Below are positions 1 through 42,293 of a stretch of DNA of 42,293 nucleotides, piece by piece. Origin of the DNA: Fibrobacter sp. (lineage in GTDB: Bacteria > Fibrobacterota > Fibrobacteria > Fibrobacterales > Fibrobacteraceae); NCBI GenBank assembly GCA_017530965.1, contig JAFXLS010000135.1, forward strand, positions 1-42,293, read 5' to 3'. The first letter of the stretch is position 1. Each line of letters begins with the position of its first letter. The notes beneath the pieces are model-generated. The model ran no database searches. It was given only the letters and a program-made list of their open reading frames with translations, and was not told where the DNA came from. The position numbers and the translations under genes were made by a program.

Positions 1-2
1 CC

Positions 3-176
3 AATGTCGACGAACGCCTGAAGCAGATGGCTGCCGCCTACCATGTGGACTTTGAAACCCTCAAGGGCCACTTCCGTCAGTCCGGCCGCATCAACCAGCT
101 CCGCGATGAACTCCGCGTTCAGATGGCTGCCGACTTCATCGTCGGTATCCGCCCGGCTGCTGAAGAAAACAAGTAA
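3..176 (+). CDS. tig: Trigger factor, C-terminal fragment (partial)
   Basis: The window opens inside this reading frame; 57 codons and a TAA stop (174-176) are visible. Trigger factor is the ribosome-bound chaperone and prolyl isomerase that meets nascent chains. The helical, charged C-terminus (KQMAAAYHVDF, then LRDELRVQMAADFIVG) resembles the end of the trigger factor chaperone domain. The position 12 bases upstream of clpP-clpX is the classic tig-clpP-clpX order and is the main support. The PPIase domain and ribosome-binding signature lie outside the window, so the identification rests on the tail and on synteny. Confidence 0.75.
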   Translation, partial: NVDERLKQMAAAYHVDFETLKGHFRQSGRINQLRDELRVQMAADFIVGIRPAAEENK

Positions 177-188
177 GAGGTAAATTGA

Positions 189-779
189 ATGATCATCCCT
201 ACCGTCATCGAGACCACCGGACGCGGTGAACGCGCCTACGATATCTACTCCCGTCTCCTCAAGGAACGCATTATCTTCTTGGGCACGCCGATTAACGACG
301 AAGTGGCGAACAACGTCATGGCCCAGCTGATTTTCCTTGAATACGAGAATCCGGAAAAGGATATCACGCTGTACATCAACAGCCCGGGTGGTTACGTTTC
401 GGCAGGGCTTGCCATTTACGACACCATGCAGCATGTTCGCCCGAACATTGCGACCATCTGCATTGGTAACTGCGCCTCGATGGCTGCGGTGTTGCTTGCG
501 GCAGGCACCAAGGGCAAGCGCTATGCGCTCCCGCATTCCCGCATCATGCTTCACCAGCCGTCTGGCGCTGCTACCGGTCAGTCGACCGATATCCAGATTA
601 CCGCAAAAGAAATCGTGCGCACCAAGGAAACCTTGGCCGAAATCGTCGCCAAGCATACCGGCAAGTCCATTGACGAAGTCCGTGAAAAGACCGACCGCGA
701 TTTCTACATGGGTCCCGAAGAAGCAAAGGCCTTCGGTGTCATTGACGAAATCTTTGTTCCGCGTAAAGAGGGCATTTAA
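189..779 (+). CDS. clpP: ATP-dependent Clp protease proteolytic subunit ClpP
   Basis: Serine peptidase (family S14) that forms the double-heptamer chamber degrading substrates unfolded by ClpX or ClpA. The 196-residue length is typical. The catalytic triad is complete: Ser97 in GNCASMAA, His122 in RIMLHQP and Asp171 in [10 protein letters not shown]. The strand motif INSPGG lies at residues 63-68. An AGAGG Shine-Dalgarno at 176-180 supports the ATG at 189. The stop codon overlaps the clpX start by one base (TAATG), so the two are translationally coupled, and the operon continues from tig. Nothing is missing or odd. Confidence 0.98.
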
Positions 780-2062
780 TGTATCGTAGCGGGAAAAATC
801 ACCCGACGGTTACGTGTAGTTTCTGCGGCAAGCCCGCAGAACGCGTCGAGAAGATGATTACGGGCGCAGGCGTACAGATTTGTAGCGACTGCGTTGCCAT
901 GTGTCACCGCATTATCGAAGAAGACCGCATGCGTGCGAAGCAGGAAACTGCCGCTGCCGAAGCTTCGTCGAAACCGCTCCCGCTCCCGACCGAAATCAAG
1001 GCCCACTTGGACGAATACGTCATTGGCCAGGACCAGGCGAAGACCGCCCTCTCTGTGGCGGTGTACAATCACTACAAGCGTCTGCGTTACAAGCAGGCTC
1101 ACCCCGATGCGCAGGAAGTGGAAAAATCCAACTTGCTCCTGGTGGGTCCCACTGGTTCGGGTAAGACCCTTCTGGCTCAGACCATGGCGCGCTTCCTGGA
1201 CGTTCCCTTTACCATTGCCGATGCTACCGTGCTGACTGAAGCGGGTTACGTGGGCGAAGACGTGGACAGTATTATCGTGCGCCTGTTGCAGGCTGCCGAC
1301 TACGATGTGGCCCGCGCCGAACGCGGTATCATCTTTATCGATGAAATTGACAAGATTGCCCGTAAGACTGCCAACCCCTCCATTACTCGCGACGTGAGCG
1401 GTGAAGGCGTGCAGCAGGGTCTTTTGAAGCTTTTGGAAGGTACTGTGGCTGCCGTGCCGCCGAAGGGTGGCCGTAAGCACCCCGAACAGCCGCTGGTGCA
1501 GGTGAACACCAAGAACATTCTGTTCATTTGCGGTGGCGCCTTCGAAACGCTCGACAAGATTATTTCCCGCCGCGTGAATACGGGCGGCATGGGCTTCGGT
1601 GCCGACATCCGCAGCGCCGAAGAAAATTCCCTGACGGAACTCTTCAAGCTCTTGGAACCCGATGACCTGATTCAGTTCGGCTTGATTCCTGAAATCGTGG
1701 GCCGCTTGCCCGTTGCCGTGGCTCTTGAAGAGCTTGACGAGGCTGCCCTCCTGAATATTTTGACTCAGCCGAAGAATGCCCTTGTAAAGCAGTACAAGAG
1801 CTTGTTCGAAATGGACGGAATCGAGCTCAAGTTTGACGACGATGCCCTCAAGGAAATTGTCCGCGAAACCATGGCTCGCAAGACGGGTGCCCGCGGGCTC
1901 CGCTCCGTAATGGAAAAGACCTTGCAGAAGGCCATGTTTGAAATGCCGGGCTCCGGCAACAAGCAGTTTGTCGTGACTGCAGAAATTGTGAAGAGCGGCT
2001 TGCAGGCTCCTTCGGAGAAGAAGTCTGAATCTGCCAAGAAGAGCCGCAAGAAGGCTTCGTAA
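779..2062 (+). CDS. clpX: ATP-dependent Clp protease ATP-binding subunit ClpX
   Basis: AAA+ unfoldase that recognises tagged substrates and threads them into ClpP. The N-terminal C4 zinc-binding domain has Cys13, Cys16, Cys35 and Cys38. Walker A GPTGSGKT is at 123-130, Walker B IIFIDE at 184-189, the GYVG pore loop at 156-159 and the RKH loop at 232-234. The sensor-2 region GARGLRS is present near 370. The ClpP-docking loop, IGF in E. coli, reads MGF at 271-273, a conservative variant. The protein ends in a Lys/Ser-rich tail. The start ATG overlaps the clpP stop. Length 427 is typical. Confidence 0.98.
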
Positions 2063-2098
2063 AACGAAAGAACTCGTTATAAATAGCTGGCTTACACA

Positions 2099-2587
2099 AT
2101 GTCAGAATTAAATCGTGAATCCATGGTGGAATTCTTCGGTGAAGAAGAATTCAAGAAGTTGTGCAATCATGAGGCAGGACATGCCCTGATTGCCTATTTG
2201 TTCAAGCGCCCGCTGGAATACGTGAAGATGGACATGTCCAAGGAACGTCCGGGTATTACGCACATTGCCGGCAGCGAGCTGGAAGGCGATGCCCATATCG
2301 CTATGGCGGGGCATTTGGCGGAATTCCTGATGCGCAAGGATTTTGCCTGCGACTTGGATACGGTCATGAAGGAGCTGCCCGCAGAACTTTACAAGAGTGA
2401 TCCGGATTACCAGCGTTTTCAGGCGGCCTGCTATTATTTCCAGCTGGCGGAAACCAGTGTGGTGGAGCAGGATTTCAACATCCTGATGGCATGCCGCAAG
2501 TCCCTTTGCGGAATCGCAAACGCCTTAAATGAACGGCTCTATTTGAGCCGTAGCGATATCGAAGAAATCTTGAAAGGGAATTCGTAG
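2099..2587 (+). CDS. Stand-alone M41 (FtsH-type) metallopeptidase domain protein
   Basis: 162 residues with no AAA+ domain, no signal peptide and no membrane segment. HEAGHALIAYLF at 24-35 carries the zinc motif HEXXH (His24, Glu25, His28) in the form used by the FtsH peptidase domain. The following MAGHLAEFL resembles the FtsH segment after the zinc site, and Asp85 in the CDLDTV stretch sits where FtsH has its third zinc ligand. FtsH normally carries this domain fused behind an ATPase. Here it lies 36 bases after clpX on the same strand, so it is probably cotranscribed with ClpXP. No convincing Shine-Dalgarno precedes the ATG. Peptidase activity and any partnership with ClpX are inference. 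Confidence 0.7.
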   Translation: MSELNRESMVEFFGEEEFKKLCNHEAGHALIAYLFKRPLEYVKMDMSKERPGITHIAGSELEGDAHIAMAGHLAEFLMRKDFACDLDTVMKELPAELYKSDPDYQRFQAACYYFQLAETSVVEQDFNILMACRKSLCGIANALNERLYLSRSDIEEILKGNS

Positions 2588-2609
2588 CTTCTGCTACGAT
2601 TTCTTTTTT
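2583..2609 (+). terminator. Rho-independent terminator of the clp operon
   Basis: CGTAGC (2583-2588), loop TTCT, GCTACG (2593-2598), followed by ATTTCTTTTTT. The stem overlaps the stop codon of the M41-like gene and the 3' end of the convergent BatD-like gene. The stem is short (6 bp). Confidence 0.6.
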
Positions 2610-3595
2610 GAAGCCTTGGCGCGTTCTGCCTTTACGGTTTGTACGGCGGCCTTGAGCGCGTCTTTCTTGGCCTGCTCCTCTTCAGGAGTGGGCTTCGTGT
2701 CTTCCAAAAGGTGATCGGCCCATTCGTCCCAGAAACGGCAGCGTTCGCCTTCGAGTTTCATCTTGGCAAACTTCACCGGTTCGGTTTCGACGGCAAGCGT
2801 CACGACCGATTCCTTGTAGGCTTGCGGAAGGCCTGCCACATGTGCCATGCGCTGCTTGAGTTCGGCCACGGTGGCATCGAGAATATCGACTTCGAAACGG
2901 CGTTCTATATAGCGGCGGGCAATAAAGCCGAGGGCCATAAAGTAGTCGCCCTGATTGCCTTCGGCGAGGTAATTCTTCTGGCGGAGTTCCTTGAGGGCAA
3001 GCACCGCTTCTTCGTACGGCGGGAGTCTCGGGGCAGCACCCGCCTTCGCAAATTTTTTATGCAGGAACCAACCGAGGAATACCAACAGGGCGACGCCTAC
3101 CACAATCAGCACGATGTAGAGCCACTGCGGGAGACGCGGATCGTCGAGCGGGTCCTCGACTTCCAAGATGTCTTCTTCTTCGCCGGTGGTGCGGGTAGAA
3201 ACTTTGACGGCTACGGGGTCGGTGCTTGTCTTGACAGTGTCGCTACCGATGACGGCGCTCACTTGCTGCGGGGCAATCAGAAAGTCGCCGCTCACGAAGG
3301 TGTTGAGCGTTGCAAGCCAGGTGAATTTGGCGGTGCCCTTGGGCATGCCTTCGGTCACCTTTTCGTTCTTCATTTCTTTGACTTCGAAGCTGCCGAGGTT
3401 TCCGACAAAGCTGGGCAAGTCGACGATTGTGTTTTCGGGGGCCACCACCTGGATTTCGTAATTGAATATGTCGCCCACGAATACCTGGGCGTTATCGACG
3501 TTCGCCTTGACCGATACATCGAAGGCGAGGGCGCTTGTGGTACAAAATGCGATTGCAGTAAAAAGAATTGCGAGAGAGCTAAAAATTCGAGACAT
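2594..3595 (-). CDS. BatD-like membrane protein (oxygen-tolerance family)
   Basis: 333 residues. A signal peptide (IFSSLAILFTAIAFCTTSALA) is followed by a periplasmic beta-rich region similar to BatD N-terminal domains (FVGDIFNYEIQV; FLIAPQQVSAVIGSD), then an acidic stretch. One membrane segment follows (LYIVLIVVGVALLVFLGWFL) and then a charged cytoplasmic domain with a Lys-rich end. The BatD family sits in Bat/MoxR operons linked to stress tolerance and envelope assembly. The ATG at 3595 is chosen over one at 3613 because GAGG lies six bases before it and the signal peptide starts there. No MoxR, BatA or BatB gene is adjacent; a DUF58 gene occurs alone at 33272. The protein is convergent with the clp operon. 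Confidence 0.6.
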   Translation of the reverse strand: MSRIFSSLAILFTAIAFCTTSALAFDVSVKANVDNAQVFVGDIFNYEIQVVAPENTIVDLPSFVGNLGSFEVKEMKNEKVTEGMPKGTAKFTWLATLNTFVSGDFLIAPQQVSAVIGSDTVKTSTDPVAVKVSTRTTGEEEDILEVEDPLDDPRLPQWLYIVLIVVGVALLVFLGWFLHKKFAKAGAAPRLPPYEEAVLALKELRQKNYLAEGNQGDYFMALGFIARRYIERRFEVDILDATVAELKQRMAHVAGLPQAYKESVVTLAVETEPVKFAKMKLEGERCRFWDEWADHLLEDTKPTPEEEQAKKDALKAAVQTVKAERAKASKKKS

Positions 3596-3662
3596 ATAAA
3601 CCTCAGTGCCCAAGAATATACAAATTTTGGGGTGTGCGGGGCAACTTGGGCGGGATGTTTAT

Positions 3663-3670
3663 CTATATTC
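3663..3670 (+). promoter_or_regulatory. CTATATTC box before the 3681 start
   Basis: A TAnnTTT-like box ten bases before the ATG, with no Shine-Dalgarno. One of a recurrent set in this window, proposed as a -7/-10 element giving a very short leader. Confidence 0.4.
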
Positions 3671-3680
3671 CCATGGGCTT

Positions 3681-4691
3681 ATGCTTTGGCGAAGAATTTG
3701 CAAATTGGTGTTTGTTTCGGTGCCGTTTGGCGCCGCGTTCGCCGTTGCCGCCGAAACTGCCGACAGCTCGGCAGTCAAGAAGGATTCCGTTGCCGTGGCC
3801 GATAGCACTGGGTTCAAGACTTCGCGTGAGGGCGTGTTTTCGATTGCCGCTTTGTTGTTGCCGCATAATTCGCTCAAGAATTCAGAGACTTTGCACAACT
3901 GGCCTTTTTTTGCGTTTGCGGTGCCTGCATACATGTACCATTTTAAGGTGCAGCAGGATTTTGGCAAACTGCTGAGTTTTAAGGGCTTGGCTTCGGGCGA
4001 TGTGAATTTTGCGGGGGTTGGCGTAAAGCTAGATGCTGCAATTGAACTGATGCACTTGCTGGAACTGGGGGCCGAGGCGAATACGGGTACCGCGCTGAAC
4101 TATGGTCGCACGGCAACCTTTATGGGTGTTTACCGGCCCGAAAAACGAAAGTACAGGCGCGATATTATGTTCACGGAATACACGTACGGCATGCGTTACC
4201 ATACGGCGCTCACTATACCGTTGCTTGCGTTTTTGCCCAAGAGCGACTGGACCAAGATTATTCTGAAGGGAACGGCGGAACTCAAGTATTCTGCGTATAC
4301 AGGCGCCGAAGATAAAGAGGTGTGGAAGGCCGGCAACGAAAACATGGTGAACGGATTTAAGTACAAGTACGGCGGCACGCTGATTTACATGATGCCGTTC
4401 AAGCGCGTGCCTATGGCGATGCTTGCAGTGAATGCGAGCGGCTTTAAGCACGAATATGATTTTGACGATGTGTACAAGGATTACAATCCGGACTTTGTAA
4501 CGGTGAGTATAACTCCGATGGCTTCGATCAAGGTGAGCAAAAAATGGAACGGCATGCTTATGGCATCAGTCTCGCGCGACCGCAAGTTTGAAAATCACCG
4601 CTACCCGACCACCGAAGAATTGTTGCAAAAGCAGGTGGGAAGCGAATGGGATTTGCGTACGGTCATGTTTATCATGAGCCGGAAATTCTAG
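3681..4691 (+). CDS. Secreted or outer-membrane protein of unknown function
   Basis: 336 residues; family not recognised. It starts with a short basic N-terminus and hydrophobic core ending in AAFAVAAET, a credible signal peptide, then a D/S/V-rich linker (DSSAVKKDSVAVADS). The rest has many short alternating strands and aromatic residues (FKYKYGGTLIYMMPF; MLMASVSRDRKF) and ends in Phe (MSRKF), which fits an outer-membrane beta-barrel. The ATG at 3681 is preferred to an ORF start at 3606 because the signal peptide begins there and the CTATATTC box lies just upstream. It is divergent from the BatD-like gene. Confidence 0.55.
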   Translation: MLWRRICKLVFVSVPFGAAFAVAAETADSSAVKKDSVAVADSTGFKTSREGVFSIAALLLPHNSLKNSETLHNWPFFAFAVPAYMYHFKVQQDFGKLLSFKGLASGDVNFAGVGVKLDAAIELMHLLELGAEANTGTALNYGRTATFMGVYRPEKRKYRRDIMFTEYTYGMRYHTALTIPLLAFLPKSDWTKIILKGTAELKYSAYTGAEDKEVWKAGNENMVNGFKYKYGGTLIYMMPFKRVPMAMLAVNASGFKHEYDFDDVYKDYNPDFVTVSITPMASIKVSKKWNGMLMASVSRDRKFENHRYPTTEELLQKQVGSEWDLRTVMFIMSRKF

Positions 4692-4697
4692 ATTCAC

Positions 4698-4731
4698 GTC
4701 ATTGCGAGTCCCTGAAGGGGGCGAAGCAATC
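4698..4731 (+). repeat. REP-like short palindromic repeat (GTCATTGCGAG type)
   Basis: Begins GTCATTGCGAG and ends GCGAAGCAATC, with ATTGC/GCAAT forming the ends of an inverted repeat around a CCCTGAAGGGG core. It lies between two + strand genes. Its layout parallels the GTCATCCTGAG...GAAGGATC elements elsewhere in the window. Confidence 0.5.
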
Positions 4732-4793
4732 TTTAGCCTTTTTTTAAATTTTAGAAATGGAAATGCTCGCTGTTGCGGGCTTGACGGAAGAAC

Positions 4794-6155
4794 ATGAACA
4801 TCGCTTTAATTATATACTTGGCATTTTTGATTGTGATTGCGGTGCGCAGTGCGCGGCGCGTAAAGGACATTCCCGATTTTTTCGTGGCGCGCAAAGGGGC
4901 GTCGGCGAAGGCGGTAGCCGGTAGCCTGGTTGCAACGATTCTTGGCGGGTCGGCCGTGATTGGCGCCGTCGATAGCGGCGCAAAACTCGGCGGGGCCGCG
5001 AGCTGGTTCATGCTGGTGGGAGCGCTTGGTTTGTTGGCGTTGATTCCGTTTGCGGGTCGAGCCTACAGTCATGGCAAATATGCGCTGCCGGATTTGGTCG
5101 AAAACTTGTACGGCAAGGGTCCGCGACTGGTCGCTTCTTTTGTGATTCCGGTTGCATGGACGGGCATTGTGGCGGCCCAGATTATTGCGGCGGCAAAGCT
5201 CTTGATGACGTTTACTTCGATGGGCTATATGACGGCGGCGATTGTGTCGGCGGCGGTATTCACCGGTTACACGCTTGCGGGTGGCCAGGTTTCGATTTTG
5301 CGCACCGATTTTTTGCAGGCATGCCTGATTATCGCGGGGCTCTTGTTGCTTGCGGGCTTTGCGAAGTTTGGCGGTGGCGAGCTCGGCAGTATGGCGGCTA
5401 GCGCTACGACTAGTGTGGCGCCCAAGTTTCCGTTTAACACGAACTTCACACCGCTCGACTTGTTCCTTTTGATTCTCACTTATGGTACTACGTATACGGC
5501 TGGCCCCGATATTTACAGCCGCATGTTCTGCGCGAAAGATGCGACGACAGCCAAGAAGGCGATTGGCATGGCGGCATGCGTCTTGATTCCCGTTGCATTC
5601 GTAATCGGCTTCCTGGCGGTTTATGGAGTGAGCCTCGTTGGTGTGCAGGGTGCCCGCATTACGGCGATTGCAAATGCGGTATTGCCGCCGGCGCTTTTGC
5701 CGGTATTTGCACTTGCACTTTTGAGCGTGGTGCTGAGCAGTGCCGATACGACGCTTTTGAGTAGTTCCATTATCATTAACGGGCTGTGCCGCAAGCCCAC
5801 GTTGCTTCAGGCACGTATCATTATCTTGCTGAACGGAATCGTGGCACTCCTGCTTGCGCTCGTGTTTACCGACATTATTGGCACGCTCTTGTTGGCGCTT
5901 GCGGTTTACGCGGGGGCGTTTACGGTACCGATTTTGTGGGGTCTTTTGGGCCTTAAGGCAAAACCCAAATTTGTGGGAACCGCCATTGTGGTAGGTGGAA
6001 TCTTGGCGCTTTCGGGTAAACTGTGTCCGGCGTTACCGGGTTCGCTTGGCTCGCATACCGGGGATATCCTGATGATTGCCGCGTTTGTGGTGAACGCAAT
6101 TATCCTTGCGCTTGGCCGCGACTCTCGTGCCGCTGACGATAGGTTTAAAGTTTAA
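4794..6155 (+). CDS. Sodium:solute symporter family (SSS) transporter
   Basis: 453 residues, almost entirely hydrophobic, with about 12-13 predicted membrane helices. The N-terminus (IIYLAFLIVIAVRSARR, then DFFVARKG) and the following glycine-rich stretch (SLVATILGGSAVIGAVDSG) match the SSS family (PutP/SglT/PanF-like), which couples Na+ to uptake of sugars, amino acids or vitamins. TYTAGPDIYSRMFCAKDA at about 229-246 matches the conserved mid-protein segment of the family. The substrate cannot be read from sequence. GGAAG lies seven bases before the ATG. Its 3' end overlaps the convergent M48 gene by four bases. Confidence 0.85.
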   Translation: MNIALIIYLAFLIVIAVRSARRVKDIPDFFVARKGASAKAVAGSLVATILGGSAVIGAVDSGAKLGGAASWFMLVGALGLLALIPFAGRAYSHGKYALPDLVENLYGKGPRLVASFVIPVAWTGIVAAQIIAAAKLLMTFTSMGYMTAAIVSAAVFTGYTLAGGQVSILRTDFLQACLIIAGLLLLAGFAKFGGGELGSMAASATTSVAPKFPFNTNFTPLDLFLLILTYGTTYTAGPDIYSRMFCAKDATTAKKAIGMAACVLIPVAFVIGFLAVYGVSLVGVQGARITAIANAVLPPALLPVFALALLSVVLSSADTTLLSSSIIINGLCRKPTLLQARIIILLNGIVALLLALVFTDIIGTLLLALAVYAGAFTVPILWGLLGLKAKPKFVGTAIVVGGILALSGKLCPALPGSLGSHTGDILMIAAFVVNAIILALGRDSRAADDRFKV

Positions 6156-6727
6156 ACCGCCTTAACTTCTTTGTTCAAAATCTTTTGACTGCGAATTGCG
6201 ACAGTCGGGTGTTCGCGGTAAATCACCGCGAACAATTTTGTATACGGGATTTCACTTTCGGCAAGGTTTCGCATGGCGGCTTTGGCCACCTTTTTGCCGA
6301 GCTTGTCAAAAGCATAGCGGTCGGCTTCGTATTCCTGGTGCCAACAGTACAAGTGGAATACGGTGCGGAACGGAATTGCCGCTAAATGAAGCCAGAGAAT
6401 AGATTCTACAAGCGACATGCCGTGGCTTGCAAGCAAGAAGGCGAAAAACCATACGGCCAAGAGCAACAGGGCCACTTTGGCAAGGTTCCGCAAAATGCCG
6501 TGACGCAGGTTTGCGTGGCCTTCTTCATGCTTTTTCACGAATTCGTTTTCGGCAGGATCCTTGCGATTTTCGGGCAGCGGTACGATATCGTTCAGCAAAG
6601 GAATCAGGCGCAGTACGGCAAAGAGGCCGCCGCGCATTTGCGTAAGCCTGCGTTCGCGAATTTCAAGCACGAGGCGTGCTGCAAATTCAACAGTGAGGAG
6701 CGATCCGAGTAAAAGCCAGGGTGACAT
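6152..6727 (-). CDS. M48-family-like membrane metallopeptidase
   Basis: 191 residues. An N-terminal hydrophobic segment is followed by HEEGH (67-71, the HEXXH zinc motif), two membrane stretches (VALLLLAVWFFAFLLA; LWLHLAAIPFRTVF), and EYEADRYAF (132-140), which supplies the ExxxD motif of M48 with Glu132 as third zinc ligand. REHPTVAIR (171-179) matches the conserved HPxxxxR near the end of HtpX/Ste24 enzymes. It is shorter than HtpX (about 290 residues), so a minimal member. The start codon overlaps the stop of the upstream DUF4954 gene (TAATG), so the pair is coupled. The substrate is unknown; the homology call comes from the three motifs. Confidence 0.75.
   Translation of the reverse strand: MSPWLLLGSLLTVEFAARLVLEIRERRLTQMRGGLFAVLRLIPLLNDIVPLPENRKDPAENEFVKKHEEGHANLRHGILRNLAKVALLLLAVWFFAFLLASHGMSLVESILWLHLAAIPFRTVFHLYCWHQEYEADRYAFDKLGKKVAKAAMRNLAESEIPYTKLFAVIYREHPTVAIRSQKILNKEVKAV
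6211..6233. repeat. Perfect 9-bp inverted repeat inside the M48 gene
   Basis: GTTCGCGGT and ACCGCGAAC flank AAATC. On the + strand it lies 56 bases past the symporter stop, so it could act as that gene's transcription terminator, though the following AATTTTG tract is weak. On the - strand it encodes the conserved YREHP region. Confidence 0.45.
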
Positions 6728-8604
6728 TATTCGGGCTTATTCGTCTTGGCGATGGAATTCAGACGGCGTAATTTCTCTTCGACTCGGGCTTTTTCCCATT
6801 CGGTAAATCCCTTGTCGATAGGATGGGCGTCATCGTAGTCGTCAAAAATCTGGCGGCCCCGTTCATTGTCTTTGTCCAGCCCGTGGGTCACGCGTTCGAA
6901 CCAGTCTTTTTCCAGCTGGCGGTAACGCTTGAGCAGTTCGTCGAAGGTCTCGGGCAAGGTGACAACGCGTATGGCATCTTTGTTGATGTCGTTTGTGGCC
7001 ATGCGGCGCAGTTCCTTGACAGGCTGCGTCTGCAAATTAGGATCGGTTACGACCAACGTGATAATTTGTTCAAGAACGTAGCGTTCCAGGTATTCCTGGT
7101 ATGTCTTGATAGCCTGCTGGCGGATGCGTTCACGCATAAAGTTCTCGCCCAGACCGTCAATGTGTTCCTTGGTGTAAATGTCGCGGATGGCGGACACTTG
7201 CAAACGCTGATAGGCGTCGCAAACGTAGCGCACCGTATCCGGGTTGAAAATGCTGTAGAATGCCGAGGGTACAACGCCTTTGCCGCGCAATGAATACTTG
7301 TATAGGTTGCGGTCCAGAGCGTAGGCGTTGCGGGCGTAATTCCAGCCCGGCACGATTTCGTTTAGGCGTGGTGCCACTCCTACCAGTTGCGGGTCACCCG
7401 GACGAATCAGGGAGAAGGGGAATTTTACGCGCTGTGGGAGCGTGGTAAGTCCCGTGGCAATCAGGGTAAAGGGGGATTCGCGGTAGTTGGCGGGGAACTT
7501 GATGTTCACGCCGAGACCAAAGAACATTCCCTGGCCAGGCATCACTTCTTGGTCGGGCATGCGTCCGGTGTGGTTGCTGCCTACGTTGGCTCCGTAGCCT
7601 AGGTTGCCGCATCCGTCGGGCCAGAGGGCCGCAATCAAAAGGGAGTGGTGGTGCATTTGGGTCATGGGACCCACATAAGAACTATTCACTTCGCCTTCTT
7701 CAATGTGGCAGCACGGCGCAATAATCGAAGACTTCACGATTGCCTTGCAGGCAACGGTGGTGCGGCTCATGAGCACGGAACCTTGCACTTCGGCTCCGGT
7801 GTGGATGGTTACCGATTTCTGTACGTTGGAGTTTTCGAGAATGACGGAGTCATAAACGTGGCTGGGTTCTTCCAAAGACGAAAGCACCACGGAGTTGCGG
7901 ATTTTTTCGGCGCCTTCAATGCGTGCGTGGGCGCCAATCCAGCTGTTACGAATAATGTTGGTATTGCAGACTACGGCACCCTTGCCCACTACGCCAAAGG
8001 GGAAGGCGGTTTCTTCGCGGTAGGCCTTGAGTTGTTCGTCGAAGGCCGCAGCGACTTCGGGTTCCGGCTTGTGGAATAGTTGCGCTTCTACGAGTTCCAT
8101 GGTAATTTCGGGGAATACGGCGACTTTGCGTCCTCCCATTTCGTTACCCACGTGCATGGAATTGCCGATCATGTAACTGATTTTTCCGCTACTGATCATG
8201 GAACCTACGTTCTGGACAACAGCGCTACTGCGCACCAGGATGTTGCTCAGCATGGCCACCTTGTGGACCAGCGCGTTTTCGATAAAGCAATTGTGTACAA
8301 GACTGTCGTAAATACCTGTGGGGAACGACACGTCGCCCGGCAAAAGCAGCGTTCCAAAAAATTTCGGCAAGTAGACTTCGCCCATGAACGAGGAGCGATT
8401 GATCCGGTTCGGGTCAAAGTCGGGTTCGACCATAACCTTGTCCCAGGATTCGGAGCGGTTACCGTTCTTTTCAAGAATCAGGATTTCGTCTTCGGTCAGG
8501 TGACGGTATTTTGCGGTTCCGGACCTGATTCCCTTGAAATTTTCAACGGAGGTCGCTAAAATGCTGTTCTTGAGCGCTTTTTTCAATTTTAACAGTCGTT
8601 GCAT
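6727..8604 (-). CDS. DUF4954 family protein with left-handed beta-helix repeats
   Basis: 625 residues. The central part carries hexapeptide-type repeats (NIIRNSWIGAHARIEGA; SVTIHTGAEVQGSVLMS; AIVKSSIIAPCCHIEEG) typical of the left-handed beta-helix of sugar-nucleotide and acyl transferases. Conserved stretches such as LGYGANVGSNHTGRMPDQE and FFGLGVNIKFP match DUF4954 as I recall it from Bacteroidetes and Fibrobacter. The C-terminal 200 residues are helical and charged. A nucleotidyl- or acyl-transfer role is only suggested by the fold. The ATG at 8604 is preferred over one at 8682, which would run into the divergent gene. Only 28 bases separate it from the ATG at 8633 on the other strand. Confidence 0.7.
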   Translation of the reverse strand: MQRLLKLKKALKNSILATSVENFKGIRSGTAKYRHLTEDEILILEKNGNRSESWDKVMVEPDFDPNRINRSSFMGEVYLPKFFGTLLLPGDVSFPTGIYDSLVHNCFIENALVHKVAMLSNILVRSSAVVQNVGSMISSGKISYMIGNSMHVGNEMGGRKVAVFPEITMELVEAQLFHKPEPEVAAAFDEQLKAYREETAFPFGVVGKGAVVCNTNIIRNSWIGAHARIEGAEKIRNSVVLSSLEEPSHVYDSVILENSNVQKSVTIHTGAEVQGSVLMSRTTVACKAIVKSSIIAPCCHIEEGEVNSSYVGPMTQMHHHSLLIAALWPDGCGNLGYGANVGSNHTGRMPDQEVMPGQGMFFGLGVNIKFPANYRESPFTLIATGLTTLPQRVKFPFSLIRPGDPQLVGVAPRLNEIVPGWNYARNAYALDRNLYKYSLRGKGVVPSAFYSIFNPDTVRYVCDAYQRLQVSAIRDIYTKEHIDGLGENFMRERIRQQAIKTYQEYLERYVLEQIITLVVTDPNLQTQPVKELRRMATNDINKDAIRVVTLPETFDELLKRYRQLEKDWFERVTHGLDKDNERGRQIFDDYDDAHPIDKGFTEWEKARVEEKLRRLNSIAKTNKPE

Positions 8605-8618
8605 GGCATAAAAATAGC

Positions 8619-8626
8619 CTAAATTT
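8619..8626 (+). promoter_or_regulatory. CTAAATTT box before the 8633 start
   Basis: Six bases upstream of the ATG at 8633, in a 28-base divergent gap that leaves no room for ordinary leaders. Confidence 0.4.
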
Positions 8627-8632
8627 GGGGCG

Positions 8633-9088
8633 ATGATGAAAGAGCTCCTCTTTAATTTGATACGAAAACACAAGTATAACATCTCTATCTATACCGAAGA
8701 GATCTTTGAAAGGCGTTGTCAAGAAGAAATTATCCGTAGCGATGAGGATAACAGCTCTTTCGTATATCTTGAATTTGATTTTGAGACTTTGAAAAAAGAG
8801 TTGGCCGACGAGGCTAGCTTTATCCAGTTCTGGAATTCCTTTTTCTCGGTGCTGAACAGCGGAAGCCGTGGTAGCGATATTGTCGGGTTTTTGGAACACG
8901 AATCGGGGCTGGGAATGCTGTTGCTGGATTCCAAACTGGATGGCTGGGAACGCATTAAGGGCCGTATTGAACAGAAAACCTCGAGTAACCTTGATAAAAT
9001 CAAGGATGTCTTGGACAAAACCATCAAGCCGATTCTCTATCCGGCTTGCATTCAGAACGTGCCTGCGCCAGAGAGCGCTGTTGTGTAG
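8633..9088 (+). CDS. Degenerate GGDEF-like (nucleotidyl-cyclase fold) protein
   Basis: 151 residues, soluble. The stretch RGSDIVGFLEHESGLGMLLL (78-97) lines up with the diguanylate-cyclase core in which R.SDIVGR is followed by GGDEF and hydrophobic residues, and WERIKGRI then resembles the helix after that hairpin. The GGDEF residues are replaced (roughly EHESG), so cyclase activity is unlikely. The spacing to the glycosyltransferase start is two bases, so the two are cotranscribed; similar cyclase-fold proteins sit beside exopolysaccharide genes in other bacteria. The assignment is by pattern only; a plain hypothetical protein is the alternative. Confidence 0.5.
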   Translation: MMKELLFNLIRKHKYNISIYTEEIFERRCQEEIIRSDEDNSSFVYLEFDFETLKKELADEASFIQFWNSFFSVLNSGSRGSDIVGFLEHESGLGMLLLDSKLDGWERIKGRIEQKTSSNLDKIKDVLDKTIKPILYPACIQNVPAPESAVV

Positions 9089-9090
9089 TT

Positions 9091-10377
9091 ATGGCTGAAC
9101 AATCCGGCGTCCAAAAGGTTTTAGTCATTGGTTCGGTTTACCCGCGTTTTCACGAAGACGCCGAAGTCCCTTGGTTGCGAACCTCCATTGCGCACCTTAA
9201 AAAAGCGGGACTCGATATACAGGTTTTGGCGCCTGCATACAAGGGCCTAAAGAGCCATGAAATTGATGGAGTCAAGGTAAACCGATTCCGTTATGCACCT
9301 GCGAGCTGGGAGTTCCTGACTCATGAAGAAGGTGCTCCTTCCAAGATGGCCAACAAGCCTTGGCTCCAGCTTTTGGCGATTCCCTATATCATCAGCGGGT
9401 TCTTCAAGTGCATTAAAATCTGCCGCAAGTTCAAGCCCGACATCATCCATGCGCATTGGCCGTTCCCGCACGCCTACATTGCACTCGGTGCCGCTAAGTT
9501 GTTCAAAATCCCGTTGGTGCTGAATTTCCACGGGGCAGAACTCCTGCTCATCCACAAGAAGAAATGGGTCAAGCCGCTCCTTAAATTTGCAATCGGCCAG
9601 GCGCAAGCCGTGTTTGCGAACTCGAGTTTTACCGCCAGTAAAATCAAGGCGCTCCGCGATGTTCAAGTCGAGTGGAGTCCGTACGGGACGACGCTTGAGA
9701 AAGGTGCGGGGAATACCGAGCCACATGCGATAAATGGCAAGTTTAAGATTTTGTTTGTTGGTCGCCACATTGAACGCAAGGGCATTCGCTACCTGATTGA
9801 AGCGGCCAAGTATTTGCCCCGCGACCAGTTCGAAATCCGCATCGTCGGCGTCGGCGATTTGACCGAGCAGCTGAAGATGCAAGCAGATGCATTGTGTCAT
9901 CCTGAGCTATACGAAACTAAGAACTTTAGTTCTCAAGTTGAGTTATGCCCTTTGGGTAGCAGTGAAACGGAGCCGAAGGATCTGCCGGCCGAAATCATTT
10001 TCACCGGCAAGCTTTCGCCCGAAGCGCTCGCCAATGAATACAGGACTGCAAATGTCTTCACGCTCCCGGCGATTGTCGACAGCAAGGGCGACACCGAAGG
10101 CCTCGGCGTCGTCCTCATCGAGGCCATGGAACTCGGCCTCCCCATTGTGGCGAGCAATGTGGGTGGCATTCCCGACGTAGTCATCGACGGCGAAACGGGA
10201 ATCCTCGTTCCCGAAAAAGACCCCGAGGCCCTCGCAAGCGCCTACAAGCGCCTCGCCGCCGAGCCCGAGCTCGTAAAGCACCTGCTCGCCGGCTCCCAGA
10301 AGCGCATCAACGAATGCTTCACCTGGGACGGAATCATCGAGCGCCAAATTGCCGTCTACAATAAAGTCTTGACATAA
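9091..10377 (+). CDS. Glycosyltransferase family 4 with repeat-derived insertion
   Basis: 428 residues. Retaining GT-B transferase. The N-terminal acceptor domain opens with VLVIGSVYPRF; DIIHAHWPFPH and NFHGAE are typical of GT4. The donor domain has ILFVGRHIERKGIRYLIEA and the EX7E motif, Glu336 and Glu344 in EGLGVVLIEAME. Residues 269-298 (from CHPELYETKNF through EPKDL) are encoded by a 90-bp genomic repeat inserted in frame between the helix after IVGVGD and the FTGKLS strand, a surface loop in GT-B enzymes. The ATG at 9091 is chosen because it follows the upstream stop by two bases. Probably envelope or exopolysaccharide synthesis; the sugar is unknown. Confidence 0.9.
   Translation: MAEQSGVQKVLVIGSVYPRFHEDAEVPWLRTSIAHLKKAGLDIQVLAPAYKGLKSHEIDGVKVNRFRYAPASWEFLTHEEGAPSKMANKPWLQLLAIPYIISGFFKCIKICRKFKPDIIHAHWPFPHAYIALGAAKLFKIPLVLNFHGAELLLIHKKKWVKPLLKFAIGQAQAVFANSSFTASKIKALRDVQVEWSPYGTTLEKGAGNTEPHAINGKFKILFVGRHIERKGIRYLIEAAKYLPRDQFEIRIVGVGDLTEQLKMQADALCHPELYETKNFSSQVELCPLGSSETEPKDLPAEIIFTGKLSPEALANEYRTANVFTLPAIVDSKGDTEGLGVVLIEAMELGLPIVASNVGGIPDVVIDGETGILVPEKDPEALASAYKRLAAEPELVKHLLAGSQKRINECFTWDGIIERQIAVYNKVLT
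9894..9983 (+). repeat. 90-bp dispersed repeat, copy A (inside the glycosyltransferase)
   Basis: Starts GTGTCATCCTGAG and ends GAAGGATCT. It matches 30524-30613 at 87 of 90 positions. It has ATCCT/AGGAT inverted ends and an inner imperfect hairpin around GAACTTTAGTTC. The copy is open in the glycosyltransferase frame and keeps it intact. Confidence 0.95.
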
Positions 10378-10384
10378 AAAAAAG

Positions 10385-10410
10385 GTGGTCAAAATTTTTG
10401 ACCACTTTTT
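10385..10410. terminator. Bidirectional terminator between convergent genes
   Basis: GTGGTCAAAA (10385-10394) pairs with TTTTGACCAC (10396-10405). A long A-run precedes and a T-run follows, so it can serve both the glycosyltransferase (+) and the phosphoesterase (-). Confidence 0.85.
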
Positions 10411-10431
10411 CTATTAAAATCTAATTTTCGG

Positions 10432-11670
10432 TTAGTTTTCTTGCGGTTCGCTGGCGTTTTCTTTCGCCTTGAATTTAATCACCCAGATTTCGGAGTCGGA
10501 TCCTAAGCGCACAGGCGGACCCCAGCAATCGAAGCCGGAACTGACGAGCCATAGCACGCCGCCGAGCGCTCCCTTGCCGTAGGCGAGTTTCCACACGTAG
10601 TCGATAAGGAAGGTGACCGGGAAAAATTGGCCGTCATGGGTGTGGCCCGAAAGGGCGAAGTCCGGGAGTCTTCCTGCATGAGTTTTTTCGATTCCCTTGG
10701 GCTGGTGATCCAGCAAAATCCAGGGACGATGCAAGACCAGGGTATCGTAGGTAACGGTGGCGACGACTGCCGAATCCGCGGTGGAATCTTGTGCAGCGGC
10801 TGTTACGGCGGAGTCTGTAGAATCCTTCGGGTGTTCCACGATCTTTATGGAATCGGGAACGAGTTCGCTCAGGGGCTTGCGTTCGGTGTCCCTGCTGCGG
10901 GCGACCATGAAGTCGGTGCGGCCCGTAAAGCAGACGTTGCCGAGGCATGCGGTGGAATCGTCGAGTACCACAAAGCCCGCCTTGCGCATCCATTCGTCAG
11001 GATTGGAACCCGAACGTTCCAGCATGGATTCGTGATTGCCGTTGATAGCGACTGCCGCTACTTTAGCGCCAGCGGTCAATTTTTTGAACAAAATATCGTA
11101 GCCGTTGCGGTCCATCTTTTCGGTCGAAAAATCGGCCAGGTCGCCGCCGAACAGCAGGTAGTCAGGTTTGATAGAGTCGACCTGTGCGATAAATCGGCCC
11201 AGTTTCTTGGCGTTGAACAACGGGTCCACATGAATGTCGCTAAAGAATATGGCTGTAAAGCTTTCGGTGTACTGGCTCGGCAAATCGATGGTGAGCAGGT
11301 TGGTCTTGTATTCGTCATTGTGCGGAATTCCGTATGCCATGAATGCGAAGGCTACGCCGGCTGTTATTCCCGCAAGCCAGCGACTTACGCGGCGGACCTT
11401 GTGGCGGCTCAGGTGGTGTGGCTGGGTAAGGTAGTAACCGATTCTATAGAGGGTCCAGGGAATGTAAAGAATTAGTGCATTTGGAATCCAGACGGCAAAA
11501 AAAGTAACGAGACAACTTCCCAAAAAGGTGTCTCTGAAAAACATGCCTATAAAGATGAGAAACAGGACGGCTGCACCGATAATTTTCCCGGTTTTACCTT
11601 TGGCAGTGGAACTGATGTTGATAAAGATGAGTACAAGGGCGGCAAGCAGTATAAATAGGAATGCAATCAT
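10432..11670 (-). CDS. Membrane-anchored metallophosphoesterase (YkuE-like)
   Basis: 412 residues. Three or four N-terminal membrane helices (residues 1-115) precede a calcineurin-like phosphoesterase domain. Its metal motifs are all present: SDIHVD (144-149), GGDLAD (175-180), GNHES (211-215) and GHTHDG (342-347). An insertion at about 280-305 rich in D, S, T and A (PKDSTDSAVTAAAQDSTADS) sits between motifs and looks like the low-complexity linkers of secreted Fibrobacter proteins. YkuE-type enzymes act at the membrane surface, in some cases on UDP-diacylglucosamine-like lipids; the substrate here is unknown. It is divergent from the gene at 11721. Confidence 0.85.
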   Translation of the reverse strand: MIAFLFILLAALVLIFINISSTAKGKTGKIIGAAVLFLIFIGMFFRDTFLGSCLVTFFAVWIPNALILYIPWTLYRIGYYLTQPHHLSRHKVRRVSRWLAGITAGVAFAFMAYGIPHNDEYKTNLLTIDLPSQYTESFTAIFFSDIHVDPLFNAKKLGRFIAQVDSIKPDYLLFGGDLADFSTEKMDRNGYDILFKKLTAGAKVAAVAINGNHESMLERSGSNPDEWMRKAGFVVLDDSTACLGNVCFTGRTDFMVARSRDTERKPLSELVPDSIKIVEHPKDSTDSAVTAAAQDSTADSAVVATVTYDTLVLHRPWILLDHQPKGIEKTHAGRLPDFALSGHTHDGQFFPVTFLIDYVWKLAYGKGALGGVLWLVSSGFDCWGPPVRLGSDSEIWVIKFKAKENASEPQEN

Positions 11671-11704
11671 GGTTTAATAATAGTAAATCTATTTTCGAGT
11701 TTAA

Positions 11705-11712
11705 CTATATTT
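11705..11712 (+). promoter_or_regulatory. CTATATTT box before the 11721 start
   Basis: Eight bases before the ATG at 11721; no Shine-Dalgarno in the gap. Confidence 0.45.
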
Positions 11713-11720
11713 AGCCTCGT

Positions 11721-12035
11721 ATGGCTTTATGTATTGAATCTGATCATTTGGAAAAGGTCCAGAGGATTTTGGCTCTTCATTTTGAGGGGCTGGAAGTTTG
11801 GGCGCATGGAGCCCGTGTGACTGGGGTGGACCTCACTCCCGATACGGAACTGGAACTGGTGGTTATTTCTGAAAGTCCCCTTTCTTTCGAAGCCATGACC
11901 GCTGTGGAAAAGGCTTTTGTGGATAGCGGGCTTCCGTTCCGGGTCGATGTCATGGACTGGGCTAAGCTCCCTGAATCTCTCCAAAAACAAATCAAGAAAG
12001 AACACGATGTGGTTCAAGCCGCCGCGGAATCCTAG
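11721..12035 (+). CDS. MNT-type nucleotidyltransferase-fold protein, active site altered
   Basis: 104 residues resembling small MNT/HI0073-type nucleotidyltransferases. HGARVTGVDLTPDTELELVV (29-48) aligns with the GSxARG...SDIDLvv signature, and the C-terminal VDVMDWAKLPESLQKQIKKE matches the usual end of these domains. Both metal-binding aspartates of DxD appear as Glu (ELEL), and the GS pair is HG, so normal nucleotidyl transfer is doubtful. No HEPN partner is adjacent. One base separates it from the next gene, so it is cotranscribed with the LpoA-like protein; the functional link is unknown. Confidence 0.6.
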   Translation: MALCIESDHLEKVQRILALHFEGLEVWAHGARVTGVDLTPDTELELVVISESPLSFEAMTAVEKAFVDSGLPFRVDVMDWAKLPESLQKQIKKEHDVVQAAAES

Positions 12036-12036
12036 T

Positions 12037-13830
12037 ATGAAACGTCTTTTACCTTTTGCTTTGGTGGCAATGCTTGCCGCTTCCGCTTTTGCCCAGGACG
12101 AAATTCGTGAGGCAAAGAATTTAATCCAGAATGGGCAGTGCGCCGAGGCCATAGCCCCGCTCCAGAAAGTTTACAAGTCCAGCTTCCGTAAGTCCGCTGG
12201 CGAGCGTGCTGCCGTGATGCTCACGGAATGCTACCTTCGCGAACACAAGCGCGACGAAGCCTTGAAGCTTTCTTCCCGTTTCTTGGAATACTATGTGAAC
12301 ACGGTGTATCGTGAACGCATGGAACTGGCTAACGCCATTGTCATGGTGGAAAATGGCAACGTTTACGAAGGTGTGGAAGCCATGCTCCGTGTTCTGGCCT
12401 ACTCCAAGAACCCGGCTGCTAGAAGCCGCACCAAAGATGTGGCAATTCAGACGCTGGCCGCTTCGCTCCTGACGGCGGACCAGTTGCAGGCCCTTTTGGA
12501 AAAGTACCCGGTGGACAAGGACATTGTGGGCTGGATGCAGTTGCAGATCGGTCGCGAATGCCAGAATTCCAAGCGCTACAAGGCTGCCCGTTACTGGTAC
12601 AAGAAGGTTGTGGCTGGCGGGGTAGCCGAAAGCCTCTCCAACACCGCCGAGAAGGGACTTGAATCCTTGGAAGACCGCGGTGCCGGCATGCCTACGGTCT
12701 TGGTGCTCGCTCCGCTATCGGGTGACTATGCTGAATTTGGTGCGGCGGCTATCCAGGGCGTAATTCTCGCCCACGAAAAGGCCGGACTCCAGGGCAAGGT
12801 GAACCTGCGCGTGGCCGATACCCGTGCTGATGCCGCCCAGGCGCTACTCCGTACCCAGCAGGCCATTAACCAGGATAGCATTGTGGCGGTTATCGGTCCC
12901 ATTATGAGTGCTCCGGCTGCTACCGTGGCTGCCTGGCTTGGCAGTAACTTCCAGCACATTCCGATGCTTACCCCGACCGCCACCGACGACGGTATCGCCA
13001 AGATGGGCCCCAACATTTTCCAGGTGAACATCACCATGGATAATTTGGCCAAGAGCATTGCCGACTTTGCCACCAAGTGCTTGAATATCCGCGAATTCGC
13101 TATCCTCAGCCCCTTGGGCGGCTATGGTGCCTCCATGTCCCAGAGCTTTACTACGGCTGTGGAACGCCGCGGCGCCTCCGTGATCGCTTTCCGTAACTAC
13201 GAAGAAGGCCGCCCTGACTACAAGACCGAATTCAGCCTGCTTCGCGATGTGCGTTTCAAACAGCTGAACCGCCGCCAGAACATTGCTCGCGGGGCGAAAG
13301 ACTTGGATGCCGTGAATGCCAAGGAACGTCGCTTCTATATGCAGGATTCCACTTTCAACATCCCGGGTATCTTCATTCCGGCAACGAATCCGGGCGATGC
13401 GGGTCTCATGGCCGGCCAGGTGGCCTTCAACAAGATTTCGGGCGTATTGCTGGGAGCTTCCGGCTGGTATGGCCGCGAACTCTTGATTCAGGGCAAGCGC
13501 CAGGTGGACAGTTCCTACTTTAGCGTGCCCGCCATGGACATGGGCGGCAACAACGACAACCTCAAGAAGTTCGTGAGTGACTTCAAGGAACGTTGGGGTG
13601 CCGAACCGGGCGAAGACAAGGTGAGCGGGCTCAGCTACGATGCCGCAAACATCGTGTTTAGCTCCATGGAGAAAAAGCCCAACAGCCTCACGAACTTGAT
13701 TAACAATACCGCCAACTTCCAAGGCGTGTATGGTGATATCAAGTTCAAACGCGGCATGAACTTGAACACCAAGATCGTGACTGTGAACAAGGGTAAGTTC
13801 GAAACCGTAGACGGTTGCCCGGCTAAGTAA
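12037..13830 (+). CDS. LpoA-like TPR / type I periplasmic-binding protein
   Basis: 597 residues. The signal peptide MKRLLPFALVAMLAASAFAQ fixes the start at 12037, one base after the preceding stop. Residues 20-220 are TPR-like helical repeats (AKNLIQNGQCAEAIAPLQKV; YKAARYWYKKVVAGG). Residues about 230-590 form a Leu/Ile/Val-type periplasmic-binding domain (VLVLAPLSGDYAEFGAAAIQ; VAVIGPIMSAPA; ISGVLLGASGW). This TPR plus PBP-I arrangement is that of the penicillin-binding-protein activator LpoA, but no lipobox is seen, so it is probably soluble in the periplasm. A role in ligand sensing or cell-wall regulation is inference. No ABC permease is nearby. Confidence 0.75.
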   Translation: MKRLLPFALVAMLAASAFAQDEIREAKNLIQNGQCAEAIAPLQKVYKSSFRKSAGERAAVMLTECYLREHKRDEALKLSSRFLEYYVNTVYRERMELANAIVMVENGNVYEGVEAMLRVLAYSKNPAARSRTKDVAIQTLAASLLTADQLQALLEKYPVDKDIVGWMQLQIGRECQNSKRYKAARYWYKKVVAGGVAESLSNTAEKGLESLEDRGAGMPTVLVLAPLSGDYAEFGAAAIQGVILAHEKAGLQGKVNLRVADTRADAAQALLRTQQAINQDSIVAVIGPIMSAPAATVAAWLGSNFQHIPMLTPTATDDGIAKMGPNIFQVNITMDNLAKSIADFATKCLNIREFAILSPLGGYGASMSQSFTTAVERRGASVIAFRNYEEGRPDYKTEFSLLRDVRFKQLNRRQNIARGAKDLDAVNAKERRFYMQDSTFNIPGIFIPATNPGDAGLMAGQVAFNKISGVLLGASGWYGRELLIQGKRQVDSSYFSVPAMDMGGNNDNLKKFVSDFKERWGAEPGEDKVSGLSYDAANIVFSSMEKKPNSLTNLINNTANFQGVYGDIKFKRGMNLNTKIVTVNKGKFETVDGCPAK

Positions 13831-13865
13831 GACGAAAGAACGCCACTACGCAGACGAGAGATATG

Positions 13866-13902
13866 AAAAATTCCCGCAGTAAACACGCTGCGGGAATTTT
13901 TT
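13866..13902. terminator. Strong bidirectional terminator
   Basis: AAAAATTCCCGCAG (13866-13879) pairs with CTGCGGGAATTTTT (13888-13901), loop TAAACACG. It serves the LpoA-like gene and the convergent small gene at 13924. Confidence 0.9.
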
Positions 13903-13923
13903 GTTTCTAGGAGGGAGAGAAAT

Positions 13924-14139
13924 CTAGTCGTCTTCGTAGGTGGGGCATAGCGAGGCTGCCACGTAGTCCGGGGAATCCCCGTTGCGGTAGTAGGCATGCA
14001 GACTGTCGTCGTCCAAAAGGTCGTCCAGGTTTCCGCCGCCGGCAGCGTCGAGTTCTTCCTTGACGCGGGCCTTGAATGCCATGAAGCCGGAGTGGATCAT
14101 GTAGAATGACAATGCAGATGTTTTATGGAAAAGTTTCAT
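13924..14139 (-). CDS. Small hypothetical protein, 71 residues
   Basis: Family not recognised. The N-terminus (MKLFHKTSALSFYMIHSGFM) is weakly hydrophobic; the remainder is acidic (NLDDLLDDD; CPTYEDD at the end). It has one of the best Shine-Dalgarno sites in the window: GGAGG six bases before the ATG at 14139. That and the terminator after it argue that it is a real gene. It borders the AT-rich gene-free stretch to its right and would be transcribed away from it. Confidence 0.6.
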   Translation of the reverse strand: MKLFHKTSALSFYMIHSGFMAFKARVKEELDAAGGGNLDDLLDDDSLHAYYRNGDSPDYVAASLCPTYEDD

Positions 14140-14160
14140 AAGACCTCCGTCGCGTTATTC

Positions 14161-14572
14161 CCGTTTTGCCCTTTTTGAATGCGAAAATGTTGTTTATTTG
14201 TTGATAAATTGTTTGCCCTCTATATGAGTTATAGATAATTTTGGATGGTCGGGCAATAGCAAAAGGCAGTGTAAGGTTTAAGAAACATTTTCATATTTTT
14301 GGGGAATTTTGCGAAATTTTGATACATTTGTCCAAAAAAACAAAAACTAAACTGTTGCCTATCAACACGTTAGAATGTGCCCAGGAATGCCTGCCGAACT
14401 CTAAAAAGTGGGCCTTTGGCTATATTCCAACTTGGACTAAAAAATAAGTTTCCAGGGAGTGTTGAAATCCGCTTTTTATTGTGGATAAATCGTGGATTGA
14501 CCTTTTTTATCCAAAGTTTATCAACAGGTTTAGGGTGTTTTATGGGTTGCCATATTTTCTAAATTTGCATCA
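14161..14572. other. AT-rich gene-free stretch with DnaA-box-like 9-mers (candidate origin)
   Basis: No believable gene lies between 14140 and 14572. The stretch is strongly AT-rich and holds a perfect DnaA box, TGTGGATAA, at 14480-14488, plus TTATCCAAA at 14507-14515, TTATCAACA at 14518-14526 and TGTTGATAA at 14199-14207 (each one mismatch from TTATCCACA or its complement), and CTATCAACA at 14359-14367 (two mismatches). GAATTTTG and GAAATTTTG repeat near 14304-14322 in an easily melted section. The flanking genes point outward. A replication origin is the simplest reading, but dnaA, dnaN, gyrB and rpmH are not in the window and chance clustering in AT-rich DNA is possible. Confidence 0.4.
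14559..14566 (+). promoter_or_regulatory. CTAAATTT box before the 14573 start
   Basis: Six bases before the ATG; no Shine-Dalgarno. Confidence 0.4.
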
Positions 14573-15517
14573 ATGCGATTTTTTAAGACGATTTTTTTGG
14601 CCCTTTTTGTTTTGGCTACCGTTTGCTTTGCCGACGAACCCCTCACGCTTTCGCTCCCCAAGGAGCAGGCAGAACTCTGGTCCAAGGCCACTTCGGCAAC
14701 CATGGCACTCCGCTACGGTGATGCTTTCGAAATATCAAAGCAATTGCGTTCCCGGAACGAGGGTGCAGGTTGCGTACTTGAGAATGTTGTACGTATCAGC
14801 GTTTACGATGATAAGGGAGATACGGCTTCGCTTATAAAGGCAGGGACGTTGCTGGAATCTTGCAAGACCGAGGGCTTGTGGGACGCTCTCCGCCGTTTCG
14901 AAATCGGTTACGTACAAGGCGAGACAGGACATTCGGTCAAAGGTGCCATGACGACGCGATCTGCGGCTAAGGCTTTCGAGGAATCCAAGGAGCTGGAGGC
15001 CCGCGCCTTCTTTGCCATTTACGCCTACTACATCGACAAGAGTTTTAGCTGGGTGCCGTTCAAGTCCGACAACCGCGAACTTTACTTGGCGACTCTCGAC
15101 TCTGCCTCTCAAAAGTCTGAACGGTTCTGGCCCCTGTTCCTGACTCCGCTTATATGGATGCATTACGACAAGGAAGACTTTGCCACCGGTCTAAAGCTTG
15201 CGGAACGGGGACTCAAGCGCGCTCCCAATCATCCTGTCATGTTGCAGATCAAGGCCGATATGCTTTACCGCCTCAAGAAATATGACGAGGCCGCGGGCAT
15301 TTACGAGCGTAGCGCCGCCGATTACCTGAAGCGTACGGGCAAGAGCATTCGCTACTGGTGCTCGGTGTTGAATTTGATTCGTATCTATAGCGACAAGGGT
15401 GACAAGGCCAAGGCGGAACAGTGGCGAAAGACGCTTAGCGATCCGAAATACGGCGAACTCAAGTCCTGGATGCCGGGTTCGTTGATGGACGACTTGAAAA
15501 AGCAAAAGCTGATATAG
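14573..15517 (+). CDS. Secreted TPR-like protein
   Basis: 314 residues. A signal peptide (FFKTIFLALFVLATVCFA) is followed by helical repeats. The clearest TPR units lie at about 200-250 (FATGLKLAERGLKRAPNHPV; MLYRLKKYDEAAGIYERSA). The first half is also helical but not clearly TPR. No enzyme motif is seen. A periplasmic scaffold or lipid-associated role is possible but not shown. The CTAAATTT box and absence of a Shine-Dalgarno suggest a short-leader transcript. A terminator follows at 15586-15617. Confidence 0.65.
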   Translation: MRFFKTIFLALFVLATVCFADEPLTLSLPKEQAELWSKATSATMALRYGDAFEISKQLRSRNEGAGCVLENVVRISVYDDKGDTASLIKAGTLLESCKTEGLWDALRRFEIGYVQGETGHSVKGAMTTRSAAKAFEESKELEARAFFAIYAYYIDKSFSWVPFKSDNRELYLATLDSASQKSERFWPLFLTPLIWMHYDKEDFATGLKLAERGLKRAPNHPVMLQIKADMLYRLKKYDEAAGIYERSAADYLKRTGKSIRYWCSVLNLIRIYSDKGDKAKAEQWRKTLSDPKYGELKSWMPGSLMDDLKKQKLI

Positions 15518-15585
15518 CTCCTAGATGGACGCTCTATACTTTGTATAGAAAATTTAACATCTAAAATCGGTCTCCGGTACCCCAA

Positions 15586-15617
15586 AAAAAGCGTGTTAAT
15601 AAAGAGGCACGCTTTTT
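15586..15617 (+). terminator. Terminator after the TPR gene
   Basis: AAAAAGCGTG (15586-15595) pairs with CACGCTTTTT (15608-15617) around a 12-base loop. It ends four bases before the Shine-Dalgarno of the next gene, so readthrough or attenuation could feed that gene. Confidence 0.65.
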
Positions 15618-15629
15618 GATGGAGGTACT

Positions 15630-16328
15630 ATGCCGCAACCGCTCCGTATAGGATTTTTTCTAGATGGTTACACTCTCAAGAAGGTGAATGATTACTACCG
15701 CAACGTTCACCGGTTCCATTCCTGCCTGGATTTCAGGAGCCTAAGGCTCTGGGTAGAAATGCAGGCTATCCGTTATTTCGAAGGGGACCGTTACCGCAAG
15801 CTGGAAATGGAATCCCATTACTACCACCCGTATCGCGATCCCCATGTATTCGCCCGGGATTGCGAGGGCGTGTTCAGGCTGGAGCAGACTCTTATGGAGT
15901 GCGGTTACAGTGTGCATTTCAACAACCCGGCTGAAACGAGTTGTGTAGGACCCAACCTGTCGCTGATGGAAGATGCCTTGCTGATGGCCATGTACCGCAA
16001 ACTGGATGCGGTGGTGCTTTTAAGTACCCAGGGCGAGTATGCGCCGCTTCCGGACAGGTTGAGACTCATGGGGGTTCCTACGCTGGTGCTGGGCTGGGAT
16101 TTTGTTTACCCCAAGGCGAAGTACAAGGTCCGCTGGAAGACGGATTCATGCCTGAGGCGCTCCTGTGCCCATTACGTGGCGATGGAAAAGATTGTGGATA
16201 CGGATCCCAACGGGAATGCTCCCCGAGGTTTTTTCTTTCAGTGCGAACATCCTTTTGACAAAGGACGTAATCCTCGACCAAAGGTGGCGGTGGGGCGCGA
16301 TCCTCAAGCGCCTCGCCGCCTAAACTAA
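15630..16328 (+). CDS. NYN (PIN-like) domain protein, altered active site
   Basis: 232 residues. NYN domains are PIN-like RNA-nuclease folds. FFLDGYTLKKVND (9-21) matches the opening FiDGxNL strand, LMEDALLMAMYRK (112-124) the second acidic motif, and VVLLSTQGEYAPLPDRLR (128-145) the third, where the usual SGDxDF is STQGEY, with Gln and Glu in place of the two aspartates. Two acidic motifs survive; the third is weakened. GGAGG precedes the ATG by four bases. The C-terminus is basic and Pro-rich. RNA cleavage is possible but uncertain. Confidence 0.7.
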   Translation: MPQPLRIGFFLDGYTLKKVNDYYRNVHRFHSCLDFRSLRLWVEMQAIRYFEGDRYRKLEMESHYYHPYRDPHVFARDCEGVFRLEQTLMECGYSVHFNNPAETSCVGPNLSLMEDALLMAMYRKLDAVVLLSTQGEYAPLPDRLRLMGVPTLVLGWDFVYPKAKYKVRWKTDSCLRRSCAHYVAMEKIVDTDPNGNAPRGFFFQCEHPFDKGRNPRPKVAVGRDPQAPRRLN

Positions 16329-16330
16329 GA

Positions 16331-16366
16331 CATAAAAAAGCCCTCGGATTTTAACCGAGGGCGATT
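16331..16366. terminator. Terminator between convergent genes
   Basis: GCCCTCGG (16340-16347) pairs with CCGAGGGC (16355-16362). The A-run before it gives a T-run on the - strand, so it is strongest for the gene at 16386-17297; the + side T-run is short. Confidence 0.75.
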
Positions 16367-16385
16367 TTAAAGAATCTCTTGAAGA

Positions 16386-17297
16386 CTACAGTTTGTCTTG
16401 TTGCTTCTTTTCCCATTGGCTCAGGAAGTACCAGGTAGCGCGGATACCGAAGAAGTAGGTATCGCCGACGTTGTCGGTGTGGTGCGTGCTGTGATTACCG
16501 AAGCTCTGATTGAATTCCTCGTGGTTCATGTCGTTATAGCGGACAAAACGGTAACCGAGGTAGCCGCCCAAAGCTAGACGGCCTAGTTCAATACGCAGTT
16601 CAAGTTCGGAATTGACTGTCGTAGCGAGAGTGCTGTAGAAACGGTCGCGCAAAGTTTGGACATTTTCTTCGTTGCCACGTTCGACATAATCATAGTTCGA
16701 AGAAAAGTGCATGTTCATGAGGCTGAAACCGAAACCGATGGAAGGAATCAGGTTAATTGGTGCGTTTTCACCGAAGAGCTTCCAACCGAACATCCAGTCG
16801 GCACCGTAGGTGAACCATTCGACATCGTAGAGCGGGAAGGTGGTGCTTTCGGTGGGGTTGCTCGGACCGCTTGTTTTGTAGCTAGAGGCCGGACGTTCGG
16901 ATACTTGCGTGGGCATGAAGTTGAAGTCGATCCAGGTCAGGAACTGTTTGTACTGAGCACCCACGTTGATGTGCAGGCCTAGGTACCAGTCATCGAATTT
17001 TTTGTAATCGTTGGGCGCTGAACCTTTGAAGAAGGCCGTCAGAGTATCCAATTTAGTTGGATCCTCTGCATTTTTCTGGGTATATTCGATTTGGTGGTAG
17101 CCGTTGTAGAGTGCTACCGTGTTCACGTATCTCTGGTATTCGCTACGCATGCCGCGGTAGTCGGCGCCAATCGAAATGAACCCGCGGACGTGGTCCTTTT
17201 CGTAAAATCCTTCTTCTTCGTCAGCGAAAGAGCTGGTGGCGAAGGTAAGCAAGCTGAGAGCGACAATGCTCAAAAAAGAGGCTATCTTTGTTTTCAT
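16386..17297 (-). CDS. Outer-membrane beta-barrel-like protein
   Basis: 303 residues; family not recognised. The signal peptide begins MKTKIASFLSIVALSLLTFA and ends SSFADE, which fixes the ATG at 17297 rather than 17369. Alternating aromatic and polar strands follow (INLIPSIGFGFSLMNMHFSS; RLALGGYLGYRFVRYND; YFFGIRATWYFLSQW), in the style of an outer-membrane barrel. It is monocistronic with its own terminator. A structural or porin-like role is inference. Confidence 0.6.
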   Translation of the reverse strand: MKTKIASFLSIVALSLLTFATSSFADEEEGFYEKDHVRGFISIGADYRGMRSEYQRYVNTVALYNGYHQIEYTQKNAEDPTKLDTLTAFFKGSAPNDYKKFDDWYLGLHINVGAQYKQFLTWIDFNFMPTQVSERPASSYKTSGPSNPTESTTFPLYDVEWFTYGADWMFGWKLFGENAPINLIPSIGFGFSLMNMHFSSNYDYVERGNEENVQTLRDRFYSTLATTVNSELELRIELGRLALGGYLGYRFVRYNDMNHEEFNQSFGNHSTHHTDNVGDTYFFGIRATWYFLSQWEKKQQDKL

Positions 17298-17414
17298 AAA
17301 AGATTCCGTTGCTAGTATACGGCATATAAAATACATTATGTTTTGGGTTTTTGGCATAAAAAATTTCATAAGATGTTAAAAATCAACGATTTACGTACTT
17401 TTTCAGGACTTAGG

Positions 17415-18713
17415 ATGTTGAATTTTTGTGGAAAAATGGTCGCCGGTGCCTCCTTGGGGCTTTTTCTGGCGTTTTCGGGGTTGGTATTGAGTTCCTGTGG
17501 GAATAACGGCGAACCTGAAAAGAAATTGGCCGATTGTGGGGAACTGCCGGCCCTGGAATACAGCAAGAACCTGAAGGTGGGGACGCTTTGTGGCGAGAAA
17601 GTCGCCGAGATCCGTTCCATTGTGGGTCGCGACACCTTGATAAAGCGCTTTAACTTGGGGAACGCCCCCCAAAGGGTGGTGGCCCTTTCTTCGGCGCAGA
17701 TTGGCTATATGTTGCGTCTTGGCCTTGAAAACCGTCTTGTGGGCGTGGGCGAGGGGAAGTATATCGCAGACAGTTCCCTGTATGCCCGGGTCGCCGCAGG
17801 CCAGGTAGCCGAGGTGGGGAGCGGTTCTACGATTTCTCTGGAAAAGCTGGTGGCGCTTCAGCCGGACTTGGTCTTGAGCTTTGCCACGGGTGGTGGACAT
17901 GACGACTATGAACGGATCGAGGCCTTGAAGCTTCCGCTGATGCTTACGTCGGAATGGCAGGAAGACAGTCCCCTGGCCAAGGCGGAGTGGATTAAGTTGT
18001 ACGGAACAATGTTTGGCGTAGAAGCCTTGGCAGATTCGATTTTTGAACAAAGTAAGAATGCGTATTTGCGGTCTGCAAACGGGGGCGTTGCGGGCGGACA
18101 GCACTTAGAGCAAAGCTCTTTAGTGCGCATGGCCACCAGGGTGGGGGTGTCCCCCGCTAGAGAGGGTAGCGAGCAACAGCGTGCGAACGAGGGGGAAACT
18201 CCCCCCCATAAATCCGCTCAAGATGATACAATTCCACATTCCACATCCCACATTTCACACTCCCCTTGTCCCCGTGTGTTAGTGGGCATGAGCTACGGCG
18301 GTGTGTGGTATGCTCCGGGCGGGAACAGCTTTACGGCGAGGCTTATCAAGGATGCGGGCGGCTGCTACTTGTGGGCGGCGGATACCAGTCGGGAACTCCA
18401 GTTTTCGCTGGAAGAAATCATGAAGGTGGCCGACAGTGCCGACGTGTGGGTGAATCCCGGAATGTTCGGATCCCCGGAGGAATTGTTGGCCGCGGAACCT
18501 CGTATCAAGTACATCAAGGCCTTCAAGGATAAGCTGGTATGCCAGAATGACGGGCGCAAGGGCCCCGGTGGCGGTAACGATTTTTACGAATCTGCAGTGG
18601 CGTATCCTGCCGAAATGCTTCAAAATCTGAAGGGGTGTATACAGAAGTCAACAAATGGGGCTGATTCTGGCCGAAAGGGTTTTGATTGGTACCATAATAT
18701 TTTTATCTTTTAA
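17415..18713 (+). CDS. Periplasmic-binding lipoprotein (BtuF/FepB family) with insertion
   Basis: 432 residues. The lipobox LSSC (Cys28) marks a lipoprotein. The fold is a type III periplasmic-binding protein, as used for vitamin B12, haem or iron-siderophore uptake: VVALSSAQIGYMLRLGLENR, VGSGSTISLEKLVALQPDLV and a C-terminal lobe with GNSFTARLIKDAGG. Residues about 222-286 (18078-18272) are a low-complexity insert carrying two G5/C5 palindromes and a CCACAT-type run, in frame, just before the strand PRVLVGMSYGG. ATG 17415 is preferred (AGGA seven bases upstream); 17373 (ATG) is possible. No permease or ATPase gene follows, so its transporter partner is elsewhere. Confidence 0.8.
   Translation: MLNFCGKMVAGASLGLFLAFSGLVLSSCGNNGEPEKKLADCGELPALEYSKNLKVGTLCGEKVAEIRSIVGRDTLIKRFNLGNAPQRVVALSSAQIGYMLRLGLENRLVGVGEGKYIADSSLYARVAAGQVAEVGSGSTISLEKLVALQPDLVLSFATGGGHDDYERIEALKLPLMLTSEWQEDSPLAKAEWIKLYGTMFGVEALADSIFEQSKNAYLRSANGGVAGGQHLEQSSLVRMATRVGVSPAREGSEQQRANEGETPPHKSAQDDTIPHSTSHISHSPCPRVLVGMSYGGVWYAPGGNSFTARLIKDAGGCYLWAADTSRELQFSLEEIMKVADSADVWVNPGMFGSPEELLAAEPRIKYIKAFKDKLVCQNDGRKGPGGGNDFYESAVAYPAEMLQNLKGCIQKSTNGADSGRKGFDWYHNIFIF
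18143..18261 (+). repeat. Palindromic and short-tandem insert within the binding-protein gene
   Basis: GGGGGTGTCCCCC (18143-18155), GGGGGAAACTCCCCC (18191-18205) and an imperfect tandem of ACATTCC / CCACAT units (18231-18261). All lie in frame without a stop. Confidence 0.7.
18703..18710 (+). promoter_or_regulatory. TTATCTTT box before the 18717 start
   Basis: Six bases before the ATG at 18717, overlapping the end of the previous gene. Confidence 0.3.
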
Positions 18714-18716
18714 CCC

Positions 18717-19514
18717 ATGAAAACTCATACAGGTATTGGTGACTGGATTGCAGCCAACTATGAACTTGGGACGCCTTTTTTGCAGCAGGTGCCCAGGGAC
18801 TGTGCCGATTATTTGCTTTTGAATGCCCAGATTCGCGAATATGATTCGGGCGAAATCATTATTAATGGCGGGTCTATTGGCGATTCTTTCTGCGTGTTGC
18901 AGAGCGGTCGCGCTTTTATTTGCGGTGAACTTTTGGCTGACGGCCATTACAATACTCTCGCGACGTTGGAGGCGGGTACTTGTTTTGGCGAAATGTCCAT
19001 TATCTGTAATGAGCCCACTAGCAATACCGTTATTGCAGGTGAAGATGGTGCCACGGTGCTCCATATTCCCAGCGACGAGTTCGTGAAGTTCCTGGACAAG
19101 AACCCGAACATCATGGTGTACCTTTACAAGGTGGTGGCAGACCGCCTGCGCGCTAAGAACAAGGCTTTCGACGAATTCGAAAGACTTTCGCTCCTTGCTT
19201 CCGCAAAGGTTCTCCCCTTTATCGATTTTGCACAGACTATGGAAAAGAGCCGCGTTACGGGAACGGTCATGTTCGAATGTAACGGTGAAAAGGGCTTTAT
19301 CGCTTTCCAGGATGGCCGTATCTGCTGTGCTAAGTGTGGCAAACTGGCAGGCCCAGACGCATTGGAAAAAATGCTTTCTTGGGGTGACGAGACGCTGTTC
19401 AAGCTGGATACCCACTTGATGCCGGATATCGTGAACATCAACCAGATGTCCGATACCACCAGCCTCATTCTGGATGCGCTCAGAAATATTGATGAAAAAC
19501 AAAATGCCCGTTAA
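18717..19514 (+). CDS. Cyclic-nucleotide-binding-domain protein with DUF4388
   Basis: 265 residues, soluble. Residues about 20-150 form a cNMP-binding beta-roll (GSIGDSFCVLQSGRAFICGE; LEAGTCFGEMSIICNEPTSN). The phosphate-binding cassette normally reads GE...PRSA; here Arg is Thr101 (PTSN), so classical cAMP binding is doubtful. Residues about 175-255 (SRVTGTVMFECNGEKGFIAF onward) match DUF4388, a domain common in regulators of deltaproteobacteria and Fibrobacter. No DNA-binding domain is seen. It ends 39 bases before purM and may be cotranscribed with it. Confidence 0.75.
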   Translation: MKTHTGIGDWIAANYELGTPFLQQVPRDCADYLLLNAQIREYDSGEIIINGGSIGDSFCVLQSGRAFICGELLADGHYNTLATLEAGTCFGEMSIICNEPTSNTVIAGEDGATVLHIPSDEFVKFLDKNPNIMVYLYKVVADRLRAKNKAFDEFERLSLLASAKVLPFIDFAQTMEKSRVTGTVMFECNGEKGFIAFQDGRICCAKCGKLAGPDALEKMLSWGDETLFKLDTHLMPDIVNINQMSDTTSLILDALRNIDEKQNAR

Positions 19515-19553
19515 GGGCAAACACATGCCCGGAACTTGGGCAAAGGAAAAAAG

Positions 19554-20579
19554 ATGAATTACGCAGACGCAGGAGTGTCCTTGGCACGTGCCGACGAAGC
19601 TATGGTCGGTGTCAAGAAATCCGTACGTACTACATTCAACCAGGGCGTTTTGGGCGACGTGGGTAACTTCGGTGGCCTCTTTACGCTGAACCACCTCGGC
19701 ATGAAGGATCCGGTCCTCGTGAGTTCCGTGGATGGCGTGGGCACCAAGCTCAAGGTCGACATCGAAATGGGCACCCATGAACTTCCGGGTCAGGACATCG
19801 TGAACCACTGCTGCGACGACATTCTGGTGCAGGGTGCTCGTCCGCTGTTCTTCTTGGACTACGTGGCTACGGGCCGCTTGGAACCGGGTGTCATGGACAA
19901 GCTGGTTGCCGGTATGGCCAAGGCCTGTCGCGAAAACGATCTCGTTCTGATTGGCGGTGAAACTGCTGAAATGCCGGGCTTCTACGGTCCGGGCGACTAC
20001 GACATTTCCGGTACTATCGTGGGTGTCGTGGAACGCGAAAACATCATTGACGGCAAGAAGATCAAGCCGGGTACCATTATCCTTGGCCTGCCTTCTACGG
20101 GTCTCCACACCAACGGTTACTCTCTCGCCCGTAAGGTGTTGTTCGACGTGGCCGGCTACAAGGTCGACACCGTGGTCGACGGTATGGACAAGTCCATCGG
20201 CGAAGCTCTCGCCACACCGCACCGCAGCTACTACCCGAGCCTCATCGATCTTTGCAACAAGAAGATTATCCAGGGCCTCGCTCACATTACCGGTTCTGGC
20301 TACCAGGGCAACATTCCGCGTATCCTCCCGGATAACGTGGACGTGATTATCGACCGCACCACTTGGGATCCTCCGATGATCTTCAAGCTGATCCAGCAGG
20401 CCGGCTCTGTCGAAAAGGACGAAATGTACTCTACCTTCAACATGGGTATGGGCATGCTCATCTTCATCGACCCGGCAGACAAGGCTGAAGTCACCGCTCA
20501 CCTCGAAGCCAAGGGCGAAAAGTGGGTGCAGATCGGTGAAGTCGTCGCTGGCTCCAAGCAGGTGAAGTTCCGCGACTAA
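19554..20579 (+). CDS. purM: Phosphoribosylformylglycinamidine cyclo-ligase (AIR synthetase)
   Basis: 341 residues, close to the usual 345. PurM closes the imidazole ring to give AIR, the fifth step of de novo purine synthesis, using ATP. Family motifs are intact: YADAGVS at the start, SSVDGVGTKLK (near 58-68), LIGGETAEMPGFY (near 135-147) and GLPSTGLHTNGYSLAR. ATG 19554 is preferred over an upstream TTG because AAAGGA lies eight bases before it. A strong terminator follows. No other pur gene is in the window. Confidence 0.96.
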   Translation: MNYADAGVSLARADEAMVGVKKSVRTTFNQGVLGDVGNFGGLFTLNHLGMKDPVLVSSVDGVGTKLKVDIEMGTHELPGQDIVNHCCDDILVQGARPLFFLDYVATGRLEPGVMDKLVAGMAKACRENDLVLIGGETAEMPGFYGPGDYDISGTIVGVVERENIIDGKKIKPGTIILGLPSTGLHTNGYSLARKVLFDVAGYKVDTVVDGMDKSIGEALATPHRSYYPSLIDLCNKKIIQGLAHITGSGYQGNIPRILPDNVDVIIDRTTWDPPMIFKLIQQAGSVEKDEMYSTFNMGMGMLIFIDPADKAEVTAHLEAKGEKWVQIGEVVAGSKQVKFRD

Positions 20580-20610
20580 TCCTCTTCTTGCAACAAGGGA
20601 GTTTAAAAAG

Positions 20611-20636
20611 GCTTGCACTAGGTGCAAGCTTTTTTT
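20611..20636 (+). terminator. Strong terminator after purM
   Basis: GCTTGCAC (20611-20618), loop TAG, GTGCAAGC (20622-20629), then a seven-base T-run. Confidence 0.9.
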
Positions 20637-20657
20637 ATCGGCAAGGACTTTGCTTTT

Positions 20658-20665
20658 CTATCTTT
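20658..20665 (+). promoter_or_regulatory. CTATCTTT(G) box before the 20673 start
   Basis: TATCTTTG exactly fits the Bacteroidetes-type -7 consensus TAnnTTTG and lies seven bases before the ATG. Confidence 0.45.
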
Positions 20666-20672
20666 GCGGTCG

Positions 20673-21596
20673 ATGATTCCTGCACGCAACAGTCTCGCTT
20701 TTTGGCACCTACTTGCCATTATCACCATCACCTTTTGGGGCACGAGTTTCGTGAGCACGAAGGTGCTCTTGAATCATGGCTTTTCGGCGGTGCAGATTTT
20801 CTCGTTGCGCTTTGCGATTACCTACTTGATCCTTTTAGCGGCGAGCCACAAGCAATTCCGCAGCAAGAACTGGAAGCATGAACTGATTCTGTTTATCAGC
20901 GGCATTACCGGATGCACGCTCTACTTTTGGACCGAGAATACGGCGCTTTCGTTTTCGCCGTCGAGTAACGTGGCGCTCATTATTTGCGCGAATCCTCTGC
21001 TTATCCTGATTCTTGGGGGAATTATCTATAAGAGCGAGCGTCTTGGCAAGCGACAGATTCTAGGGTGCCTCGTTACCTTTGTCGGTATGGTGCTGGTGGT
21101 ACTGAACGGCAAGTTCGTCTTGAAGCTTTCTCCCGTGGGAGATTTGCTCGCCTGCAGCGCCGGCGTCATGTGGGCGATCTATTCGCTGGTCGTGAAGCAG
21201 TTGAACGGCAAGTACAATTCGCTGTTCATTACACGCAAGATGTTTTTCTACGGGACGCTGATGTCTATTCCCGCCTTGTTCATCGAGGCGCGCGGCGATG
21301 TATCGAAGGTGCTTGATATTCCGTGGCAGAACTTTACGGAGCCGGTAGTCGCATTTAACTTTTTGTGCCTTACGGTATTTTGCTCGCTGTTTGGTTATCT
21401 TATTTGGAACAATGTGCTGAAGCAGCTCGGTACGGTACTGGCGAGCAACTATGGCTATGTGGCGCCTTTGATTACCATGATTACGGCTGCGATTGCTCTT
21501 GGCGAACGCATTACGCCCATTGCGATTGCGGGTGCTGCCGCCATTATTGTGGGAATGCTATTGGCGGAATTTAAATCTCGGAAAAGCGGTCGGTAA
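20673..21596 (+). CDS. EamA/DMT-family transporter
   Basis: 307 residues with ten predicted membrane helices in two EamA repeats. WGTSFVSTKVLLNHGFSA (near 22-39) is the first-repeat signature and WAIYSLVVKQLNGKY the second. The end LGERITPIAIAGAAAIIVGM is typical for the drug/metabolite exporter superfamily. The substrate is unknown. The start at 20673 is chosen because the in-frame ATG at 20622 lies in the purM terminator and the CTATCTTT box directly precedes 20673. The last 26 bases overlap the convergent DUF1653 gene. Confidence 0.88.
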   Translation: MIPARNSLAFWHLLAIITITFWGTSFVSTKVLLNHGFSAVQIFSLRFAITYLILLAASHKQFRSKNWKHELILFISGITGCTLYFWTENTALSFSPSSNVALIICANPLLILILGGIIYKSERLGKRQILGCLVTFVGMVLVVLNGKFVLKLSPVGDLLACSAGVMWAIYSLVVKQLNGKYNSLFITRKMFFYGTLMSIPALFIEARGDVSKVLDIPWQNFTEPVVAFNFLCLTVFCSLFGYLIWNNVLKQLGTVLASNYGYVAPLITMITAAIALGERITPIAIAGAAAIIVGMLLAEFKSRKSGR

Positions 21597-21810
21597 CTGT
21601 ACCGTCGGCAAGCGTCACTTTGCTTTCGAAATCCTCGCGGTCGCGCACCCATAAGGTTCCCTTCGGGTGGTCGGGCGTCTCGTATTCGCTGCGGTAAACC
21701 ACGAGTGGCTTGACCGATTCACAGTCGAGAGCGTCGGCGGTGACGACAGTGTAGATCATCGTTTCTTTTTTGTAGTGACGATACTTGCGGCCGGCAATTG
21801 CTTTTGACAT
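21571..21810 (-). CDS. DUF1653 domain protein
   Basis: 79 residues. GRKYRHYKKETMIYTVVTAD, VVYRSEYETPDHPKGTLWVR and the final DRFSEI match the small DUF1653 family, which has an SH3-like fold and no known function. The gene is last in the six-gene - strand unit; one base separates it from the patatin stop. Its 3' end overlaps the EamA gene, with no separate terminator visible. Confidence 0.85.
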   Translation of the reverse strand: MSKAIAGRKYRHYKKETMIYTVVTADALDCESVKPLVVYRSEYETPDHPKGTLWVRDREDFESKVTLADGTVTDRFSEI

Positions 21811-21811
21811 A

Positions 21812-22681
21812 TTACTTTTCCAGAAATTCGAGCAGTTTGGGCATGAGCGTGGTTGCGTCTTTCACGCCCATGTCGTAAAGATCCACCAGTTTGGACTTGT
21901 CTTTTTCAAAGCACGAAATCTTGAATTGAGCGCTTGGGCGAATCATGAATGCGGAGCCTTGAGCGACGCGTTCTTCTAGCGTGCGACGGCATTGGTTATA
22001 GCGAATGTGGCGGGTCCTTGCCGCTTCAATAAACTTCGGGTATTTGCGATAGATAATCTTGAACAGGGGAATCATGGAATTCGGCTTCTTGACAAAGCCT
22101 TCGGGCTGCGTCACGATGACGACCTGCTTTTGATAGCCCATGTTCGCGAAAAACTGAAAGGGAATGCTGTCGCCGACGCCACCGTCCAGAAGTTTCATGC
22201 CGTCGATGTCTACGATATGGCTCAAGAGAGGGAGTGAAGCCGATGCACGAATCCTGTCCATGTCTTCGGGCTTGTCCAAATCGCGGGTGAGCAAATATTC
22301 GGGGCCGCCAGTTTCCAAGTTCGTAGCGACGGCATAGAATTTCGTTTCAACTGCATTTTCGCGGAACTTTTCAAAATCGAAGGGATCGACCACGCGCGGG
22401 ATTTGATTGTAGCAGTAATCCAGTGCGAAAAAATCACCTGTGCGAATCAGGTTGCCCCAACTCATGTAGCGCTTGCTTGCCGAATGAATGATGTCCAGGC
22501 GCTTGTTGCGCTCGCGCTGTTCCGACAGATAGCTGCAAAGGTGCGTCGCACCCGCCGAGGTTCCGGCACATGCGCCGAACTTGAGTCCGTTATCTAAAAA
22601 TACATCGAGTACGCCGGCCGAATACGCCCCGCGCATTCCGCCGCCTTCGACGGCAAGTGCAATGTCCTTGTACATTGCCAT
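21812..22681 (-). CDS. Patatin-like phospholipase (YjjU type)
   Basis: 289 residues, no signal peptide, so cytoplasmic. The Ser-Asp dyad is complete: oxyanion loop GGGMRG (13-18), nucleophile Ser42 in GTSAG, and Asp166 in LLDGG. The family hydrolyses acyl esters of lipids. The ATG at 22681 overlaps the Nudix stop (TGATG), giving translational coupling. Membership of an operon with sensor kinases and a Nudix hydrolase suggests a response linked to membrane or lipid state, which is inference. Confidence 0.9.
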   Translation of the reverse strand: MAMYKDIALAVEGGGMRGAYSAGVLDVFLDNGLKFGACAGTSAGATHLCSYLSEQRERNKRLDIIHSASKRYMSWGNLIRTGDFFALDYCYNQIPRVVDPFDFEKFRENAVETKFYAVATNLETGGPEYLLTRDLDKPEDMDRIRASASLPLLSHIVDIDGMKLLDGGVGDSIPFQFFANMGYQKQVVIVTQPEGFVKKPNSMIPLFKIIYRKYPKFIEAARTRHIRYNQCRRTLEERVAQGSAFMIRPSAQFKISCFEKDKSKLVDLYDMGVKDATTLMPKLLEFLEK

Positions 22682-23214
22682 CAGGCATTCTCCATGAGCC
22701 ACTGGAAATCTTCCGGATGCTCCACGAATTTTTCAGGATGTATCTTGTGTTTTGCGAAAAATTCTTCGCGGGTCATCCATACGAATCCGTCGACTTCGCC
22801 GGGTTGCGGCACCAGCGATTTTGCCTCTTCGTCGGTGAAGGTAACTTTATAGGTGTCGTAGTATTCGTTGTCGATGTAGGAGCCGCCGTTAAGTACGGTT
22901 GCGTACTTGACCTCGAATAAATATTCGAGGTCGCGCGGACTCTTGTGTATACCCAGTTCTTCGCGCAGTTCGCGCACGGCGGCGTTAATGCTGCTGTCGC
23001 CTGCTGAAATATGCCCTGCACAGCTCGTGTCCAAGAGACCGGGGTTGTTTTCCTTTACGCGGCTACGCAGCTGGAACAAAATTTTTCCTTCGGGATTGAA
23101 CGCCCATACATGAATGGTGCGGTGCCAAAGGCCTTCGGCGTGAACTTTGGTGCGTCCGCAAGCGTAGCCTGCAGGCGTTCCGTCGGCATTCAAGACGTCA
23201 ATTTGTTCTTCCAT
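22681..23214 (-). CDS. Nudix hydrolase (isopentenyl-PP isomerase-like subgroup)
   Basis: 177 residues. The Nudix box GHISAGDSSINAAVRELREE, then LGI, is complete except that the first Glu is Asp; REL.EELGI supplies the metal-binding glutamates. The opening (DVLNADGTPAGYACGRTKVH; HRTIHVWAFNPEGKILFQ) is that of the YfcD/IDI-like Nudix group. The substrate is unknown. The start overlaps the end of the second kinase gene by 17 bases and its ribosome site lies inside that gene, so expression is tied to the operon. Confidence 0.9.
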   Translation of the reverse strand: MEEQIDVLNADGTPAGYACGRTKVHAEGLWHRTIHVWAFNPEGKILFQLRSRVKENNPGLLDTSCAGHISAGDSSINAAVRELREELGIHKSPRDLEYLFEVKYATVLNGGSYIDNEYYDTYKVTFTDEEAKSLVPQPGEVDGFVWMTREEFFAKHKIHPEKFVEHPEDFQWLMENA

Positions 23215-25684
23215 GGGACATCCGTTCTTTTAGTTCATTGACGACCAGCCTGTATTCACGTATCAGGTCTTCGTGCCTGACTCGAATATAGTCGTAGTCG
23301 CCTTCGCTGCAAGCAAATTCCATCAACTTTGCGATGCTTGCAATGTTTATCGCACCGATAAACAGCGAGGCACTCTTTAGCGCCTGTACCGTTAGGCGGT
23401 AGCTTTCAAAGTCTTCTTCCTTGAACTGTTTGCTTAAGACAACGTCGAATTCCTTGTCGACATAGGTCATGATTTTTTTGCGATAGAGAGCTTCGTTTCT
23501 TTCGCAACAGTAAAGGCCTACCGAAGTGTCCAGGAGATCGTCCGGTAAATGTTCGGTAGTCTTTTTCGGTTCTACCTTTTTTACGGGCTTTTCTTCTGTT
23601 GTCTCAACGACGGTTTCTTCTTTTTTAGGTAATTCGTCGTATTGGTTTACCAGTTCTTTAGGCAGGTATTTTAATAGGATGGCGAACAGGGCATCTTCAT
23701 GTACGGGTTTTGTCAAGAAATCAGCGAAGCCCATGGTCTCGCAGATTGTTTTTGCCGAGGCGTTGTCGTCTGCCGTAAGCATTACGATGGGGGTCTGCTT
23801 GTTGGGATGATCGTCCAGTGTCTTCATGATGGTGAGAATGTTCAAACCATCGATAATCGGCATCGTATGATCCAAGAAGATAATGTCGTAGTGATTGCGC
23901 CTGAAGTTTTCGATGGCTTCCATGCCGTTCGATACAGGATCGAAGCGGGCGAAGGTCTCCTTCATGAGTCCGCTCATAACTCGCAAATTCATGGGCACAT
24001 CGTCAATGGCTAGGATGGATGCATTGGGCGCATAGAAATGGATGGACTTGTTTTCTGAGGCCTGAATAAACTCGTTGTAGCGCGTCTTGAAGTCGCCCAT
24101 CAATTCGTTCTTTATCACCTTTTGGGGAATGGTAATTTCGACCACCGGCAGGTCGTCCGCAATGAGACGGTTCTTGATTTCGCCACCCAGGGCGACCACA
24201 AGCATCTTCACCAGGGAAAGGGAGGGACCTGTCCAACTGACACCTGCATCGGGAATGTCGATGGTCAAATTGATTTTTTGGATAGTGACGGCTTCATTCT
24301 CGTTTTCAATCCAGCGGTAGCCAATTTGGATAATGTTGGCCCCGTTTACCACAAGGCGTTCGGCGTTAAACAAAATGTTGCTTATAATCTGCTGCAAGCG
24401 GGATTCGTCGCCTTCAAGATGTGTCGGAACCGAGGAATCCACCAGAAGTTCGAATTCCGCGGTTTTCTTGCGATGGCGTGCGGCATTCAGGCTGTCGCAA
24501 AGGACGCCAAACAGGTCGTATTCCTTGATGGTCACATCGAGACTGTTGGTGCGGATCTTGTTCATGTCCAAGATGTCGTTGGACAGCAAAAGCAACTGCT
24601 GGCCTGAAGTCCGCATGTCGGCGATATATTCCTTGAGCGAAGGATCTGTAGATTCCCTAAGCACGATGGCGCCCATATTCAGAACGTTCATTGCGGGTTC
24701 GCGAATGTCTTGACCGACCGATTCCATCATGCGTAAACGCTCCAATTCGTCACTAGCCAAATGGCTCTTTAAGCTGTATTCGCGGTGCTTGCGGGTCAAG
24801 AAGAACCGGATGCCAAGCCCGGTCAAGAATAAAAGCATCAGGAGCCCCACGACCCAGAATACCAGGAAGGACAAACGGTCCAGACCGTCGGAGACATCTT
24901 CGGCAGCGACCATTCCGGCAAGCATAAAGTCGTTATGCTTCAGTTTGGCCATATAGAAATAATAGGTATCGTTGCCGATGACGATGTTTCTTGAGGTTGC
25001 GAGACCGCGGTCTAGGTCTTGACGGAGCTTTATGTAGATTTTGTCGATATCGGTATTTTCCCAAATGGAATCTTTGTGCCAGTCACCGGTGTTGTTCTGG
25101 ATCAAAACCTTGCCGTCATTGTCAATAATCTGGGCGAAGCATTTTTTGTCAAAGCAGTCTACGTCGAAGAAATCGTTAATGGGAATCTTGTTGTATTGCA
25201 GGTACAATACAAAACGGACATTGAGGCGGTTGTAGACGGGGACGCACAGCATAATTCCCATTGTTTCGCTATAGCAAATAGATTGCTTGCCACGGAAGGA
25301 TTCCATGATGCAACGGTAATTTTCATCGGGCAGCATAAAGGTCGAATCGCCCGTATGCACGGTTCCGTCTAAAGAGATTAGCCCGTAACTGGTACTCTCG
25401 CCCTTCAAATCTGAAAGAGCTAGGAAATCTTCGATGCGAGAACCGTCCGCTTCAATCTTTCGCGAAATCATCGAAAGAGTGTTCAGACGCATGTGCATCT
25501 TTTCGTTTGCGAGGTCGGCAACCAATACGGCCTGCTGAGAGACTTGCTTGGAAACGTAAACGTTTAGCAGGGTATCGAGTTTTACGCGAAGCAGTACGCA
25601 AACAAGGCACAGTACGAATATGATGGCGGCGAGCCATACCACCATCTTGATGTTGATTTTTGTACCTCTAGGGTTTAATTCCAT
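23198..25684 (-). CDS. Hybrid histidine-kinase-like protein lacking both phospho-histidines
   Basis: 828 residues. Membrane helices at about 15-33 and 272-294 enclose a periplasmic sensor region of some 235 residues. The DHp motif that should contain His reads VGQDIREP, with Gln325 in its place. The ATPase region keeps the N-box (SNILFN) but the G1 box is reduced to DAG and the ATP lid and G2 box are gone. The receiver domain (about 556-675) is intact, with Asp605 in FLDHTMP and Lys659. A Lys/Glu-rich linker (about 685-712) leads to an HPt-like domain whose His is Gln767 (VQALKSAS). It is a paralogue of the kinase at 26756. It cannot act as an orthodox kinase; only the receiver could take phosphate. 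Confidence 0.85.
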   Translation of the reverse strand: MELNPRGTKINIKMVVWLAAIIFVLCLVCVLLRVKLDTLLNVYVSKQVSQQAVLVADLANEKMHMRLNTLSMISRKIEADGSRIEDFLALSDLKGESTSYGLISLDGTVHTGDSTFMLPDENYRCIMESFRGKQSICYSETMGIMLCVPVYNRLNVRFVLYLQYNKIPINDFFDVDCFDKKCFAQIIDNDGKVLIQNNTGDWHKDSIWENTDIDKIYIKLRQDLDRGLATSRNIVIGNDTYYFYMAKLKHNDFMLAGMVAAEDVSDGLDRLSFLVFWVVGLLMLLFLTGLGIRFFLTRKHREYSLKSHLASDELERLRMMESVGQDIREPAMNVLNMGAIVLRESTDPSLKEYIADMRTSGQQLLLLSNDILDMNKIRTNSLDVTIKEYDLFGVLCDSLNAARHRKKTAEFELLVDSSVPTHLEGDESRLQQIISNILFNAERLVVNGANIIQIGYRWIENENEAVTIQKINLTIDIPDAGVSWTGPSLSLVKMLVVALGGEIKNRLIADDLPVVEITIPQKVIKNELMGDFKTRYNEFIQASENKSIHFYAPNASILAIDDVPMNLRVMSGLMKETFARFDPVSNGMEAIENFRRNHYDIIFLDHTMPIIDGLNILTIMKTLDDHPNKQTPIVMLTADDNASAKTICETMGFADFLTKPVHEDALFAILLKYLPKELVNQYDELPKKEETVVETTEEKPVKKVEPKKTTEHLPDDLLDTSVGLYCCERNEALYRKKIMTYVDKEFDVVLSKQFKEEDFESYRLTVQALKSASLFIGAINIASIAKLMEFACSEGDYDYIRVRHEDLIREYRLVVNELKERMSHGRTN

Positions 25685-26759
25685 CGATTACCCCCTTGAC
25701 GTACCAATCAAATTGATTTAGCATGGCGTCGTCGGTCATGCTTTCTCCCTCGCCTACGCGAATATTGCCCTGATTGTCTTCAATTGGGCCATAGAACACG
25801 TCGAACTTTCCTTGAGTCAGTCTGTGTTTTTCGACTTCTACGACTTGGCGAATCGTGTCTTCTACATTCTTTGTCAAATCGGATAATTCCATGATGCCGC
25901 TTTCGAGGCCGAGCCAGTAGGATTTGCCTTCGAATTTGTCCTGCATGATTTCTCGAATCTTCGGGATGTAGAAATTCTCCCATCGCCAAACGGGGGCGGT
26001 CAAGAAATGTTCCGGGAATCTTCTGGCGTTATCCCTGTTGTAACCGATAATCCATATGCCTTTGTCGTCTGCGATCTCGTAGGGTGACAACGCGTCTACA
26101 TGGGTTGCCAGGACATCGATGTTATGCCTGTCCAATAGATCTCGGGTTGCGTCTGCGGCCATGGATTCGTCAGTCCAGGAACCAGTCCAGCTGATATATA
26201 CTTTTGCGTTGGGGTTGACTTTTTGTACGCCGAGGGCGAAGGCGTTGATACCGCGATTGACTTCCGAAATATTGAATCCTGCCACGTATCCGATTTCGTT
26301 TGTCTTTGTCTTGAATCCGGCAACGATGCCCGAAAGATAACGCAACTGGTACATGCGCCCAAAATAGGTGGATAGGTTTGTTGCCGTCTGGAGGCCTGTG
26401 GCATGCAGGAACTTGGCTTCGGGATGGTTTCTTGCAACAGCCAGTTCTTGTTCGCCGAAGCCGAAGGAATTTGCGATGATGATTTTGGCTCCGTTCTGAA
26501 TGGCCTGTTCCATAATGGTTTGTGCTGTTGAATCAATGGGCACGTTTTCATAATAGGCGACTTCAAGATTCAACAGTTTTTCTGTTTTTTTGATCGCTTC
26601 GTAATGGGTCTCGTTCCAGCTGTGGTCATTACGGAGTCCGGCCATAATCATGGCAACCCGGAATTTTGTTTCGTTATCCTGGGTTTCGGGGCCGAACATG
26701 AGTAACATTCCGATAATCATGGCGAGCGCAATGGTAGATGCAAGGATAGTCCATTTCAT
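25668..26759 (-). CDS. BMP-family (PnrA-like) ligand-binding protein
   Basis: 363 residues. An N-terminal hydrophobic segment (2-23) without a lipobox acts as signal peptide or membrane anchor. The rest is a basic-membrane-protein/PnrA-type domain: VAMIMAGLRNDHSWNETHYE, IIIANSFGFGEQELAVAR, IGYVAGFNISEVNRGINAFA and WIIGYNRDN. Related proteins bind nucleosides or other small ligands for ABC import. No permease or ATPase gene is adjacent. The gene lies between two hybrid-kinase-like genes, overlapping one by four bases (ATGA) and the other by 17, so a role in presenting ligand to the sensors is likely but inferred. Confidence 0.88.
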   Translation of the reverse strand: MKWTILASTIALAMIIGMLLMFGPETQDNETKFRVAMIMAGLRNDHSWNETHYEAIKKTEKLLNLEVAYYENVPIDSTAQTIMEQAIQNGAKIIIANSFGFGEQELAVARNHPEAKFLHATGLQTATNLSTYFGRMYQLRYLSGIVAGFKTKTNEIGYVAGFNISEVNRGINAFALGVQKVNPNAKVYISWTGSWTDESMAADATRDLLDRHNIDVLATHVDALSPYEIADDKGIWIIGYNRDNARRFPEHFLTAPVWRWENFYIPKIREIMQDKFEGKSYWLGLESGIMELSDLTKNVEDTIRQVVEVEKHRLTQGKFDVFYGPIEDNQGNIRVGEGESMTDDAMLNQFDWYVKGVIDGIKP

Positions 26760-29389
26760 CGTTTTTCAAGCTCCCTCTGGATGTTTTCAATCAGCTCGGC
26801 ATGCAAAGCCATTGCCAGATCGTGATTTTCGTGAATGACCTTCAGTCGTGAATCTAGGCTTGCGTTTTCTAGGTTGCGGAATTTTTCTGCCATGGATGTG
26901 GCGCCGATTGCTATCGAAGAATCGTATAGAACGTGCATGTAAAAGCGATAGTTGTCCCAATCGGAGTTCCTATAGCATGCGTCTACGTTTCTGCACAGCG
27001 GCGATGCGACGTATTCCTGCAACATTTCTACATAGATTTCTTCATCGTCGGCGCAGTAATTCAGGCCGGCTCTTATGTCTAGGAATTCTTCGAAATTCTT
27101 GAATCGGTCGTACGGAGTGGCGGCGGTTACCGGACGCAGTTCGATTTCATCGTCATCGAATGAGGTTTCAATCTGATTGTTGGGCACGCTGATTGCATTT
27201 GCCGAAGACATCACGGGTTCGCTCAGGTCTTCGGGAGTGAGTACCAGTTGTTTCGGCAGATACCATTTCAATGTGCGGCGCAGGTCCCGTTCCTTTAGGG
27301 GCTTTAACAGATAGTCGACGAAACCTTCGGCCAAGAAGGAATCCTTTGTCAGGGATTCGCCTTCTGATACCAAAACGATAACGGGCGTGTCCTTGTTGGG
27401 GGATTTGTCCATCATCTTCATTTTTCTAAAGACATCCACACCGTCCATGACAGGCATCATGTGGTCCAAGAATATCAAATCGTAGTGTCTCAGTTCTACC
27501 AGCTGCAAGCATTGGTGACCGCTAAGGGCTTCGTCAATTTTTACTTGGGAATTCTTTAGGAATCCGCGGAACATCCTGAGGTTCAGTTCTACGTCATCGA
27601 CAATCAGGATTCTTGCTTCGGGTGCCAGGAATACATCCGTTTTTTCTTTGTTCTTGCGGGATGCGTTCCTGTAGCGCATTGCGAAGTCGCCCATGGGTTC
27701 TGAATTTAACACCAGTTGCGGAATTTCGACCAGGAACGAAGACCCTTCGCCGTAGCGGCTGTTGATGGTCATGTGGCCACCGCATTTTGCCAGGAGTTCC
27801 TGCGTTAGGCTTAGGCCAAGGCCCATTCCCTCGACATCGTTGTTTTCTGTTGAACCGTCTTGGATATATTTTTTGAAAATGGAATTTCGCTCTTCTTTGC
27901 GAATACCGATTCCTGTATCCTTGACGGCGATTTTTAGCATAATATAATCGTCGGTCTGGAGTGTTCCAATGGGCGGCACGTTGTCGAATCCGACGAACAG
28001 CGATACGCCGCCGACTTCGGTAAACTTGATGGCGTTGGAAAGCAGGTTGTTGATAATCTGGATGATTCGGTTCTCGTCGCCCCACAAGCAAGAAGGAATG
28101 TCAGGATCGCAGTCGATGTGGAACGTCAGGCCCTTTGCTTTTGTCTTCGGCTCGTTTTCGTTGTAGCATTCCTGCAGAATGGTGAATACTTCGTATTCCA
28201 TGGATTCGATGCTTAAACGCCCCGATTCGATTTTGGTAACGTCTAGGACATCGTTTACCAGTGATAGGACACTCTGGCCTGCACTCTGGATATTGTTGGA
28301 ATATTCCTTCATGTTGTCATCGTGCAGGTCTTTTTGCACAATAGAATTCATGCCGAGAATGCCGTTGATTGCCGAACGAATTTCGCGGCTCATGCTTGTA
28401 AGGAAGGCCGTTTTGGAATGATTGGTGCGAACCAGCTGTACGTGTTTTACGAATGCGGCTGAAATCAAAAAGATAAACAGTACAAGTGCGAGGAATGCGA
28501 TAATCCCATCTCTCAGGACGGCCAGGTTCAGAGGCCTCCAAAGTAGCCGTTCTTCTACCAGGCGTACTACATACCATTCATTTTGTATGAGCGTTGAGAA
28601 TACGCGATAGTCCTTGCCTCTCAGATTAAAAACAAAGGGTTCGTTCCCTGCAAATGAAATATTGCGCGCAAGCTTTTCTTCGTCTGAACCCCAGAATTCT
28701 GCTGACAGATAGTTACGGCCGTTTTGGGTAATGTCGGTATGGGAAATGACGACACCCTTCTTGTCGATAATGACCAGCATATTTGACAGATCGCTCTTCT
28801 TGACATTAGCAAGCAAATCCTTCAAGTACAGGTCGATGGCAAGAACGCTTTTCTTATCCGAAAGGCGCAAACTGAGGGTCACCACCTGTTCGCCACTATG
28901 GGGATTTATGTGGGTCGGAATCAGGGCCGCCTTGTCCTTTTCCATAGGGGCATTCTGGTACCACGGGCGATTGGTGGGCGAATAACCTACGGCAGGAGTC
29001 CAGCGCCCGCCGCTAAGAAATTCATCGCGCAATAATCCGAACATATTGCATATGGCAATATCGTTCGAGTGCTTGTAATATTCTGCTTCGGAAACCAGCA
29101 ACGATTCCATCTGCTCCAGCTCGGCTCCGTGCGCTAAACTCTTTTCTGCTATGCGGGAGGTAACTCGCAGTATCGATTCGCCTCGCCCCAAGAAACCATT
29201 AATTGCTTCGGCATCTTTTTCGTTTGAAAGGGATTCCGCCAACAGTATTTCTTGTTTGACTGTTTCGACAAAGTCATTGAGCATATAAACACTCACTGCG
29301 GAAAGGCCTATGCCCACCACAATAAGGATTGCTCCGTAAAAAGCCCTTAAGCGATTTTCGCTTTCTATAGTCTTGAAGAACACAATCAA
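26756..29389 (-). CDS. Cache-domain hybrid kinase-like protein with Arg in place of the DHp His
   Basis: 877 residues. Membrane helices at about 15-36 and 293-315 flank a Cache-type periplasmic sensor (NRPWYQ at 140-145). The DHp motif reads SMSREIRSAINGILG; Arg335 (CGC, 28385-28387) replaces the phospho-accepting His, and the usual Pro is Ala. The ATPase domain looks complete: N-box INNLLSNAIKF, DTGIGI (491-496), GMGLGL (521-526). The receiver (594-712) has Asp642 and Lys696. The HPt-like domain keeps His819 (MHVLYDSS) but lacks the usual LKG. The start may be TTG 29389 or GTG 29383; TATATTTTG overlaps it. This is the first gene of the operon. Confidence 0.85.
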   Translation of the reverse strand: MIVFFKTIESENRLRAFYGAILIVVGIGLSAVSVYMLNDFVETVKQEILLAESLSNEKDAEAINGFLGRGESILRVTSRIAEKSLAHGAELEQMESLLVSEAEYYKHSNDIAICNMFGLLRDEFLSGGRWTPAVGYSPTNRPWYQNAPMEKDKAALIPTHINPHSGEQVVTLSLRLSDKKSVLAIDLYLKDLLANVKKSDLSNMLVIIDKKGVVISHTDITQNGRNYLSAEFWGSDEEKLARNISFAGNEPFVFNLRGKDYRVFSTLIQNEWYVVRLVEERLLWRPLNLAVLRDGIIAFLALVLFIFLISAAFVKHVQLVRTNHSKTAFLTSMSREIRSAINGILGMNSIVQKDLHDDNMKEYSNNIQSAGQSVLSLVNDVLDVTKIESGRLSIESMEYEVFTILQECYNENEPKTKAKGLTFHIDCDPDIPSCLWGDENRIIQIINNLLSNAIKFTEVGGVSLFVGFDNVPPIGTLQTDDYIMLKIAVKDTGIGIRKEERNSIFKKYIQDGSTENNDVEGMGLGLSLTQELLAKCGGHMTINSRYGEGSSFLVEIPQLVLNSEPMGDFAMRYRNASRKNKEKTDVFLAPEARILIVDDVELNLRMFRGFLKNSQVKIDEALSGHQCLQLVELRHYDLIFLDHMMPVMDGVDVFRKMKMMDKSPNKDTPVIVLVSEGESLTKDSFLAEGFVDYLLKPLKERDLRRTLKWYLPKQLVLTPEDLSEPVMSSANAISVPNNQIETSFDDDEIELRPVTAATPYDRFKNFEEFLDIRAGLNYCADDEEIYVEMLQEYVASPLCRNVDACYRNSDWDNYRFYMHVLYDSSIAIGATSMAEKFRNLENASLDSRLKVIHENHDLAMALHAELIENIQRELEKR

Positions 29390-29424
29390 AATATAAGATA
29401 TATTTCAGGTAAAAAGTCACTATG

Positions 29425-29432
29425 CTATATTT
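29425..29432 (+). promoter_or_regulatory. CTATATTT box before the 29439 start
   Basis: Six bases before the ATG at 29439; no Shine-Dalgarno. Confidence 0.45.
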
Positions 29433-29438
29433 CGGGAC

Positions 29439-30512
29439 ATGAAGTTCGAAAAAGATGTATTGATGGGGCTCTTAAAAGGGGCTGAAACCGAAGGAATTTT
29501 CAACAAGGCGGTTGCCGGGTTCATTTTGCCCGACGGAAGTAGCGAAATTTTGACGCTAAATACGCCCGAAAACACGGTTTTCGACATTGCAAGCCTCACC
29601 AAGGTTTGTCCTACCTCCACACTTGCCTTGAGTTACATTCTCGAAGGCAAACTATCGGTCGATACCAAGGTCATCGACTACATTCCTGAACTTCAAACAA
29701 ATTATCGCGAAGATATTCGGGTGTTTCACCTGCTTACGCACAGTCTCGACTACCGTGTGCCCATGAAGACTTTGCGTACGTTGCCTGCCGAAGGCATTCT
29801 AAATGCTCTTTATACTTACCAATTCGAAAAGGCTCCCGGTGCAGACTTCAATTATGGAAACCCCGCCAGCGTGCTTCTTGGAATCATATTGCAGCGCCTT
29901 ATGGGCAAGGATTTGCAGCAACAAGGCCGCGAACGTTTCTTTATTCCGCTGGGCATGACTCGCTCCGGTTGGGATCCGCTTGACCGCGACTGGAATCCGA
30001 TTCCCATAGATGAGATTTCGCCCACTGAAATTTGTAGCTTCAGAGGCCGCGAAATCCGGGGCGAAATCCACGACGAAAGCGCCTGGGTGCTGCGAAAGCT
30101 TTTCCCCGTTGGTAGTGCCGGCATGTTCAGCTGTGTGCCGGATTTGCTTAATTTTGTACAAATGATTTTAAATGACGGCGTAAGCGCAAACGGCCAGCGT
30201 GTAGCCCCCGCGGGCATTTTGAAAATGGTCAGCGAAAACGCCTTTGCGCTCGATTCGGCAAGCAAGTATTCTACCGCCAAGGATGCCTGTACCGCACTCG
30301 GCTGGGAGCTGAATAGCACCAAGTTCATGGGCGTAAAGATTTCGCCGCACACTTTCGGTAAAACAGGATTCACCGGTGCAAGTATCGTGGCTGATCCCGA
30401 CAAGGGTGCCGCTGTCGTACTGCTCAGTAACTTCACCTACCCGCATCGCGAAGCGAACGCTGACCGCATCCACGCCTTCCGCGCCAAACTCTCCGACGCC
30501 TTCTTCGGGTAG
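29439..30512 (+). CDS. Serine hydrolase of the class C beta-lactamase fold
   Basis: 357 residues. The catalytic SxxK is SLTK at 52-55, the YxN motif is YGN at 139-141, and HTFGKTG at 304-310 matches the third (KTG/HxG) motif. Family members include AmpC-like lactamases, DD-peptidases and esterases. No signal peptide is seen, so it is probably cytoplasmic and more likely an esterase or peptidase than a resistance lactamase. It is divergent from the kinase operon and followed by the 90-bp repeat. Confidence 0.88.
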   Translation: MKFEKDVLMGLLKGAETEGIFNKAVAGFILPDGSSEILTLNTPENTVFDIASLTKVCPTSTLALSYILEGKLSVDTKVIDYIPELQTNYREDIRVFHLLTHSLDYRVPMKTLRTLPAEGILNALYTYQFEKAPGADFNYGNPASVLLGIILQRLMGKDLQQQGRERFFIPLGMTRSGWDPLDRDWNPIPIDEISPTEICSFRGREIRGEIHDESAWVLRKLFPVGSAGMFSCVPDLLNFVQMILNDGVSANGQRVAPAGILKMVSENAFALDSASKYSTAKDACTALGWELNSTKFMGVKISPHTFGKTGFTGASIVADPDKGAAVVLLSNFTYPHREANADRIHAFRAKLSDAFFG

Positions 30513-30523
30513 TAAACAGCAAC

Positions 30524-30613
30524 GTGTCATCCTGAGCTATACGAAACTAAGAACTTTAGTTCTCAAGTTGAGTTATGCCCTTTGGGTAGCAGTGTAACGA
30601 AGTCGAAGGATCT
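30524..30613 (+). repeat. 90-bp dispersed repeat, copy B (intergenic)
   Basis: Same boundaries as the copy at 9894-9983 and three substitutions from it. It lies between the serine hydrolase stop and the TauE-like start. Confidence 0.95.
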
Positions 30614-30617
30614 TTTT

Positions 30618-30625
30618 CTACATTT
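30618..30625 (+). promoter_or_regulatory. CTACATTT box before the 30635 start
   Basis: Nine bases before the ATG and directly after the end of repeat copy B. Confidence 0.4.
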
Positions 30626-30634
30626 ACATTCGTA

Positions 30635-31408
30635 ATGGAACTTGATGCCGCACATATCGCTCTCTATGCCGCCTACTTCGTGTTAGGCGCCGTTGTAAGT
30701 CTCATCAACAGCATCGCGGGCGGCGGCTCGACGCTGAGCCTCCCTATCATGATTTTCCTCGGGATGCCTGCAACCGTTGCAAACGGCACGAACCGTATCG
30801 GACTCATTATCGGAAACTTCAGCAGTGCATTCAACCTGGCCCGTCATGGCTACCTGAACAAGCGTATTTTCTTGCAGTTGCTTACTCCCACGATTCTCGG
30901 AGCTTTTCTTGGAGCATGCTTCTTGGTGCGAATCGGCGATAAGCTGTTCCAGGCAATTCTCGCAGTCGTCATCTGCCTCGTGGTTGTCATGAGCAACCTG
31001 AACAAGAATGTTTTGGGAAATCCGCCTGAAAATCCGCCTGAAAAGTTGACCCTCAAAGGCGCTCTCGGATTTTTCGCCATCGCCGTTTACGGCTGCATCG
31101 TGCAAGTTGGTGTCGGATTCGTGCAGATTTTTGGACTCACGCGCTACACCGGACTTTCGCCAATCCAAATTAACGCTCTCAAAAATTCCCTCACCAACGT
31201 GTTCTTGGTGGTAAGTACCATTGCGCTCGGCGTGACTGGCAAAATCAACTGGCCCATCGCCATCATCATGGCAGGCGGCGCCTGGGTCGGTGGCTATTTC
31301 GGCAGTTTCTTGCAGCGCAAAAAAGGCAACAAGTTCATCCAGCGCTTCATCAGCATCTGTAGCATCGGCATGGCCATCGCGCTGGTGGTGGACTTGATTA
31401 TTAAATAG
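30635..31408 (+). CDS. TauE/SafE-family membrane permease
   Basis: 257 residues, about eight membrane helices. GSTLSLPIMIFLGMPATVAN and GTNRIGLIIGNFSSAFNLAR (near 32-71) are the family signature; a second similar repeat lies near 150-190. The family exports or imports sulfite, sulfoacetate or other organosulfur anions; the substrate here is unknown. The last eight bases overlap the convergent GIY-YIG gene. Confidence 0.88.
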   Translation: MELDAAHIALYAAYFVLGAVVSLINSIAGGGSTLSLPIMIFLGMPATVANGTNRIGLIIGNFSSAFNLARHGYLNKRIFLQLLTPTILGAFLGACFLVRIGDKLFQAILAVVICLVVVMSNLNKNVLGNPPENPPEKLTLKGALGFFAIAVYGCIVQVGVGFVQIFGLTRYTGLSPIQINALKNSLTNVFLVVSTIALGVTGKINWPIAIIMAGGAWVGGYFGSFLQRKKGNKFIQRFISICSIGMAIALVVDLIIK

Positions 31409-31739
31409 ATTTTTCCCGTTTTTCACGGCGCTTGCGTGCGCGGCTTTCTTCAAGTGTTTCGCCGAGGCCTGCGAGCAGTTCTGCAGCCAGGGCCTCGGCA
31501 CCGGCAGCGAGCAGTTCTTTTTGCGGGCGGGGCAGTTTCTTGATGCGCGCCTCTAGCCGCAGCGCTTCTTCGCGGCTGTTCAATTCGAATTTTCTTAAAA
31601 CGCATTCCGGCGGGAACGCCTTGGTGAACTTCGCTCCCTTGCCGGATTTATGTTGTTCAAAACGAGCTTCTACATCGACGGCATACCCCGTATAAATGCG
31701 GTCACCCGCACAACGGAGCATGTACACGAAATGAGGCAT
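31401..31739 (-). CDS. GIY-YIG nuclease-fold protein (UPF0213 type)
   Basis: 112 residues. VYMLRCAGDRIYTGYAVDVE carries the GIY-YIG core (VYML, IYTGYA), followed by RFEQHKSGKGAKFTK, the usual basic stretch of the UPF0213/YhbQ family. The conserved Glu region is NSREEALRLEARIKKL. The C-terminus is Lys/Arg-rich. The start overlaps the NhaA stop by one base (TAATG), so it is coupled to nhaA. DNA-structure-specific nicking is known for some relatives. Confidence 0.88.
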   Translation of the reverse strand: MPHFVYMLRCAGDRIYTGYAVDVEARFEQHKSGKGAKFTKAFPPECVLRKFELNSREEALRLEARIKKLPRPQKELLAAGAEALAAELLAGLGETLEESRARKRREKREKSI

Positions 31740-33085
31740 TACGATTCTTCGTGATGAGCCTTCGACACGAGGTTCATGTAGATGGTGCCAAGGATTGCGG
31801 CACAGAAGCTACCCAGCAGAATACCGAGCTTCGCGGAATCCTGACGGTCGCCCACCTCGAAAGCGAGGTTCGCCACAAACAAGGCCATGGTAAAGCCGAT
31901 ACCGGCAAGCATACCACCACCCCACAAAACCTTCCAGCTGTAGCTCGGCTTCACCGACACGCCAATCTTCACGGCAAGCAGGCTGAACAGGAAAATGCCG
32001 ATCGGCTTACCCAGAATCAAGGCCAAGGCCACTGCACCCATCACAGGCACTTCCACGCCGCCCAGCTTGATTTCGACACCTGCGTTGCTGAGTGCAAACA
32101 GCGGCATAATAAAGAAGTTCACCCACGGTACGAGCGGCTTGAAGAAACGTTCCTGCATCGAGATACTTTCGCGGGCACCGCGCTTCAAAAGCGTAAACAC
32201 TTCGTACTGTTCGTTGCGGTCCTTCGCTTCGCCCGAAAGAGCTCCACCCACGCTGCCGGCGAAATGGGCAAGCTTACCCTTCGCAAGCACAGGCTTTGCC
32301 GGCACCGAGAGTCCAAGCAGCACGCCCGCGATAGTCGGGTGCACGCCACTCTTCACAAAGAATGCCCACACCGCAATACCAATCACGCCATGCAACAGTA
32401 AGTTGCGCACGCCAATTCTAAACATCACGTTGATCAAGGCGAGCAAGGCAAAACCCGTACCGAGCGCAACAAAGTTCACGCCGTCGCCGCTCGGGTAACC
32501 GATTGCAATCACGAGAATTGCACCGATATCGTCGGCAATCGCCAGAGTCAAAATCATCACACGCAGGGCATGCGGCACCTTCTTGCCGAGAATGGCCATG
32601 CAACCCACCACAAACGCAATATCGGTTGCCGTCGGGACTCCCCAACCATGAGCCGCACTGTGTTCGCCATGCGGGCAAAGCAGCAAGTAAATCAAAGCCG
32701 GGAACAACATACCGCCAGCCGCCGCGATAATCGGGAGGCTCGCCGCCTTCGGGTTCCTGAGTTCGCCATAGGTCATTTCGCCCTTGACTTCAAGCCCGAT
32801 ATTGAAGAAGAAAATCGTCATCATGGCGTCGTTAATGAGCCAATGCAAATCGGCCGAACCGACCCAACTGCCAATCGTCAAGGCAAACGGCATGTGCCAA
32901 ACATGATGGTAAGATTCAGGGCTGACATTCGCCCAGATCAGGGCCGCAATCGTCATGATAATCAAAACGATGCCACCGGTCGTCTCCACCTTCATCAGTC
33001 GTTCCATCGGCGTGATGATTTTGCGGATGGGGGTTTCCGGGAACAAATCTTCAATTTTGTCGCTGCTCGTTACTTTTGCCGACAT
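31739..33085 (-). CDS. nhaA: Na+/H+ antiporter NhaA
   Basis: 448 residues, about 12 helices. The ion-binding aspartates are present as Asp185-Asp186 in LAIADDIGAILVIAI, and TATDIAFVVG (153-161) matches the helix IV TDIAFA segment. NhaA exchanges internal Na+ for protons and helps control pH and salt. The protein has a longer cytoplasmic N-terminus and an additional mid-protein loop (about 275-310, Lys/Glu-rich) compared with the 388-residue E. coli form. Its promoter must lie in 33086-33200, where no clear element was found. Confidence 0.95.
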   Translation of the reverse strand: MSAKVTSSDKIEDLFPETPIRKIITPMERLMKVETTGGIVLIIMTIAALIWANVSPESYHHVWHMPFALTIGSWVGSADLHWLINDAMMTIFFFNIGLEVKGEMTYGELRNPKAASLPIIAAAGGMLFPALIYLLLCPHGEHSAAHGWGVPTATDIAFVVGCMAILGKKVPHALRVMILTLAIADDIGAILVIAIGYPSGDGVNFVALGTGFALLALINVMFRIGVRNLLLHGVIGIAVWAFFVKSGVHPTIAGVLLGLSVPAKPVLAKGKLAHFAGSVGGALSGEAKDRNEQYEVFTLLKRGARESISMQERFFKPLVPWVNFFIMPLFALSNAGVEIKLGGVEVPVMGAVALALILGKPIGIFLFSLLAVKIGVSVKPSYSWKVLWGGGMLAGIGFTMALFVANLAFEVGDRQDSAKLGILLGSFCAAILGTIYMNLVSKAHHEES

Positions 33086-33201
33086 AGCTACCTGTAAATA
33101 GGGTTGTGTGATTCAGCCTTGCGTCTAACAAAATAATCATTTTTTTTGCGCGTGACCGCTCCAAGTTGCTTATTTTTCCATTTTTTGTATATGTGATTTG
33201 C

Positions 33202-33240
33202 CCCCAAAAAGCGCACATAGCCTTTTTTGGGGATTTTTTG
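33202..33240 (+). promoter_or_regulatory. Terminator-like hairpin and T-run in the DUF58 upstream region
   Basis: CCCCAAAAAG (33202-33211) can pair with CTTTTTTGGGG (33222-33232), followed by ATTTTTTG. A 13-bp direct repeat, ATTTTTTGTATAT, occurs at 33180-33192 and 33233-33245. These suggest tandem promoters with an attenuator-like hairpin between them. Confidence 0.35.
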
Positions 33241-33271
33241 TATATTCTTAGCGTAAAAAAGAGACTTTGAG

Positions 33272-34162
33272 ATGTTAGATAAAGAAGTTTTAAAGACCGT
33301 GAGCCGCATTGAACTTAGCGTTCGCGGCACGCTCGACACCGTGATGACCGGCGCCTACCACAGTTCCTTCAAGGGGAACGGTATGGAATTCAGCGAGGTC
33401 CGCGAGTACATGCCGGGCGACGATGTGCGTACTATCGACTGGAACGTGACCGCACGAACGGGCACGCCGTATGTGAAGAAGTTTATCGAAGAACGCGAAA
33501 TGACCATGCTTTTGATGGTCGACGCATCCAGCAGTTCGGAATTCGGTTCCGGCAAGCAGATGAAGGGCGAAGTCATGGCGACTTTGACCGCACTCCTCGC
33601 CTTTGCCGCCATCAAGAACAACGACAAGGTCGGCCTGCTGATTTACACCGACCAGGTGGAACTCTTTATTCCGCCGGAGAAAGGCCGCAAGCACGTGCTG
33701 CGGCTCATCCGCGAAATTCTTTATTTCAAGCCGCAGCACCACGGCACGAACACTCAAGTGGCGCTGGAGTATGCCGGCAAGATTCTGAATCGTCGTGCCG
33801 TCGTCGTGGTGATGAGCGACTTCCTCGATGAAGGTTTCGAAAACGCCTTCAAGATTCTCCGTAAGCGCCACGACGTGCTTGCGGTCTCCGTCGTTGACCC
33901 GCGCGAAATGGAACTTCCGCCCGCAGGCCTCGTGGAACTCGAAGACCCTGAAACCGGAGAAACACTCCTCATTGATACCGGCGATGCGACTTTCCGCGAG
34001 GCATTCGCCCGCGAGGCAAAGCGCCAGGGCAAGGCGACCAAGGAACTGTTCCAGCGCATGTCCATCGACTTCGTGCGCATCGAAACGCACGACGACTTCA
34101 AGGAAACGGTGGCCCCGCTTATCGAGCACTTCCGCCGCCGCGCCCGTGCGGCAAGAATGTAA
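33272..34162 (+). CDS. DUF58 (vWA-like) protein of the Bat/MoxR family
   Basis: 296 residues. FSEVREYMPGDDVRTIDWNV is the DUF58 signature, then ARTGTPYVKKFIEERE and a von Willebrand A-type segment MLLMVDASSSSEFGSG with a degenerate MIDAS (DxSxS) site, here DASSS. These proteins are usually encoded beside a MoxR ATPase and Bat proteins; none of these is adjacent, though a BatD-like gene is at 2594. No membrane segment. A role in chaperoning or metallo-complex assembly with MoxR is known only for the family. Confidence 0.88.
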   Translation: MLDKEVLKTVSRIELSVRGTLDTVMTGAYHSSFKGNGMEFSEVREYMPGDDVRTIDWNVTARTGTPYVKKFIEEREMTMLLMVDASSSSEFGSGKQMKGEVMATLTALLAFAAIKNNDKVGLLIYTDQVELFIPPEKGRKHVLRLIREILYFKPQHHGTNTQVALEYAGKILNRRAVVVVMSDFLDEGFENAFKILRKRHDVLAVSVVDPREMELPPAGLVELEDPETGETLLIDTGDATFREAFAREAKRQGKATKELFQRMSIDFVRIETHDDFKETVAPLIEHFRRRARAARM

Positions 34163-34183
34163 CGCGCCAAAAATTGCAAATTA

Positions 34184-34209
34184 AAAAGGTGGTTTTAAAC
34201 CACCTTTTC
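34184..34209. terminator. Bidirectional terminator
   Basis: AAAAGGTGGTTT (34184-34195) pairs with AAACCACCTTTT (34197-34208). It closes both the DUF58 gene (+) and the acetyltransferase operon (-), overlapping the latter's stop. Confidence 0.85.
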
Positions 34210-34842
34210 TGTTAATTCCCGAATTTTGTTTTTTACGAATTCCAAATCGCTATTCGTGAGGATTGGAATCAACCCATTGATTTCTTCAACAGGCTTATCC
34301 CACCACTTGAGCTTTAACAAGAGCGAAGTTAATTCTCCATCAAAGCGGTAGCGGATTGTTTCTGCAGGATTCCCGACCACAACCGTGTAAGGTTCTACAT
34401 TGCTACCGACAACGCTATTTGCGCCGATGATAGCTCCGTCGCCAATATGTACGCCCGGCAAGATAGTCACATTTTGACCAATCCACACATCGTTTCCGAT
34501 AATGGTATCGCCTTTGTATGGCAAATCGCTTTGGGCAGGCGGTTTCATGTTCCAGCCTTCAAGCGTGTAGAACGGGAATGTCGAAACCGCATTCATCTGG
34601 TGGTTCGCGCCATTCATCACGAACTCCACACCCGCAGCAATCTGGCAGAACTTTCCGATAATAAGCTTGTCGCCGACAAAATCATAGTGATGCGTCACAT
34701 GACTTTCAAATTCTGAATCTGCGATGTAGGTAAAATCCCCGACTATAATGTTCGGGTTCTTGATCGTGGGCTTGACATAGATTTCCTTGTCGTAGCCCGC
34801 AATCGGATGAATCGTATTTGGATTAGGGATTTTTTCGCTCAT
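34195..34842 (-). CDS. Xenobiotic acetyltransferase, Vat/CatB (hexapeptide-repeat) type
   Basis: 215 residues. VGDKLIIGKFCQIAAGVEF, MNGANHQMNAVSTFPF and YKGDTIIGNDVWIGQNVTIL closely follow the Vat/CatB family; the catalytic His81 is in GANHQM. Vat enzymes acetylate streptogramin A and CatB enzymes chloramphenicol, but many homologues have no known resistance role. The left-handed beta-helix repeats run to about 160, then WWDKP. It is last in the - strand unit, 14 bases after the EF-G-like gene, with its own TATATTT box in that gap. Confidence 0.88.
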   Translation of the reverse strand: MSEKIPNPNTIHPIAGYDKEIYVKPTIKNPNIIVGDFTYIADSEFESHVTHHYDFVGDKLIIGKFCQIAAGVEFVMNGANHQMNAVSTFPFYTLEGWNMKPPAQSDLPYKGDTIIGNDVWIGQNVTILPGVHIGDGAIIGANSVVGSNVEPYTVVVGNPAETIRYRFDGELTSLLLKLKWWDKPVEEINGLIPILTNSDLEFVKNKIRELTEKVV

Positions 34843-34846
34843 ACCC

Positions 34847-34854
34847 TAAATATA
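34847..34854 (-). promoter_or_regulatory. TATATTTA box before the acetyltransferase
   Basis: Four bases before the ATG at 34842 in the 14-base gap after the EF-G-like gene; possible internal promoter. Confidence 0.35.
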
Positions 34855-34856
34855 TA

Positions 34857-36806
34857 TCAAATTGTCGCGGGGCGGTAGCCAAGCAACTTCATGCTGTAAA
34901 GCGCCGTGCCCTTGCTGATGCTGCGGACACCCGTAGCGTATCCGAAAATCTTGCGTAACGGAACATCGGCTTTCAGGAAATGCGTCTTGCCATCGCCACC
35001 GATTTCTTTCACCTTGCCATCGCGGGACTGAATATCACCCGTCACAAGGCCCGCAAAATTCACCGGGCATTCCAGCGACAATTCCATAATGGGCTCATAA
35101 AGTTGCACATCGGCTGGCTTAATGAGTTTCGTGACAGCGTCGGCGCAAGCCTTCTTGATCATGGGCGGCAGAGCGCCTTCGGTCCAAGTGAATTCATGGA
35201 CTTCAAAGCAAACGCCTACAAGGGGGCCTTTGCCAAGCACACCGATTTCAGTTGATTCCAAAAGCGCAGAACGCACGCCAGCCAAAATTTCACGCGGTGC
35301 CGTTTCCAAGAATTCTGCGGACAAGCGAATATCATGGGCATCGCCATCGAGCGGTGTCGCCGAAAGCTTGATGGAAATCTTATGGGGCCCTAGCTGGAAG
35401 GTATTTTCGACCGGGCCCACGTTACGGCACAGGCGTTCCTGCCAACGCACCTCAGGACTTCCAGCACGTACTTCGCAGCCGAATTCGCGTTTAAGTCGAG
35501 CAAGCAACACATCAAGCTGCACTTCGCCCACGGTATGCAGGTACCAGAATCCGCCATCGTCCTTTTGCACGCGGAAAGAGGGGTCCATGCGGGCAAGGAC
35601 ATTCAAACTCTTTTCAACATGGTGGTAATCTTCGGCGCCCAAGCATTCCACGCGAGTCTGCAAAAGCGGCTGATACTTGTCGCGAATCGAAGGCTGCGAT
35701 TCTTCTTCGCAAGTAGGAATTGATCCGTCCAAAGAAATGACCTGTCCGAGTTCCGTTTCAAAGGGGCTGCGCATGGCATAAATATCACCTGAACGGATTT
35801 CGTCGACAGGCTGCAACAAGTTTGCTTTCAAACGTGAGAATTCAAAACCCGCAGGCCATTCCTTGCGTTCCATATTCGTATGACTACGGAACAGCGAAAT
35901 TTCGCCCACACCCTTAAAGTGGCGGAGTCGAATGACTTGGCCTAATTCATTGTCCGCAAATTCAGGCACATCGGGCAAGAAGAACGATAGCGCCGTTGTC
36001 AGGCTGCGTACCCCGAAGCCTTCGATGGCCGAGCCTGCATAGCACAGAGCATAATCTTTATTCTTCGCCAGTTCCTTGAGCCCGCGCAAAAGCGTTTTAG
36101 GCGGAACCGGCTTTCCTTCGAGCGCAAGTTGCAAAACTTCGTCATCGAAGTTGCTCGCGAATTCCACCGCTTCGGCGTAATGCTTCTTGATTTTCTCAGT
36201 GGAATCACTCACTTCGCCTGCTTGTGGCCAGGAATCATCGATGACTTCTTCGCCCGAATCCGAATGAATCAGGCGATTTTTGCTAAGCACATCGAGCACG
36301 CCCGACATGCATCCACCCTTGTATTCTGGGAGCGTCATGAGCACCGGGCGCACGCCCAGAACTTCTTCGATGTTAATCAGCGTTTCGTCAAGCGAATAAT
36401 CGGGATTGTCGAGTTTATTGACAAATAAAATCGTCCGCACACCCGCTTCGCGCAGTTTACGGAAGGCGGCCACCGTTTGCGTTTCCACTCCGCTCGCGGC
36501 ACTCACCACAAGCACCGCGCCTTCGACGGCTGTCAGCGCCGTGTCGACTTCGGCACCAAAATCCACATGGCCCGGAGTATCAATAAAATTGAACCAGGTG
36601 TTCTTCCATTCGAAATGCGCCACGCCGCTTTCAATGGTAATGCCGCGCTCTTTTTCTTCGGGCATGTAGTCCATGGTGGCAAGGCCTTCTTCTACCTTGC
36701 CCGGCCGGCGAACCTCGCCCGCCGCAAAAAGAATACGCTCCGAAAGAGTCGTCTTTCCGGCATCCACGTGGGCAAGGATTGCGATATTTCGAACAGGCTG
36801 AGTCAC
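34857..36806 (-). CDS. EF-G/TetM-like translational GTPase
   Basis: 649 residues. G1 AHVDAGKT (12-19), G2 RGITI (54-58), G3 DTPGH (76-80), G4 NKLD (130-133). The length is near TetM (639) and below EF-G (about 700). The C-terminus (LRKIFGYATGVRSISKGTAL, then YSMKLLGY) keeps the EF-G domain V pattern. It is therefore either an EF-G paralogue or a ribosomal-protection-type factor; sequence alone does not decide, and its neighbour is a Vat-type acetyltransferase. The start is GTG 36806 with AGGG four bases upstream, nine bases after the coiled-coil gene. Confidence 0.85.
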   Translation of the reverse strand: MTQPVRNIAILAHVDAGKTTLSERILFAAGEVRRPGKVEEGLATMDYMPEEKERGITIESGVAHFEWKNTWFNFIDTPGHVDFGAEVDTALTAVEGAVLVVSAASGVETQTVAAFRKLREAGVRTILFVNKLDNPDYSLDETLINIEEVLGVRPVLMTLPEYKGGCMSGVLDVLSKNRLIHSDSGEEVIDDSWPQAGEVSDSTEKIKKHYAEAVEFASNFDDEVLQLALEGKPVPPKTLLRGLKELAKNKDYALCYAGSAIEGFGVRSLTTALSFFLPDVPEFADNELGQVIRLRHFKGVGEISLFRSHTNMERKEWPAGFEFSRLKANLLQPVDEIRSGDIYAMRSPFETELGQVISLDGSIPTCEEESQPSIRDKYQPLLQTRVECLGAEDYHHVEKSLNVLARMDPSFRVQKDDGGFWYLHTVGEVQLDVLLARLKREFGCEVRAGSPEVRWQERLCRNVGPVENTFQLGPHKISIKLSATPLDGDAHDIRLSAEFLETAPREILAGVRSALLESTEIGVLGKGPLVGVCFEVHEFTWTEGALPPMIKKACADAVTKLIKPADVQLYEPIMELSLECPVNFAGLVTGDIQSRDGKVKEIGGDGKTHFLKADVPLRKIFGYATGVRSISKGTALYSMKLLGYRPATI

Positions 36807-36815
36807 GACGCCCTA

Positions 36816-37163
36816 CTACTTTTTCAATTGTTCTTCAAGAGAGGCTACACGTTGCGTCAATTCGGCACAAAGCTTTTCAAGTGCATCCAATCGGGCATCG
36901 TGTTCACGGTCCTTTTCCGATTGGCGGTGCAATTCTGAATCCTGCATCTTGTTGACGCTGTCTACGGAATTCAGGCGGAAATCGTGTTCCGCATCCTTGG
37001 CCACCTGGGCCTTCAATCTAAAATCCTGTTCGCGCTCCTTACTGTATAAGGCATCAATGCGAACATCATGTTCGTCATCCTTTTCCTTTTGCATATCCAG
37101 GCGCGCATCATGTTCCTGGTCTTTACGCTGCAGCTCGCGGATGCGTTCTTCATCAAGACTCAT
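36816..37163 (-). CDS. Coiled-coil protein of six 14-residue repeats
   Basis: 115 residues; family not recognised. After MSLDEERIRELQR, residues 14-97 split into six units of exactly 14: KDQEHDARLDMQKE, KDDEHDVRIDALYS, KEREQDFRLKAQVA, KDAEHDFRLNSVDS, VNKMQDSELHRQSE and KDREHDARLDALEK. The end (LTQRVASLEEQLKK) is a leucine-zipper-like heptad. Each unit is two heptads, so a long parallel coiled coil is expected. GAGG lies five bases before the ATG. It lies between the YolD-like and EF-G-like genes; function unknown. Confidence 0.75.
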   Translation of the reverse strand: MSLDEERIRELQRKDQEHDARLDMQKEKDDEHDVRIDALYSKEREQDFRLKAQVAKDAEHDFRLNSVDSVNKMQDSELHRQSEKDREHDARLDALEKLCAELTQRVASLEEQLKK

Positions 37164-37197
37164 GGTAACCTCGGGTGAAAGGATTTACATAGTTAAT

Positions 37198-37413
37198 TTA
37201 GTAATTCTCGTTTAGCGTGAGCTCGTTCGCGACCGCCTCTTGCTTGCGTTCGGCTGTCGCATCAAGCGCTTCGGCATGCCCGCGGAGCGCCGCAAACGGG
37301 TGGAAAATCTTCGCACGGTCTTCCACGTTCATACGCGGATGCTTAATCAAGAAATTCCAGTCGTTCTGCGGATATGGCAAATCGATAATGTCGCTATAGT
37401 CAAAATTAGGCAC
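37198..37413 (-). CDS. YolD-like partner protein of the Y-family polymerase
   Basis: 71 residues from GTG 37413. RMNVEDRAKIFHPFAALRGH resembles the DRA.F.PFAAL.G core of the YolD-like family encoded beside UmuC-type polymerases in Firmicutes. GTG is chosen over ATG 37443 because GGAGGA (37418-37423) lies four bases before it. The ribosome site and start sit inside the last codons of the polymerase gene, so the two are coupled. It probably modulates the polymerase; this is inferred from gene order. Confidence 0.7.
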   Translation of the reverse strand: MPNFDYSDIIDLPYPQNDWNFLIKHPRMNVEDRAKIFHPFAALRGHAEALDATAERKQEAVANELTLNENY

Positions 37414-38791
37414 GATGTCCTCCGATTTGTCCGTTGCGTTCAATGGTGGTAGCGCCCTCTTGCAAATCCATTCCCTTCACAATGGCGTTCTTGCCAAAAC
37501 GCTTCTTGATGAGGAGCTCCGCCTTCAGGCGTTTCTTTTCTCGCTCCTGTTTTTTCACATCGGTAAACAAGTCATACTGTTCGTGGCTTGCATCCACAAT
37601 GTCGGCAGCCACCAAGTTCAAACGACGTACCGTTAATTTCGGGTCTACAATGCGGTCAAAAAGTTTCATGACCGCATCCGCCATCACTTTTTGTGAGCTG
37701 GTATAATAACCAATGTTTGCCGTACCATGTGCAGGCTTCGGAATCGTACGTCCGTAAAAGTCCGTTACGGTTACGCCGTGGTAAATTCCCTTATCTACGT
37801 TTTCGCGGTCGTAACCCACCGTGAGCACCATGGCGTTTGTCACCAAGTCGTGGGCAACCAATGTCATCGAAACCGTATCGACCATTTCGCGCACCACAAG
37901 CCGCGCCTTGTCAAACGGATACGGATCTTGCAACACTTGGCCTTCGCCCGTACTTCTGTTCCGCGGTTTCGCCTTTTTGATGTCTGCAATCGTGCAAGGC
38001 TCGTAACCCCAGGCGTGGTCAATCAGGATTTCCGCATTCACGCCGAATAGCTTGTACAGCGCTTCAGGATTCTTGACGCTTACGCGGGCAATGTCGCCCA
38101 TCGTGTAGATGCCGCGCCCTGCATTCAGCCTACAATTTTCCAGACGTTCTGCTATGCCGCGGCCCACTTGCCAAAAACTCGTAATCGGCCGGTGCGACCA
38201 AAGCTGTTTGCGGTAACTTATCTCGTCAAGTTCCGCGATGCGTACGCCATCATCATCCGCTTCCACATGCTTCGCCATCACGTCCATCGCAATCTTGCAA
38301 AGGTACAAGTTCGTGCCGATTCCACCCGTCGCCGTAATTCCCGTAGTCGCAAAAACATCCTGGATAATCGTCTTCACCAGTTCGCGCGCTGTCTTTTTAT
38401 AAAGCTTCAAGTAGCGCGTCAAATCCAAAAAGCATTCGTCAATCGAATACGCATGAATATCTTCGGCGCTCACGTATTTCAGGTAAACATTATAGACCTT
38501 CGTGGAATACTCCACGTACTTCGCCATTTGCGGTTTTGCGATGGTGAATTCAATCTTTTCGCCCGTACGCCGCTGTACTTCACGCACTTTCTGGTTTACT
38601 TCGAAAAGTCGTGCACGACCGGGGATTCCGTATGCCTTTAACGCAGGGGTCACCGCTAGACAAATTGTCTTTTCAGTACGGCTCTCGTCAGCCACCACCA
38701 ATTTTGCCTTTAATGGATCGAGTCCTCGGAGAATACATTCTACCGAAGCAAAGAATGATTTAAGGTCGATGGCGGCGTAAGTGCGTCCCAC
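37406..38791 (-). CDS. Y-family DNA polymerase (UmuC/DinB type)
   Basis: 461 residues. Error-prone translesion polymerase. Asp9 in AIDLKSFFASVE and Asp118-Glu119 in YSIDECFLDLT give the catalytic carboxylates; the IDLKSFFASVE form with Lys is that of the Firmicutes UvrX/UmuC group rather than E. coli DinB. QYDLF (405-409) is a beta-clamp-binding motif. The start is GTG 38791 (no better ATG); the gene begins seven bases after the GGDEF gene. No LexA-type box was identified upstream. It probably depends on the operon promoter. Confidence 0.9.
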   Translation of the reverse strand: MGRTYAAIDLKSFFASVECILRGLDPLKAKLVVADESRTEKTICLAVTPALKAYGIPGRARLFEVNQKVREVQRRTGEKIEFTIAKPQMAKYVEYSTKVYNVYLKYVSAEDIHAYSIDECFLDLTRYLKLYKKTARELVKTIIQDVFATTGITATGGIGTNLYLCKIAMDVMAKHVEADDDGVRIAELDEISYRKQLWSHRPITSFWQVGRGIAERLENCRLNAGRGIYTMGDIARVSVKNPEALYKLFGVNAEILIDHAWGYEPCTIADIKKAKPRNRSTGEGQVLQDPYPFDKARLVVREMVDTVSMTLVAHDLVTNAMVLTVGYDRENVDKGIYHGVTVTDFYGRTIPKPAHGTANIGYYTSSQKVMADAVMKLFDRIVDPKLTVRRLNLVAADIVDASHEQYDLFTDVKKQEREKKRLKAELLIKKRFGKNAIVKGMDLQEGATTIERNGQIGGHRA

Positions 38792-38798
38792 GTTTTTC

Positions 38799-40175
38799 TT
38801 ACCTGTATTTTAATTCAGGATGCTCGGCGTAGAAAGAATTTTTATCGACATACATCCGTTCGTCTGCAATATGCATGGCCCTACGAACATCGGGTTCTCC
38901 GTAACACGTTCCAATGGAGAAACGAACATTTTCGGACAGTTTTGCCATTGTGCGTATTTTGGCCACACGGGTATTCAACTCGTCTTCAGTGACGTTCGAA
39001 ACGAGTACCATGAATTCGTCGCCACCGGCACGGTATACGTCTTCTTCCGGGAAAACGTATTGTAAAATTTCTGCCGCTGCTCGCAAAACCTTGTCGCCAG
39101 AGATGTGTCCCTGGTCATCGTTCATGCGCTTCAGTCCGTTCAGGTCGGCAAAAATAACCGCGTCAGGCGTGGGTTTGCGTTCAGCCACGATTTGGTCAAT
39201 GCGGTTGTTCATTACGTTACGATTTTTTACGCCGGTAAGCGAATCGATCGTACTCATAATCTGAAGCTTGTTCAAAAGGAGATAACTTGAAATTTCGGAC
39301 GCAATAAGGAATGTCGTGACTTCAAGAGCTTCCTTTATCTTCAGCGTATCATTGACGTTAAAATTAACCGTCCACAAGTAACCTAGCAATTCGCCACTAT
39401 GCCGCAGCGGGAAAAGTACAATCGTCTTTACGCCGGAAAGGTCAAGCATCGATCCCCAAATTGGATTTGCCAGGCGTAGCTTTTCCATGTCACGCTCATC
39501 TTTTACGATAATGCAGGTGCTGCCGGCCAGTGTTTCTGGCCATGTTTCTGCAATCGCGTAAAAGCCTTCAACGTATCGCGACATCGGCTTTATTTTTAGA
39601 CCGTCGCGAATCGATTCCGCAAAAATGGAACACTCGCGATTTTCGGCATCGGTGAGCAAAATGCAGCAATGGTCGGAATCACAAGATTTGCGGATATCTT
39701 CGACGACTTCTTGAAAAGTTTGCTTGACATTGTCTGTGCCACGCAGCTTGATACAAGCCTTGAGAACGTTCGTAGCGGTTTCTGCAGAAAGGTCTGCCAT
39801 TGCCGAGGAATCTGCTTTGGGAGTCACGTCGTAACAGTAGACGCAGTAGCCGATATTTTCGCAGTCGGAATCCAGCGGCATCAGGAACATGTTCAGCCAG
39901 AGACCCATCATGTAGAGGTCGACGTAGGCGTGGAGCGGCTTGCCTGATTGTATACAGCGGAAACAGTGGTCTTCGAAATTCTGGTTCTTCGGAAAGCACA
40001 TTTCGTATGGTGAACCCGGCACAAATGGAGTGTGTCTCAAGGCCTCCATATCATCACAATGTGCCTTATTTCCTGCCACAACACGGATATTCCCGTAAGA
40101 TCCGTCCGGGAACAGTTCCACGGACATTACACAGGCTTTTGCCTTATAATGTGACAGAATCTTGTCGAAATCCAT
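38799..40175 (-). CDS. GAF-GGDEF diguanylate cyclase
   Basis: 458 residues, no membrane segment. Residues 1-130 form a sensor region with PAS-like character and several Cys; 150-300 resemble a GAF domain; 320-458 is the cyclase domain. GGDEF is intact (384-388, YRAGGDEFMVLV) as is FADLNGLKRMNDDQGHISGD, so it should make c-di-GMP. The RxxD inhibitory site is absent (PEED precedes the motif by the proper spacing). AGGAGG precedes the ATG by about ten bases. It is the first gene of the - strand unit ending with the acetyltransferase. Confidence 0.9.
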   Translation of the reverse strand: MDFDKILSHYKAKACVMSVELFPDGSYGNIRVVAGNKAHCDDMEALRHTPFVPGSPYEMCFPKNQNFEDHCFRCIQSGKPLHAYVDLYMMGLWLNMFLMPLDSDCENIGYCVYCYDVTPKADSSAMADLSAETATNVLKACIKLRGTDNVKQTFQEVVEDIRKSCDSDHCCILLTDAENRECSIFAESIRDGLKIKPMSRYVEGFYAIAETWPETLAGSTCIIVKDERDMEKLRLANPIWGSMLDLSGVKTIVLFPLRHSGELLGYLWTVNFNVNDTLKIKEALEVTTFLIASEISSYLLLNKLQIMSTIDSLTGVKNRNVMNNRIDQIVAERKPTPDAVIFADLNGLKRMNDDQGHISGDKVLRAAAEILQYVFPEEDVYRAGGDEFMVLVSNVTEDELNTRVAKIRTMAKLSENVRFSIGTCYGEPDVRRAMHIADERMYVDKNSFYAEHPELKYR

Positions 40176-40253
40176 ACCAGCTTGTCCTCCTACGGCATTT
40201 CTTTTTTCATAGATAATTTAAAAAGATTTTGAAGGGACAAAATACTGTTTTGG

Positions 40254-41297
40254 TTATTCCCGATGCTCGTACAGATACAAATTCGCTTCAGGTACGGCTA
40301 GGTCTGAACCCTTGATTTTCCATACGTCGTCTTCCCCTGTGCGGTACTTTACTACGATGCGGTAGTGATTGTCTGTCTGCAGCACTTCTTGGGGAACTGT
40401 CCAGAAATTCTCGGTGCCTACGACCATTTCAAGAACATGGATATCGTCTGTATCGATACCGTAAATGATCATGGATTTCACCATGTCCTTGGGGTTGCGT
40501 ACATGAATAATGCTCCAGAATTCGCTGGCGCCTTCTTTGACCCAGATCGAAGTGGAATCACCCCATACGCCTTCGACGCCTTCGCAACTTACGAATTCCC
40601 ATTCGCCGGAATAACGTCCTACTTGAATTCCCATGATATCAGAGGCTGGAGCGCCGCCCAGATCTACGCCGCAATTCGCATCGGGGCACCGGTCGGTAAT
40701 GCGTACGGTCACTTCTTTCCAGCCGTCAGGCGTTTTCGCTTTTACATGCACGCAACCGCCACACGCGGCGCCACCGTTCCATGGTCCTTTGTCATCTCCT
40801 GGCGATACGTTCACATGGATTGCGGCATAGTATTGGATATTTGTTTGTCCGTAATTGCAGGCACCACCGAGACTCGTTTCTTTTTCGGTAATGCTCCCGT
40901 AAGTGGTGACGGATCCTTTGCCGCCGTTTTCGGTGAGTTCCGGGTCTGCGGCGGTAAAGCTATCGCAAGAGGTACATTTCCCGTCATCGCTGCTATTGAT
41001 TGTTGCGGATTCGCTGCTGGACTGGGGAGAGTCTTCTGCGGAACTGGAACTTGAAATTTCTTCTACAGAACTGGAGCTAGGAACTTGTTGCGAACTCGAT
41101 GAAGTGGATGCTACGGATGACTTCCCTTCGGTTGCAGAACTTGATAGGCTAGCTTTAGCGGAACTGGACGAGCTGTTGTCGGCTTCCGAACTTTCCGTTG
41201 CAATTGCATCGGTGCTGGATGCGGAATCGTCTGTGCAACCCATAAGGGCCGCTATCATCAGCGAGCTTAGACAAAAGGCAAGGGCAAGATTTCTCAT
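40254..41297 (-). CDS. Expansin-like lipoprotein with serine-rich linker
   Basis: 347 residues. The lipobox LMGC (Cys21) places it at the membrane. Residues 25-105 are a Ser-rich linker typical of Fibrobacter surface proteins. Residues about 125-240 match the expansin D1 (GH45-like) domain: GGACNYG, ACGGCVHVK and VTVRITDRCPDANCGVDLGG with Asp202 and Asp212. Residues about 245-345 resemble the second, cellulose-binding (CBM63-like) domain. Expansins loosen cellulose-rich walls without hydrolysis. The ATG at 41297 is chosen over 41372 from the lipoprotein signal; TATATTC lies six bases before it. Confidence 0.82.
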   Translation of the reverse strand: MRNLALAFCLSSLMIAALMGCTDDSASSTDAIATESSEADNSSSSSAKASLSSSATEGKSSVASTSSSSQQVPSSSSVEEISSSSSAEDSPQSSSESATINSSDDGKCTSCDSFTAADPELTENGGKGSVTTYGSITEKETSLGGACNYGQTNIQYYAAIHVNVSPGDDKGPWNGGAACGGCVHVKAKTPDGWKEVTVRITDRCPDANCGVDLGGAPASDIMGIQVGRYSGEWEFVSCEGVEGVWGDSTSIWVKEGASEFWSIIHVRNPKDMVKSMIIYGIDTDDIHVLEMVVGTENFWTVPQEVLQTDNHYRIVVKYRTGEDDVWKIKGSDLAVPEANLYLYEHRE

Positions 41298-41303
41298 ATA
41301 TTG

Positions 41304-41310
41304 GAATATA
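41304..41310 (-). promoter_or_regulatory. TATATTC box before the expansin-like gene
   Basis: Six bases before the ATG at 41297 on the - strand; no Shine-Dalgarno. Confidence 0.4.
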
Positions 41311-41359
41311 CCTAATTTTTTTATATTAAGTATCGGATAGTCCAGGGAGGATTTGAGAT

Positions 41360-41569
41360 ATGCAGGACTCAATACCTAAAACAGATTCTCATATTGATGA
41401 GCCAAATGCTGACTTGCAAACAGAAACTTTACTGGCGAAAAAAGCGCGGGCCGAACGCATCAAGAAAATGCGTGGGTGGCTATCTCCCCGCGATACCGTA
41501 GCAGACGATTTCGGCCCTGAAGATGCGGCCCTCTATTATGGCGAAGGGCATAACGGCTGGAACCGGTAA
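41360..41569 (+). CDS. Small hypothetical protein, 69 residues
   Basis: Family not recognised; hydrophilic with no signal or membrane segment. The middle is basic (KKARAERIKKMRGW) and the end acidic then aromatic (DFGPEDAALYYGEGHNGW). GGGAGG precedes the ATG by about eight bases and a terminator follows the stop by 17 bases, both of which support a real gene. It is divergent from the expansin-like gene. Confidence 0.6.
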   Translation: MQDSIPKTDSHIDEPNADLQTETLLAKKARAERIKKMRGWLSPRDTVADDFGPEDAALYYGEGHNGWNR

Positions 41570-41585
41570 GATACATATGAAAAAA

Positions 41586-41613
41586 TCCCTCGGCAAGTGC
41601 CGGGGGAGTTTTT
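41586..41613 (+). terminator. Terminator after the 69-residue gene
   Basis: TCCCTCGGCA (41586-41595) pairs with TGCCGGGGGA (41598-41607) with a G-T wobble, then GTTTTTA. Confidence 0.75.
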
Positions 41614-41620
41614 ATTTCTA

Positions 41621-41670
41621 GATCCTTCGACGGAGTTTATCCTGAGCTTGTCGAAGGACTCAGGATGACA
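41621..41670 (-). repeat. GTCATCCTGAG...TCGAAGGATC element (50 bp)
   Basis: Reading the - strand it starts TGTCATCCTGAG and ends GTCGAAGGATC, the same ends as the 90-bp repeats at 9894 and 30524, but with a shorter interior that itself forms TCCTTCGAC/GTCGAAGGA-type pairs. Confidence 0.8.
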
Positions 41671-41711
41671 AATAGGGCGCGGTGCTTGTTGTTCGCTTGC
41701 GCCCGCTATTA

Positions 41712-42293
<582 letters not shown>

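Follow-up and report, generated by a model that had tools for sequence, protein, structure and literature searches.

Why should a bacterium maintain two adjacent hybrid histidine kinases, both devoid of the phosphoacceptor histidine, on either side of a gene for a ligand-binding protein? Such an arrangement, here denoted locus A, lies in the window, that is, the entire 42,293-nucleotide stretch of Fibrobacter sp. DNA that was analysed. Its features and the flanking genes are as follows:

26756..29389, minus strand: HK1 (kinase1), with a TTG start; dCache-type sensor, HisKA DHp, HATPase_c, receiver, and HPt
28385..28387, minus strand: Arg335 codon (CGC, codon check) at the HK1 DHp phosphoacceptor site
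27464..27466, minus strand: HK1 receiver Asp642; Asp in 16/16 dead (His-less) HK1
26933..26935, minus strand: HK1 HPt His819 (CAC); His in 15/16 dead HK1, with the +3 Lys mostly lost
25668..26759, minus strand: BMP/PnrA-type binding protein; N-terminal signal anchor, no lipobox, AtzT-like purine pocket
23198..25684, minus strand: HK2 (kinase2); dCache-like sensor (model only), DHp, collapsed ATP-binding domain, receiver, and HPt
24710..24712, minus strand: Gln325 codon (CAA, codon check) at the HK2 DHp site
24095..24538, minus strand: HK2 remnant ATP-binding domain, residues 383-530; core present, G1/lid/G2 missing, dN/dS 0.039
23870..23872, minus strand: HK2 receiver Asp605; Asp in 17/17 dead HK2
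23384..23386, minus strand: Gln767 codon (CAG) at the HK2 HPt site; Gln or Arg in 17/17 dead HK2
22681..23214, minus strand: NUDIX hydrolase, a genus-wide gene
21812..22702, minus strand: patatin-like protein, flanking gene

Consecutive genes overlap (BMP/HK1 by 4 nt, BMP/HK2 by 17 nt, HK2/NUDIX by 17 nt, and NUDIX/patatin by 22 nt), and the overlaps joining HK1, BMP, HK2, and NUDIX suggest a translationally coupled single operon. The NUDIX gene is probably merely co-transcribed because it is present throughout the genus, including genomes without HK1-BMP-HK2; neither this gene nor the patatin-like one is likely to be a functional part of the locus, both being found also at sites that lack it. 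Elsewhere in the window (18717-19514), a cyclic-nucleotide-binding domain is fused to DUF4388.

The first step is to establish what the two kinases have lost. The codons agree exactly with the initial annotation: the DHp phosphoacceptor His of an active HisKA kinase is replaced by Arg335 in HK1 and by Gln325 in HK2, and Gln767 occupies the HPt site of HK2. From the DHp onward, HK1 and HK2 align over 531 residues with 29% identity and hence are paralogous over this region, as had been supposed. Pfam detects HisKA, HATPase_c, and the receiver in HK1; in HK2, the receiver alone passes the cut-off, HisKA is sub-threshold, and HATPase_c was not detected. The N, G1, and G2 boxes are present in HK1 and missing in HK2, and the AlphaFold2 model of HK2 contains a folded CA core without G1, lid, and G2, in keeping with the collapsed ATP-binding domain described at the outset. 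Both receivers keep their Asp and Lys (Asp642/Lys696 in HK1 and Asp605/Lys659 in HK2, by codon check) and, by motif, are phosphorylatable. The full ATPase domain and the HPt His819 attributed to HK1 are present as well, but the HPt motif, HVLYDSS against the canonical HALKSTS, carries Tyr for Lys at +3 and Asp for Ser/Gly at +4, and because of these altered residues, the site may be non-functional despite the kept His. Judging from their sequences, neither HK1 nor HK2 is able to autophosphorylate by the known mechanism, and with the fold kept, the catalytic residues lost, and the sequence under selection, both have the hallmarks of histidine pseudokinases. The single-chain AlphaFold2 models (pTM 0.36-0.41) include dCache-like sensors in both proteins. 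Structures of RetS and GacS are among the best fold matches for HK1 and HK2 alike, so the match between HK2 and RetS is unspecific and the case for RetS as a specific structural counterpart of HK2 is weakened.

The history of these losses is laid out at a single chromosomal site, between a beta-lactamase-like gene upstream and the NUDIX gene downstream, which we surveyed in 80 genomes of the genus (the window genome is G000); a BMP gene is present in 22 of the 80. HK1-BMP-HK2 with both DHp histidines lost occupies this site in 12 genomes from 12 Fibrobacter species (G000, G003, G005, G010, G020, G030, G035, G061, G079, G080, G102, and G103), so that the three-gene order, which the initial annotation had proposed to seek in other genomes, is conserved; the histidine is substituted by Arg, Ser, or Asn in HK1 and by Gln, Lys, or Thr in HK2. 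The recurrence of the pattern in 12 species rules out assembly or strain error as the source of the losses. In G036, G011, and G066, the same site holds regulator-HKN-HK1-BMP1-BMP2-HK2 with all histidines present, the regulator combining two receivers with an HD-GYP-type domain. Orthologs with normal histidines, which had been taken in advance as a sign of strain-specific decay or error, thus do exist, but strain-specific decay is not borne out, the losses defining a clade. In G009, G075, and G100, HK1 is His-less, whereas the adjacent HK2 still bears the His. In five others (G072, G024, G025, G076, and G077), the site contains HK1-HK2 without a BMP gene there, and HK2 consists of ~570 residues, with no sensor and no DHp His; HK1 of the five BMP-less sites (L081-L084 and L091) keeps the DHp His in 4/5 and has eroded ATP-binding motifs. 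G024, G025, G076, and G077 retain these partly dead pairs without BMP or HD-GYP regulator. In many genomes of the genus, the site holds just 60-100 bp. The HD-GYP response regulator and the third kinase (HKN) of the fuller operon have been lost from locus A, and neither the HD-GYP regulator nor the live kinase of the intact module is found at locus A of the window. In G072, a putative GGDEF (diguanylate cyclase) protein, identified by sequence, is encoded immediately after the NUDIX gene (L084, 67-1257).

What remains in the dead copies is highly regular. In motif tables covering 24 HK1 and 25 HK2, the His-less copies keep the receiver Asp (33/33), the first receiver acid (33/33), and the receiver Lys (31/33), and the HPt His persists in 15/16 HK1 and 0/17 HK2. 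All 13 clade-A HK1 retain the N, G1, and G2 boxes, Glu+1, and Thr/Ser+4 around a DHp site that is Arg, Ser, Asn, or Thr; half of the dead HK1 (8/16) carry Ser at +4 in place of Thr/Asn, and the conserved receiver Thr, absent from the window HK1, is gone in 12/16.

Selection on the domains was estimated from three close genome pairs by the Nei-Gojobori method, and the values are approximate. For DHp, CA, receiver, and HPt, respectively, dN/dS is 0.008, 0.041, 0.047, and 0.022 in HK1; 0.052, 0.039, 0.063, and 0.052 in HK2; and 0.008, 0.090, 0.066, and 0.108 in HKB, a live paralog. Across these genome pairs, the dead domains range over 0.008-0.063 and their counterparts in live paralogs over 0.008-0.108, and such constraint, similar to that of live domains, implies that the dead domains have a function. 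Whole-gene dN/dS is 0.03-0.11, and the frames are intact in 12 species. All the dead domains are under strong purifying selection, which contradicts the decay envisaged in the initial annotation and rules out pseudogene decay.

The recent tandem duplication that had been invoked for HK1 and HK2 is likewise ruled out by the tree, in which HK2 clusters with HKB, the kinase of locus B, apart from HK1. In rooted trees (quick trees, with some long branches), the His-less state calls for roughly three changes among HK1 sequences and two among HK2 sequences; in the BMP-bearing lineage, the HK1 His was lost first and the HK2 His afterwards, and the DHp His was also lost separately in a BMP-less lineage. 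In the sister genus (G132), the order regulator-BMP1-BMP2-live kinase lies next to the same flanking gene. Outside the genus, a His-bearing hybrid kinase adjoins the BMPs, often together with an HD-GYP regulator, at 30 signalling loci, and 39 other BMP loci, mostly of lower identity, contain ABC transporter genes. Given the live orthologs at the same site, the sister genus, and the 30 gut-Firmicute loci, the dead forms descend from a live ancestor. The BMPs of locus A form one clade and those of locus B another, both nested within gut-Firmicute BMPs, a placement that suggests acquisition from that group. Read across sister species, the site with its live, half-dead, and dead versions amounts to a stepwise record of the passage from a phosphorelay to a non-catalytic receptor.

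The binding protein matches the Pfam Bmp profile (PF02608) with an E-value of 4.7e-51 and 174 bits (cut-off 24.1), and the guanine-site residues of AtzT map onto its W48, S98, F99, E166, W195, H220, and D222, the His and Asp of the pocket being found also in Brucella 3s99. AtzT (6pi5) and Brucella Bmp (3s99), its best PDB sequence matches, share pocket residues with the window BMP but, unlike it, are ABC-transporter-type binding proteins. The ligand of AtzT is guanine (PMC6834077), and the pocket suggests that the ligand of the window BMP is probably purine-like. A BPD_transp_2 permease was not found in six BMP-bearing genomes (G000, 83% complete; G035, 81%; G003, G010, G020, and G030, 96-100%); such permeases are present in G005, G036, and G009, but off the contigs that carry the BMP genes. 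In the BMP tree, the window protein belongs to a signalling clade whose members adjoin kinases; lipobox-like motifs occur in 0/34 signalling BMPs and 0/33 Fibrobacter BMP1, as against 13/24 transporter BMPs. On the permease search of these six genomes and the phylogeny, participation in ABC transport is rejected, and the earlier proposal is upheld that the BMP, by all sequence indications, serves as a dedicated receptor rather than as part of a transporter.

An intact second copy, locus B, is located on a separate contig of the window genome (G000:C114 = L049, 1311-9310) and consists of an HD-GYP regulator, HKN, BMP1, BMP2, and HKB, with every DHp His present. HD-GYP domains are c-di-GMP phosphodiesterases. 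Locus B is found in 11/12 double-dead genomes and in 0/7 genomes with a His-bearing HK2 at locus A (p = 1.6e-4 ignoring phylogeny, which overstates the association because probably few events are involved; it may come down to one event in one clade). The HD-GYP regulator is present in 19/22 BMP genomes versus 0/58 others (Fisher 1.3e-15), the exceptions being G009, G079, and G100. G079, rated 100% complete in 20 contigs, carries the double-dead pair, and neither locus B nor an HD-GYP regulator of this family was found in it; locus B is therefore not strictly needed for retention, and strict dependence of the dead pair on it is weakened. Besides those of locus B, no close live kinases were found in G000. 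The first of the two receivers of the HD-GYP regulator at locus B is gone in the eight species nearest to the window (L044, L045, L048, L049, L050, L067, L069, and L071), whereas G020, G035, and G061 still have both.

We consider it highly likely that locus A is a maintained receptor that does not autophosphorylate. As to ligand, physical contact, direction of phosphotransfer, partner, and c-di-GMP output, we infer the following scheme. In the periplasm, the membrane-anchored BMP would bind a purine-like ligand and signal via the sensor domains of HK1 and HK2. Self-phosphorylation would be impossible, HK1 having ATP-binding motifs without a phosphoacceptor His and HK2 lacking both. Instead, HK1 and HK2 would contact live kinases of their own family and take or exchange phosphoryl groups via the receiver Asps, and HK1, which retains Glu+1, Thr/Ser+4, and the ATP site, may dephosphorylate partner receivers. 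In G000, the likely partner is locus B, whose live kinases, restrained by HK1/HK2 or donating phosphoryl groups to them, would set c-di-GMP together with the HD-GYP response regulator. That locus A is a ligand-gated accessory receptor acting on locus B in a RetS-like manner has, in our judgment, an about even chance. Weighing against this scheme are G079, the partly dead pairs of G024, G025, G076, and G077 that lack BMP and regulator, the Ser at +4 in half of the dead HK1, and the receiver Thr missing from most of them. Three activities are described for RetS: uptake of phosphate by its receiver, dephosphorylation of GacS~P, and inhibition of GacS (PMC5992135); by analogy, HK1 would possess the parts for all three, and HK2 would be equipped for phosphate uptake and inhibition only. 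A His-to-Ala mutant of CrdS has most of its phosphatase activity left, with a regulator phosphate half-life of 2.6 min versus 53.5 min without the kinase, and a Thr/Asn residue is essential for this phosphatase (PMC3510030). Conceivable, albeit doubtful, is a narrower reading in which the two dead hybrid kinases form a purine-sensing phosphate acceptor or sink, with receivers charged or discharged only by the intact second copy, so that the switch from phosphorelay to non-catalytic relay would have taken place on two or more occasions at the same chromosomal site.

The best surviving alternative, although an unlikely one, leaves locus B uninvolved: the receivers, possibly together with the HPt of HK1, would be phosphorelay steps supplied by acetyl phosphate or by some unrelated kinase, making HK1 and HK2 ligand-controlled relay stations. 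The invariant receiver Asp, the near-universal HPt His of HK1, and the pair without locus B in G079 fit this reading, but the HK1 HPt motif is altered, the HPt His is gone from every dead HK2, and the operon has been left without a dedicated regulator. Improbable, too, is a trans-kinase role, with HK1 and a live kinase forming a heterodimer in which the ATP-binding domain of HK1 phosphorylates its partner's DHp His and the complex activates rather than restrains; the three boxes and the kinase-specific Glu+1, kept in 13/13 clade-A HK1, speak for it, but the Pro following the +4 residue is lost and the adjoining HK2 is dead. We give equally little credence to a purely allosteric complex in which ligand and ATP binding alter shape with phosphate uninvolved: two dead kinases, the retained ATP site of HK1, and the conservation of the dead domains are compatible with it, whereas the receiver Asp has been strictly kept through at least two separate losses of the DHp His. 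That HK1-BMP-HK2 is a decaying remnant of a once active system seems very improbable in the face of the intact frames, low whole-gene dN/dS, and live-like constraint on dead domains, notwithstanding the loss of the regulator, third kinase, and second BMP and the greater erosion in BMP-less genomes. Hardly credible is that the BMP serves an ABC transporter encoded elsewhere, with the kinases incidental: the Bmp family includes transporter binding proteins, and lower-identity BMPs lie in ABC operons, but no BPD_transp_2 permease was found in the six genomes listed above, including the 83% complete G000, and the signal anchor and signalling-clade placement contradict such a role.

As a receptor that does not autophosphorylate, locus A most closely recalls the RetS/GacS network of Pseudomonas, where a hybrid kinase of the broad GacS/BarA family, without autophosphorylation and with an intact receiver Asp, acts on a live paralog. 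However, RetS keeps the DHp His and has lost the ATP site, whereas HK1 is the reverse and HK2 has lost both; locus A unites two dead kinases and a binding protein in one operon; and in place of the features of RetS orthologs (HExxT kept, degenerate HATPase, two receivers), HK1 and HK2 have one receiver plus HPt, with the His lost. RcsD, DivL, and RocA, like HK1 and HK2, are kinase-like membrane proteins without a working phosphoacceptor, and RcsD retains a C-terminal HPt and is paired with a live kinase (PMC13317618). Unlike locus A, these are single pseudokinases beside a live kinase, with no binding protein and no hybrid architecture with a conserved receiver. In LuxP-LuxQ and TorT-TorS, as proposed for locus A, a hybrid kinase relays the signal of a type I binding protein in the periplasm, but the kinases are active and the binding proteins are not known to belong to the BMP family. 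Histidine pseudokinases occurring singly are already known, but the open-access papers searched contained no report of two dead hybrid kinases paired with a BMP receptor and represented at a single site by live, half-dead, and dead forms. For a hybrid kinase that no longer phosphorylates itself, the locus offers a way to test whether the receiver Asp, the HPt, or the ATP site still matters.

The BMP1-BMP2-hybrid kinase-HD-GYP modules of Lachnospiraceae, Oscillospiraceae, and Selenomonas share the BMP clade and gene neighbors with Fibrobacter but differ from locus A in that the DHp His is present at all 30 loci where a kinase adjoins the BMPs. The open-access papers searched contained no description of these modules, and this apparently undescribed gut-bacterial module points to BMPs, usually deemed transporter parts, as receptors controlling c-di-GMP enzymes. 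Such modules are widespread in the gut members of these groups (L110-L144), the apparent transfer source of the Fibrobacter loci.
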